This document shows positions 1 through 64,000 of a stretch of 64,000 bases of DNA, one piece after another. The notes beneath the pieces are model-generated. The model saw only the letters and a program-made list of their open reading frames with translations, was not told the DNA's origin and ran no database searches. Position 1 is the first letter of the stretch, and each line of letters starts with the position of its first letter. Location: NCBI GenBank assembly GCA_028753945.1, contig JAPNXP010000002.1, positions 13,764,001 through 13,828,000 of the forward strand. The letters are read 5' to 3'. The translations under genes were made by a program, and so were the position numbers. The DNA is from Hexactinellida sp. DTS-2022. Taxonomy: Eukaryota > Porifera > Hexactinellida.

Positions 1-1
1 A

Positions 2-742
2 GCTGATGATAGATCGTGTGAGGATGCAAATGAATGCGCTCTGGGAACAGTAAAATGCCTCAGTGGCGAGACATGTGTTAATCTAATGGGATCCTATACG
101 TGTAGGGAAACTGGTTGTATCATGTCTTGTGAATATTCAAAGGATCATTCTTGCATTTGTTGCGATGGATATCGTGTTTATAACCACAATCAATGTGTTG
201 ACATTGATGAGTGTGCGGAATCAACAGATAGATGCGATATGCAGTGTCGTAATACGAAAGGAAGCTACCAATGCTCTTGCAATGAAGGGTATCAGTTAGT
301 GGACGTGAACAAGTGCTTGGATATTGACGAGTGTTTGATCAATAATGGAGGTTGTCAAGGCGTCTGCATGAATTCCAATGGTAGCTTTTCCTGTCATAGT
401 TATAATGTAACTGGAGATCGAGCGTCGATAAGGAACACATCAAATGATGTTAACAGCTATTTATTGGTTATTTTAGTAATTTTAGTGCTTTTAATAATTG
501 CTTTGGTGGTTGTATTCTCTATTATTTTTATGTTTATGCGAGGTCTCATTAAGAAGAACAGCTATCAAGCAGTATTCCAGCCGCATCCAATTGAGCGAGA
601 TGGAGTATATGAACTGGCTTCACAAGACGTGATAGAAACCGCAGCTCTCCTAGAGAAGGTGAATACTGCCAAGGACGCAATCAGTGAAAACTCTGTTGAA
701 CTATACCCAGCTCCTATCGCTGAAATGCAGCCTGCTAATTAA
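2..742 (+). CDS. LRR-EGF family receptor, C-terminal part (cut by left edge)
   Basis: The reading frame is open from base 2, so the gene begins outside the window and the ATG at 86 is internal. What is seen: several EGF-like modules with calcium-binding D-I-D-E-C starts, then one membrane helix (about 465-540 in DNA), then a cytoplasmic tail of about 65 residues starting MRGLIKKN and containing SENSVELYPAP near its end. The order and the tail match the two full-length paralogues at 4126-6489 and 7963-10320, so the missing N-terminus probably holds a signal peptide and leucine-rich repeats. It lies on the opposite strand to those two. Role inferred: cell-surface adhesion or signalling receptor; ligand unknown. 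Confidence 0.88.
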   Translation, partial: ADDRSCEDANECALGTVKCLSGETCVNLMGSYTCRETGCIMSCEYSKDHSCICCDGYRVYNHNQCVDIDECAESTDRCDMQCRNTKGSYQCSCNEGYQLVDVNKCLDIDECLINNGGCQGVCMNSNGSFSCHSYNVTGDRASIRNTSNDVNSYLLVILVILVLLIIALVVVFSIIFMFMRGLIKKNSYQAVFQPHPIERDGVYELASQDVIETAALLEKVNTAKDAISENSVELYPAPIAEMQPAN

Positions 743-983
743 TTTTTAATTTATTTATATATTTAATCTATTTTTCCTTCTTCGAACCTCCTCCCCTAAA
801 TAGATATCCAATACTCAGTATATACTAGATATTATACTGTATCATGGAACTTTTTCCCAAATTTATATATTGCCTTTCACTACCTGTTAGTTACTATTTT
901 TTGTTTATTTGGATCACTATTTCCTGTTTGTATTTAGACTAAGATCTTGCTAGTATTTATGGTATTTTCTTTATTAATTAAGT
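743..983. other. 3' flank of the first LRR-EGF gene
   Basis: AT-rich stretch after the stop codon, probably 3' UTR plus spacer. I see no coding potential and no clear canonical AATAAA signal close to the stop. Confidence 0.5.
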
Positions 984-2067
984 TTTTCAACCATAGACTC
1001 CTTTAGATAAGGACTGGAACGTCGCGATCTCGGGGTTTTTAACTTGAGTCTGAGAGGCTCCAATTATAAAAATTGAAAAAGCATTAGGTTTCCGGTTTCC
1101 AAATGTGATTTTTGGCATATAGGGGTAACTTTTGGCACCCGTCAACAATTTGAGGTTTTAACTCAAAATTTCTAACACCTCGACAAGCTATGACGTCATT
1201 GTCACATTTCGAGAACCCTGAAAAGTCACTTAATCGCACATAATTCCCGCACTCTAAGAGATAAATATCTGAAGATTTAATAGAACATGCACATTAATGA
1301 TGCGGACACTTTGGTCACACCAGATTGCCAATATGCTAACTCATTATCACATGATGACGTAATCACTAAAATTTTACATTTTTTAATTTGACTATTTAGG
1401 CCTATTTACGCTTTATAATCAATGTTAGAAGTGTATAAACCATACACCAACCGCGAAGCGGTTGGTGTGTGGTTGGGTTCTGCCGCGAAGCACGCTAGTA
1501 TCTATATAGATTGATGCTACAGTATATCTATATAGACTAGGGCGCCTCGCTTGCTAGGTCGCTTTGCGGCAGAACCCAACCACACACCAACCGCTTCGCG
1601 GTTGGTGTGTGGTTTATACACTTCTAACATTGATTATAAAGCGTTAATAGGCCAAATAGTCAAATTAAAAAATGTGAAATTTTAGTGATTACGTCATCAT
1701 GTGATAATGAGTTAGCATATTGGCAATCTGGTGTGACCAAAGTGTCCGCATCATTAATGTGCATGTTCTATTACATTTTCAGATTTTTATCTCTTAGAAT
1801 GCGCGAATTATGTGCGATTAAGTGACTTTTCAGGGTTCTCGAAATGTGACAATGACGTAATAACTTGTTGAGGTGTGAGAAATTTTGAGTGAAAACCTCA
1901 AATTGTTGACGGGTGCCAAAAGTTACCCCTATATGCCAAAAATCACATTTGGAAACCGGAAACCTAATGCTTTTTCAATTTTTATAATTGCTGCCTCTCA
2001 GACTCAAGTTAAAAACCCCGAGATCGCGACGTTCCAGTCCTTATCTAAAGGAGTCTATGTTTTCAAC
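984..2067. mobile_element. Foldback DNA transposon with 8-bp duplication
   Basis: The element proper is 992-2059. Its two arms, each about 500 bp, are near-perfect inverted repeats beginning CATAGACTCC and ending GGAGTCTATG, with a short centre near 1500-1560. It is flanked on both sides by the 8-bp direct repeat TTTTCAAC (984-991 and 2060-2067), the footprint of a cut-and-paste insertion of hAT-like type. It has no transposase, so it is non-autonomous. The close match of the arms suggests a young insertion or gene conversion between arms. Confidence 0.92.
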
Positions 2068-2068
2068 A

Positions 2069-2452
2069 CATTACACTAGAGCTGAAACGAATATTCGAAA
2101 TGTAACGAACGAACCTTTTTCTAAACGAACGAATATTCGAATATTCGTTCGTTTGGATGTATAAGCATTAATCATTTTCAAGACAAAATACATTGAAAAA
2201 TAGGTTAATGATAATGTTACAATGGTTTAATAATAGTTGCAAAGTGTATTAGACACAAGTTAACTATTAATCAGCTAGTTTAGGTCGGAATTTATATTTA
2301 CGATCTCTCCAATTTAAACAAAAGTCATGTTGTTGTCCAAAAGTAGTCCACGAATATCCGTTTCAATCTAATATTCGTTTGGGAACGAACGAATATTCGT
2401 TCAATCATTTCGAACGAATATTCGGTATATTCGTTTCAGCCCTACATTATAC
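2069..2452. mobile_element. Short inverted-repeat transposon (GCTGAAACGAATATTCG family)
   Basis: The element proper is 2077-2444. Termini read TAGAGCTGAAACG and CGTTTCAGCCCTA, and the subterminal regions contain many copies of CGAATATTCG and AACGAACGAA. The flanks are CATTACAC and CATTATAC (7 of 8 match), so this looks like a hAT-type insertion only about 10 bp from the previous one. Decayed ends of the same family are near 16709-16772 and 35740-35808. Confidence 0.85.
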
Positions 2453-4125
2453 TGTGCGCTTTTCGGATTATGTCGTTTATTTATAACTTCTGACGACTAC
2501 GGATAAGGCGAAATATTTGTTAGGGCCTAGGGCCGACCAAACTTTACGTAACGGAACCTGAGTATATCTAATATCAACAATCAGGGGCGGGTTTAAGGCT
2601 TGGTAAACGGGCACATGTCCCGGGTCCACATACTTAAAGAATGAGGACCTTGAATAATAGGGTGTTGGAAAGGGTAACCTCGCCACAAAATTGCCAGGTT
2701 GTATGTACATTTAGCATAAGAATGAAATGGCAACAATGTTTAATTAAAAATATATGTATTTTGTGTATTTTGCGTTTATTTGGACCTGGGTTTCATTTGG
2801 GGGGGACTTCCCCATTTTATACAACTGAATATGAATTTGGAAACGTCCCCCCCAAAAAAAAATACCGACAGAAACTCACTTTGGAGGAAAGTCCCCCCCA
2901 TATTTGGGGAAGAGTCCCTCAAATTAGATTTTTTATATGTGAAATTTGGGTTTGGTGCGCTTCCAATACTACACTTATACTGGATTGATTATTAAAACTC
3001 GATTGTTGTTTGTTTGTTGTTTGTCCGGATTGTTTTAAAGTGATGTAGGTGGGGTAATAAAAACCGCATTATATTTGTGATTAAAACTAACTTCCAAATG
3101 TTATTATTGGTAAACAAGTATGCTGATTTAGAATTTCGCATTTAAAATTTCGAATATGAATATTTAATGTTTTTTGTTTACCAAACAAAAAATATATTAA
3201 TTTTCAATAAATAAATTAATGAAAATTCAAAGCAACCTATAGGTCAGCTTCCAACTGGGAATCTGCGATTATAGGGAAACAACTATGCTGAGTCGAATTT
3301 TTTTTTTCTAGATATTTTATGTTTGTCACGTATTTATTGATATTAGAATGATAATAGAAAATGATAATAGAATGATATTTCAAACCATTGAAAGAATAAC
3401 GAAATTTCTGGACCTCCACAGAATGATTGCCCCGGCCCTGTTTACAATAATTTTCCCCATTAATATAGGCCACACTTCCTTGCTCGTTCTTTATAAAATA
3501 AAGTAGTGCAGTCGAAATTGATTTTTCTAACATCGGCTTTTCCTAACTAATCGGTTTATTCTAACTGACAGTATATTTATTCTAAATGTGTAAGAAATTC
3601 CAAATTGATTTTCTTTCCCAATCGGTTTTTCTAACTTTCAGATTTTTCAAACTTTATTTTCATGCAAAGAATTGGTTAGAACAAATCGGTTTCAACTGTA
3701 TATGACTAACCTCATTAACATTTAACACTGATAAATAATACTACTTTGAACCTCACCTTTATAGGTCAATTTTTGATTAATTAATAAAGTATAGTTGCTA
3801 CGTACATGTTATTTAGACAAAATTGGAATTCGATACTTATTATATCGATTTCTTGAAATTCAAGCAAAAGAGTTCCTATGAATGACTTATTCGTACTTAA
3901 CCACTTATTTCTATTTTGTTATTGACTTATTGTTTTTGGGAAGGCAAAGTTCAACTGCATAGACTTATCTGATGGTTGAACAAGCTAGATACACCATACT
4001 TAATTCTACAGGAAACACAAAATACAATTCTTTTTAGTCAATAAACAACATTAATTCATTAATTAATTACCCAAGTTTTACACATATTAAAATAAAATAT
4101 ACACACAAAGCTGACTAGTAATCGG
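2453..4125. other. Intergenic region with decayed repeats
   Basis: I see no gene. CAGGGGCGGGTTTAAGG at about 2582 looks like one end of a hAT-like element. Around 2795-2910 there is a G-run/C-run inverted segment (GGGGGGGACTTCCCC and similar). From about 2994 a dispersed repeat starts with ACTCGATTGTTGTTTG; relatives are near 15894, 38860 and, inverted, 48930-49230. The 98-codon minus-strand open frame at 3237-3533 resembles nothing known and is probably chance. The final part is likely the 3' UTR of the next gene, which is on the minus strand. Confidence 0.55.
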
Positions 4126-6489
4126 TTAATAGAGAGGAGCCGGATACACTTCAACAGAAGTCTCACTTGTTATGTCATCAGTAGTATTCACCCTCTCGAG
4201 TAATGTTGCACTCTCAGAGATAGCTCGAGACGGTATTTCAAATGTATCCTCCCTTCTCTTTGTAATAGGTTGAAATACAGTGCTATAGTCTTTTGCCTGC
4301 CTCTTCATACAACGCATGACTATTATAATTATAGTAAACACGCCTACCATGATGATAATTAATACAACTAAGAATACTACCATTGCTAATAGGATATTGT
4401 TGGCATCCAATGTTGAACCAACAAGTGTACCTTGCATTGCTGTGATATTGATGTTAAGACACGTGAAAAATCCTATTGTATTGAAGCATGTCTGCATACA
4501 CCCTCCATTTCCCGTCAAACATTCATCTACGTCAAGACACAAACTTCCATTAACCAATTGATAACCTGTTGGGCAAGAACACTTGTAGCTACCTTGTATA
4601 TTTGTACAAATCACTTCACACTGATCTGTAGACTCGCTACATTCATCGATATCTCCACATTCCGAATTACTTAACACTTTGTAACCATGGCAACATCCAC
4701 ATTGAGGATCCAACATACCATTAGAACTACAGGAACTTGGGTACCCGAATTCATCACACTCGTGAGATTCCAATGACTTAATATCGATATTAAGACAATA
4801 AAAACTTCCCTTGGAATTCAAGCAAATGTCTTTACAACCTCCATTGTTGTAAAGGCACTCATCTATATCCAAGCACTTCGTTTTGTTCACAAGTTGAAAC
4901 CCTTCCTCACATAAGCACTGATATCCACCTTTGATATTTTGACAGTTCATTTCACATGTGTCTAATGACTCAAGACATTCATTAATGTCAACACAGTGTG
5001 AACGGTTAAAAAGACGATATCCATCACAACATGTGCAAATATTATTCTCAGGATTTTCACAAGATTTGACACAACCAGTTTCTTTACACACATAGGATCC
5101 TATTGTGTTGATACAAGTTTCGTCGCTCAAACATGGCCCTAATCCCAGTTCACACTCATCAACATCTTCACATGACCTGTCATCTGCTGACAACTGATAT
5201 CCACTGTCACAGTAGCATTCAAAAGATCCTATTGTATTGTTGCAATAATGCTCACAGTTTGCATTATTATCGCATTCATCTTCATCAACGCAGTTACCAG
5301 AAGGTAGCAGAAGAAATCCATCAGCACATGTACAGGCAATGCTTGTACCTAAATCTTTACACGTAAAATCAGAAGGACAGGTGTTCGATCTGTTAAAACA
5401 GTTAAATATGCGGTCAATGGTGCAATTGGTATAAAGTTTTTCATTAGTAATTGCTGAGTGATAGGCCTTACTAGGTTCCAAGCAGGTTGCAGATATGAAC
5501 TGCAAACCGTATTGAGCTACGATAGAGGTCCATCTTAAACTACAGTCACAAAAGAATGGATTATCAGCATAGATGTACCGGAGATTGTTCAGTTGTTCAA
5601 AATGGTCAGGTGATAGGGTTCGATATGAGTTATAATTCAATTGAAGTCGCACAAGCTTTGTTAAACGGTAAATGGATTCTAATGGGAATAAGGGGTTACC
5701 ACTCAATGATAGGTATATTAACCTAGAAAGTCCATTGAAAGCATCCGGGCTGGCTACACTTATTCCATTACCATCTAAATCTAAGTAACGAAGACTTTTA
5801 AGATCCTTAAACTCATCTGGATCTAATTTTGAAATTTTATTACCTTCGAGTCCTAAATGTGTGAGGGCTGTTACCCCTTGGAATGTATAACGAATGTCTG
5901 TTACATCTGCTCTTACTATATCAATGTATTTCAGTTTACTAAGCCCGCTAAATGCATTATTAACGAATTCAAATTTCCATGTTGAATAGCCTGATGGTGG
6001 ATATACCTTGAAGTATGTTAATCGAGTTAAATCCGTGAAAGTTTGAGGGTGTGTGAAATCAATGAACGCATTGGCATAAAAGTGTACTAGATTAGGAAAA
6101 TAACCAAAGAAGTTGACCTGGTTGAAATGATATGACCGTCTATAGAAGTACAAATTTGTTAAACTAGCATGCACCTTCATAATGTTAACATTAACAACGA
6201 TATCTCTATACAAATAGAACTTAAGATTCCGCACATTACTTCCTAGGTCAAGCTGAATTTCCATATCGTTTGAGGAGTAAATTTTTATATACACATAAGA
6301 AGAAGAGGAATACGACGCATTTGTACATTTAGTCAAGGTCTCCCCAACCTCCCCGTTGGTGCTGGTATACAAATAGCAATACGAGTAACTGCAATAATTA
6401 GAACTACTAGATACTACTCGACATATTCCACTTACAATGGTAAAGGTTGTAGCAAAACAAACAAATAATAAAACTAACCTTTTAATCAT
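4126..6489 (-). CDS. LRR-EGF single-pass membrane receptor
   Basis: A 787-residue intronless frame from ATG. Order: signal peptide (about 1-21, MIKRLVLLFVCF...), a Cys-rich cap, leucine-rich repeats (about 85-305; for example LTHLGLEGNKIS and LRYLDLDGNGIS), an LRR C-terminal cap (NPFFCDCSLRW, about 308-355), eight or nine EGF-like modules several of which start D-x-D-E-C (calcium-binding type), one membrane helix (about 698-723), and a tail of about 64 residues ending TSVEVYPAPLY. It should sit in the plasma membrane with the LRR and EGF parts outside. The ligand is unknown. It is in tandem with the paralogue at 7963-10320 on the same strand, 1.5 kb apart. N-glycosylation sequons are common in the LRR half. 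Confidence 0.93.
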   Translation of the reverse strand: MIKRLVLLFVCFATTFTIVSGICRVVSSSSNYCSYSYCYLYTSTNGEVGETLTKCTNASYSSSSYVYIKIYSSNDMEIQLDLGSNVRNLKFYLYRDIVVNVNIMKVHASLTNLYFYRRSYHFNQVNFFGYFPNLVHFYANAFIDFTHPQTFTDLTRLTYFKVYPPSGYSTWKFEFVNNAFSGLSKLKYIDIVRADVTDIRYTFQGVTALTHLGLEGNKISKLDPDEFKDLKSLRYLDLDGNGISVASPDAFNGLSRLIYLSLSGNPLFPLESIYRLTKLVRLQLNYNSYRTLSPDHFEQLNNLRYIYADNPFFCDCSLRWTSIVAQYGLQFISATCLEPSKAYHSAITNEKLYTNCTIDRIFNCFNRSNTCPSDFTCKDLGTSIACTCADGFLLLPSGNCVDEDECDNNANCEHYCNNTIGSFECYCDSGYQLSADDRSCEDVDECELGLGPCLSDETCINTIGSYVCKETGCVKSCENPENNICTCCDGYRLFNRSHCVDINECLESLDTCEMNCQNIKGGYQCLCEEGFQLVNKTKCLDIDECLYNNGGCKDICLNSKGSFYCLNIDIKSLESHECDEFGYPSSCSSNGMLDPQCGCCHGYKVLSNSECGDIDECSESTDQCEVICTNIQGSYKCSCPTGYQLVNGSLCLDVDECLTGNGGCMQTCFNTIGFFTCLNINITAMQGTLVGSTLDANNILLAMVVFLVVLIIIMVGVFTIIIIVMRCMKRQAKDYSTVFQPITKRREDTFEIPSRAISESATLLERVNTTDDITSETSVEVYPAPLY

Positions 6490-7962
6490 CGATTATTTGT
6501 TAATTCAAATTGGGAATATTCAAAATGCACACTATTCACTAAAAATAAAGCAATGCCTATTTTATGAAGAGAGCATATTGACTAACAGCATCCGAGGTAA
6601 TACAATACTACAATAACTTTAATTAATATTTTTTATTTAAACTCGCTCGAGTCGACTCATTACACGCAGTAGACTCAACGTAGTCAAACAACCTTGTAGC
6701 TGCAGTGGTGCTGCCAGAGTTTTACTGATACACAAGCCCATTGCATAATCGATCCCATGAATAGTCTATCAGATATGCCGACATGAAAACAGACTCCACT
6801 GCCTTGCCGTATCTTTTAGAAAAGGTTGCCCAATTAAATCTTTTAGAAAAGGTTGCCCAATTAAATTCATCCACCAAACCATAACCACCTAATTTATTTA
6901 AACACTTATCATAGCCTACTTTAGTAGGCTATGCTCTTATGTATTTATTATTTATTCAATTTATCCATAAAACAGGCCCGTAACAATAAAATATATTCTT
7001 CTTCATTGTTTCTAAAAGTTGGTCAAGTTGAAACCTGAGCATCCTGAATATTCACTACGGCAAATAAGAAATGATCGCAAAAATGAACGGGATTGAATAG
7101 GCGATCATTTGAAAAATGCGATTGGGATCAAGATTGCGATACTATTTTAAGTGAAGTTTGGAATCGACATCGCGATCAATTTATTGGTGATCGACTAATG
7201 CCCTATTAATCGGTTTCTCCGCTTACTCGGGTCAAAACATCCTGGTCCCGAAAAGGCTCTATTAAGCGAAGTTGACTGTATCTATTAAACCCGAATATAA
7301 TATCTGAATATTCTGATCACTGATGTTATAAATGCAGTTGATGACCATAAAAACAGTTAGGCCCAAATTTTCTGAGAAAATTTAGGTGCTCGCATGCTCG
7401 CAGTGCTTACGCCGCCAATGTCCGAACTACCGATCCAAAATATTTCTGTTCCGATTAGTGAATTCGTTCGGATTAGTGAAATAATACATCTTCTATAGGC
7501 CTCTATAAAATGAAGCCCCGATTATCCCAACCAACTTGTCAAACCTTTTAAATCCAAACTAAACAGATAGTATACTACCTAAACACTTGTCTGAGACTTA
7601 TTTATTTATAATTTAATTGTAATATATATAAAATTTTAAGATTTTTCTAAAATGTATACAAAAAATTGTTGTGGATCTCCTATTCGGACTAGGTTCGGAT
7701 TTGCGAGGCTGCACTGTACTGTCTGTAAATAATTATAGTAACAATATACTACAGTATACTGTTATTATACTGCTAATTTGAACGCTATATTCCATAAAAC
7801 ATAGTTCTAACATCCAAAACATATAAATATTTAGTATTTACACATGTTCAACTCATCACACCTGACTAACAGTTAAGAATAATACAAACATACATAATTC
7901 GTACCCGTCCACGAATAATTTACAACAAATTGAATATCCAATTAATTAACTGACATTTCTTT
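6490..7962. other. Spacer between two tandem LRR-EGF genes
   Basis: Holds the upstream region of the 4126-6489 gene and the 3' flank of the 7963-10320 gene. A decayed CAGT-type inverted-repeat transposon lies near 7195-7280 (CTCTATTAAGCGAAGTTGAC at its right end, the same family as 43498-43796). A 25-bp segment, CTTTTAGAAAAGGTTGCCCA and its surroundings, is duplicated in tandem near 6806-6865. No gene seen. Confidence 0.6.
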
Positions 7963-10320
7963 TTAGAGTGGAGCTGGGTATACGTATAGCTCAATCGAGG
8001 TTTCACTGATTGCGTCATTGGATTTGCTCATTCTCTCACTGGATTTTCCGGTAATCTTTGATCGCGAATTATGATCGCTATCAGGTTCCGTAGAAATTCG
8101 TTGGAACATTCTATGGTTACTATTGTTCTTTACCAAACCACGCATTATCACAATAATAGCAATAAATACCACACCTAGTATGATAGTTAGTACGATTAAT
8201 ACTACAAACACAAACACAATGTATTCATTGACGATCGACGGTTGCTCATTCTTATTTGGTAGATTTTCTATCACAATCTCACCTCCAGTCATATTAACGT
8301 CGACACAGTAGAAACTGCCTCGAGTATTCAGACAAGTTAAGATACATCCTCCATTATTATACAAACACTCATTAATATCAATGCACTTAGTATTGTTAAC
8401 CAATTGATAGCCTACGTCACAAGCACATGTGTAACCTCCATTTGTATTATGACATACCATATCACACTTATCAATGGATTCTTTGCATTCATTAATATCC
8501 AAACATTGCGAATTTCTCATTCGAAAACCGCGACAACAATCGCAGGATGGATCTAGTGTACCAACACAGGATTTAGAGTACCCAAATTCATCGCACTGAT
8601 ATGCCTCCACTGTAGATATGCTAACTTTCAGACAGTAATAACTTCCATTTAGATTCATACACACTCCCTGGCAACCTCCGTTATTGCTCAAACACTCGTC
8701 TACATCTAAGCATTTGGTTTGGTCAGCCAATTGATACCCTTCATTGCAAGAGCAGTAGTAACTGCCTATTGTATTGTGACACTTGATTTCGCATAAGTGT
8801 GTTGATTCCTTACACTCATCAACATCGACACACTCAACTTCATTCTGCAACCTATACCCCTGACAGCATGCACAAGAAGCATTTCTAATATCGTTACAAG
8901 GTTTTATACACGCCCCTTCAATGCAGGAATAACCACCCAGCGTATTCACACATGTTTTCCCAGTGTCACATATCCCTGTACTGTTTTCACATTCATCGAT
9001 ATCATCACAGGAAACCCTATCTACAGTCAGTTTGTATCCTTGTCGACAATGACATTCATAGGAACCTATTGTATTTATACACACATGCTCACAGTTATCT
9101 TGTCCTAACTTGCACTCATCCTCGTCACTACATTCACCTGTACCATGTAATACATATCCATCTTCGCAAGTGCATGCGTATCCAGTGGGTGTATCGCGGC
9201 AAATGTACTCGTCAGGACAGACCGCAGTCCTGCTGAAACATTGGTATAATCCATCTACTGTACAGTTTGTGTACAGACTCTTTGTTGAAATCAGACTACG
9301 ATAAACCTTGCTTGGTTCTAGGCAGTAAGAAGAGTAGAAACGCAGACTGTATTGAGATACGACAGACGTCCAACGTAGGTTACAATCACAAAAGAAAGGA
9401 TTATCCGCGTATATATAACTAAGGCTCTTCAACTGTTCAAATGGCTGAGGCGATATGGTGTGATAAGAGTTGTAATTGATTTGTAGGGTAGTGAGACTCG
9501 ACAGGCCGGAAAGCATATTGAGTGGAAACAATGGGTTTCCACTAATAGACAAATCTCGCAATGTAGTCAAACCGTTGAATGCGCCAACACTCACTTCCTG
9601 GATACCATTACCATCTAAGTCTAAATAGATTAGACTGCTCAGACCTTCAAACTCATTTGTATCCAACTTATTTATCTTATTTCCTTCCAAACCTAGATGA
9701 CTCAAACTTGTCAATCCTCTGAAGGTATACTTAATGTCAATAATGTCAGCTCGCCCCAACTCGATTGTTCGCAAATTAGTTAGATTATGGAATGCATTAT
9801 TCATCAAATTTAGTTTCCAGTCAATTGTGCCAGATGGAGGAGTTATATACAAATAAGTTAGCTGCGTTAATGCTGTGAATGTTTGTGGAAAATCGAAATA
9901 AAGAAAGGCCGAACTTGCGAAAAATTGTAAACTAGGGAAAAATCCGAAGAAATTAGCTTGCTTGAAATAATAATCGTATTGCCTAAGATATAGAGTTGTG
10001 ATTTGTCCGTGAACTTTGTTTGCAATCAAATTTATTTTCCCAGCATAGTAATTATAGAAATATAAGTATCTTACTTGGTCGCTAAGATTCAGATTTATAG
10101 TTAATTCTGCATTCGTAATAAAAATGTATACATAAAGGCTACGGTTATTGGCACAATCAGTCAATGTTTCCCCTACATCTTCGGTGTTATTGTACAAATA
10201 GCAAATCGTGTAGTAATATTGGTAACAGTAATTTTGACTCCCGGGTATAGATCTACAAATTCCCTCTCCACTGGAGAAGAATGTTGAAATCAACAGTAAA
10301 ATTAATTCAAACCTTAACAT
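7963..10320 (-). CDS. LRR-EGF single-pass membrane receptor
   Basis: A 785-residue intronless frame from ATG with the same layout as 4126-6489. It has a signal peptide (MLRFELILLLISTFFSSGEG), a Cys-rich cap, LRRs (for example LSHLGLEGNKIN, LIYLDLDGNGIQ), an LRR C-terminal cap (NPFFCDCNLRW), EGF modules many of which start with D-x-D/N-E-C, and a membrane helix near residue 690-715. The tail is MRGLVKNNSN... and ends DAISETSIELYVYPAPL. The tail differs from its paralogues in the middle but keeps the last stretch, apart from a two-residue insertion (YVYPAP). It is divergent from the TGR gene, with 598 bp between the start codons. Function inferred only from architecture. Confidence 0.93.
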   Translation of the reverse strand: MLRFELILLLISTFFSSGEGICRSIPGSQNYCYQYYYTICYLYNNTEDVGETLTDCANNRSLYVYIFITNAELTINLNLSDQVRYLYFYNYYAGKINLIANKVHGQITTLYLRQYDYYFKQANFFGFFPSLQFFASSAFLYFDFPQTFTALTQLTYLYITPPSGTIDWKLNLMNNAFHNLTNLRTIELGRADIIDIKYTFRGLTSLSHLGLEGNKINKLDTNEFEGLSSLIYLDLDGNGIQEVSVGAFNGLTTLRDLSISGNPLFPLNMLSGLSSLTTLQINYNSYHTISPQPFEQLKSLSYIYADNPFFCDCNLRWTSVVSQYSLRFYSSYCLEPSKVYRSLISTKSLYTNCTVDGLYQCFSRTAVCPDEYICRDTPTGYACTCEDGYVLHGTGECSDEDECKLGQDNCEHVCINTIGSYECHCRQGYKLTVDRVSCDDIDECENSTGICDTGKTCVNTLGGYSCIEGACIKPCNDIRNASCACCQGYRLQNEVECVDVDECKESTHLCEIKCHNTIGSYYCSCNEGYQLADQTKCLDVDECLSNNGGCQGVCMNLNGSYYCLKVSISTVEAYQCDEFGYSKSCVGTLDPSCDCCRGFRMRNSQCLDINECKESIDKCDMVCHNTNGGYTCACDVGYQLVNNTKCIDINECLYNNGGCILTCLNTRGSFYCVDVNMTGGEIVIENLPNKNEQPSIVNEYIVFVFVVLIVLTIILGVVFIAIIVIMRGLVKNNSNHRMFQRISTEPDSDHNSRSKITGKSSERMSKSNDAISETSIELYVYPAPL

Positions 10321-10918
10321 AAGAAACTCAATGAACAGATCATTAATTAATGAAAGAAATTAATAGGTTATATATTTTACTATGCATATATATCACCAAT
10401 TCACCATATATTAGGACTTTATGATCACATTGTAATAAGTATAAGTTTAAAGATCCTATTTCATTCTCTTATTTATTGAATTTTATTCTTAAAATAAAAT
10501 TCAATAAATATTAAGCCTTACAGTTCAAATAATCTATTTTTTAAATTATGTAATACAAGTTATTTGAAATAATTCGTAGACATTTAAATAATTTTAATTT
10601 TTAAAAAGTTTAATTGCTTATGGCGACATAATCAATTCCCAATGCTATTATAATTATTTCAGTCATCTTAGGATGCCGCGTCTTCAAATAGACTGAATAA
10701 TTATTGAGACTGAAACTATATTACCAATAATTAAATTGTGATAACAAATTCACTTTTATTCAAGGTATCTCTCTAATTCTAGAAAAATATTTCCCCTAAA
10801 CAAAACTTTAACTTTTTAATTAATACTCATTGTTACAAGCTGGTATTTGATCGCCCTTATTGTCTACATAGTACATACGTGTAGTTTTTACTTGATACAC
10901 TTTTTATAACTTTCTATT
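10321..10918. promoter_or_regulatory. Shared upstream region of divergent LRR-EGF and TGR genes
   Basis: This 598-bp AT-rich gap separates two start codons pointing away from each other, so it must hold both promoters and 5' UTRs. A perfect inverted repeat lies at about 10478-10510 (TTGAATTTTATT, then AATAAAATTCAA). No clear TATA box position can be fixed from sequence alone. Confidence 0.6.
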
Positions 10919-12937
10919 ATGGCTTATTCACTTACTCGATTATTCTTCCGTCCTAATTCACTACTTTATAGATTACAAAATTCGTGTTTAGTTTTGAATT
11001 CCTTATTCTATTCTAAATCTATTTTCTCACAAAGAAAGTTCTCAATGGCTTCGCAGGAGAACTTGACAGATCGCATTCGAAAGGAAATAAAAGAGCACCC
11101 TGTGCTCTTATACACGAAATCGACTTGTCCATTTTGCGCGCGAGCTAAAAGGCTTTTGAAATTAGCCAACGTTTCTCCACACATTATAGAGCTGGACAAG
11201 AGAGAAGACGGTGGTCTGATACAAGATGCGCTAGGTGTTATTACAGGGCAGAAAACAGTTCCTAACATATCCATATGGGGAGAGCATATAGGTGGGTGTA
11301 ATGAACTCACAAGTTTGTACTCGTCTGGTGTTCTGAAGGATAAACTGCTGAAACATAGCGTGCCTAAGTTCACCTCTTCTGAGGCGTTTGATTTCGAGCT
11401 AATTGTTATCGGCGGTGGATCAGGGGGAATGGCATGTGCGAAAGAAGCAGGTAAGATTCTTAGCAGAGGTGAGAATGGTAACAAGGTTCTGATGCTCGAT
11501 TTCGTGGAACCATCCCCCTCTAGTCTCCACAGCACATGGGGCCTAGGGGGCACCTGTGTGAATGTAGGCTGCATTCCAAAGAAGCTAATGCATCGTGCGG
11601 CAATACTCGGGCATGACTTCAGCGACTTGAAACTATTCGGGTGGCAAACACCAGACAAGATAAGTCACGACTGGAACACGCTTGTACACAATGTGCAGAT
11701 GTATATCAAAGGCCTGAACTTCCAATCGAAAAAAGACACAGATAGAACTAATGTGGACTATTCCAACGCTTCTGGACGCTTGGAAAACCCACACACTGTC
11801 CGTTGTATCTCCAAAAATAAAGAGGGCGCGATCTCAGGAGAGAGGGTTGTCACTGGAAAGTATATTGTAGTGGCGACAGGTGGAAGGCCGAACTATGCTG
11901 AAATCCCTGGTGCAATGGAATACGGTATTACTAGTGACGATCTCTTCAGTATGCCCTATTCTCCGGGGAAATCTGTGGTTGTTGGTGCTTCATATGTTGC
12001 TTTGGAATGTGCGGGGTTTCTAAAAGCATCCGGTTTCGACGTGACTGTGTTGGTACGCTCTATTCTGCTTAGAGGTTTCGATCAGCAAATGGCCGAATCC
12101 ATCGGTCAATACATGACTGATATAAGCGGCATCAAAGTAGTGCGTAAGGCCTTACCAATTAAGATAGAGCAGCTGAATGCAGGTAAGCCTGGTACCTTGA
12201 AGGTAACTTACGAGATTGTTGACCCTAACGACCCTACGAAGAAACTACTGAAGGAGATAGAGTGTAACACTGTTTTATTCGCTGTGGGAAGGAGTCCGTG
12301 CACCAAGGATATAGGCCTGGACAAGGCAGGTGTAGTAGTCGATGCTAAAGGTTACATACCAACAGTGTATGAACAGACAAATGTCCCAAATATATACGGA
12401 CTGGGCGATCTACTGAAGGATAAGCTAGAATTAACCCCGGTGGCCATACATGCTGGTCGTTTGTTGGCTCGTCGTCTCTTCGCAGAGGGAACTCTCCAGT
12501 GCGACTACACTAATGTCCCCACTACTGTGTTCACGCCTCGCGAGTACGGAGCTATCGGGTTAGCTGAGGAGGACGCTAAACTCATTTTCGGTGACGACAA
12601 CATTGAAGTGTTCCACGCTAAGTTTGTGCCGCTGGAAGACGCCATACCTAAGACACAAGGGTTTGATGTGCAAGAGCACACTCATGAATATCCATGGTGC
12701 TACGCTAAGCTTATCTGTAACAAGGCTGATAATGAAAGAGTACTGGGGTTCCATGTGCTCAGTCCCAACGCTGGGGAAATAACACAGGGCTATGCAGTGG
12801 CTATGAAGATGGGAGCCACCAAAGCAGACATCGATGCTACGATTGGAATCCATCCCACCTGCTCCGAGATTATTACTACTCTGGCAATAACGAAGGAGTC
12901 TAGTGTTGATATTACTCCTGGCGGCTGCTGAAGTTAG
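10919..12937 (+). CDS. TXNRD3: Thioredoxin-glutathione reductase (selenoprotein)
   Basis: NADPH-dependent reductase for thioredoxin and glutathione. It has a glutaredoxin domain with CPFC (residues 70-73) fused to a thioredoxin-reductase module. That module has an FAD site GGGSGG (165-170), redox pair CVNVGC (213-218), a central NADPH domain and a C-terminal IHPTCSE. The in-frame TGA at 12929-12931 directly follows Gly-Cys and is read here as selenocysteine (residue 671). Ser and TAG follow, giving 672 residues ending G-C-U-S. A SECIS hairpin lies 82 bases after the TAG. The first 42 residues are basic and Ser/Leu-rich, like a mitochondrial targeting sequence. Met43 (MASQEN) could start a cytosolic form. 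No introns. The gene symbol is by family, because invertebrate TGR corresponds to the TXNRD1/3 group. Confidence 0.95.
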
Positions 12938-13019
12938 GCTGTTGAACTGGTTTCACAACACCGGTTCACGCGCTCGTAGTGCTAGACATTTTAGGTGAAT
13001 GAGTGTTAACAACTCATGT

Positions 13020-13061
13020 ATGAGGATATGACTGTAAAGCTATTGAGCAGTCATGTCTGAT
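13020..13061 (+). promoter_or_regulatory. SECIS element in TGR 3' UTR
   Basis: ATGA (13020-13023) is followed by an 11-bp stem: GGATATGACTG (13024-13034) pairs with CAGTCATGTCT (13048-13058), with wobble at two positions. The apical loop begins with T then AAA (13036-13038). TGAT (13058-13061) faces the ATGA. The 12 nucleotides between ATGA and the loop adenines fit the spacing known for eukaryotic SECIS elements, which recruit the factors that decode UGA as selenocysteine. Confidence 0.9.
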
Positions 13062-13364
13062 TTGGCCTATCGTGTCAAGCTATTCGTAACGTATATTAGA
13101 GTTTAGTTTTGGGATCTAACTAACTTTAGCTTTTAGTATATTGAGGAGACTAGCTTTCGTATTTATTGTGTTGTGTGCTATGTGATCGGAAATTGATGTA
13201 GGTTTATATTTCGTATTATATTACTTTCTGGTTATTTTTTATACGATTGGTTGCAATTATTTAAGGCAATGACAGCCAAATTAAGCATTTATAGTTGGTC
13301 AAGAGTCAATTTCTAACACTTAACTAACTGTAGGGCATCAGGCGCGTATTTAAAGCACTATTTA

Positions 13365-13505
13365 CAGTAGATCCTCGTTAATACGTATACCAAGGGTCGT
13401 TCTAAAAGTGTACTCATCCGAAATTGGCTTTAACCGGTATTATTTATACTGAATGGATTTGAAGGGGACTGAAAGAGTGTACGTATTAACCAGAAATTCG
13501 GATAA
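13365..13505. mobile_element. TA-type CAGT inverted-repeat transposon, decayed
   Basis: Starts TA then CAGTAGATCCTCGTTAATACG. The body, with GTGTACTCATCC and GAAGGGGACTGAAAGAGTGT, matches the complete relative at 14020-14194. The right terminus is eroded. Confidence 0.7.
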
Positions 13506-13519
13506 TATTACAATACATG

Positions 13520-13986
13520 CAGTAGAACTGTCACGAAAATTTTGGTCCCCTTGCAAAATTGGTCCGGGGGGACCAGATTTTTCATGGAAATTTGGTCCTT
13601 CTGTGGAAAATTGGTCCCTCTGAGGTTTGTGTTAATTTAGTTACCGTATTTACTAGAATAGTAGCCTAGACGATTTTTCGCCATATTGGGACCAAAATTT
13701 TTATGAATAAGTCTGTCACTGGAAAATTGGCTCCGAAAAAATTGATCCGGGAACAAAATTCCTTGGAAAACTGTCCTAGGACCATTTTTCCATGGAATAT
13801 TGGTTCCCCGGACCAATTTTTTCGGGAACCAATTTTCCAGTGACAGAACCTCTTAAAACGGCTACTCTATATATCTTTCACCTAAGTATTTTTCCATATT
13901 ATAATCAACCTGTGTATAGCGGTCCCTGCATATAGCGGCCATTTCTGGTCAGTCCATTTGGTGGACATTATTAGCAGATTCTACTG
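13520..13986. mobile_element. CAGT-type transposon split by a second palindromic element
   Basis: The outer element begins CAGTAGAAC at 13520, resumes as AACCTCTTAAAACGGC at about 13847 and ends TCTACTGTA near 13986. Between them lies a second element (about 13529-13844) that begins TGTCAC and ends GTGAC, apparently flanked by AGAAC on both sides. The inner element is built of repeated GGTCC/AAAATT blocks, and its right half (13709-13846) is an almost perfect inverted repeat with CTGTCACTGGAAAATTGG at the arms. Confidence 0.72.
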
Positions 13987-14019
13987 TATATGTCTCTAAC
14001 CGACGATAAATATGATATA

Positions 14020-14194
14020 CAGTAGAAAATCGTTAGTACGAACTCCAGGGGACCGTCAAAATGTGTTCGCCTTTATCCAGAATTAGTATTAACCGGTGTC
14101 ATTTATATTGAAAAGTCTTGAAAGGAGACTGAAATAGTGTTCGTACTAATCGGAATTTCGTATTAACCGTGTTCGTATTAACGAGGTTCTACTG
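14020..14194. mobile_element. TA-type CAGT inverted-repeat transposon
   Basis: Complete 175-bp element bounded by TA on both sides. The left terminus is CAGTAGAAAATCGTTAGTACG and the right terminus is TATTAACGAGGTTCTACTG. The TA target and CAGT ends are typical of non-autonomous pogo/Tc1-mariner-group elements. It ends about 380 bp before the DcpS ATG. Confidence 0.82.
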
Positions 14195-14576
14195 TATATC
14201 ACAATCAGCATAACTGTATATACCTGCTGTATCCACTGTAAAGTAAAACCTCCTATAACCTCCTATGACACTTTCCCGATCCCAAATTAGTCCAGAGATG
14301 GGTACAATTCGAGTTAATATCTTTAAGTCCAATTCCTTACTATACATTTTGGATTTGAAGATTTTTAGGTTAATTCCCATTCGAGTGGGAGTGGGATAAT
14401 CTGAAATCTCTAAATTCCTTGGATTTGCCGACACTGATTATTACAGTACATTTAAATTAAATTATTGAAACGAAACTCATTAAATAACAGCCAGGCCGTG
14501 GTTTCATATTTCCCTATAATATTCCCAATTATTAGATTAATTGATCAGTTATATTTCTCAATTAATTTGGTTACGA

Positions 14577-15539
14577 ATGACGTCACAAAGCGATTCAGCT
14601 ACCAATGAGGTAAAGAAGCTTAAGGTTAGTCCTGAGACCGAAGAGGATTCCAAGGCTGAACTTATTGATTTGTCAAAGTTCTCTTTGACTCGAGTTCTCA
14701 ATCAGTTGTCCCGTAGCAAAGATATTTTCATTCTAGGGAGGTTCTCCTACCAACCAGAAGGAGAACAAGCTATTTTATTGATTAATAAAGATGCTATCAC
14801 AGCGAATACGTTAATCCCTACAACATTTGAAAATATTTCTCTTTCTCCCGAAATGATCAATGATATTTATGAAAAATACATTGCCAAATTACCCATTCAA
14901 CTAAGCGGTGGTAAAATAACTGTTATTCGCCCGGCAACTGAACAGCACATACGAAAATACTCCTCACAAGCTTATGGGTTTATACACGAAACGCCTGAAT
15001 TGTATGAGAATGTTACCAAGCCTTACATTGAGGAGAAATCTCTCTCGCATAACTGGGTGTATAACATATTGGAAGGTAAAGCTGAGACTGAAAGAGTTAT
15101 GCTTAAAGATGAAAATGCAGATAACGGCTTTGTGCTGATGCCAGATCTTAAATGGGACGTGACTGACAGGACAACTCTATATCTGTTAGCTATCGCTTTG
15201 AGACGTGACATTAAATCTATCAGAGATCTAACACAAGAGCATTTACCATTGCTGAAAAATATGCGTCGCAAATCGCTTGATTTTATCACTGAAAAGTGGG
15301 GGTATTCTGATAGCGAGATTAGATGCTACGTGCACTACCAACCATCTTATTATCACTTCCATTTGCATCTAACTTTCTGCGGTTATGAGGCACCAGGCAC
15401 ACATGTTGGTAAAGCTCATTTGATTGAAGAAGTTATTAATAATTTGGAAATATTTCCACAGTATTATTCCAAGAAAACTCTTTCTTTCATTTACCCGCTA
15501 GAACACCCTCTCTATAAGGCACTAACCAAATCTACTTAA
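14577..15539 (+). CDS. DCPS: Scavenger mRNA decapping enzyme DcpS
   Basis: Hydrolyses the residual m7GpppN cap after 3'-to-5' mRNA decay, releasing m7GMP. The frame is open upstream from 14541, but the first ATG is 14577 (MTSQSDS), giving 320 residues, close to the usual length of about 340. An N-terminal swapped-dimer domain (FSLTRVLNQLSRSKDIFILGRF) is followed by a hinge and the HIT domain with the histidine triad HFHLHL (residues 260-265, after CYVHYQPSYY). The conserved W of PDLKWD probably stacks on the cap base. The C-terminal LEHPLYKAL also fits the family. Single exon; it lies downstream of TGR on the same strand. Confidence 0.95.
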   Translation: MTSQSDSATNEVKKLKVSPETEEDSKAELIDLSKFSLTRVLNQLSRSKDIFILGRFSYQPEGEQAILLINKDAITANTLIPTTFENISLSPEMINDIYEKYIAKLPIQLSGGKITVIRPATEQHIRKYSSQAYGFIHETPELYENVTKPYIEEKSLSHNWVYNILEGKAETERVMLKDENADNGFVLMPDLKWDVTDRTTLYLLAIALRRDIKSIRDLTQEHLPLLKNMRRKSLDFITEKWGYSDSEIRCYVHYQPSYYHFHLHLTFCGYEAPGTHVGKAHLIEEVINNLEIFPQYYSKKTLSFIYPLEHPLYKALTKST

Positions 15540-15920
15540 TAGGAATTGAATTATTATTTCGATAGCAAACATTTAGGAATTAGTATTCCGTACTATATTA
15601 CTTAAATTTCTTTCTTTCGTGATCATTTAGATTAGCTTATTTGTAATTTTATTTGTATTTGTAAATAAGGTAACTCGTAAACAGAGGGTTCGGATGGTTT
15701 TTAGAGATTTGAGTCCACAAAATCCAAAGAGTAGACACTCGATAATCGGGGCATTGCGGACAAACAAAAAGTGTCCGTTTTGGGGGAGTGCCCGAGTGTC
15801 CACTGTATATAATGCGCTGGATTTGGAAATTCATCTGAAAGTTAATCCATATATGGATTCTATGAAATCCATATTCATTAATCTATATTGTTAAACTCGA
15901 TTGTTGTATATTTTTTATTT
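15540..15920. other. 3' flank of DcpS
   Basis: AT-rich spacer and probable 3' UTR. A segment at about 15680-15815 is repeat-like (AGTCCACAAAATCCAAAGAG ... CCCGAGTGTCCACTGTATA) and looks like a decayed CAGT-type transposon. The dispersed repeat ACTCGATTGTTGT begins near 15895. No gene seen. Confidence 0.5.
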
Positions 15921-16063
15921 GTCCAGACCAGTGGCGGCGCTAGCCAGCCGCCACTGGTGGGGCACAGTCGCGTAACAGGTGGGGCACAGGCTGTAAACTT
16001 ACATTAATGAGGTGGGGCACAGGCCCCACCTGGCCCCACCCTCGCGCCGCCTCTGGTCCAGAC
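15921..16063. mobile_element. Short hAT-like element with exact 8-bp duplication
   Basis: The element is 15929-16055 (127 bp) with termini CAGTGGCGGCGC and GCGCCGCCTCTG. It is flanked by GTCCAGAC on both sides (15921-15928, 16056-16063). It interrupts a copy of the dispersed ACTCGATTGTTG/GTCCAGACCGAAGGG repeat. Confidence 0.92.
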
Positions 16064-18118
16064 CGAAGGGCTCGTTATGGTATAAAATCCATTATATTAT
16101 AAATCTGAATTATCTGATATGGAATTAAGTACTTACGTCAAACATTGTGACGTTCAGTCACTAATACGTATGTAGTTGCCAGATAATTTGATGGATTGGA
16201 ATTTGGAATTCTTATAGAAATCCATAACTACATACTCTATCCGGCCAAAAGTATTTCAACGAGAGGAATTTTTATGCAGACACAATATTATATTTATCCC
16301 TTAGTATATTAACGGATATTTTAACTTCTCTGAAATGACTTCAAATATCTTGCTATATTTAAAAATTCATAACATATTATTTTAAGTCATTTTCAGACAA
16401 TATCCATAAGGTGGCATAAGTGTCCCTGCCACTTGCCACTTATGGCACAGATAATTTAGCTATATCTCAGTATATAATAGTCGTAATCCTTATAATTTAA
16501 TATTAAACCTAGAGTAATTAGGCCATGTGGTCAGATCCGATGTCTGAATTTGTATATTCTAATTGCCCTACATTAATGTTCAAAAATTTGAATATATGAA
16601 TATTTAATTAGCTCATTATTGAGGTAATGAGTTTAACACCTTCAATAAAAATTCAAATTCAACCAATTTTACCGGAGCCTAGCTTATGCCTATTACGTCT
16701 AAGAGTAAAACATCGAACGAATATTATTTCAATCCTTCCTAACGAATATTCGGTATACTATTTCAGCCCTAGAAATAATTCGGTCTCATTTTTAATTCTC
16801 AGAGTATATACCTTATTATAGGAAATAACGCGAATTGCTCCAATTCGCGTCAATTTCCTTCGCGATAATATCATGGAGCGTTAATTTCCATGACCTTAAT
16901 TTCATGCATTTTTTCTATTTAGCAAATTTATAAAATGGACGGGCAAACTCCAAAGTTACATATTTTCCAATGCGTGACTGGTTTGAGAGGATAACATGTC
17001 TATCAATTAAACCGGAAACAAATTTGGGGACAAGAAATAGTTTTCAATCAGGATAATATAATAATAATCTCCATGATAGATTCGCAGTAGCTGGGCAAAC
17101 AAAATTACCTGGGAACTTATTATTTGTTTAGGACCTTATTTTTCATTTATTTAGGTATAGAAAATTGAATTTTTCCAATATTTATTCGCGTTAATTTCAT
17201 TTAATAAAAAATGTTCTTCAACTCAATTGGCATTAATTAATTTCATGGCGCGTACGTATTTTTACGTATTTTATTCTACACATTATTGAAATGGATTGAA
17301 TGTCTATCTACCAAATTTATCTTGCCATTGTACAATGATGTAGTCAGAATTATAATCTACTTTAAGAATTGCACAATTACTATATTTAGAACTTGCAGTG
17401 ATAACTGTTGCATAGGCTCTTGATATTTCCCTATATCTACATAATTACTTCTAATTGAAATTTATTATCCAATGCGATTCAACTTTATTTCCCTATCGCT
17501 CACAATTTAGGAATATTTTAGTTACTAAATTTCATTCATCATTTTTCCAAATATGTATTCTACTTACTATAATAATATGCGAAATGCATTTAGAATTTTA
17601 GTATGTGAATTATCTGAGATATGTAGCTAAATATATATTTATGAATTATTATTCATAATTAAATATCTACTTTTTTTGCAAAATATATTTACATCTTAGC
17701 TTGATGCTTAGCTAATAGGTATAAACTAAATACAATTTTACTGCCTTTCTATTTTGATTCGTCAGTGTTGAAAAGTAATACTAATTAATCAACCAAAATA
17801 AGTGTAATATTCTTATTTATATCGACTCTCCTGCATTCTTGATATCTATCATCATTACCATTCTAGCGACAGTTTCTCTCACTGCTTCTAGTGGAAACAC
17901 TCATCAGGTTTTATGAATTTTTCCACTCAACTACTACAAACTCTAATTTGGCCTTCGCTTATATCGCGTTTATTTCCTATATCAGATCAAGATCTCCATG
18001 TGGAATTCCTCCAATCGGATCCAATAAACATCAGCATCGAAAAGACACATTATTTTTCAAATACAAATCTCCAATATATGTTTACATCTCTCAGTAAAAA
18101 CTTGAATATTACTAAAAC
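16064..18118. other. Intergenic region upstream of eIF5
   Basis: Very AT-rich with no convincing gene. It holds a decayed end of the GCTGAAACGAATATTCG transposon family (about 16709-16772, ending TATTTCAGCCCTA). It also has an imperfect palindromic stretch near 16820-16860 (ACGCGAATTGCTCCAATTCGCGT). The last few hundred bases should contain the eIF5 promoter and 5' UTR. Confidence 0.5.
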
Positions 18119-21100
18119 ATGGCTAAGATCAATGTCAATCGTGAAGTGACGGACGTTTTCTACAGGTACAAAATGCCCGCTATTATCGCCAAAGTCGAGG
18201 GTAAGGGCAACGGTGTACGAACTGTCCTACCTAACCTAATCGAGATTGCTAAAGCCCTCGAACGTCCCACAATTTATCTCCTCAAGTTCTTTGGTCACGA
18301 TGTAGGCACCCAGACTCAAGTTGAGAAACTATCTCCGCAAGAGGTTTGTTCTATTTTATCTGTACAATGTTATTATTGTAATAACGAACGGAATTTCACA
18401 TAAAATAAGTTCGCCAATAGCAAACTTAATACAGTACACCCTCCGTAATTCGAACAGTACGTCGGACACATAGACACTAATTCCCATTTTTTCGGGGTCG
18501 GACTCCCCAACCATGAAGGCTTGGATTATAAGTTTTGATATTTTCCAAATTAGGACCCCCAAAAGTTGGCGCAGCCAGATGATATTGCATTTTGAAATGT
18601 GTCATAATATGTATTCATATTGGCTTTCAACTCAATTTTGCTGATTAGGTAGCTACTATTACTATAAATTATTACTAATACAGTAAAACCTGTACTTTAC
18701 GACCACCTGGCGTTCCCAAAATAGTGATCGATTTCGCAGGTCATGAAGTATTGTGATATACTATCTGTGCTGAAAATGGCCTTATAATGCTGGTACCATT
18801 GGCATACTCAGTTACATGTGCGCAAAGTTTTACAGGTATGAAGTTAAAGTTAGGGGGGCGCCGCGGGCTCCCCAGAAAAAAAATTGATTGCGAGATACCC
18901 AGATATCAATTTGTTTTGAATGAATTATACGTATATTTACTATTCTAAATTATATTGAACATTTTATTTTTTATCCAGAGGGCACGGTAACACCCGGACC
19001 ATTAATGTTGCCCCCTTCAACTTTTACTGGGGGGGGCCCGAGGGCACATGCCCCCCCCCCCTGTTTGCGCCACTGCAGTTATATAGATAATTGAATAATC
19101 TGAATAATTGCTTCCTTAATTTAATAATGCGAACAATCGCTCCCTAAATGCGAAAAACAAATTTGTATACACTAAATAATATATAGGTATTACGAAATAC
19201 CCTCAATAGCGAAGTTATAAGATGTTCCAAAGACGTATAAAGTAATTGATTTACCCCTTTTATAACAACATTACCTCTATTTTATTTATTTTCAAAATGA
19301 CCATACATTGTTTTGGCGATATTTATTTGTCTTTAACACATAACATATTAAATATCCGATATATGCTTTCATTTTCCTATTCAAACCATTGTACGATTTC
19401 TTATATTTAGGTTCGCTATATCATCAATGGAATCCACACTGCTTCGAAACTCCAGGACATTCTCCATCATTTCGTGAAAAGATTCGTTCTCTGCGGCGAA
19501 TGTTCTAACCCAGAAACTGAGCTATTCGTTAAGAACGACAGGATCACTATGAACTGCAAAGCCTGTGGCTACATCTATCAGATCAGTGCAATGAGCAAGG
19601 TTGAGGGTAAAATGGAATCGTACATTGTTAAAAACCCTATCGATGATGCTCCTGGAACAAAGAAAACAGGTAAAAAGGGGAAAAAAGCCCACGAGAAGAA
19701 ACAACGTAAATCTCCAGATGAAGAGCGTACCTCCACTGATGCTGTTCGGACAGAAACACTGAGCACTAATGCTTTGGATTCAGATGCTTCTGAGGAGTGG
19801 AGCGGAAATGGAACCACAGTAACTGATAAAATGAAGAACTGTACTGTAACTAACGTTACCGCGCTGATACAAGACGAGACTGTTTCTCAATTGAGTCAAC
19901 AGGAGCGCTCTGAGAATTTCCTCAAAATTGCTAACGATATTTACACCAAGAAGGGCTTAGGAGGTTTGAGAAGTTCCCTAGCACAACTCAAGAACGAAGC
20001 CAGTAAGCTGGACTTAGAAAATCGAGCTGCACCTATTCTCGCTGAGATTCTGCTCACTAAGTCTATTATCGAGGATATTCCGAGAGCTGCTCCTATACTG
20101 ATACACGTGAGTTTCCTGTCTAAAATGAGAACTGGTAGTATTTTATATTTATATCGATACAGTAGACCAGGGGTGCCCAACATACGGCCCGCTTAAAATT
20201 TATTCCGGTAATATTTTTGAGCATTTTATGTAGTCTGTCATGATTTTAGATGTGTTTCTTAACCTTTTCTGTTCCATTTCCGCTTGGATATCTCAACCTA
20301 TCTCTCCCTAAATAAATTTAAATTTATCAATTGGCCTATATAGTTATATGGCCCACCTAAATATTTGAGGAACCCAGTGTGACCCGCAATTAAATCGAGT
20401 TGGGCACCCCTGCAGTAGACCCTCGCTTTACCGAACTGGGCTGTACCTTGTTGGTACACACCAAATTGTTAGAACCTCGTTAGTATGAACATCAGGGGGC
20501 CGTAAAACGCGATCGCCTTATCCTAAATTTGAATTAACCGGTGTAATTTGTTTAACAAAGCTTTGAAGGGACGAAAGTAGTGTTCATATACACCGGAATT
20601 TCGTATTATCTTTGTTCGTACTAACGAAGTTACTGTATGCAATATCATAGGCGCCAAGTTTGGGGTTTTTGGGGGGGGGCCCATATTGTTGATCGCCCCC
20701 CCCCCCCCCCCCCCCATATCGATGATTGGGTATTAAAGTGGTCCTTTTGATCGACCAAGGGATGATAGAGGGTGAGAATCACGTTTGTTTACTCAATATA
20801 TCCAGATTTTTTTTCTGAAGAAACAAATCTTGAAATATTTAGCAAACCTCCCAGTGGCCCCCCAGACCCCCCAAGTGCCCCCCATCTTTGATTATATTTA
20901 CCAAAACTTGACGCCTATGTGCAATATGATAGTATTGTGGCAGAAATGCTGCACTTTATGCAAGCTTTCTACAGTTTTATTTACCAAATGTAAACATATC
21001 GTTCTGACTTCATTCAATTTATGAAGAAATTCATTAAAATATTAAAATATAATATTTATTGTAGGTAATTGAAGTGAAATCGAAAATATGCCAAAATAAT

Positions 21101-21827
21101 CAAATAAATATCATGGATGCCAAACTCAACTAAATAGATTGTAGACTTTGTTCTAAGTTTTTACTAACTAGTGTATTATATTTTCGAATATCATGTAGCA
21201 CTTGGAATTTAATATCTACTTTTTTAAATGAGTCATAATAGGCTATGATACAGTATATCAATTCGATCGTCATATTCACAAATTCATTTCCCCAAAATTT
21301 ATATGTAAATTCAGGTTGAATTAATAAGGGTGCTGTTATGTAATTATATACTATACTTATTTGTTGTGTGGATTGACTATAATATTCTACAGTTCACTTA
21401 TGAGAACGGCAAGGCTCAGAGGCATTTGCTGGGCGTAATGGAGGCACTGGTGTCACAGCATCGTTCTTTCCTACTCAAACGCATTCCACACATCCTGAAA
21501 TGTTTCTATGAGAACGATCTTGTTGAAGAGGAATGTATCCTTGACTGGGATACAAATCCGAGTAAGAAATATGTCCCAGACTCTGAACTGCAGACAGAGA
21601 TGCGCAAGGCAGCTACCATATTCACTCAATGGCTGCGCGAAGCTGAAAAGGATTCTGCATCAGATCGTGAAGCGACTGATGACGACATCAAGGTAGAATT
21701 TGCTGAAAATACTAACGCTGGTATAGGAAACCATACTCCATTGCAGGTCGAATCAGTTGCGACTAACCATGTGGCTACACCTGTGACTGTAGATAATGAC
21801 CTAGATGACTTTATCGATAATATTTAG
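18119..21827 (+). CDS. EIF5: Translation initiation factor eIF5, three exons
   Basis: GTPase-activating protein for eIF2 in start-codon selection. Exons: 18119-18343, 19411-20106 and 21393-21827, all joined in phase 0, giving 451 residues. Exon 1 holds the N-terminal GAP domain ([15 protein letters not shown] ... KVEGKGNG; Arg12 of other eIF5s corresponds to the R in VNREV). Exon 2 completes it with a zinc-binding set CGEC ... CKAC and carries a lysine-rich linker ([18 protein letters not shown]). Exon 3 completes the W2-type HEAT domain ([25 protein letters not shown]) and an acidic end (DLDDFIDNI) like the acidic boxes that contact eIF2-beta. Introns begin GT and end AG. AATAAA at 22100-22105 is a likely polyadenylation signal. 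Both introns carry transposons. Confidence 0.95.
20160..20420. mobile_element. hAT-like element inside a CAGT transposon (eIF5 intron 2)
   Basis: The element is 20168-20412 with termini CAGGGGTGCCCAAC and GTTGGGCACCCCTG. It is flanked by CAGTAGAC on both sides (20160-20167, 20413-20420). The duplicated 8 bp are themselves the terminal bases of a TA/CAGT-type transposon (TACAGTAGAC + CCTCGCTTTACCGAAC), so the insertion hit the very end of another element. Confidence 0.93.
20638..20927. mobile_element. Short transposon with TGCAATAT duplication and long poly-C
   Basis: The element is 20646-20919 with termini CATAGGCGCCAAGTTTG and CAAAACTTGACGCCTATG, flanked by TGCAATAT on both sides. Inside are a G-run near 20671 and about 21 consecutive C from 20696 to 20716. 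It lies in eIF5 intron 2, directly after another CAGT-type element that ends at about 20636. Confidence 0.9.
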
Positions 21828-22856
21828 CATTATAGATTCCTTATGGACCTCTTTAGTGACTACAGCTAGTTAGTAGTTATATAGTGTTAGTTAGTAGTAG
21901 TTAGGAAGTGTGCTAATTAATTAGGTGATTTCTACAAACAGTATTTGTACTCTGTTAAGTTATCCATTAGTATTTAGGCTGTGTTATTGTGTGGTGTTTA
22001 TTAATTACCATCTTAAAACTATCTGGGGTATATACTAAAGGCAAATCTTTTTTTAGAAATACTGAAACTTCTAAATACAGAACACCTATGGACTGGAAAA
22101 ATAAATTCCTTATATTTAACTTTGCTGTATTTTAACACTGCAAAGCCATAGTTAGGACTATGCTGAACAATAACCATATAAATTATTACTTACAAGTTAT
22201 TGAACTAGAACAGTGGACTTTTACTCAGAGCCACTTACTAACTTTCGATTATAAACTCGTTCCATATTCATATGTGGTGAGAATTAATGGGATTTTATAA
22301 AAATTAGTTTTATTCCGTTAAATAATTCCATGATGAAAACTATTAAGTAACAATATTTATAAGCTGGAAATAATAAGAGCAACAGTTTGAAGATCCCTCA
22401 ACTAGAACATTTTTGGTGTTGTTTACATTTGATAAATTCCTGATTGCTCATTTCCTTTCCTGAATTGACTTTTTTTAAACCAGGGCCGACCATCTTTAGG
22501 CATCAAGATTATTTATCCGGCCCGCTCAAATGTGCATCGGTCCTATTATACTAACTGTACATGTATCAAAGAGTGTGTCCCGCGAATACACAAGTTGGTA
22601 GGCTTGTTTTAACATAGAATAATATATGATATTGATAGAATTGTAACTAGTCACGTAATGAATGTGTTTACTAAATAAGTGTATTGAGCCATTCAACTAA
22701 TATTTATTTATTATTTAATAATATATTATCAATTCTGGAATAAACTAGTCGAATTCTATTGATCGAGACAAATACCCATACTGTGCTTTTAAATATAATA
22801 ATTCTACATATGCTTCTTGGGATTCCCGTTCTGTTTGTACTATTCCATATTACCAG
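21828..22856. other. eIF5 3' flank and upstream region of NHL gene
   Basis: Contains the eIF5 3' UTR with AATAAA at 22100-22105. A hAT-like terminus CAGGGCCGACCATC occurs near 22483. The last 110 bases stay in frame with the downstream NHL gene (from 22749), but the pyrimidine-rich stretch ending TTACCAG at 22856 looks like a splice acceptor. An upstream exon of that gene may lie here or in this gap; I could not identify it. Confidence 0.5.
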
Positions 22857-24083
22857 GGTGTCCGTGGGGTAAAAACAAGTAAAAATGGCATAGAAGGTTT
22901 GATCGAAGAAGTAGAACATAAGAAAGAGGAGATTAGTACTCGCTTCAAGGCTTATCTAGAAACTCTAAAGGAGACTGAAGCTATGCTCCTTGGAGATTTA
23001 GATGCCTTTTTGGAATGCGCTAAGAAGCTGAAAGATAAACAGACGGAGGAGTTAAAAGAATTAACAGCTACTGAACTATTCATTCAAGAACAGCTAAAAA
23101 CCTCCAATAATGAGATGCTGAAGAAACATGCAAGTACACTCAATAATGACATTAAAGCGTTGAAGTTAAAAATTAATGAAGTACCTCGTATACAAGTTGA
23201 ATGGAAACATCTGAATCTGTGTGAAATGATAAGAGAAGTGTGTTTAATTCCTCATAAATTACATACCAATTACACTAATAAACGCCACCTTATCATGTCA
23301 TCTGCAAAAAATGGTTCTTATATATATTATTGGGATTGTACTTTTGACCAGAAGGATAATAATGTTTATATGATTGCACGATGCACAAATTCTAAAACTC
23401 AAATTCTCATATTCAACCAAAAACTTGGTCTAACTTCATCATTTGACATCCCTTCAGAGCCGTTATGGTTTCCTTGGATCACAACCAACAGTAATTACAT
23501 TTTTATAACTTCAGGGAATAACTGTGTTGATCAAGTGATTCGTGTTTCCAAACTCAACAAGAAGTCTTTAGTGAGATCTCTACCTATCGTACCGCAGAAG
23601 TCCTTTGCTTTGGATGAGTATCTATTCTCAACTTCTTCTTATAGCGTAGTATACAAGTTTAGAATTAGCGATCTTAATAGAATGGAAGATATTCTATTAA
23701 AAGGAGTTAATTTGTTTGGAAAAGACATGAACTTTTCTAATGCCACGGATTTAATCATAGCCGAACATAAATTGTACATTCTTTTCAATTCGCCTACTCT
23801 CCGGGCTCTTTGCTGTTTCAACAGTGGAGGGACTCTCCTCAGGGAAATAATAACGAATTCTCGTAAATTGGAAAGACCTATTAGTTTCTGTTTTGATAAC
23901 GAGAATAATATTATTGTAGCTGATCATAAAATCAGAGCTTTCGATCATTATGGTAGGGAGATAGGATCGTTTGAATTCTCAACAGAAAAATTTAAGTGTG
24001 CAAAAGCTATTACCTTTGATCCAACAACAAATCATTTGATTGTTTTAGCAATTCATAATGATAAATGGCTACATGCATATTAG
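22857..24083 (+). CDS. Coiled-coil/NHL-repeat protein (TRIM-NHL-like, 5' end uncertain)
   Basis: From the likely acceptor at 22856 the frame reads G-V-R-G-V-K-T and continues to TAG at 24081-24083 (408 codons before it). The first in-frame ATG is at 22983, so either an upstream exon supplies the start or the protein begins there. The N-terminal 110 residues are a charged coiled coil (IEEVEHKKEEISTRFKAYLE), as in the B-box-to-NHL linker of TRIM proteins. The rest resembles a six-bladed beta-propeller of NHL type, with weakly conserved blades. No RING or B-box is visible. AATAAA at 24142-24147 is a probable polyadenylation signal. It is related in layout to 58110-59318. Function unknown. Confidence 0.75.
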   Translation, partial: GVRGVKTSKNGIEGLIEEVEHKKEEISTRFKAYLETLKETEAMLLGDLDAFLECAKKLKDKQTEELKELTATELFIQEQLKTSNNEMLKKHASTLNNDIKALKLKINEVPRIQVEWKHLNLCEMIREVCLIPHKLHTNYTNKRHLIMSSAKNGSYIYYWDCTFDQKDNNVYMIARCTNSKTQILIFNQKLGLTSSFDIPSEPLWFPWITTNSNYIFITSGNNCVDQVIRVSKLNKKSLVRSLPIVPQKSFALDEYLFSTSSYSVVYKFRISDLNRMEDILLKGVNLFGKDMNFSNATDLIIAEHKLYILFNSPTLRALCCFNSGGTLLREIITNSRKLERPISFCFDNENNIIVADHKIRAFDHYGREIGSFEFSTEKFKCAKAITFDPTTNHLIVLAIHNDKWLHAY

Positions 24084-26133
24084 TAATTGATTAATTAATT
24101 GATTTTTAACATTTTGTTTTTCACGATTTTTCAAAATCCAAAATAAATTATTTTCTATCCCAGTATTTCTTCTTTCAATTTATACCTGCTACGTATATGA
24201 TTATGATATTTTTATGATTTTGATTCTGCTTTTAATCAATCCCTCACTTGGGCCATTGGCTTATTCGTAGCTTCTGATTTATGCGTAAATCCTTATAGAA
24301 TGCACTAATTTATCCAACTTACTAAATCCTTTCATTTAGTTATATACTGTATGTTAAATACCTTTGAACAGGAATTCATGAACGCCGGAAAGTTTTTAAG
24401 TGTTTCTTATTTCAAAAATAGAGGTTTATAGAGCCACTACCATTCACGTTTATACAAAGCTGATGCACGCTTTAATTTTGCTAAGAGCTTACAATTCCTG
24501 ATCCCTGTTAATTCACTTCCGGGATTATTTATCAATCCCTGGATCCCGAACCTAGTAGCCTATTGCTTTAATTAATAAGTTATATAATGATTTATCATAT
24601 TCAATTACCTGTTCTGTTTCTGTATATTAATTAAATAGTATTATGATTAGAATTCGATTAATTCCTCGGCGAATAGTATACGTATTACGTAACTTAAGAG
24701 GTTCCTCTATTTTTAGTACCTGTTTAGTACCATCTCTGAAGAACTTCACAATTATGCTGTTATTAATCCCTGGATTAGAAAAAGTCAATGCCGGATTCCG
24801 GGGTTAGAAAAAGTCAATCCCGGGATTGTAATTGGTGGTCCGTTTTAATTTTAAAGGAATATCATTATTTTTGTTCTTTTAATAATTACTACGTAATAAG
24901 AATTGGACTGGTTCATTATTGTAGTTGTCAAAAAAATATAATTTAGTCGGGTAAATATTCCAATGCCAATTTCAACTCTTAAATTGTTTTTCAACAAAGT
25001 AGGATTGCACTAAACTAAAGGGTCAGTTACCCAGAATAGGAGCACACTGCTTTCAATGACGATGATCACGTTCAGCTTAAATTTTATATTAATATTCTCG
25101 AGTTAGTGCTTATGCATTGACAATATATTTGAACTAATGCATGTGGCCTTGCAAGTTCAAATTCCTGGATATTCAATTGCATGAAACCTGTTGATTATTG
25201 TCATGGAAAATGAATATTATTCTAGTTAACTAATAAATAGGCTTCATGAGTCAATCATATTAGTATGTCCATAAAATATTAACTATTTAAATTATTGATC
25301 AATTCAGTTTATATCTGATATTATTGGCGTTAATGGTAAATATGATTATACTATAGTAACTATGGTTAGAATTGTGCAACCGTATCTCCCCGAATAAGCG
25401 CCCCAGCACTTGTTTTCGTGGCCCAAATTTTTCCTAAGATTTTTTTGAAAAGTCCAGAAATAATATTTACATGGATTCTAAATGTCCTCAGCGACAGTAA
25501 CAGACCGAAATTTCCTAATCAATGTAATTACACTTAAGTTATCAACTAATGGGTATTAATATTTTTAATTAATTGCCATTGTTATTGACCTGACACTTTT
25601 GGGGGAAATACGATTTATCTCTTCGCCTGAATGTAAAAATATATTTTACTTGTACCTGATTTTGCTCTGAAATCAAATAATTTTATACGCTTTAGATGTC
25701 TGACCATTCTTGATAAATTCTGAGGAGTTTCGTTATTGTAATTTTTATAATTATAATTATTGATACTAGGGAACAGTAGGGGATTATTTTAAGCTCCAAT
25801 GATTTAATTTTGTATAGTAATTAATAATTTTCTGAAATAACGAACTACAAATTGTGAAATAGCAAACATTGCATTTATTATTTTATGCGATTATTTATAC
25901 TTACGATCCTCTGGGCTCGCTTCGTGAGGATTCTCACGAATCCCGCTTTGCGGCATTTGTTCGCATGTTTTAATAATCTATATTTGTCATCTCGGCCGAC
26001 CTACTGTCACATTTTGCAGACATGTGTTGGTAATAGAAATCCTTAAAATATCCCCTATTAGATACCAACTCAATATATTAGTATACTATTATCCGTATTT
26101 ACTGAACCGTTGTTATTCCATATACGGAGATCA
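24084..26133. other. Intergenic region before the TRP channel gene
   Basis: AT-rich and without convincing genes. A direct repeat lies near 24760-24835 (two copies of TTAGAAAAAGTCAAT with GGATT flanks). Near 25910-25970 a short GC-rich hairpin-prone stretch occurs (CTCGCTTCGTGAGGATTCTCACGAATCCCGC). The last few hundred bases should include the promoter of the next gene. Confidence 0.5.
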
Positions 26134-29100
26134 ATGGCAGAGCAGGATTCTCCTAAACACCTGCCTCTTATCAATCTCTCCATTGAAAGCAATAGTCCCC
26201 AGCATTCGACTGTTTCCATCGGTAAGTCTTCAGGGAAATCTTCTTCACAAGCTCTATCTCGATTCTGTAGATACCATAGTAAGCATTCTAGCTTGTTTGA
26301 TATTAAAAAAATTCAGGTCATTACCAACAAACAGGATGTGTATATAGGAGATTTATTGTTAGCTTCCGAAGAGCGTCGCATTTCTGAGCCTGAATTAGTC
26401 GAACTGTCTCTCCTTCATCTCAAAACCGGGAATACTTTCCATATCAATAAACAGCTGCTGAAATTCATTCCCCTCGCTCAGCTACCTAACTACCAGCATG
26501 AAATTATCGATTTAGGTAATATAACTGGGTTAGATTATTATTGGCATACCGCCCCTGACTTGAAGACGTTGGCTAAAGCCCATAGTTTATTTCCATTGCA
26601 TTATGCAGCCGAACGCTCACCAAGTGAAATAATTATTTGGATGCTAAGTCAAACTGATTCGAGGGATTTATTCGAGATTTCCGATTCTAATGGGAACTCT
26701 CTGTTGCACGCAGTTTGTAAATCTAGCAATCCTGAATCGTTTAAAACCTGCTTTGACTGCTTCAAGGAAGATAATAAAGTCCTTTCCGACACAGTTTCCC
26801 GCCCAAATAACGCATACCAGACACCCCTATACATCGCTATGCAGATTCAATTCCAAGTTGCTGTTGAGGTTTTGTTAGAATCAGGTGTTGATCCAATGGC
26901 ATCAGGTCCTGGTGGGGTTACACCTATTCATTTAGCCGCTCAAAAAGGAAACCTGTACATGCTGCACCTGTTGCTGAGACAAGCGGATTCCAGGCGCTCT
27001 GAACTGAAGAAGTTGCTGGCTAAAATAGTTACCTTAGAGACCGGCGATGAGATTACTATAATGCAGATGGCACCGCCTGATGTCATTAGTCTGCTCGTGC
27101 AGTTCGGAGCCGACCCAGACTCGGTCCGTGGGGAGACAAGCGCGTCTCCGATCTTCCAGGCCGCGCATGACCAGAACATTGAGCTTATGCGGGTGCTGCT
27201 TGAGGCCGGGGCTAACCCAAATATGCAGAACAAATCCGGTAATACGCCGCTCATGGAGGCTATTTCTGTCGGCAGTATTGAAGCAGTTTCTATTCTACTG
27301 GATGCCGGATCCTCTCCGAACATGCCCAACAACGCAGGTTTCAATGCTATCAATCAGTGCGCGCAGTATGGTCATGTTGAAATTCTAGACTTGCTAGTGA
27401 GGGCAGGCGGACTGCTCGTGAGTGACCAGATGTTCACGTCGGCACTGCACTCAGCTGCTTTCTGGGACGAAGCTGAGATTTTACGAATAATGTTAACGAA
27501 GTATAATGCAAACGTGAATGCGCTCAGCAAAATTAACACACTGCCTATACACCCGGCTATTCGGAAAGGTCATTCTAGCTGTCTCCGCGTGTTGATTGAG
27601 GAAGGTGCGAATATTTCGTTTAAGTCCGCGCAAACCGGTGATACACTCTTGCATCTTGCTGTGAGGGAGAACCAACGTGAGGCCGTACGGCTGTTAGTTA
27701 AGGCCCGCCTCAATCAGGATGAGTTTGATAATGAGAACTTAACTCCACTAATGCTGGCTGTTCAGCTTAATCGCCATGACCTTATTCCCATTCTATTCGC
27801 GGCAGGCGCCAGTTTAGATAGGAAAAACCTGGAAGGTAATACTCCACTGCACATCGCGGCTAATTACCGATCACTAAGATCTGCTAAGTGCATTCTCGAT
27901 CTAATGCATACGCTACAAAATTCGAAAATCGATATTTGTTTATTCGAGGAGAAAAACCACAAAGGCGAAACACCTTTCGATATTAGCCTTAACAAACCGA
28001 AAGAATCTGTTTCTCGGTTATTCATTGAATATGCAAGTAATGAATACTTATTAAGACCACCTGAAGGCGAACAGTCAGTTGTAGAAACTGGGAAAAGACG
28101 TTTTTCCAGACCAAATGTAAACTTGTCGATACCGCTAAATATTTTCCATCGAGTAATGAACAATTACAGATTTAAGACAATGCATGTTTTGCAAGAAAAA
28201 ATGGTTTCTGAAGACTCGCAGAGCGTGACGCTAACCGCCTCTTTTCTAGATTTCGATGATTCAGGCTTTTTACCAGATAACCCACAGTTTAATTTTCGTT
28301 CAAAGACAATAATGCATAAGCTATTTGAGTGCGCAGAAACCGAGGTCAAGTTTCACCCATTAGTTAATATTATAGTTAACAAAAAGATAGCAATATATCG
28401 CAATTGGTATTTCTTCTCTTTCATACTCTACTTTGTGTATCTTCTCTTTTTGTCTTACGCATTGTTTCAGGCTACAACGAGTTGTGATCCACTCTATTAC
28501 TTAGATGTATCAGATTTTATTCGATTGTTTTCTGAGATAGTAGTCATATTCTATGTAATTTCTTTCTTTCTCTCAGAAATCGTTGAGTTTTGGGTTGATT
28601 GGTATAATATAATTCAAGAAAAAAGTCTTGAAATCCAAGGAAACGAACCCATCAAACCAGAAAATTCAAGCCAAATTAGTAATTTCATTCAAGCAACCGA
28701 CAAAAAGACTTTTTATTTTCTTTCTGCCATCCTCTCTTACTTTTCTGACTTGTACAACTTCCTAGACATCAGTTCTATTCTCTTTGTTCTGTTTGTGTTT
28801 GTGTTACGGCTATCTGGTTCCCCTGTACAGTGGATTTTTGCCTCAATAATGTACATCATAAATATATTCCGTTTGTTTAAGTATATACGAATTATTCCGG
28901 CACTAGGTGCATACTCAGTCATAATATTCAGAATTTTCCTAATTGATATGCCAAAGTTTTTAACAGTGTTTATCATTATTTTCTGCGGTTTCTACGGTGG
29001 TGCTCTTCTTGCGCTTCGCTTTTCCCCCATTACTACCAACCCAACTAATGACCCGCTAAGTATTAACTGCACTAGTACTACTTTAAATTTTTTCGGTCAC

Positions 29101-29868
29101 ACAAATGTTTTCCGCGATCTCATGATCACAGGCGTGCTATTGCTAGTTGATGGAGGCGCCAGCGGACACGAAGCCGACATTATACTGAGTTACCATTGGT
29201 ATTTTGAGATGGTGTATATTGCCTCAGCATTTCTAATATCCGTGGTACTTAGTAATATACTAATCGCTCAGCTTACAGCCACGTACTCACAGATTTCAGT
29301 TCAGAACGAATTGCATTATAAACTGGAATTAGTTGTAACTCTCGAGCATTCTTCGAATCTGTTCTTTTTCTGTGGAACACGCCCGCGTAGGCACTGTACA
29401 TTTCAACGCATTAATCTTCCCACACAGCTTTGGGAGGATTTGACTATGCAAAGCTATTCGAAAACAACAGAAGAGCTCTTGTATGATGTTACAGAGGATT
29501 TACATGAGTTCCGACAAGAAGTTGGTCAAGATTTGGAAATTAATCTAAAGTCGAGTTCTGATCTTCATACAAAGGTTGAGAACATCGAAGAAATGTCGAG
29601 TCTCTGTCTCAAGAATATCTCAGAAATCGCTTTACATCAAGAAACACTATTGAATAAAGAAGGGATTATAACAGATAAAACTTCTCAAACTGGAATAGAC
29701 GCTAAATTATCCGGTATTATATCACAATCTCGCTCAGATATGGACCAACAAATGAAGTATTTGGGAGAATTAGAATCTCGAATGGAAGAGAGGTTCCAAC
29801 GTTTAGGTAACCAGTTAGAAGAACGATTAAAATTACTCGATGAACGTATTCAAACACTACAGCATTAG
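26134..29868 (+). CDS. Ankyrin-repeat TRP-like cation channel
   Basis: Predicted plasma-membrane cation channel of 1,244 residues. The frame is open from 26110, but the first ATG is 26134 (MAEQDSPK). Residues about 140-620 carry around a dozen ankyrin repeats (for example GVTPIHLAAQKGNLYMLHLLL, GNTPLMEAISVGSIEAVSILL, GNTPLHIAANY). Six membrane helices follow (about 745-1040). A pore-region segment with NVFRDLMITGVLLLVDGG leads into the last helix, VVLSNILIAQLTATYSQI, a TRP-like S6 end. The last 100 residues are coiled coil (MKYLGELESRMEERFQRLGNQ). The ankyrin-plus-six-helix layout is closest to TRPA channels, but I cannot place the subfamily with certainty. It is intronless, which is unusual for a gene of this size. 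Confidence 0.88.
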   Translation: MAEQDSPKHLPLINLSIESNSPQHSTVSIGKSSGKSSSQALSRFCRYHSKHSSLFDIKKIQVITNKQDVYIGDLLLASEERRISEPELVELSLLHLKTGNTFHINKQLLKFIPLAQLPNYQHEIIDLGNITGLDYYWHTAPDLKTLAKAHSLFPLHYAAERSPSEIIIWMLSQTDSRDLFEISDSNGNSLLHAVCKSSNPESFKTCFDCFKEDNKVLSDTVSRPNNAYQTPLYIAMQIQFQVAVEVLLESGVDPMASGPGGVTPIHLAAQKGNLYMLHLLLRQADSRRSELKKLLAKIVTLETGDEITIMQMAPPDVISLLVQFGADPDSVRGETSASPIFQAAHDQNIELMRVLLEAGANPNMQNKSGNTPLMEAISVGSIEAVSILLDAGSSPNMPNNAGFNAINQCAQYGHVEILDLLVRAGGLLVSDQMFTSALHSAAFWDEAEILRIMLTKYNANVNALSKINTLPIHPAIRKGHSSCLRVLIEEGANISFKSAQTGDTLLHLAVRENQREAVRLLVKARLNQDEFDNENLTPLMLAVQLNRHDLIPILFAAGASLDRKNLEGNTPLHIAANYRSLRSAKCILDLMHTLQNSKIDICLFEEKNHKGETPFDISLNKPKESVSRLFIEYASNEYLLRPPEGEQSVVETGKRRFSRPNVNLSIPLNIFHRVMNNYRFKTMHVLQEKMVSEDSQSVTLTASFLDFDDSGFLPDNPQFNFRSKTIMHKLFECAETEVKFHPLVNIIVNKKIAIYRNWYFFSFILYFVYLLFLSYALFQATTSCDPLYYLDVSDFIRLFSEIVVIFYVISFFLSEIVEFWVDWYNIIQEKSLEIQGNEPIKPENSSQISNFIQATDKKTFYFLSAILSYFSDLYNFLDISSILFVLFVFVLRLSGSPVQWIFASIMYIINIFRLFKYIRIIPALGAYSVIIFRIFLIDMPKFLTVFIIIFCGFYGGALLALRFSPITTNPTNDPLSINCTSTTLNFFGHTNVFRDLMITGVLLLVDGGASGHEADIILSYHWYFEMVYIASAFLISVVLSNILIAQLTATYSQISVQNELHYKLELVVTLEHSSNLFFFCGTRPRRHCTFQRINLPTQLWEDLTMQSYSKTTEELLYDVTEDLHEFRQEVGQDLEINLKSSSDLHTKVENIEEMSSLCLKNISEIALHQETLLNKEGIITDKTSQTGIDAKLSGIISQSRSDMDQQMKYLGELESRMEERFQRLGNQLEERLKLLDERIQTLQH

Positions 29869-30643
29869 TTAAACTCGTACTAACATTTCCCTATACCTAT
29901 TTTATATTTATTTATTTATTTTTCCCTTAATAATACTTATTCTGTAGTAAATATGAACACGTTTTTAACTTACATTTATATGAAATAGTTTATTTATTCT
30001 GATGTATTAACAGTTGCATTTCTACGTATCAACAGCCAAATACATGTACATATCCTGGACCTGGGCGTGACCTATGTGACTTTTAGAGGAGCTCCAAGCA
30101 AGGCTTTTCTGTTAACTGGTTCTAATTTTTCGACTAATAAGTAAATTTCTCAAATTTTTGCTCAATATGACCATTAATTTGTCACATAAACTAAAGGAAA
30201 TTCAAAATAATTATAGCTTTTTTATGGAATATGAAATAAATAATTGTGGATTCTGTAGAAGCTACCCTTGACTACCACCGCCAGCAAATATCCGGTGCCT
30301 GCCATTAATTTCATTTGTTCTCGATCCGTGACCATTAGGAATAGATACTAAACTATCTATTTAATTGAATGATTAATTTTCATTAACCAATGATAAGTCA
30401 GCTAGCAGTACGTCACTAGAATAGTTAAATGAAAGTCTTCTTTCAAAGATTATATGTACTAATTAAATATATGTGAATTATCTCAGAGATGGTGCAAGAT
30501 AGAAGAAACAAATTTATCGGTTGATCTTTATCCACGTAACGCCTCAATATATGGGTCTTTACACCTTGAGGTGATGATGGCATTGTCCAAAAAACATGTT
30601 TTTACAATTTTTCTAATTCGGAATTTCCAAGGTATTTTTGGTG
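29869..30643. other. 3' flank of TRP-like gene
   Basis: AT-rich, beginning with a T-rich tract (TTTATATTTATTTATTTATTTTTCCC) typical of a 3' UTR. No gene or clear element seen. Confidence 0.5.
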
Positions 30644-31106
30644 TATATGTTATGTCGATTTTGTCAAATAGTCGATTTTACAAAATCAACATCCAAAATG
30701 TCGATTTTGTAAAATCAACATACAAACTTAAGTTTAATTTGTAAAATAGTTGATTTTATAAAATCGACATTTTAAATTAGTTGATTTTGTAAAATCGACA
30801 TTTCAGAATGTCGATTTTACCAAATCAACTAATTTAAAATGTTGATTTTATAAAATCGACATATTTTATTCGTTGATTTTGCAAAATCACCCTAGAATAT
30901 TTTTTCATTCTAGTAAAAACATTTCGTTTTGGTAAAAACTTTCTTCATACAAGTCGGTATACACTTGGATGAAGCGAATTCTGAACAAAATGCAATAAAA
31001 CCTAGGCTTATACGATTAATATAGCCAAACTCGAGCACTTGTTTTAGTTCCGTTGATTCATGTTGATTTTGTAAAATCAACATTTGACAAAATCGACATA
31101 ACATAT
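30644..31106. repeat. Inverted-repeat element built of reiterated TCGATTTT palindromes (copy 1)
   Basis: Termini are TATATGTTATGTCGATTTTG and its reverse complement. From about 30665 to 30890 it consists of short alternating palindromes of the type TCGATTTTGTAAAATCGA joined by ACATTTTAAATTAGT-like spacers. A unique segment follows (TTTTTCATTCTAGTAAAAAC ... CACTTGTTTTAGTTCCGTTG). Copy 2 at 50720-51394 is inverted and longer. Confidence 0.88.
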
Positions 31107-31195
31107 ATAAAGGATTCTACATGTACAGAAAAATGTGAATCCATCACCTACAATCATAATCTTAATTTTAAAACTAGAATATTTGCGAAAAAATT

Positions 31196-31308
31196 TAAAT
31201 TACAGCTGTGCTGACAACATGTTCTTTTTTTGGAGGCACTATCAATCAACCAACTACCAAAATATAGTGCCTCCAAAGGTACACGCTGTCAGCATAACTG
31301 TAATTTTA
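31196..31308. repeat. Small stem-loop repeat
   Basis: Outer arms TAAATTACAGCTGTGCTGAC (31196-31215) and GTCAGCATAACTGTAATTTTA (31288-31308) pair with a few mismatches. Inner arms TGGAGGCACTAT (31231-31242) and ATAGTGCCTCCA (31264-31275) pair perfectly. Probably a very small non-autonomous transposon; it could also form an RNA hairpin if transcribed. Confidence 0.75.
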
Positions 31309-31515
31309 GATTTTTATGGGTAGAATTAATTAGTAATCTTAACTGATAATTTGCATCTTTGTCAACAAATATTCTATATACCTATGATTGTACTAAATAA
31401 TACGTACAATAAAACCATTAATTTGCCTCGGTTAAGACCTACGTACAGCTTAACTTATGTTACTTATCCGCTTTAGGAAGCAAAAACGACTAGCGCATAG
31501 TTAGCTGACATTTTT

Positions 31516-32378
31516 CAGGATTGCCAACTCTCCCGCTTTTAACCTTTTTTCCCCTCACACCGCCCTCCCGCTAAACTCCCGATTTTTTGTAATTGTTCTA
31601 TAATTAGATTTTATTATATATAAATAAAATAACGGGATTTTTTGTTAAAATTACTCAAGATACGAGTACCAACTTTGCTTTACTCATTACTTGTAATTTA
31701 GTTATGATCCTTTAGACCACTTATTAATATTTTTAATATTTTATTAATATTCTCAAACTAGGAAGAAAATGATCAAAAAATGCCGCCTACATCCCCCAGA
31801 AAGTTGTTGTACTATACGTGATACTGAAGGTTTTTTCTCGTTTAGTTTATTAGTCGATCTATGCAACCAGGGTGGAATATCCTTTTGAACACATTTTACA
31901 AATTTTATGGCATCATCATCACGAAATTCCTTGAAATCTCAAGATAAGTGTCTTAAATACGACAACTTTTGAAGATATTTAAGTCGGCTACATGCCTACA
32001 TCTATATAAAATGGAAAAAAAATATTTGTAGAAACTTTAAAATTTTTAGAAATCTAATTATTTAATCTGGCTAGTATTTCGTTTTTGTTGTATTATTGCA
32101 TACATTGGGTCAATCAATACGAGATACGCGGGAAAAATTGATTGCTAGAACAAGAAAAATACGCGTTTCTTAATTAATTGTAGATATCCAAACCTACTAA
32201 CTAGTGATATTGTATCGTTCTATTCAAGATAAATTCAAAAATAACATATTTTCTCAGTTTGCCTCTTTTCTCCCGCTATTCTTCCGCTATTTTAATCATC
32301 GACCTCCCGCTTTTTGGTAAAACTCCCGCCAAAATGGCAACCCTCCCGATTTTTGGTTTCCAGAGGTTGGCATCCCTG
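31516..32378. mobile_element. hAT-like non-autonomous element
   Basis: Termini are CAGGATTGCCAACTCTCCCG and GAGGTTGGCATCCCTG; subterminal CTCCCGC/CTCCCGAT motifs recur at both ends. Flanking bases ACATTTTT and CATTTTGA share only CATTTT, so the duplication is imperfect. No coding sequence for a transposase is visible. Confidence 0.75.
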
Positions 32379-33005
32379 CATTTTGATTCTAATAATATAG
32401 ATATACACGTGACTAATAATGTATATTCCCTAATTGGTGGGACCCTTTAATAAGTTGCATACTTCAGTTTGTAAGTTTAAAACTATGAATTTTAGTGGAT
32501 TTCTACTAAAATTCTTTTTGACTGAAGGCCAAGACGAGCGTTGTATTTACTTTGTTAATTACCTTATATAGCTTTACTTTAGATATTATATTACACGCCA
32601 CAGCCCACAGGTTTGAAGTAAATCGGTAACTAGTGTCTAATTGGTTGTTAAAGTTAATCTATCAAAAGGCAGGATACGTGGACAAGTTCGCCGAAGGCTA
32701 AACTCTTTTCTACCAAAGTAATAATTTTAGCTTAGGGTGATCATCGCAATGTACATAGAACAGAAGGGCATATCTAAGAGCATATCTTTATATTTCTTAT
32801 TTGTTTTGTATATTGAGTCGCGTTCATTAGGTATTATAAGATTTCATAATTATAAAGAGGGCGAAGGCTATTACCTCCCAATCCAGTTAAAATAGGTTAC
32901 TTTACATTAGTTTTTAATGCTACTTATTTTTAACCAAAATTACATGATGTCATTATCTAAAGTTCTAAACGTTAATAGCTTGCGATCATCTGCTACTGTG
33001 AGTTA
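32379..33005. other. Region upstream of NHL-only gene
   Basis: AT-rich, no element recognised. The frame of the downstream gene stays open only back to 32979, so any coiled-coil exon would have to be upstream; none was identified. Confidence 0.45.
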
Positions 33006-33854
33006 ATGTTAATGTCCCACTCAAGTTATCTACCAGTCGTTGATTATACAAAGAAAGGTGATGCAATACTGAATACCAACTGTAACTGTAAAGAAAGTAG
33101 ATATATTAGTCTGATATCCAATCCAGTTGCCATAGCTGTGGACTATTATACTAATAATATTTATATTGCTAATCAGAAAAGCAGAAAAGTGAACGTGTTC
33201 AATAGAGAAGCCAATTTCTTGTTCAATTTCGGTGTAGGAAATTCAAATAGAATTGGATTTTTCTTTTTCCCAGCCTCTATTTCAATACATAACATGATCG
33301 TATATGTGAAGATGAACGGTTTTAATCGCTTGTTTGTGTTCGATTTGAGTGGAAATTTTCTCACTCAAATAAAAACTAAGTCCAACAGATGTGACGGATT
33401 TGCTATTGAACAAATATATGGAGATATTTATGTATGTGACAACACCAATGGGGAAATACATGTTTTGTTGAACGACTATCCATTTACTTATCAATTTGCA
33501 AACGGGATTGTTGGAGATCAACTTGATATACAATTAACTAAGGATTACATTTATGTGTTATCTAATAAGAATCCTTATTTGTATCTTTTCAATTACAATC
33601 GAACTCAAATTCAGACCCATATTCCGGAGTATGTTCTCAAACAGCTGAATCTACCGTTTGGACTTGTCATAGATGGAGCTGGTAATCTTTTCTTATGTAA
33701 TTGCGAACTGTCGTATAGTATTCTTATTCTTGACTCAAAAGGTAAAGTTCTGCAAAAAATTAAATCTTCTATATCTAAGCCACTCTCAATAACAATCGAC
33801 TCAAATGGAAGAATAATAATTGTTGATCGTGGTAATTGCATTGATATATATTGA
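33006..33854 (+). CDS. NHL-repeat beta-propeller protein without coiled coil
   Basis: A 282-residue frame from ATG to TGA. NHL-like blades are seen: NPVAIAVDYYTNNIYIANQKSRKVNVFN, GFAIEQIYGDIYVCDNTNGEIHV, LPFGLVIDGAGNLFLCN, KPLSITIDSNGRIIIVDRGNCIDIY. It lacks the coiled coil of the proteins at 22857 and 58110 and starts about where their propeller starts. It is therefore either a propeller-only member, like 60632-61453, or a gene whose 5' exon I have missed. Such propellers bind RNA or protein; the target here is unknown. Confidence 0.72.
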   Translation: MLMSHSSYLPVVDYTKKGDAILNTNCNCKESRYISLISNPVAIAVDYYTNNIYIANQKSRKVNVFNREANFLFNFGVGNSNRIGFFFFPASISIHNMIVYVKMNGFNRLFVFDLSGNFLTQIKTKSNRCDGFAIEQIYGDIYVCDNTNGEIHVLLNDYPFTYQFANGIVGDQLDIQLTKDYIYVLSNKNPYLYLFNYNRTQIQTHIPEYVLKQLNLPFGLVIDGAGNLFLCNCELSYSILILDSKGKVLQKIKSSISKPLSITIDSNGRIIIVDRGNCIDIY

Positions 33855-34814
33855 TTATTATTTCACTCATTCAATCCGTTGAAAGCTTTTAACTCAAACT
33901 TAATGAAATTTATATTATACCACCTTAGTGGTTTGACTTTCATTGATATATTTCTGTTTTTAATTATCATTTCTTGATATGTGTATTAAGTTAAAATTGT
34001 CGAGTTAAATATTTGAATTATTTCGATAATTTCGCGTTCTAACATTGTATATTAATTTACTCCTTTGAAGTTTGAACAATATCATATTTTTTGTATTGTC
34101 GGAGAGAAAGAATTCCTACCTGTTTTGTGTCTATTCTGCAGGCTTGCCGTGGATATTGGATATCCATGGAGATCTCCATGGATGGATATCGAGTTTTTGT
34201 CATATCCACGGATATAGTCCCCGCTATGATCTTGGAATATTTATTATTAAACAATGGTAAATACATTTCATATACTTAATGTAGAAAATACTTATTTCGA
34301 ATACTAATTGTGATTTTGTGGCCAATCGAAAGATTTAAAATACTCATAGAGTCATAGTCATAGAGCAGTGGTTCCCAACCTTTTCCAAAAAATTTCACGA
34401 TTTCAAATTTAACTTTCGAATTTTTCTTTCACCTTTGGAAACCTTGCAGGCAAAGTATATTTGGGAATGCTAATACAAGAAATGTGTACTTTGTTATATT
34501 CCTGAGATTGACCTGTCAATCTCCTTAATTTTACGTCACTCCTGAATATTTACTTGCCATGATTTTTATTCTGTTTTTTTCGTTTATCCTACATGCTATA
34601 CTTTTAGTTTATTAATTAACAATAGAAGAAGAGACAATGAAATTCCCAAAAATTAGTCGCGATGGAATTTCAAAATCTAGGAATTGTTATCGAACCCAAT
34701 AATCTAGCAGAAGCCATCAATAATGACCCAGAAAGAGATGTTTTGAGGCTGATAGTGATATTTACGAACTTTGATTATATAGTAGTACAATATTTAGTTG
34801 ATAAATAATAAATA

Positions 34815-35315
34815 CAGTGGAACCTCCACAAACGGGGCCTGTGGAAACGGGGAACCTCTGGAACTGGGGTAAAAAAATCCAACAAATTCCTAGTCCACAC
34901 AAATGAACCTCCACAAACGGGGAATTAGGTAGAAACGGGGAAACGGGGTGATCCTTTTTTCGCCGAAATTTGATTCACACACAAATCAACCTCTACAAAC
35001 GGGGAATTTTTGCATTCTTAGGTGCGATTTTTCAAGAAACGTTTCCCAACGGAATCCCATTAAACACATACTCATCCCTTTTGTAACCCATTAAAACTAA
35101 AATCACTATAACATGCAATACAAACTCGAATTATCAATGAATATAAGCTTCTAACAGTACATATCGAATTATATCAAGGAACTATGAAGTCTAACTCTCA
35201 TGAAGACTGATTGTTGACAGTGGTCAACAAGTGTCAGAAACGGGGTATTGTTCAGAAACTGGGTGCCTGGAAAAAAACTTGCGTCCCTGGCACCCCGTTT
35301 CTGGAGGTTCCACTG
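34815..35315. mobile_element. Nested TA-type CAGT element
   Basis: Bounded by TA, with termini CAGTGGAACCTCCACAAACG and CGTTTCTGGAGGTTCCACTG. AAACGGGG is repeated several times near both ends. Confidence 0.88.
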
Positions 35316-35431
35316 TATACATAAATTATAGGACCTAAATCTTCTGGATATTTTGTTGATATTCGGTGTTAGAAATCTATCAATATTCAATGGATATCCA
35401 CAAAAAATGGTCTGGATATGGATATAGATAT

Positions 35432-35576
35432 CAGGGGCGTCGCACGGCTCTGAAAAGTCTCCGGCCCAACAGTTAAAGTGGTCCTGCCAAAGCCGGATCC
35501 CTCCTATATAATATAGTACAAGAAAAGAAAAGTGGTCCTGCCAAAGTCGGACCTGCCGGACCGCGTGCTACGCCTG
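35432..35576. mobile_element. Nested hAT-like element
   Basis: Termini are CAGGGGCGTCGCACGG and CCGCGTGCTACGCCTG. The segment AAAGTGGTCCTGCCAAAGxCGGA is present twice inside. The host sequence around it is itself repetitive (GGATATGGATAT), so the target duplication cannot be read with certainty. Confidence 0.75.
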
Positions 35577-35969
35577 TGGATATGGATGCGATTTTTCATC
35601 TCCACGGCAAGCCTGCTATTCTGTGTATAATACACTTTGTGACTATGATTAAACTATTATATCATTAATTAATTAACAAAAAACTATTTTCCACTATAAT
35701 TTGAGTTTGAATTTTATTTAATGCTTAGTCATTATAATGAACGAATTTTCGTTCGGTTAGAAAAAGGTTCGTTCGTTACATTTCGAATATTCATTTCAGC
35801 CCTGAATATTAGTTAGTCATGTTTGTGCTTCAATTCGAATTTGTTTTAGCTGATATTATGTTGATGTTATTTCATTGGAATTATGGATTAATTTATGATT
35901 TATCATTTAAATTACAGTTAAGTTAACTCTTAGGCATTATTACTATATTTATATTTTGCAGTACTAATA

Positions 35970-36317
35970 ATGGACAATCGTATCAGAAATAAATACCGTC
36001 CTCCTCCAACTAAAATATCCTCCTCCCCACCCTTAATTAATTTTAAGGCAAAACCAGATCCTAACCATCAGTCTATCCCATACAAAGCTATCCTGCTGGC
36101 AATATTCTTATTTATAATTGGTACCCTACTTATTCTACTCTCAGTAAGAATATACCAAGGACATTTTACAAGGGAGTTTGATGACAAGTTTGTTCCTGCA
36201 TTAGTGTTAGGATTCCTGTGCTTCATCCCTGGATCTTATTACATGTGTATTTTACTCCATATTTTTATGGGTTACAGAGAGTTTTCCTATTCTGACATTC
36301 ATTCTGCTATTGATTGA
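35970..36317 (+). CDS. TMEM230: TMEM230 family protein
   Basis: Small two-helix membrane protein of 115 residues, a component of secretory and recycling vesicles in animals. A cytosolic N-terminus (PPPTKISSSPP) is followed by IPYKAILLAIFLFIIGTLLIL (first helix), a short loop with FDDKFVPALVLGFLCFIPGSYYM (second helix) and the typical end MGYREFSYSDIHS. Length and the motifs IPYKAI, VPAL, FIPGxY and GYRxxSYxDI fit the family closely. A splice acceptor TTTTGCAG just before TACTAATAATGG (35960) indicates a non-coding first exon upstream. Confidence 0.93.
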   Translation: MDNRIRNKYRPPPTKISSSPPLINFKAKPDPNHQSIPYKAILLAIFLFIIGTLLILLSVRIYQGHFTREFDDKFVPALVLGFLCFIPGSYYMCILLHIFMGYREFSYSDIHSAID

Positions 36318-36778
36318 TTGAATTACATTTCATTGATGTATATCTTTATTTATTATTTGATTATATTATTCGTTCTTGCTTGTATAAGACTAATTTTGCA
36401 TTCGAAGAAGTTTATTAGGTAATTACAGTATACTATCATTGTTTCGAACGCGGATAAGGCAAATATAGGTTAAGGAGTACAAAGTTCAATCCCATACCCT
36501 GTGACTCCGGATAATACCAACAAATTAAGGAGAGTCCAATGTACGTATAAGTTTTTGTGAATTATTACATTTAGATTAATTTTTTAATTAAAATTCGAGC
36601 TCTGGCGAATTTGATTGCTATATTTTTTGATAATAATATTTACTACGTATATAGAAGTGATAACTTATATAATTATATAAAAAGATGATGCCAAGACAAA
36701 ACCAATTAACTTAATAATTAATTAAATACTATTTTGAAAAGATTTACTATTAGGATAATCGGATAGCTATAAAAACAC
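36318..36778. other. 3' flank of TMEM230
   Basis: AT-rich spacer, probable 3' UTR at the start. No gene or element recognised before the transposon at 36787. Confidence 0.5.
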
Positions 36779-37276
36779 TGTATAGTCAGGGCCGGATTAT
36801 CCATAGGGCACTAGAGGCACTGTGCCCCAGGCCACGAAGGTTTGGGGGCCAACGAAAGTTGGGAGCCTAAAATATATACAGTGGAACTCGGATAAGATTT
36901 ACCACTTCGGGAAACAAAAATTCATATGTACTATCCTATTGTACGTCTTACTTATGAGAATAAATTTTTGCTTTGAAAGAAATAGTACGTATTAACCGAG
37001 TGTACGTCTTATCCAAGTTCTACTAACTGGATTAACAAACTAAAAAGAAAATCAATATTAGATGAAATAATGTTGACGGTTTACTGCTCGGAGATAACCT
37101 GACATAATTGCCGATATCTTATAAATTCTTATTGTTTAGGTTAACAAATTGGTGTTACCAATAACAAATTTGGGGAATTTGGGACCTACGAACGAAAAAT
37201 TTGGGGCCTAATTGCTGCCTGGTATCCTCAAAGTGCCTAGGGCCTACGAAGACCTTAATTCGGCCCTGTGTATAGT
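36779..37276. mobile_element. hAT-like element with TGTATAGT duplication and nested CAGT element
   Basis: The element is 36787-37268, with termini CAGGGCCGGATTATCC and GGCCCTG preceded by CCTTAATTC. Flanks TGTATAGT are identical on both sides. A TA-type element (about 36879-37025, CAGTGGAACTCGGATAAG at its left, CTTATCCAAGTTC at its right) is inserted inside. Confidence 0.92.
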
Positions 37277-37738
37277 AAATTAAATATACCTGGTTCGACT
37301 ATACAATATTTAAGAAGTCGCTTGATATTTTCAACTTATTTGCGTAAAAAATAATCAATTAATTGTCGATAGAAATATAATTACACCCAATTTATTGTAC
37401 CACTCGAATGACTCGATATACATTATTACACTTACGGACTCAGCTACCTAAGGCCAAAAGTATTCGTACTAATCAATCATTTGTGCCACAAACGGCACAT
37501 GGCGGAAATATGTTGCGAACTTTATATATGTGTTTATCATATTAAATTAATCTGAAATATAGTATTTTCAAGTTTGGTTAATAGCTTGTTATACTAAATG
37601 TCTGTGGCCATCTTTAGTCAACATTTCCATAGTAGTTAACACACAAAAAGCAATTTATTGATAATAGGAACACAGTTATTGGGAAATAGAGTAAAATAAA
37701 ACAAATATATAATAGATATTACTTACACAAACAGTTCT
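37277..37738. other. 3' flank of minus-strand SH2-VWA gene
   Basis: AT-rich spacer and probable 3' UTR of the minus-strand gene. No gene or element seen. Confidence 0.45.
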
Positions 37739-40700
37739 TTAAATGGTATTTACTGGTTTTCGGTAGCCTAATTGTAAACTGTTATTAAACCTCTTCTCAA
37801 TTGTTTTAATTCTCTTACCATCATACACTGTAAAATCTAGTGTTTCTCTTAACTTCTGATTCAGCACTAACTTTCCCAATGATTTCTTACTATTGGGAAT
37901 TACTATATCTCCTGCAATGTTATTTCTCTGTTGCGTGTGTGCTTGTTTGAGTTGTTGCAGCCTCTTGCAGCCAATTTGATCGTACTTCTTTGGACTTTCT
38001 AAATCGCCATGTACAACTAGTAGAGTTTCGATTAAGCAGTTTACCAAATCAATATTAGGCAAAGAGGATTGTATTAATGTCACCAGCATATCTTTCACAA
38101 GGTTCCGTGCATCTTCTAGCTTTCTTTCCATAGCAGCTTGTTCTACTGCAATGAGAGTTTTTATTACTTCGCTCCGTAGTAGCTGAACGTAGGCGTTCTG
38201 TTCTTCCTGTGTGAAATTTGTTGCTCCACTATAGTTCTTATCGATACTCACTTTTCCCTTTGCCTCAAGCCTCACCTTTAAAAAAGGAAAACCCAAATTT
38301 ATTAGCGCCTGAATTCAGTATTTGATTGTTGATGACTACAATTATATTTACTAATTCCTAATTACACGCGCTTTTAATCTAGAAATTTTATAATAACCTA
38401 AGTTGGCTTCATATGTACATACAATACTGCAAATATAGTTCGCTTAATTGCCACATATTCATTGGTTCTTGGTTTATGAATGGATAATCACATTTGAATC
38501 ACTAATTACTAATTAGAGCCTTGTGAGAGGAAATTAACGTTACATTATATTAACGTAACTTGTGCAAATAACTTCGATATTTAACGCTTTCATTTATTTA
38601 TTTACTCGTTAATTTTCATTACCTTAATTCCATCAACTATGGATTTGACATAAGGAAACTCGAAATGGAGAGCTTTATTTCGAGAATGTAGATCCATACA
38701 AGGAGATCGAACTACGTAGTTTAGAACCTTATTCTTTTAATTTTAGAAAAAAATAGAATTAGTTTATTTATTTGAAATTTTTGCTCCGAATCGCGTTAAA
38801 CCTTTCGTAGTTTTTCCCCATAATAAGGTAACTTTCAGTGATCCATATTATTTACAGTGATTTTTATGCCCCGATTGTTTTAAAAATGAATGAGACTAGA
38901 AACCGCATTTATTTTTGAGATAATTATTAGATAGGTAAACAATTATTAATTTGGCACTATATAAATTTATAATATGATTATTTACTGTTGTTTATAAAAT
39001 AGATAAACAATTAATGGAAAGAAATGTGATGAAAACACAAAAATTAGATTGATATTTAATGTTTCACCTGAGATCGCATAGTTTTGAGCGATGCGCCTCG
39101 CCTAGACCGAAGGGCCCATTTGTTTACATAATCTGATAATTCTAAAAACACTGATAAATTAGACGATTTTGCAAAAAAGTATCGCAATCCCGATCACTAT
39201 TCTAGTTTCTAAGAGGATCTACGGATCCAATCATTATCCTTTTTACGATCCTTTCATAATCATTCAGGCAGATATTGACAGTATATACATAGTCAATTTG
39301 TTTATATATTTTGATACAAAATCCAGATCGTACGATTATGGATCGAAAGATCCTAATTCCCTAGTGGTGAGTGATGTATGCAAACCTCGAATTTTAATGG
39401 GAACATTGATATTTTGGATCTCTATACTTTACACCAATTTATACTTGGCTGTATGATGTATCGTGAATAAAGTGTACATTTGGCAGAATTAGGTTTATTT
39501 GGTTGTCGTTGTATGATTATCTGAATCCATACTTACCTTATTCATTGTTACTAAACTGTGTGCGGTCATTGTCACAGTTGCTAACTGCTTACACTGATCT
39601 TCATCACTGAGATCTTCAGTGAACTGAATAGGTAGTAAGATATCGATATTGTTACCAGCTGGAATAAAGGGAATACTGATTGTGCTGTTAGGTCCATTAC
39701 TAATCAGTTTGTAGTTGGAGGGTAGAGATTGTGGAGTACACAGCTGAACCTGAAGTAGAAGCTATAAGTCAGAGCTAGGATATTGAAATACGGTATTCCC
39801 CCGAATAAGCCCTGGGGGCTTGAATAAGCTCCGAGTCAATAAAAATGACATTGGTATGGAAAGATTTAGATACATTAGTTGATTACAGGAGTGTAATTTC
39901 ATTGATTTTTCAACTTCGGTATGTATACTGTCGGTGAGAACCATTCGAACGGATCTAAATATTATTTTCTGGATTTTTCAAACAAAATTCAGGCCAAATT
40001 TGTCCCACGAAAACAATAAGCGCCGGGGGGGGGGCGCTTCGAATCAATACAGTACATGGATCTCGCATAATATTCAAAACTACTTTGATTTAATATCAAG
40101 TATATCAGAATTTATTTTACTATTTTACTGCCAAACCCAAAATCTATATATTTATCCGAATGTACACAAGGTAAATTTCTTAAAAAGTATTTCTCATGCA
40201 TCGTGTGTTCTTAAGCTGACTGACTATAATGAAGAACCTTTTTAAATTACCTGAGCACTGGCTACGAAATTTAGATGTATATTTTTAGCCGCAACTGTTG
40301 CGCAAAATCCGTATATTCTTGCAAATGCTACTGGTAAATCTTCCATCGTATTAGAAGAACCGCTTAAGTGAATGGGGAAATACAGTCCGTCGCAGGCATC
40401 TGACAGACTCTTCAATTCAACTGGTGGTTCGGTGCCATAGGCAATAACAGAAAGGGTTAATTGTCTATCAATAAATTTTATTTTATTAAAAGCGTCTACT
40501 GTATTTCCTCTTATCGTAGAATAGTTTGTGCATCCCGCGTTGGCACCCCCATCTGTGAATAGTATTATGCTTTCAGTAGGGGTAGCATTTGATGAATCAA
40601 CCTAATATTAATGCAAGTTTCAATAAATAAAAATTAATACTCTCGCTAAATACAGTCTAAAGGGTAATTTTAAACCAATTAATCCCTTGAAATTCAAACA

Positions 40701-42885
40701 AATGGAATTACGTATTGAGATATAATAAAGCGTACCTTTGCAAACTCGGCGATTGCTTTGTTTATGCCATCTTCTATATTTGTCATGTCATCTACTTCCA
40801 ATTCTGAGATTACATTGGCAGCTGTACTTTTACCGAGATGATCTGTTACAGTTAACTTAAGTTTAACTTCAGCACTATTTGAAAATGTAACTATACTCAG
40901 TCTATCGCAGGGCTTAAGCTGGTCTAAGAGGCCATTCAGTGTACTCTTCATTACTTCCATGTGTTTATTCATGCTAAAGCTCACATCTATGACAACGCAT
41001 ATGGATAATGGTATTTGGGCTCCAGTACCTTCGTATGAAGAGATTGTGCAGAGTAAATCCAGTTTGGTATTCTTTCTCGGGGGCGTTATTGTTTGTTTGC
41101 TACTTGTGAGAGATAAGGAGAGCATGCTTTCAGTATGCATAATAGGGGTGTTTGAACCTCCTTGTAAATCTTCTATGGAAGTAATACACAAATAATTACA
41201 GATTTTAACACAATAAGGATAAAGTGAAGTAATACAATATATTGTGGAGGACATACCTTTTGTGAGACTCTTCTTCAGAAAAGCAATAGCTTTGTATTTA
41301 TTCTTAGAGTAGTAACTTACCAGTTCTTCTAATGCTGAAAACTTATGCACCGTTTCCAGATAAAACTTTTCACCCTCATGCACAATCCTGAAATGATTTA
41401 CAGTATCGCCATTACGAACTGAGATAGAGTACTTTCCTATCTCCGAGCTGTTTCTTATCAGAAAAGTGTAATTATCAATGCTAGGCTGAAGCAATATTTT
41501 CTCAGCTTGAGTATGATCGATACCAGGGAGGTAAAACCTATATAGTTTTAATACTGGTTAAGTTGGTTAACCTATTTGATTTACTTACACTAAACTTTTT
41601 CCCAGACAAGTAATATCTTTTACAATAAAATTACTATTGTTATACAGTGAACTCCCGTTATAACGAAGTCGGATATAACGTAATACCAGCTTATAACGAA
41701 ATGGAAATAGAACATTAAATGCACTATTTATTATCCACGTTTAACGAATATCCGGATTAGCGAAGGAATTTACCAGTCCCAAGCACTTCGGTATAACGAG
41801 AGTTGACTGCAACTAAATTATTTTCTGTAATTTTTTTTGTTCAGATTTAATAATTCTTCTTCTAAAGCTGAAGGAAAAAAGGACTATATCGATTATCGAA
41901 TAAGTATTAAATTAAGAACTTGAAGTTACTTTTGGGAAGCAATTGTATCATTTGACTGCTCAAGCTCTTGGTCTAACTCTGGCAAATGAATTCCTCCCTC
42001 AATTGATGTTAGTTCAATTTCCTTACGACTGGGAACTGATACCTCTAGAAAATATAAATATATTAATATTTTAATCAAGGAACAATCAAGTTCATTTATT
42101 ATTTATATCTCAACTCTTTTGAGTCTTAGATTCATTTTATACATTCCTGCCAACTTAGTCCAACCAAATCCCTGGACGCATGCTAAGAGTTCCCTGGGTA
42201 CATTTATAGAGGGCTCGATGGTTTAAAAAACTTCTCGCGGGATGTTCGTTCATTGGGAACATACACATCATCCAATATATTTATGTCAGCCGTCGTTAAT
42301 TTAGTTGTTACAAAAATTAACTTTATAAAAATGTAACTATAGACAAACAATCCAAGGTTTCCTTCCCTGGATGCATGAATAATCACAGTTTATTTGCACA
42401 AACCAATGTGTATAATTATGCAATTAATATAACAGGGACAATACAATTGACTCCGCTTAATTTGATCAGTTTTATTCAAAAATATATAACTAGCTATTTG
42501 CTTTAATTAAATAATATCCATTTCTATTTATAGATTAAAAGCTACGGGAATATATCAAACCAAGCTTCATTAAAATGCATCATAGGAGTTAATGAGATTG
42601 CTTATGCAAAACCATCATTTTAGATTTTAGGTTTCAAAATTTAGGTGCTAAAGATTTTGAGGCGGTCCATTTAAGTCTTGATATAATCCTACGTCAGTGT
42701 CTATCTATGCTAATACACAGTTCGAAATATGCTTAAAATATGTGAATTATGACTACTGATGATATTCCAAATTACATATAAAGTATAAAATGAAAAATAG
42801 GTTAAGAAGAAATAAAATGATTTGTATTCTCAACCTAATATTATTAAATACCTTTTGGAGATAATCTGCCACTCGAACAACCCAT
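37739..42885 (-). CDS. SH2-VWA protein with acylation-type N-terminus, seven exons
   Basis: Exons (minus strand): 42885-42852, 42044-41930, 41537-41257, 41172-40736, 40601-40251, 39749-39537, 38275-37739; 655 residues. All introns are GT...AG, with phases 1, 2, 1, 0, 0, 0. Exon 1 gives MGCSSGRLSPK: Gly2 could be myristoylated and Cys3 palmitoylated. Exon 2 is a polar linker. Exon 3 is an SH2 domain (KFYLPGIDHTQAEKIL, then FLIRNS with the phosphotyrosine-binding Arg, and His in VNHFRI). Exons 4-5 form a VWA domain with metal-site DVSFS and LFTDGGAN. Exons 6-7 are a beta-rich and a helical tail (LRSEVIKTL, QAHTQQRNN). The VWA and tail resemble cytosolic VWA proteins such as plant WAV3/EDA40, here without RING. 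Inferred role: membrane-tethered phosphotyrosine-binding scaffold. Confidence 0.87.
41645..41809. mobile_element. TA-type CAGT element in intron 2 of the SH2-VWA gene
   Basis: Left terminus TA + CAGTGAACTCCCGTTATAACG; right terminus CGGTATAACGAGAGTTGACTG. Same family as 59421-59693 (shared TTATTATCC, CGAATATCCG, CCAAGCACTTCG). Confidence 0.82.
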
Positions 42886-43495
42886 AGGGATAATATATGT
42901 TTATTTATTAATAAATTATTTTAATATAATTCTCCTATTTATAATCGAACTTCAATAATTTAAAACAAAAAATAATTAAGATATTACAAAATCTCTATTG
43001 AGTACACAATTTAATATGTTTCATTAGAAAAGTAGATTATATAATCTCCTTACAATTCAAATTGATACTATCATATTCTCTCCAAAATTAATTGAATATA
43101 AAATTTAATTAAGTAATACAAGTTTTATGAAGTAATCTCAATTTATTTGCAAAATTAACAAATAATTATTTGGATTATGTATTGTTATTGGAAGTTGTTG
43201 AAATAATCAAACCAATAACAATACCGACAACAAGATACACAGAGGGGGGCACAGTTAATCAAAATGTTACTTCGTTAATCGTTGATCCGTTAACCAAAAG
43301 TTAACTCCGTTAATCGTTAATCCGTTAATTCGTTAAAAATGTAACGGAAGTTAACGATAAACCGTTAACGTTATTCTATATTATACAAACAACAACAAAA
43401 TCAGCTTTTTTGCTCTAAAAACACCTAAAAGTGCTAGAACTATAAAATGAGCCTTTGTTGGGTCTTTTTAAGCTGAAATTTCTGCTAGCACAACA

Positions 43496-43798
43496 TACAG
43501 TCGACTCCGCTTAATAGAGTCACCTCGGGACCAGGTTATTTTGACCCCATTAAGCGGAGATATCATTTAACCGAAAATATTTTAAGTCAAACTGTAATAC
43601 GGACCTATAAATTCTGTGAAATTAAAATTTTGATCCCATTAAGCAGTTAAATCTATTAACCGGTGGCCAGACCTGGCTGATTACTAGTGAGTGATTACGA
43701 TTACGATTACGATTACAGGAAATGTTGTAATCGATTACGATAGTAATCGTAATCAGCCCCAAGCCTGCCGGTGGCTCTATTAAGCGGAGTCGACTGTA
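43496..43798. mobile_element. TA-type CAGTCGACTCCGC element
   Basis: The element is 43498-43796, bounded by TA. Termini are CAGTCGACTCCGCTTAATAG and CTATTAAGCGGAGTCGACTG. Decayed relatives are near 7195-7280, 42448, 48590, 52938-53129 and 56925. Confidence 0.92.
43660..43775. mobile_element. 100-bp hAT-like element nested in the CAGTCGACTCC element
   Basis: The element is 43668-43767, with termini CAGACCTGGCTGATTAC and GTAATCAGCCCCAAGCCTG. It has exact flanks CCGGTGGC (43660-43667, 43768-43775). The interior is mostly GATTAC/TAATCG words. Confidence 0.92.
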
Positions 43799-44079
43799 TA
43801 CCAGTGCACGACAAACTGAAATTTGATGGTGGCGAATTAAGCTACCACCTCACTTTTTCTGGTGGCTAAAGAATAAACAACAGCCGGTTTAACAAACTTC
43901 TGATGCCGTATAACAACACCTATGTTAATAACAAAAATGCAACGAAAAGTATAATATACACAAAGTCCAATCAATTTATGGTGGATTAGTTAATCCACCA
44001 AAGGCAAAATTTGGTGGCTTTAGAAAGATTTTGGTGACTACGCCACCAAACCACCTAATTTCCGAGCACTGCTGTATAC
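43794..44079. mobile_element. hAT-like element abutting the end of a TA-type element
   Basis: The element is 43802-44071, with termini CAGTGCACGACAAACTG and CCTAATTTCCGAGCACTG; GGTGGCG/CGCCACC words recur. Its exact flanks CTGTATAC include the final CTG and the TA of the neighbouring element. Confidence 0.93.
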
Positions 44080-44311
44080 TAGTATGTGAAACAGCATTAA
44101 ACTCGATGTTTTTTTCTTCACTTCGCCATTGAGGAGCCTTGCCCAATATAGAGGGGATTTAACGGACTTGTAACGGAAGTTAATTAGTCCGTTGATGATG
44201 TTTAAAGTTAACTTAAAAGTTAAATCGTTAATGAAAAATTTAACTTCGTTAATTAATGATTAACGGATTAACGGTTTAGTGCCCTTGATTAGATACAATA
44301 TGAACTCAGTC

Positions 44312-47030
44312 CTATATTTCGGTTAGTTTGTCTTCTGTTTTATAGGCTCGCTTATGTGTGGCTGGGTAGGTGTAAAGGATTTGGCATCCGAGGTTTCTTC
44401 CATTCAGGATGCTATATATTGGGTCTTGTGTGTTGGCGATTCTAAGTGTGCAGTTACTTGTTGCTGAGCTGATGAATAGGTGTTTTATGTCGATGTTAAT
44501 TTCATCTTCGTGGTTTAATATATGAATGCAGCGCCATCGTAGGCATGGAATAATGGATGTTGTAGTTTTGCATTTAATAATTGGGAGGTATTTGTTGCAT
44601 TTCGTGCATTGTTGCATGTGGTGTATGCTGTAGTCAGTCGGTTTTTGGTAGCTTAGCATTCCTTTTAGTGGTGCCAGTGGTACATTAGGGATGAAGTGAT
44701 AATCCTTTTTGGTTATTGGTTGGAGTTGGTTTTTAGTTGGCCGTGTGTCGGAGAATGTATACTTTATGATTGGTTTAAATTCCCAGGGTTGTTTCGTAGT
44801 GTTTGGGGAAATAGGCTATAGTTGTTAGTTTTTCGATTATTTCGATGGATTTGTGGCCTAGTATTATTAGGGCTGGGACGTACTTTCTTATTAGGTAGCG
44901 AGTGTGTTGGCTGGGTTTGTTCCGATGCGTGTTGCTGAATGCCGAGCTGACGTAAGTGTTTTAACACATTCGTTTGGATGGGTGGTGCGAGTGTGGGTGT
45001 AGAAGCACTGGTTGTCTGTATTTCTGCTGTATAGTAATGTATTCCTTGGTTGCAACTTGCAGGTAGGTATTTGCAATCTTGTGTTGTGTTGGATTCTGTG
45101 GGAATTAGTTTGTAGGGTTGTAGTGGGAGGTCTTCGATTGGGTAGGTGGCGGCTACATCGTCAAAATATATTGTGAGAGTTTGCTATGGTGGTCGGAGTA
45201 GTAAGTGAGTAGGTGGGCTGTGCACATTCGTGCCAGTTCGGGTGCAAGTGGCAGTCCCATTGGGATGCCCGTGTTTCCCAGGTGGTAAATTAGTATTCCG
45301 TCTGTTGCAAAATTGAAATTTACTAAGTGTTTCAGTATATTTATAGTTGGTTTGGAAGGTGTGGGTTGAATGCTACGAAAGCGTCAATTACTAAGCTATG
45401 TGGGGTGTTGGGGTAGAAGCCTCTATCTCACAGCAGAAGATTTCCTCTGGGGGGCCGTATCGATTTAGCTGATCGTCTCGAATATATCCTGTGTTAGGTA
45501 AGGGCAGTTTTCGATTATAGGCGTGATATGTTCCCTTAGAAAGTTGTATGTGCATGCTGTAATAGAGTTTTTGTGGTTTACAATGGGCCGAGAAATTTTG
45601 ATGAGTTCTTTCGGTCCAATTGTATACACGTAGGTGTAAATTTCCGTGTACCGTGTTTGTTCGGTTGTGAATGAAGGCTAGTGGGTTATTATTTTGAAGT
45701 ACATTGTGGGGGGCCTGTCGTCGGTGTTGTGTAGGTTGGTATTGGGTTGAGTTGCGTGAGTGCGTGTTTGAGTTTTACGATACATGAGATGTATTGTGTG
45801 GCAGGTGTTGTTCAGGTATTCAGTGTACATAGATTCGAGGGTGTTGGTGTGGATCAGTATAAGTCCTGATCCTTTGTCAGCTGATATAATTGCGAGATTT
45901 TCTCGTTTGAGGCTTTCTTTTAGGTTTTTCAGGTGTTTAGTGAATTTGTCGTATGTTCTTTTTTCTTTTGATCGTAGGTTGAAATGTGTTAGGGGGCTAG
46001 ATTTTGCTGTAAGTTCAGGTTATGTTCAAATGGGGTTAAGAAAGGGGTTGGTGTTGATTCCTGTAGCCTTTGGAAGTTAAGTCCGTATTCTAGGATTTCT
46101 GTATGGTTAGTGCTGTGTCGAGTTTGTTTGATGGTTGGATGAATATGGGTGGTGGTTAACCGTGGTTTGTTCCGTTGGTAGAGGTAGGAGTGGTGTTATT
46201 GTTTTTGTTAGGTGTTTTGTTTTGTGTGTTTTCATTAGTTGGTGGTGGAGTCTGATTTCGAGATTGGGTTTTCTTCGTTTTCGCACGTGTTGCAATTGTG
46301 GTTCCGGTAACAGTCGGTGTGGAGGGAGGGAGAGATAGCAGTATAGCACTTGTCCCTGACTCCCTTAACAAAAAGGCGCGTAGTTTGTTCGGTCGATTAA
46401 TTTGGCGATGGGTGTGAGTTTGATCTCGTCGGTTCTCCAGATTGTTGGTATTTGTGGTGGGGATGGTTGCAGGTGTTATTCAAGCATTCGCTTGTACGTT
46501 TGGTGGGCATTGTTTCCCGTAGCTGGAACATTGTTTGTGATGGTGTTCATTTCGGGATTTCTTGGGAGTCCACAGCGTGCGCATAGCCCGTGATTTTTAC
46601 AGGCTTCTATCAGGGCTGGGTAGATCAGTTTTCGTGTTTCGTAGGGGATTTTGTCTGGTGCCGCTTGTTGAAAAGCTTGCCGTTTTTCGTGGTTGGATGA
46701 GAGTGGACATCCGCGGATTTCCTGGTGGTTTGGGTATCCCTCTGTGATTGTTGTATGTATTTCCATGAGTCTTTGCCTTAAGCTGGTTGGTAATTGTTTG
46801 GCGTACTCGTCGATGATGCGGTTTCGAGTTTTTGCTTCTATGTTGCTGGTGTATTTCTGGTCAGTAGTGGTTAAGATGGTTGCTGCATTCAGGCATCGAG
46901 TGCACGGGTATTGGGTTTTGTACATGTGTCGGATGTTCTGTGGGCGTTTGGGTTTAGGTTGGATGGGTAGTCGCTCCTTTATCTGAATTAATATCCAAAT
47001 AAATTTATATAATTTCAAATCATGTTGCAT
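44312..47030 (-). mobile_element. Degenerate reverse-transcriptase retroelement (Penelope-like affinity)
   Basis: Read on the minus strand, motifs appear in order: a 184-codon N-terminal frame (47030-46476) with C-x2-C pairs (CTRC, CARC); N-L-A-I-I-S-A-D-K-G near 45880; G-I-P-M-G-L-P-L-A-P near 45250; the catalytic Y-F-D-D near 45160; and a C-terminal frame (44659-44312). The ADKG motif and the order resemble Penelope-like reverse transcriptases. No single frame spans it, so it is broken by frameshifts and stops. The coding strand is extremely C/A-rich, unlike any neighbour. No LTRs and no clear endonuclease were seen; assignment to Penelope-like elements is moderate. Confidence 0.72.
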
Positions 47031-47496
47031 TAGTTTAAGATAATATTTATAATAACGAGTAATTCATTAACCATCTCCACGTTCACCAGAATCAACGATT
47101 GTTACGACCACATACTATAGTAAGTATATGAAAATATATTTTTATATATGATATTAACAGTGCAACCGCGATTAACCGTACTCTTCGATTGTCCGAAGAC
47201 CCCATTTTGGTCCCAATGTTGTTTAACAAAGTTGTTCTTTAATCTTTATAGAATTATCCGAACTGTAGATTATCCAAACTTTTTTTACTGTTCCAGCGAG
47301 TTCGGATAATTGATGCCAGTGTATATAGTATATACAGCCATTTGTAAAAGGAACGTCTCGCGCTCCTGGATAATTCCTTGATTGAGGCTGTATCCATAAT
47401 TTTAATTAATTCTATCAAAAATTAATTTTTTCATTCAAATTGAGATGTTGTAATAACTAATCATGATCTATTGTAAAGTACAACTTGAAAAATATA

Positions 47497-47680
47497 TTAC
47501 TTCATCTCCATTATTTATAGTACATTACTGCATCTCCATTATTTATAATACATTACTGCATCTCCAATATTAATATACATTACTTCATCTCCAATATTAA
47601 TAATACATTACTTCATCTCCAATATTAATAATACATTGTTTCATCTCCAATATTAATATACAATGTTTCATCTCCAATTT
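47497..47680. repeat. Tandem repeat, seven copies of about 27 bp
   Basis: Units share TTACTTCATCTCCAATATTA with small changes (for example TTACTGCATCTCC, TTGTTTCATCTCC). The array ends 122 bp before the proposed start codon of the plus-strand SH2-VWA gene, so it may lie in its promoter or 5' UTR. Confidence 0.92.
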
Positions 47681-47802
47681 AACTGTCCCTCTAATCAAAT
47701 TGATTATTTCATCTCCTTCTTGATTATTTGTATTAATGGAGAAATTTATTCCTTTTGAATTATATTTTGAGATAAATTAACACTATTATTTAAGTTTGAT
47801 TA

Positions 47803-50800
47803 ATGAAGAGTGTTGGGAAAGGCATTAAAAAGAGATTATTACCAGGTGAGATCTTTAAATTGTAGAATATACAGTGCATAAAGAAATCTTAAAATGCAAT
47901 ATATAGCAAATATTATCTCCAAGTAACTATATATTTCATTAATTTCCTTATTTGTAAGGCCTTCAGATCAGGGCTGGTTAGAGAAATACGTATTCTGGCC
48001 TAATGTTATAACTAACTAGATTATTGATTCTTCATTACTCTTGAACCCCTTTAATTACTCAAGGTACAAATAACTTGCGTATTACATTTCTGAATCAGAT
48101 AATATTTGATATTTGCAAACAAACAAACGAGAGACCTGATTACAAATTAAGTAATGAAAATAACGGTAAACACATTTACACAGTCATATACGTAGATATG
48201 AGTAGTACTTTGTTACACACTTTTTGTATTTCGAAAATTATACTCTTACAAAGTATAAAATATTATCCTTCAGGTCGACATAGAGTAACAAGCAAACCCA
48301 CTTCCGATCTGGACAGTCATCTCATCTGCGTTAGTGAATTAAGAAGTCTAATTGATGATGATAAACTCTTTTATCCCAGTACATCATCCCTATTTTCTCA
48401 AGATGGACTCTTAGCTTCTGAAAAGTTAGTTAAATATGTTGTGCTATCAAACTTGTTTTGTGTACATATTTATTATACAATTTTAAACGTTCAGCGCCCC
48501 CGCACTTTTATTTTTAATAAATTAGTTCTACAATGCACCATTTAGTATAAATTACTAGTTTTACAACAATAGTGCTTATAAAGAATACGTCGATTCCGCT
48601 TAATTCTGACGCCTGTTTATCGAGGCAATCAGTTAAATGGGACAAACTACCGAAACCCAACGTGCGGAGTCCACTGTACTGATCCTATATTAGAATGATT
48701 TAATTGTTGATATTTATATGACATTTTGGAGTTCATAATACAGTGCAACTTCGATTATCCGAACACACCTGGCTGGTCCAAATGTTATTCAATAAATTTG
48801 TTCAGCCATAAATTATCCGACTGTAGATTATCCGAATATCTTTGACTGGTGCCAAATTGCCAATGAGTTGGGATAATCAAGGTTGCACTGTTATCATTCA
48901 AATTAAATATGTGTGATAAGTATTAACATACTTATTGTCAATTGAAAATATAGAATTCGCAATGAGCATATGTTCATTTTGAAATTTCACTAATTTGTTT
49001 GCATATTTTGGAAACAACAACATTATAAATATATTCATATTATAATATAAATGCGAAATTCGAAATTGGCATCCTTTTTACTTAGTATATTATATATAAC
49101 ATTTGGAATTGGAAGATACTCTTTATCTCAAATATAAATGCGGTTTATATTCCCCTAGCTCTTTAATACAATCCGGACAAACATACACAAACACACACAC
49201 AAACAACAATCGAGTTTTAATTATATAGATTAACATCTATTGCTAGAAATACTTCTTACACATTTTAGGTGGTACTTCCCAGGAATCAATAGAAACCAAG
49301 CAGAGATCATACTGCTTAGTCCCAAACTCCAGAATCACACGTTTCTAGTTAGGATCAGTACGAGGCCAAACCATTACGCTGTTTCTGTGAGAAGTGACAA
49401 TAAGGTGCTTCATCTGCTAATACAGAGTGACATTAGTAAGGAGAAATTCTTTTTGAAGGATTATAAGACATTTCCAACTATTCAAAAGTTAGTGGAGCAT
49501 TATTGCCATAAAACTAAAGATTCATATGTATTCCTTCTTGAAGAGCCTTCAAAAGGTAGGTGTAGCAATATAAAAGTAATTTGCATAACAAAAAAATTAA
49601 TAATTTAGGTATAAACAAGAAACTTCAATTAAAGTTTCATGTAATAGGATAAATAAGCATTTAAATAGTGGCGGATCCAGGCGGGGTTGAGGGGTTGGGG
49701 AGTTACCCCCTTGATTTTAAATGACCTTTGATAAATGACATTTATTTCCAATATACTCAGTATTAAATAGTCAGAAGTTGTGCCAGATGCTATAATTACC
49801 TCAATTTGTGACTCCAACCAATAATACCATTTGATTATTTCCAAATTAATAATATTTTCATTAAATTAATATTTTTTAGATAAATTACTTAGCTTCTAAC
49901 AATGTAGTATGAATCTTTATAGTTATTTGCACGGTTGCCGTGGGAATGGAATTTCCATTCCCATTCCCATCCCATTCCCATAGGAATCCTGTGGGAATCC
50001 CCATGGGAATTCCCATGGGGATCCCCATAAGGAATCCCATAGGGGAGTATAATATACATACGTATACATAAAAAACAATTTAATTACTAAAGCAGATTCG
50101 TATCAATAGTAAAGCCTATATTAATTAAGGATGGCCTAATGAAACCATATTCGAATATCCCATGGGAATTCCCATGGGGATTCCCACAGGATTCCTATGG
50201 GGATTCCCATTCCCATCCCATTCCCATGGGTATGGGGATCCCCATGGGAATTCCCATACCCACGGCAACTCTGGTTATTTGACCTCAAGATTACTCTCGT
50301 GAATTTTCGAAATGTCCAAGATTATCTACTAAGTATGCACTTATTGGGTTTTGAAAATAGGGAAAATAGCACTCTATAGTATCTGACTTCCAGGGACAAA
50401 GCCCCTGGACCCCTTTGGGAGCCCCCGTTGTAAAAATCCTGGATCCGCCCTTGTTTGAATATAACAATTGAGTATTTAATGTGGTTTATATAGCACGAGT
50501 ATCGAGATAGATGCAGTCAGGTCTGCTAATTCTGAACAATTTTTCGCCTGCTTAATATGAAAAACATTTTATTGTGAACATTATGATCCCAATTTAACAA
50601 CTTACATAGGCTTTTTATTAAGTTGAGCTTATTATGAAGTTTCTGTATTATGAACACAATATTTGATCCCCTGAATGTTCACAATAAAATAACCTGACTA
50701 TAGACTATTAGTATATTTATATATGTTATGTCGATTTTGTCAAATGTTGATTTTACAAAATCAACATGAATCAACGGAACTAAAACAAGTGTTCAACTTT

Positions 50801-53800
50801 TTGGCTATATTACTAGGATAATCCTTAGTTTTATTGCATTTTGTTCAGAATTCGCTTCATCCAAAGTATATACCGACTTGTATGAAGAATTTTTTTACCA
50901 AAATGAAATTTTTTACTAGAATGAAAAATATTCCAGGGTGATTTTGCAAAATCAACGAATAAAATATGTCGATTTTATAAAATCAACATTTTTTATTAGT
51001 TGATTTTGTACAATCGACATTTCTTATTAGTTGATTTTGTAAAATCGACATTCTAAAATGTCGATTTTACAAATTCAACATTACAGAATGTTGATTTTAC
51101 AAAATCAACTAATAAAAAATGTTGATTTTGTAAAATCTACATTCTGAAATGTCGATTTTATAAAATCAACATTTCAGAATGTTGATTTTACAAAATAACT
51201 AATAAAAAATGTTGATTTTATAAAATCGACATTCTGAAATGTCGATTTACAAAATCAACTAATTAAAAATGTCGATTTATAAAATCAACTAATTTACAAA
51301 TTTAACTTAAGTTTGTATGTTGATTTTACAAAATCGACATTTTGGATGTTGATTTTGTAAAATCGACTATTTGACAAAATCGACATAACATATATAAACT
51401 TATACATATTTTAAATGAATTTACTTTAATAGCCAAGTTACAGTTGAAAACTGAATTCACTCATTCAAGTGAGCTATCTCTCTCCCTTACCTGCTCCCAC
51501 CAAACAATAAATCCATTACAGTTTGAAGATAAGGAACAGCTTCTGGTTACCATATCCTCCTCGCAGGAGACTGTGGTCAGCACGCCACTCTCTATATGTG
51601 CTGTTATAGACTTGAGTGATAGTATGGAAGATTATCTTCCTATTATGAAAGCTACCCTGAAAACTCTAGTGGACCAACTCCGTCCTTGTGATAAACTAAG
51701 TATAATATCTTTTGCAAACAAGGCGAAGCTAGAGTTGGATTTGATTTCAATTAATAGTAATGGTCGGCGACAGGCGTTACAAGTTATCTCTCAGTTGAAA
51801 GTGTGGGGCTTAACTAACATCTCTGCTGGCATACAAGTTGCTATGAGAGTACTTGCAAAGGTGAGCAGTGTGGTTTACATTTGTGATTTGTCTGTCATTT
51901 CCCCTGAGACAGTGGCGTAAACTTGGGGGGTGCCGGGGGGCATGGCACCCCCCGGCGGAAAATCATGAGGGTGCCAGGCCTGCCTGGCACCCTCATGATT
52001 TTCTGTTGCATGGCCAAGACGAAATGCTTGGTAGTGCCGCTTGTGCTAAGATGTAGAATACCTTATTATAGAAGATTAACCCTAAGGAAATTAACGCGAT
52101 TTGGAGCAAACCATTTTCAAATACATGAGATTAACGCGAATAATTTTTTTTTAAAATATTTTAGTTAACGTCATCTAAATTAACGCTGTAATACATTGGT
52201 TCTATCTACGTACTACCAAATGTCTCTATTTGGTGTAAGTGGGTTTGTGCCATGTTGGCACCCCCATGACCAACCTCGAAGTCTACGCCCCTGCCCTGAG
52301 ATATTAATTTACGTACATACTTAGTTGTATTTGTAATAATTTATAATAACGTGTAACTGATCACCCTAGATAAATATGTTTTAACACAAGGGTGTGGATG
52401 TTGTCAAAATATATCGAAGGTTAATCTTGCATTCCGAATCTTAATAAATTTACAAATCAGAAATAACAAGTGTCCAATTTCACAAAACAGATGTTGGCAT
52501 ATCTACGCCACTGCTATACGTATTATCCAGAATCAAAATTATACTTTCTCGATTTCTAGACATTCGTGTGTACAACTTAACTTAATTACATATACAAAAG
52601 TATCCATAGGCGTCGTAAACCCGGACATGTCCGGGCGCTCCAGAGGAGCTACCCAGAATCCGGATAATAGTACACTTGTATAGAGGTGGGTTGAACTACG
52701 GTCCTCAAGCAGTTGGCACGGGCCTAGATATCATTGACCGGACGCACGAAGGACCATCCCTCGTATTTACGTATGCAAATGTTCTGCCTAATAGTTATCC
52801 CCACCAAAGCATAATTTCTATCTAACATATTCGTATATACGGCATATAAATATTGTTGACAGGGCCAAAGAATTGCAGCTGAGTATTACATTATCTAATG
52901 AATAAAACTAACAATTTCTGAGTATTAAAATACAGTATAGTCGACTCCCTTAATAGAGTGATTCGAGAGTAGTTTGACCCGTCAAGTGGAAACCCCAATT
53001 TCATGAAAATTTTTGGCATTGCCTTTTATGCCATGGTTCTGTTCTTTGAAAAAAAATTACCCTATTGGCTAAGAGCCATTCAACCGACTGGCTAATCGGT
53101 TGAATGGCTCTAATAAGTGGAGTAGACTCTATATACAGTCGAAATCGGATTATTTTGTGGATAATTCGACAAAATAATCCGACAAGACAAATAAATCCGG
53201 TGGGATATCAATGCAAAATGGTATATATATCATAATTTTCCTAGAATATTAGGACAAAATAGTCCGATAAAACAAAATAATCTGATGAAAAAATAATCCG
53301 ATTTCGACTGTAGTTTATAAAATTTTTACTTAATATTAAAATAAACGTAAATTGTACTGTGGTCTCAAATTTATGTCATATATTTCTCTAGATTTCTCCT
53401 AACTGTGCTACACCTACAGAGAGTATACTAGTGTTCACAGACGGCGAGGCTAATGTGGGATGTCAATCTTATCCTGATATGGCTCGAAATATGGGAGAAA
53501 TTATCAGTAAAATACAAACAGAATCTATGCGGGTTTGCAGTGTAAGTAGACACATTACTGCCTCCGTAATAGCATTTAGTACTGCCCCTCCTATGGAGCT
53601 GAAGCATATAAGTGATGCTGGTAATGGGTTGTATTTCCTGATTCATATTGAAGAGGACACAAATTCGATAGATGATCTTCCAAAAGCTTTTGCTAAATTC
53701 TTCGGTTTTGCATCGACTGTCGCAGCTAAAGACATCCATCTGAATATACAAGCTGAGCCTCAGGTAAATACACTGTGTTGAAAATTAACTGAGTTTTATA

Positions 53801-56367
53801 GGATTTATTATTACTGAATAGATCCAACTGTGTACTCCACAAAAACTCCAAAGTATCTACAAGTTGCGTTACATGACAGACTCTCAGTGTACAATTGATA
53901 TTAATGATATTCCAGCTGGTAATACAATCAGTATTGCTATTCCTATCCAGTTTAAAGAACGATTGGATGTTACTACTCGTCATTGTAAGCAGCTTGCTAC
54001 AGCTACTATGGAAGCTCATAGCTTTGTAACAAGAAAACAGGTAGCATTTTAGAAGATAATATTATACGTAGTTATTTACTTTATTCTCTATTATTGTATA
54101 AATGTTATTGTTTTGCTGCTTACAGTCCGGTGTTACCACTTACCAGTTGATGTTCCCACGAATAAATAACTTCTGAAATCTATACTACCTAGTATATTCG
54201 CATGATTTTGATTACAATTTGTCTACTAACAATGATCTATAATCATATGATTTTATGTAAATGTTGAGAGACACGACAAAATTATAAACAAAAGAATTCA
54301 TGCCAAAAAGTAATAAAGTAAAAAGTTTTTACCAAAATTATTGTTCATACCAAGTTCATGCTATAACTCAAAACATCAGAAAATGTCAAATACGTATATG
54401 AACCTAATTCATGATGTGGCAACACTGGTTTGTAATGTTCTAAAAGATGCGCCATCAATTCTTCATCCTCATACAATTCTAAAAAGTTCATGATTAAGAA
54501 AAATGAATGTGCAAGAAGTTAAATTATATTTGGGAATTCATTATCAGCAACATAATCACAAGATTTAAACGAGTTGACTGAATGGTGGAATCTAGTCGAT
54601 CTAGTGGAATTACAAAATTTTAATGTAATCAATTTTTCAACGTGTAGAATCGTTTTGATAATAATTGCGTAGTAGAATAACTCTAAACCAAGTATCAAGA
54701 ATAATCAACTAAAATACTCATAGTATACGTTCGGGAACCAACCGAATATCAAAACCTAATACGTATTGAACTAGGTTGCAACCTTGAATTATTATTAATA
54801 ATGAATGTTATTGTTTAACCCTATTAAGGGTGATTCCAATCGCGATTTGAAATTTAATATAGTAACTTTTTATTGCTTCAGCGTAACAGCCTAAGATTTT
54901 TAACAGCATCTTTATATGCATTTCTAAGAATAACTAGATTTTAAAAAAATCAATTTTCATTATGAAACTAAAATAACAAGAGAATTCTATTAATGGCTTC
55001 CCATAGACTATAACACAGTATAATATGCTTAAGTTAACTTAGTAGGAGTTCTTCCCAACTTCTATCTAATGGTTATTTATCAAATTGAATTACTTTTGAA
55101 TATTCTAAACGAGCGATAACATTGAATTTAATTTTTCTTTTCCGCTTGCTTTACATTTTACGAAATTATGTCTAGTTTTCTTCAATAAAGTGCATTTTTT
55201 CGTTAATTTTCAATCATTAAATTTTTTCAAATCCCTAATTGCATATTCTACTTCCGATTTTTTGTTCCTCTAAGTATATTGAAAAGAATGCAGTTCCAAT
55301 TTTTCATCTTTATTATTTCAAAATCCCAAAACTAAGGTTTCTGTATGATCAAAATGCCTGTTTTATTATTTTGAGATACAACCATTTGAATGTTTGGTGA
55401 ATATTTCCCTTAATACTCCACCTTATGACTTTATTATATAATCTTACTTGTTTTGTAATATCCCCGCTGTATTTACATTAAAAATTATATTAGCTTTACT
55501 TTTATGCACATATTACAAATAATTTTCGCAGAAATTTGCTATGTAATCCAGAAGATACCATATATGGAGGTGTGAAATTACGTAAATATCGGTGTTTCTA
55601 GAATTTTTACACCAAATTTTGATTGAATTTTAGAAAATATAATATAATGGTATAATAATCTGCAAAAAAAATTTTTCGTACAACAGAAACAGATTTCCCG
55701 GAAATGTCAATTAATCACGATTGGAATCACCGTTAAGAAGGTTTAAGAAAGTTGCTTAATGTGATTTCTCTTTATAAACTTTCGATGCTCGGCTAGAAAT
55801 CGAATAGGAAATTGAGGAATTGTGACTTGAATAATTTTATGTTTCAATTTCTTCAAGGTATTGCTGGAAACAGCAGGCGAAGTATTCGTTGACCCAATGC
55901 GTGATACAATTGACTTAGAGAAGCCAGAAGCGTATCTTCACTCACTTCGCAGTGAGGTAATACAGACATTGGATCTCGTCTACAAGACTGCTAATGCCAC
56001 AAACTATGAGGACGCAATTTCTCAAGTTAAGAATATGGTGCGGAATTTAATAGAAGCGTCTCTACCTAAAGAAGAAGTAGTGCAATGCCTCGTGGAGACA
56101 CTAATAGTTGTGTTGAATTACCTAAGATGCCCGATTGTTTACATGCAAACGGGATGTAAGATTCTACAATTACTTATGCAAGCTCATACTCAGCAAATAA
56201 ATACTATATCGAATACGATCATGATACCAAGTGACGAACTGATCCTGGACGAACTCGGAGTGAATTTTGAGCTTCGAGAGTTTATAAAATTGTCTATCTA
56301 TGAAGGTACAGGTTCTATGGCTGAAAAGGTCTTTCTTTCAGACTATGCCAACATACAACCAGATTAG
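47803..56367 (+). CDS. SH2-VWA protein, plus-strand paralogue, seven exons
   Basis: Exons: 47803-47845, 48274-48424, 49269-49555, 51433-51860, 53392-53763, 53822-54040, 55858-56367; 669 residues. All introns are GT...AG with phases 1, 2, 1, 0, 0, 0, identical to the minus-strand paralogue. Exon 1 (MKSVGKGIKKRLLP) is the least certain; it is basic and lacks the MGC acylation signal. SH2: W-Y-F-P-G-I-N-R-N-Q-A-E, then FLVRIS with the key Arg. VWA: AVIDLSDSM metal-site motif and LVFTDGEANVG. The tail has CTPQKLQSIYKL, IPIQF, CKQLATATM, then a helical end (LRSEVIQTL, QAHTQQINT). It is head-to-head with the paralogue at 37739-42885. Three of its introns carry large repeat or transposon insertions, which makes it almost twice as long. 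Confidence 0.85.
48741..48890. mobile_element. TA-type CAGTGCAAC element in intron 2
   Basis: Termini are CAGTGCAACTTCGATTATCC and GGATAATCAAGGTTGCACTG. A decayed relative is at about 47158-47335. Confidence 0.85.
48930..49230 (-). repeat. Dispersed repeat, inverted copy
   Basis: Reverse complement of the family near 2994: shared words are AAACAACAATCGAGTTTTAA, CAATCCGGACAAAC, AAATGCGGTTTATATT and GCGAAATTCGAAAT. It ends about 35 bp before the SH2 exon. Confidence 0.7.
49666..50453. mobile_element. hAT-like GTGGCGGATCCAGG element in intron 3, carrying a nested element
   Basis: Left terminus TAGTGGCGGATCCAGGCGGG, right terminus CCTGGATCCGCCCTTG. Flanks TTTAAATA and TTTGAATA match at 7 of 8. 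A lone left end of the same kind occurs at about 63723 (CAGAGGCGGATCCAGG). Confidence 0.82.
49922..50281. mobile_element. Nested element made of GGGAAT words, GTTATTTG duplication
   Basis: The element is 49930-50273. Its termini are CACGGTTGCCGTGGGAATG and TACCCACGGCAACTCTG, with identical flanks GTTATTTG. Both ends consist of repeated CCCATTCCCAT / GGGAATCCCCATGGG words that can fold back. Confidence 0.93.
50720..51394. repeat. Inverted-repeat element built of reiterated TCGATTTT palindromes (copy 2)
   Basis: Same termini as 30644-31106 but inverted orientation. The unique segment is at 50765-50935 and the palindrome array, about 50937-51365, is roughly twice as long as in copy 1. It ends 38 bp before the first VWA exon of the plus-strand SH2-VWA gene. 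Confidence 0.9.
51902..52301. mobile_element. hAT-like element with CCCTGAGA duplication in intron 4
   Basis: The element is 51910-52293, with termini CAGTGGCGTAAACTTGG and AGTCTACGCCCCTG. Identical flanks are CCCTGAGA. It contains a strong palindrome at about 51958-52003 (AAATCATGAGGGTGCCAGGC and its complement). It begins only 49 bp after the exon donor. Confidence 0.94.
52938..53129. mobile_element. Decayed CAGTCGACTCC-type element in intron 4
   Basis: Termini TAGTCGACTCCCTTAATAGAG and GGCTCTAATAAGTGGAGTAGAC followed by TC; a diverged copy of 43498-43796. It sits directly beside the next element. Confidence 0.78.
53136..53310. mobile_element. TA-type CAGTCGAAATCGG element in intron 4
   Basis: Bounded by TA; termini CAGTCGAAATCGGATTATTT and AAATAATCCGATTTCGACTG. 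The first 13 bp equal those of the large element at 61848-62948. It ends 81 bp before the next exon. Confidence 0.92.
54824..55736. mobile_element. TTAA-flanked inverted-repeat element in intron 6
   Basis: The element is 54828-55732, with termini GGGTGATTCCAATCGCGATT and AATCACGATTGGAATCACCG, flanked on both sides by TTAA as in piggyBac-type insertions. No transposase. Its interior, inverted, is related to that of 61848-62948. Confidence 0.85.
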
Positions 56368-57086
56368 TTCATCAGTGTTGTATATACGTAGTTATTTCCT
56401 ATATTTATATATAAGTATATGTATTATCTTCTTATCCATTGAGTACTGTATTTGAGGACTATACCTTAAATTTTCATAATAACGCTACAAGAAGTTCTTT
56501 CTCCGCTCCTCAGATTTTCTCCAGAGTATTCGGGCCTTCAGTAACTTGTATTTGTACATGTTATGAGTGTGTTTGTACATAATAATTGTCAATATTAATT
56601 ACAATATGATTAAAACACAATGATTTTTTTATAGTATACCTATTATATATAATTGTTTAGAGAATAGTGCCGTATACAATAAGATAGGGGTCAGAATTTA
56701 TTGGGCGTTGGATTCCAACAGTATCGAGCCTTTCGGCCTCGCTTTTTCAAATTTAAACAACGATAATGCTCACATTATATCGGTATAAATTCTAAATTTC
56801 TAATCAGCATATCCTTTCGCATTTTACATATTAGAAGCTAGCCTCTAGATTCTAGTAAATTTTCATTAAAATTTGTTTGCTAATTTGTAAAAAACATCAA
56901 TAAAAATCCTTGGCCCAAAGTGGCCTGATTAAGCGGACTTGATTGTATACCGATAAAATTTGTGGATAGGAAATTAGTATTTAGAATAAAATAATCAAAT
57001 TTAAGAATGTTAAATAATTATGTCATCATTTCAACTTGTATACTACATTAAATTAAGATTCATCTCTATACATCAGCAATAGCATC
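56368..57086. other. Convergent 3' flanks
   Basis: 3' UTR of the plus-strand SH2-VWA gene and 3' side of the minus-strand GTPase gene. A decayed CAGTCGACTCC-type end lies near 56925-56949 (CTGATTAAGCGGACTTGATTG). No gene seen. Confidence 0.5.
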
Positions 57087-57650
57087 TCATATATTTGCAA
57101 GTTTAATTCCTAGCTTAATTGTACCATCAGTATTAAGTTCACAATTCCAATCCTTCATTATTAGTCCCGACAGCAACGCAAACGCCTGTTCAATATTGGT
57201 TTCATCTCTCGCACTTGTCTCAATAAAATGAATTCCCCAACTTTCTGCAAGTTCCTTCCCTGTAGAATATTTGATAGCTCTCTTGCATTCCATATCACAC
57301 TTGTTGCCGATAAGAACAAACTTTTGTTTGTTTACATGTATTGACACCTCTTTATACCAAAGATATATCAACCTATCAAATGACTCTCTATTGGTGATGT
57401 CATATACTAGAAATATCCCGTCTGATCTTCTAATTGGACTAATACTCATCAGAGGCAGTTGTTTCTCACTTATATGTGTATCAATTAGCTCTAGATCGAT
57501 TTTGTTGCCATCGATAGTTATCGTCTTTCTCAATAATATGATTCCAACGAATTCAATAAAATCTATTTTATTGTAAACGTAGCTGCGAAAGATACTTGTT
57601 TTCCCAACATTATAATCTCCTATCATTGTAATAGTGAATATTTTCTTCAT
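57087..57650 (-). CDS. Ras/Rab-like small GTPase with degenerate switch regions
   Basis: A 187-residue intronless frame from ATG. The P-loop GDYNVGKTS (11-19), NKCD (116-119) and ETSA (144-147) are intact, so guanine nucleotide binding is likely. Switch I lacks the usual Thr (the position reads EFVGIILL), and the DTAGQE of switch II is DTHISEK (57-63), so the catalytic Gln and the Gly before it are missing. No C-terminal cysteines for prenylation (ends LGIKLANI). The closest pattern is Rab (for example IYLWYKEVSIHVNKQKFVLIGNKCD). Likely a soluble, slow or non-hydrolysing relative, or a decaying copy. Divergent from the NHL gene at 58110. Confidence 0.82.
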   Translation of the reverse strand: MKKIFTITMIGDYNVGKTSIFRSYVYNKIDFIEFVGIILLRKTITIDGNKIDLELIDTHISEKQLPLMSISPIRRSDGIFLVYDITNRESFDRLIYLWYKEVSIHVNKQKFVLIGNKCDMECKRAIKYSTGKELAESWGIHFIETSARDETNIEQAFALLSGLIMKDWNCELNTDGTIKLGIKLANI

Positions 57651-58109
57651 CTCAGATTCAATTGATTCTAACTATACTAACTATAGTTTCATTAAGGAAT
57701 TTATATTTAGTTCATCATAACTGAAGCTTGGTCTTATATAGGATTTAACTAAATTTTATTTTAGTTCGTGTGGCCTATGAACTAGTTATTATACTAAAGA
57801 AAAAAGCCAAGTAATTAGCGAAGAACACAGAATATCTAAAATTATATAACATTAACTACCACACTCGAATTCTCTTCTATTCCCACACTGTAGCCACATA
57901 CGTTAATAACCCAAAAATGTAAGTTTTTATTCTAAATTCTTGTAAGTAATGCTAGAGCTTATATTTCATGAAACAGTGGGAGTATGTATTGTGTGGATTT
58001 TGTACTTGTAACATGGAGTAAGAATATATAGTCTAAATTAGTTAGGTAAGTTAATTCAATACTGTTTATAGTCCTTTGTTGAATAAAATATACAATAGTC
58101 TATGTTTCA
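57651..58109. promoter_or_regulatory. Shared upstream region of GTPase and NHL genes
   Basis: A 459-bp gap between divergent start codons. A short upstream ATG at 58102 is out of frame with the NHL start at 58110 and might reduce its translation. No other element recognised. Confidence 0.5.
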
Positions 58110-59318
58110 ATGGCTACGAATCAAAGCGTGTTTCTCTCTCAGTTTGATACTGTCACTACTCGAATAAATAAAACTTTTGAAACCCTGCTTGATATGTTGA
58201 TTTCGAGGAGGGATGATCTTCTTCAAACAATTTCTGAGATGAAGCAAGAATATGAGAATAAAGAAGTGAGCCGAAAATCTGCGATGGAGGAAATTGAAAA
58301 GACACAAGAATACTTACAAGAGTTGGGATTAAAAGTTAATTCCAACAAGTCACTCCATTTACAAGCCTCTCAACTGTACCAACAGGGCCTTGAGAGTCTG
58401 ACAAGTCCTACTAAGGTATCATCTCCCATTTTCAAATGTAATACATTAGAAAATCTCCAAATGGCGATTACAAAATTCGGGGAGATAGCCGAATGGGAAG
58501 AACCAGACTATTCTCTGAAAATACAGCCTATTATAACAACTGGGAAGAAAGGAAAAGGTTTAAAGGAAACATCTAATGCTGCTGGGTTAGCTATTGATGA
58601 AGCAAACGAAAGAGTTTATATATCTGATTGTGGTAACAGTAGAGTACAAGTTATTTCTTTCAAAGGAGATTTCCTGGCAAGATTCGGACAAGGAATACTG
58701 AAGGAACCTTGGGGGGTAGCTGTAACTGAAGAGGATATTTTTATAACAGACAAATCACACAACGCTGTTTTCCAGTTCAGTAAGAAAATTCTTAAATTTC
58801 GGAACAGAACCGAGTCGAAAGAGTTAGACGATCCTAACGGTATTGCTGTCGACACAAATGGAGATATATTTGTGGCAGATAGTTTGAACCACAGAATGTC
58901 AATCTTCTCTGACTCACTTCAGTTTAAATGCAACATTGGAGTTGGACAGCTTTACTTACCACAGGATGTGAAACTTACTTTTGATTGTATAGTTGTGTTA
59001 GACTGGAGCCCTAACTGTATACACTTTTTTTCGAGATGTGGGAACCATCTAAGTTCCTGTGTTACTCGTGGAGAGGGACAGGACTGCATGCTGAGTTGCC
59101 CGTGGTTCTTCTGTATGGACTTAGTTGAAAACATCTTCATTAGCGACACCAACAACTCAGTCATTATTCTTTCCGCTTGTGGACAACCCATCCACGTCCT
59201 AGGGAGGAAAGGAAATAGGAAAGGAGAATTCAATTCCCCTTCAGGCATTTCCGTATCAAAATCAGGAATTATATTTGTTGTGTCTGATAATCAGACTCAC
59301 TCACTTCAGTGCTTCTAG
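58110..59318 (+). CDS. Coiled-coil/NHL-repeat protein (TRIM-NHL-like without RING)
   Basis: A 402-residue single-exon frame. Residues 1-105 are coiled coil (FETLLDMLISRRDDLLQTISEMKQEYENKE), as between B-box and NHL in TRIM proteins. A linker to about 145 is followed by a six-bladed NHL propeller with classic motifs: AGLAIDEANERVYISDCGNS, PWGVAVTEEDIFITD, DPNGIAVDTNGDIFVADSLNHR, LPQDVKLTFDCIVVLD, FNSPSGISVSKSGIIFV. No RING or B-box. Related proteins form oligomers through the coiled coil and bind RNA or proteins with the propeller. It is the best-preserved of four NHL genes in this window. Confidence 0.9.
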   Translation: MATNQSVFLSQFDTVTTRINKTFETLLDMLISRRDDLLQTISEMKQEYENKEVSRKSAMEEIEKTQEYLQELGLKVNSNKSLHLQASQLYQQGLESLTSPTKVSSPIFKCNTLENLQMAITKFGEIAEWEEPDYSLKIQPIITTGKKGKGLKETSNAAGLAIDEANERVYISDCGNSRVQVISFKGDFLARFGQGILKEPWGVAVTEEDIFITDKSHNAVFQFSKKILKFRNRTESKELDDPNGIAVDTNGDIFVADSLNHRMSIFSDSLQFKCNIGVGQLYLPQDVKLTFDCIVVLDWSPNCIHFFSRCGNHLSSCVTRGEGQDCMLSCPWFFCMDLVENIFISDTNNSVIILSACGQPIHVLGRKGNRKGEFNSPSGISVSKSGIIFVVSDNQTHSLQCF

Positions 59319-59418
59319 TGTCTAGTTATATAAGCATTCCCTCCCTTGTGATAGAATTGTCCAATTTTGTTAACTTTTACAGTGTTTGATATTTGTGCAT
59401 CTAATTGATTTATTTAGT

Positions 59419-59695
59419 TACAGTGAATTCTCGTTCCCAAGAGAATTAAATGCATTAATTATTATCCGCTTACGAATATCCGAATATAACTAAGGGATTT
59501 ACAGGTACCAAGCACTTCGTTATAACTAAAGTCAGGGCCTGATTTATATATGTGGGGGCTACGGGGCAATCAATCTGTGGGGGCCCTGAAATTCCAACAT
59601 CCTGTTTTTGAAGGTGCTTACTCTGTAGTATGTGGGGGTCCCCGGGGCAAATGCCCCGTTTGCCCTGCCTTTGGCCCTGACTAGAGTTCACTGTA
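59419..59695. mobile_element. TA-type CAGTGAATTC element split by a hAT-like element
   Basis: The outer element is 59421-59693, bounded by TA, with termini CAGTGAATTCTCGTT and CTAGAGTTCACTG. The interruption is described separately. Confidence 0.88.
59525..59687. mobile_element. hAT-like CAGGGCC element nested near the end of a TA-type element
   Basis: The element is 59533-59679, with termini CAGGGCCTGATTTATATATG and CTGCCTTTGGCCCTG. Flanks ACTAAAGT and ACTAGAGT match at 7 of 8. GTGGGGGC/GGGGCAA words recur inside. Confidence 0.88.
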
Positions 59696-59726
59696 ATTAA
59701 TCTTATTCAGCAGAGACGCGAAAGCG

Positions 59727-59896
59727 GGTGTGGGCAGAGGCGTAGCCAGGGTGCGGCACTTGGGGCACAGGCCGCACCCTAAAATTTGTGCCCACAAAAA
59801 TGCCCATTAGTATAATACTATAGTGCGGAAATGCCGCAACCATAATCTACCAGTGCCGCACCTTCATGCAGGCCTAGCTACGCCTCTGGGTGTGGG
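59727..59896. mobile_element. Short hAT-like element with GGTGTGGG duplication
   Basis: The element is 59735-59888 (154 bp), with termini CAGAGGCGTAGCCAGGGTGC and GCCTAGCTACGCCTCTG. Identical flanks are GGTGTGGG. Confidence 0.94.
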
Positions 59897-60631
59897 AAGA
59901 GATAATATGAGATAATTTGAGTGAGTTGTTAATGCAATGTATTTACCACTTCCATCCACTGTAGTCTGAGAGCATCATGTTTTAATTTAAGAAAAGCGTC
60001 TAACCGTCATGGGAAGTAAACCGTCATACAACAGGACTTTTGTCGAGGCATGGCACCGTGGATATTTAATTACATGTTGTTGTCACCACCCCACAATATG
60101 GAAATTCATTAGGGCTTTGAAACTGAACAAGCTAATGTGGAACTGAAACATGTTAGATTTTATTTGTGGAGAATATCAAATAAGACAAAAAATCCATTCA
60201 GAATGGAAAATCATTAATAAACTGGATCAACTCTTTCGCACACAGATCAACACTTTAATACCTGCGGGGGATTTCGTTCAAAATCTTACAATAAGTTGTG
60301 CAATAGAACTAGAATTATGCAATTATAAATTGAATGATGTACGCAAATGTATCACTCATAACAGCCAAATTAAAAAACTTTTAATTAATAATATACGGTA
60401 GGTAGGGAGTATAATCTGGGCTAGCCCAGATTAACTCCGGGTATAATTTGGGCTAGGACAGATTATACCCGGGTATATTCGAAGAGGGGGGTATAATCTG
60501 GGCTGTTACATTGGTACTGGCTATTAATATATTATTATAAATTAAGAAATTTAGTAAGAAATGAACGTATAATTTAAATAGATGGATATAACGCAACATA
60601 TAAATTAGATTGTTATGTGGTCACTGGCATT
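59897..60631. other. Spacer with short palindromes
   Basis: An 83-codon open frame at 60150-60401 shows no recognisable domain. At 60410-60510 the word TATAATCTGGGCTAGCCCAGATTA and related forms recur three times, giving short hairpins. The end is the 3' flank of the minus-strand NHL gene. Confidence 0.5.
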
Positions 60632-61453
60632 TTAGGGATCTTCTATAATCTGGAGAATACATCTATTTGGTAGACAGTATACACTTACTAGCCTCCCTCT
60701 GTTATCAATTTCGATTCCTTTCCGACCTGCATAATCATGATGAGGATATTCGAGTACAAAAGTGATTTGTCCGTTAACTTTTACTAAATTGACAGAAGTT
60801 TTGAGACTAAAGATTAAATCACCATTATAATTTTTCACGAAGTAGTTGGGCATAGTTGGGCATTTAGGAAGACAGAATTCTGTTACAAAGTTGTGCTCTA
60901 AGTCAAACACGAACATGCGTGGGTTTTTATATCCGAGAACATAAATTAGAGTCTTGTAGATACGAACATCAATTGGCCAAACTAAATTATCCTTTCCAAA
61001 TTTACTTTTGAACTTTCCCTCTTTTGAAAATATCTTTATGTTCCCTCCACTGGAATTACAAATATAGATATTTTTATGAATATCTACATCTAACGCCAGA
61101 GAGTATTCAAACTGTGACTCGTGTGAACCCCATGATCCGAATTCTTGTAGTAAGGTACCATCCCTCTGAAACACTTTAATACAGGAATGGCGTATATTAC
61201 CTTCGCTCTCTGCTACGTATAACATTCTGTGTTTGAATCTTAATCCACGAGGGCTCTGAACTAGGAACTTATTGTCAGGAACTTTTTGCTTTTTCAACTT
61301 ATTATTAAATACAAGTATACGACATCCTTTCCAAAGAGATATGTAGATTTTCTCTGTCTCTGGATCAATGGCAAGCCCTGCCGCTACTGCTCCCATAGAT
61401 TCTTCCTGATTAACGACAAACATGTTTTGCACTACTTCATTCGTTGGATTCAT
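60632..61453 (-). CDS. NHL-repeat beta-propeller protein without coiled coil
   Basis: A 273-residue frame from ATG. NHL blades include AAGLAIDPETEKIYISLWKG, SPRGLRFKHRMLYVAESEG, YSLALDVDIHKNIYICNSSGGNIKIFS, WPIDVRIYKTLIYVLGYKN and GIEIDNRGRLVSVYCLPN. Like 33006-33854 it starts at the propeller and has no coiled coil. It is the fourth NHL gene of the window and lies convergent to 58110-59318. Target unknown. Confidence 0.82.
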   Translation of the reverse strand: MNPTNEVVQNMFVVNQEESMGAVAAGLAIDPETEKIYISLWKGCRILVFNNKLKKQKVPDNKFLVQSPRGLRFKHRMLYVAESEGNIRHSCIKVFQRDGTLLQEFGSWGSHESQFEYSLALDVDIHKNIYICNSSGGNIKIFSKEGKFKSKFGKDNLVWPIDVRIYKTLIYVLGYKNPRMFVFDLEHNFVTEFCLPKCPTMPNYFVKNYNGDLIFSLKTSVNLVKVNGQITFVLEYPHHDYAGRKGIEIDNRGRLVSVYCLPNRCILQIIEDP

Positions 61454-61845
61454 GAGGCTATTTTATGTTTATGTATAAAGTTACGATTTATATTGGAGAA
61501 CAAATGTTGTAGAATAATCATGCCTATAATTAATATTCAAAAGTAAGGGAGATCCTAATTAGTATAACTTGTTGCAGTTTTGATCCTAGGTATTATCCTA
61601 GGATTAATCTCCATCCTATAGAGAAGAAAGGGTAATAATAAATTAATTTAACACTTCATTATCTGCCAAACTAAAGCATCATAATCATAAATGACAACTG
61701 CTTATTAGCACCAGGCTTTCAACCAGGAAAAATTTTCTGCGCTGCTAGATTTAGTTGAGCTCGCTCACACGCCTATAATACTTAATTTGTATTACGTCTG
61801 GGATACCGACATTTCGATATACGACATTTCGTCAACGAAAATCGA
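61454..61845. other. Upstream region of the minus-strand NHL gene
   Basis: Short imperfect palindrome at about 61581-61608 (TTGATCCTAGGTATTATCCTAGGATTAATC). No other feature seen. Confidence 0.45.
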
Positions 61846-62950
61846 TACAGTCGAAATCGGGTTTTTTTGCCCCCCTAAATGCATGTAAAAAGAGGCAAAA
61901 AACCCGATACGCAAAAAAAACCGTATTTAACGGTGTCCGGACTGGCCAAATTACCGAATTTCTTTTATTCCACCGGAATATTTTTTTTTTCTAAATATAC
62001 ACTCAATGAGATTAATATTTCTCCTCCAAACTTAATTTTGATTTTGTCATTCATAAGTGTCACAATATGACGTTTCAACACCTCCATATATGGCAAAAAT
62101 TACAAATTTCGCCGATATCCTTGAAATTTTAAGAGTAGAGTAAGAGTAAGAGTAGAGATTATCTAGTTTTTTCTAGAATTAATATATTGCGGGGGAATAC
62201 TAAGACACTTTGGAATCGAATTGGAATGTTAGTAAGTGACTATTGAGACATTAGAACTAAATATACACTTAATTTTCAAAAGCTTCGTTCAAAGAATAAT
62301 AAAAATTGATTTAGAAGCTTAGTTTTGATGAAATGTAATGAGTTATCGCGACAAACTCAACTGCATTGTCAATAACATAACTATATCATAAAAAAATAGG
62401 AAGTAGAATGAGTAATTTATTATTTGGGATTGAATATGGGAACAGATTGTGTGAAATTTCCCAATAAATTGAAGAAATGTGGACTTTGAATCGAAAACTG
62501 TAAAAAAATCGAGGAAAAAAAAGTAAATTCATTGTTAACGCAAGTTGGATAGGTTTCTAAGTAACTCAATATCTTATACTATACAACAACTAGTTAGAAG
62601 TTGGGAAGTGCTTCTACAAAAGATTATAGACTATTAGACTATGTTACGGTCAATTAGAAGCCATTTTTAGAAATTCGATACATATTTAGTTACATTTTGA
62701 AATTTGAATTTTTTAAAGTGCAGTTATTCTTAGAAATGCCTTCCTAGATACTTGTTATGAATCAAAAGTAGTTATGATGAATCAATAATGACTTACCATT
62801 ATAAATTATGTAATCCCAGTCCGGATACCGTTAACAATATACAGTTCTATGAGGTTATGAAGAAAGTTCAAGAAACAAGGAGAAACAAGGAGGCAAAATA
62901 ATCCGGAGAGGCAAAAAAACCCGTGGCAAAAAAAACCAATTTCGACTGTA
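61846..62950. mobile_element. 1.1-kb TA-type CAGTCGAAATCGG element
   Basis: The element is 61848-62948, bounded by TA, with termini CAGTCGAAATCGGGTTTTTT and CCAATTTCGACTG. GGCAAAAAAACCCG words occur near both ends. No transposase. Interior words (ACACCTCCATATATGG, GAAGTTGGGAAG, AGTTATTCTTAGAAATGC) are shared with the TTAA-flanked element at 54828-55732, inverted. Confidence 0.87.
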
Positions 62951-63167
62951 CACGATAATTCGATACAAATAGCTGGACGTAAATTTTAAAAATCTCTTTG
63001 ACAAAATGTTTATTGTGCAATACTAAATATTGATATTTCACAAGTTCCTCCATTTGTGAACTTTGCATTATCAATTTGTAAAATGGTATACAATTGCTTG
63101 TACTTAGGTGGCAATACGTAATACACTAAGGCTAAGCAATGATGGTGATTTGCAAGTCAGAGGTCAG

Positions 63168-63585
63168 CAGGGTTGCCAACTTTTTTAAGCCAAAAGCGTG
63201 ATATTTTGTCCTTTTTTGGAAAAGCGTGAGGAATGTAGTACAAAGCGTGAGAAATGATTTTCACCTCATAAGCGGTATGTTTAGGGTTTTATTTAGCCTC
63301 TACCCCCTAAATTTTATGCTATTTGTCTATATTGATAAATATTTGCAGAATTTATACTAAAAACAAAATTTTTAACATGAATAATTATCTATTGTGATGC
63401 AAAATTATAAAATTTACTGATTCAAGACTAAAATGTGATTAAAATATAAGAAATAAATAGTTTCAAAAATTGATGGCACAATTTTACATTTAATAAAAGC
63501 GTGATATTTCGAATGTAAGCGTGAGAACGCTGGATTTTTAAAAAGCGTGAGATTCACGCCTAAAGCGTTAGAATTGGCAACCCTA
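63168..63585. mobile_element. hAT-like element with GTTGCCAAC ends
   Basis: Termini CAGGGTTGCCAACTTTTTTA and GAATTGGCAACCCTA. AAAGCGTGA is repeated at least six times inside, near both ends. The target duplication is not clear. Confidence 0.7.
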
Positions 63586-63857
63586 TTGTTTGTCAGTATA
63601 ATACTTGTCTATATAAACTCGGTTTTCTTCCTTCCTTCACCGAATCTTACACTCTTAGAGTCTATAACACGATGTCTGATCATCAACGGTCTTTTGAACT
63701 CGTCAAATCAAGTAGGGGACAGAGGCGGATCCAGGGGGGCTGGGCCCCCCTTCGAAACTGCAATTAACCAAAATTGAGGATTAAGAACTTCACCTCAAGT
63801 TTGAATTAGGGTTCCTTATTTAAAAAATTAGCGTTTAAAATTACTTCTGAGTGTACG

Positions 63858-64000
63858 TATATAAGCAGTGGCGGCGGACGGGGGGGCGAACGTGCGGTCG
63901 CCCCCCCCCAAAAATCCCAAAATATCCCAAGGTTTTTATTGTGTCGAACCTGGTCTCCAAGACCCCCCCCCCAAATAAGCTCCCAGCGCCGCCACTATAT
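63858..64000. mobile_element. hAT-like CAGTGGCGGCGG element at the right edge
   Basis: Starts CAGTGGCGGCGGACGGG at 63866 and ends AGCGCCGCCACTA at 63997. The left flank TATATAAG and the final TAT of the window fit an 8-bp duplication cut by the edge. Long G and C runs lie near the two ends. A lone relative CAGAGGCGGATCCAGG is at about 63723. Confidence 0.8.

Follow-up and report, generated by a model that had tools for sequence, protein, structure and literature searches.

SH2 domains form the wiring of tyrosine-kinase signalling; every new domain joined to one reveals something that the signal can be made to control. In the SLAP/SLA2 adaptors, a Src-like front half without the kinase keeps its SH3 domain and ends in a short tail. 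VWA domains occur in described proteins with a U-box or RING domain upstream and a Vwaint region after them (PMC2362128), and outside archaea, the protein structurally closest to ArnB is given as WAV3 (PMC12852372). SH2 and VWA have been described in one polypeptide, the Hedge-VWA-cadherin protein Nv 200640 of Nematostella, which also has a transmembrane region and ends in its SH2 domain (PMC2362128). An initial annotation of the locus treated here knew of no described protein that combines SH2 and VWA; strictly speaking, this does not hold, as Nv 200640 joins both, though in another layout and topology.

Here, we describe two genes, A and B, located in the window, by which we mean the whole stretch of 64,000 nucleotides that was analysed (C11:13764001-13828000, in a genome of 112.4 Mb in 18 contigs) and to which the coordinates of A, B and their neighbours refer. 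It is our favoured and, we think, probable reading that these genes are real, anciently duplicated chimeras in which a Src-family SH2 exon precedes an ArnB/WAV3-like VWA core, together making up a kinase-less Src-like adaptor. The partner of the SH2 domain is then an ancient core. In eukaryotes, some relatives of this core carry fused ubiquitin-ligase modules, and its structural relative in archaea acts together with a phospho-reader. Moreover, the intron phases and an SH2-less sister provide a readable record of a possible assembly from Src-type kinase and VWA genes.

Gene models and relation of the two copies

Exact exon models were obtained for gene A on the minus strand (655 aa) and gene B on the plus strand (669 aa), whose proteins are 45% identical and share one layout, consisting of a tail, SH2, VWA, a beta region and a helical region (Table 1). 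These models and Pfam agree with the initial annotation, which had proposed two opposite-strand genes splicing into tail-SH2-VWA-C-terminal proteins, and SH2 and VWA_2 profiles match both of them. All 12 introns are GT-AG and their phases are 1, 2, 1, 0, 0, 0 in A and B alike. Of the earlier statement that all six introns coincide in position and phase, the phases hold for six of six; introns 2-6 interrupt identical aligned codons, but intron 1 lies in the tail, which has no convincing alignment and in which it is one codon off, so that identical positions are established for five introns out of six.

Table 1 Exons and open frame of genes A and B (window positions)
Feature	Position	Strand	Content
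Gene A exon 1	42852..42885	-	MGCSSGRLSPK, N-myristoylation/palmitoylation-like start; phase 1 out
Gene A exon 2	41930..42044	-	Linker tail; phase 1 in, 2 out; slot of the SH3 exon in Src-type L040
Gene A exon 3	41257..41537	-	SH2, residues 51-126; phase 2 in, 1 out; Pfam PF00017 2.8e-16
Gene A exon 4	40736..41172	-	Pre-VWA region (first strands by family homology) and first VWA half: DVSFS, MIDAS Thr
Gene A exon 5	40251..40601	-	Second VWA half (TDG)
Gene A exon 6	39537..39749	-	Beta region, by family homology
Gene A exon 7 and stop	37739..38275	-	Helical C-terminal region, QAHTQQR motif, tail with Tyr628
Open frame, SH2 and first VWA half of gene A	40694..41557	-	287-aa ORF, 84-nt intron read through
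Gene B exon 1	47803..47845	+	MKSVGKGIKKRLLP; basic, no MG start; phase 1 out
Gene B exon 2	48274..48424	+	Linker tail; phase 1 in, 2 out; donor GTTAGT
Gene B exon 3	49269..49555	+	SH2; phase 2 in, 1 out
Gene B exon 4	51433..51860	+	First VWA half: DLSDS, MIDAS Thr
Gene B exon 5	53392..53763	+	Second VWA half (TDG)
Gene B exon 6	53822..54040	+	Beta region
Gene B exon 7 and stop	55858..56367	+	Helical C-terminal region, QAHTQQ motif, tail with Tyr648

The intron separating the SH2 and VWA exons measures 1877 nt in gene B, a length that would suit the view that an SH2-only and a VWA-only neighbour gene were wrongly joined. In gene A, however, it measures 84 nt and is open in frame, and as the SH2 exon and the first VWA exon thereby lie in a single open frame, the join is not a splicing guess. 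The junction furthermore agrees in phase and position in both copies, and an SH2-only gene would need to have been duplicated together with its neighbour while ending at the same codon, which makes wrong joining highly improbable. Among the 62 SH2 and 41 VWA_2 matches listed for the 112 Mb genome, only A and B have a VWA match within 2.4 kb of an SH2 match; two wider pairs lie 21 and 31 kb apart.

Comparison of the copies by codon position gives identities of 0.561/0.673/0.345 over 643 codons, with 0.27 expected by chance at third positions, so A and B are old copies selected for their protein. We give practically no credence to the idea that they are decaying copies without function, to which the retroelement-like stretch between them might be thought to point, in view of this excess at second over third positions, of 655 and 669 codons free of stops and frameshifts and of the conservation of every splice site.

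As to the surroundings, the retroelement-like frames between the two genes (44312-47063, minus strand) display strong strand skew and broken ORFs and have no Pfam match; one of their peptides is reminiscent of Penelope-type reverse transcriptases. A Ras-family small GTPase frame (57087-57671, minus strand; PF00071, 6.2e-35) lies just downstream of gene B. Elsewhere in the genome, a second possible SH2-VWA pair on C16, 4.7-5.1 kb apart, was set aside, its SH2 domains belonging to a 551-aa frame of their own (L037:65-1717) in which two SH2 domains follow a weak caspase-like region (PF00656, 1.3e-4). On C17, two nearly identical copies of an SH2 pair lie about 5 kb from each other, a recent tandem duplication (188852-195006), and nine VWA_2 matches stand in tandem in frames of 223-263 codons (3879097-3898535). 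A single-frame protein with two SH2 domains (L036:842-2146) resembles PI3K p85, its inter-SH2 match reaching only 0.067. Genome profile searches for Wnt (PF00110) returned 0 matches, which by itself is no proof, as the prokaryote controls gave 0 too, and those for TGF-beta (PF00019) returned 4; glass sponges are described as having lost Wnt ligands and kept TGF-beta (PMC5684314). Together with the Oopsacas minuta relatives of one VWA protein named below, this makes the genome probably that of a hexactinellid sponge.

The VWA core and its family

Pfam VWA_2 matches gene A at 9.9e-13, the better of the two genes reaching 1.2e-14. The DxSxS and TDG metal-site motifs, which had been annotated in both VWA domains, are found as DVSFS at 206 and TDG at 305 in A, with MIDAS Thr274, and as DLSDS at 220 and TDG at 319 in B, with MIDAS Thr288. 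Homology to the family extends over the full length of the VWA, beta and C-terminal helical regions (hhalign, 396 columns, E 2.8e-36). The modelled family member has an ArnB-like fold, with the VWA domain in a split beta-sandwich followed by a helical bundle, and by homology to this model the core of A and B would fold likewise; for the exon 7 region, prediction gave poor folding overall. The same family model matches the Sec23/Sec24 core in Foldseek at 2.5e-14 to about 7e-11 among the matches listed.

Several listed members of the family have Vwaint and one has a U-box, while neither A nor B has a Vwaint (PF14624) match up to E 1, and a single-exon relative reaches 0.024. These members, the ArnB fold of the modelled one and the WAV3-ArnB kinship (PMC12852372) support the earlier proposal that the VWA part is akin to the WAV3 type. 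The best named relatives of one VWA protein of the genome come from Oopsacas minuta, the first at 72% identity, and PF00017 does not appear in the 120 listed of 1053 matches to that protein. In a protein database, gene A without its tail had, among 7997 candidates scored, a single match, which carries YfbK-type Pfam domains, and residues 325-669 of gene B had 0 matches at E up to 10 among 3477 candidates, although the database includes Oopsacas proteins; since a word-based search can miss 45%-identical relatives, absence of orthologues elsewhere is not shown by these searches.

In the VWA tree, the A and B domains are sisters (100/100) and group with an SH2-less paralogue on contig C2 (100/99). 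Their branch is very long (3.38), so their place in the tree may be affected by it.

The SH2 exon: binding pocket and source

Both SH2 domains score far above the PF00017 cut-off of 21 bits, A with 59.8 bits and B, on a provisional model, with 58.4 bits. The FLxRxS arginine noted in the initial annotation is present as Arg78 in FLIRNS (A) and Arg93 in FLVRIS (B), at beta-B5, and the beta-D4 His is equally kept in both (residues from the alignment). In the same alignment, alpha-A2 is His in A and Arg in B and Src-type SH2s, and beta-D6 is Leu in B, A retaining the Arg of Src-type SH2s. From the kept pocket Arg and His, we infer that the domains bind phosphotyrosine. The replacements at alpha-A2 in A and beta-D6 in B would also fit an SH2 that no longer reads phosphotyrosine and serves as a structural or phosphate-independent binding module, but this appears unlikely to us given the profile scores and the retention of beta-B5 Arg and beta-D4 His in two copies that are only 45% identical.

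For the source of the exon, the 62 SH2 matches listed genome-wide were used, 60 of them besides A and B; 47 were fetched and 46 could be aligned, so the boundary control leaves out 14 of the 60. Three of the aligned rows (L048, L050 and one of L070) start inside the domain and cannot show a 5' boundary. The A and B domains are reciprocal best matches among the fetched SH2s (57.7 and 58.2 bits). Next best are L040 for A (46.0 bits) and L051 for B (47.4), followed by L040 (41.3). The full tree unites A and B (95/77) and places them with L075, itself a long row, L043, L040 and L072 (91/53). Once eight long rows are pruned, support is 100/97 for the A-B pair and 80/75 for its grouping with L040 and L043, L040 being nearest to each of A and B after the other copy. 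The deep forks of these trees are weak, and the trees lend moderate support to a Src grouping of A and B. The sister relations in the SH2 trees and those in the VWA tree, including the SH2-less C2 paralogue, support a domain fusion followed by duplication, as had been suggested.

L040 and L043 lie in SH3-SH2-kinase genes on C11, the contig of A and B, and the L072 gene has an MGC start (MGCTSSS), a diverged SH2 and a kinase piece, with no SH3 by Pfam. Three Src-type genes were noted on C11 (L082-L083 and L084-L085; 14.6 and 15.24 Mb). A phase-2 acceptor AG directly before the W codon is found in 4 of the 46 other SH2s, namely L040, L043, L072 and L058, of which three are in Src-type genes, and a donor-like phase-1 GT within 4 codons of the domain end in 6 of the 46. 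Both boundaries, phase 2 before W and phase 1 after ..PK, are present in A, in B and in one of the 46 others, the Src-type L040 at C11:15.24 Mb. The first exon of the L040 gene opens with MGCRGSK, and the exit phases are 1 for this exon and 2 for the SH3 exon; exon 2 of gene A has the slot and the phases of that SH3 exon. L043 has no 3' boundary of this kind and its SH4-SH3 donor candidate is in phase 0, and in the L072 gene, MGC start and next region share one exon, unlike the first-exon arrangement of L040.

A real fusion with an SH2 donor outside the Src family (SHP2-, Syk- or PLC-gamma-like), the shared boundaries being coincidence or an old general feature of SH2 genes, is a minority possibility that we judge improbable. 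The best solved relatives by score, SHP2 N-SH2 for A (9.2e-13) and Syk C-SH2 for B (5.7e-12), speak in its favour, as do the preference of B for L051, which is not shown to be Src-type, and the weak deep forks. The rarity of the boundaries outside Src-type genes and the position of L040, on the same contig and nearest in the pruned tree, argue against such a donor. The best supported origin is that the exon derives from a gene for a Src-family kinase located on the contig of A and B, perhaps together with the first exon of acylation type and the SH3-exon slot. Exon 2 itself was considered as a degenerate SH3 and this was rejected, BLAST giving no significant similarity to the Src-type SH3 exon and the residues just before the SH2 being alike by eye only.

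Proposed action and comparison with known systems

The SH2 exon of a Src-family kinase gene would have been placed before a VWA gene resembling the SH2-less C2 paralogue, and the fused gene would then have been duplicated head to head. Gene A starts with MGCSSG, which reads as an acylation-like motif by a PROSITE-type rule and as in the Src SH4, and its protein would be acylated and thereby held at the membrane. Gene B starts with MKSVGK, without an MG acylation signal, and its first 30 residues have 8 K/R and 2 D/E, suggesting a cytosolic or loosely bound protein. The highest 19-residue hydropathy, 1.41 in A and 1.56 in B, where the peak falls within the helical region, is below the usual threshold of 1.6, in B only just. 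Pfam searches at E up to 1 found no kinase, SH3, RING or U-box domain in A or B, nor was there a Pfam match to cadherin, zinc finger or gelsolin.

In the proposed phosphotyrosine-dependent adaptor, the SH2 domain would dock on an activated receptor or a Src substrate through a phosphotyrosine there, and the VWA/MIDAS-beta-helical core would be an effector surface recruiting a partner, which we propose because relatives carry ligase modules. The C-terminal tyrosines align (A628 in VYDG, B648 in IYEG; pattern V/I-Y-D/E-G) in a context that we assume to match Src-family substrate preference, and may be Src-family phosphosites; this shared tyrosine could be regulatory, possibly closing onto the SH2 like the Src tail. 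A tyrosine also follows the QR motif by no more than 40 residues in 56 of 63 motif-bearing family proteins (of 120), so this feature is not confined to the fusion. More speculatively, and in our estimation doubtful, a Src-family gene may have been exon-shuffled into a kinase-free switch, with an acylated SH4 and SH2 before the ArnB/WAV3 core and the tail tyrosine phosphorylated by a Src-family kinase and bound by its own or a partner's SH2. If true, this would be an animal phosphotyrosine counterpart, in one chain, of the archaeal ArnA-ArnB phospho-reader/VWA module.

Searches of the literature on SH2 with VWA, von Willebrand or Hexactinellida yielded no cytosolic SH2-VWA protein in the available parts of the papers (PMC4758236, PMC2394772, PMC2362128, PMC3167776, PMC8195603), the main texts of the Oopsacas and Aphrocallistes genome papers contain neither 'SH2' nor 'VWA', and a search for WAV3 with VWA and RING found nothing. 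Nv 200640 resembles A and B in having SH2 and VWA in one polypeptide, but there the VWA is extracellular, within a large part that also has 21 cadherin repeats and precedes the transmembrane region, and the SH2 is C-terminal (PMC2362128). The pairing itself is thus already in print, in a transmembrane layout unlike that of A and B.

With Src-family kinases (SH4-SH3-SH2-kinase), A shares the MGC start and both genes share the phase-2/phase-1 boundaries of the SH2 exon, as in the gene at C11:15.24 Mb. In contrast to these kinases, neither an SH3 nor a kinase domain was found in them, their C-terminal two thirds are a VWA core, and B has no MGC start. SLAP/SLA2 are likewise adaptors with a kinase-less Src-like front, but keep the SH3 and have a short tail in place of the VWA core; the gene B SH2 matches SLA2 (PDB 4m4z) at 3.7e-7. 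The Sec23/Sec24 core is alike by Foldseek matches to the VWA family model, whereas A and B have no Pfam match to its zinc finger or gelsolin domains. In the ArnA-ArnB system of Sulfolobus (ArnB/ArnE), the reader is a separate pSer/pThr protein, whereas A and B have an SH2 fused in front. WAV3-type and U-box VWA-Vwaint proteins have the VWA family in common with A and B, which carry an SH2 in the place of the U-box or RING and in which no ubiquitin-ligase domain was found. A and B are thus members of the VWA-core family with a probably Src-derived reader module, being neither Src-family kinases nor WAV3 ligases.
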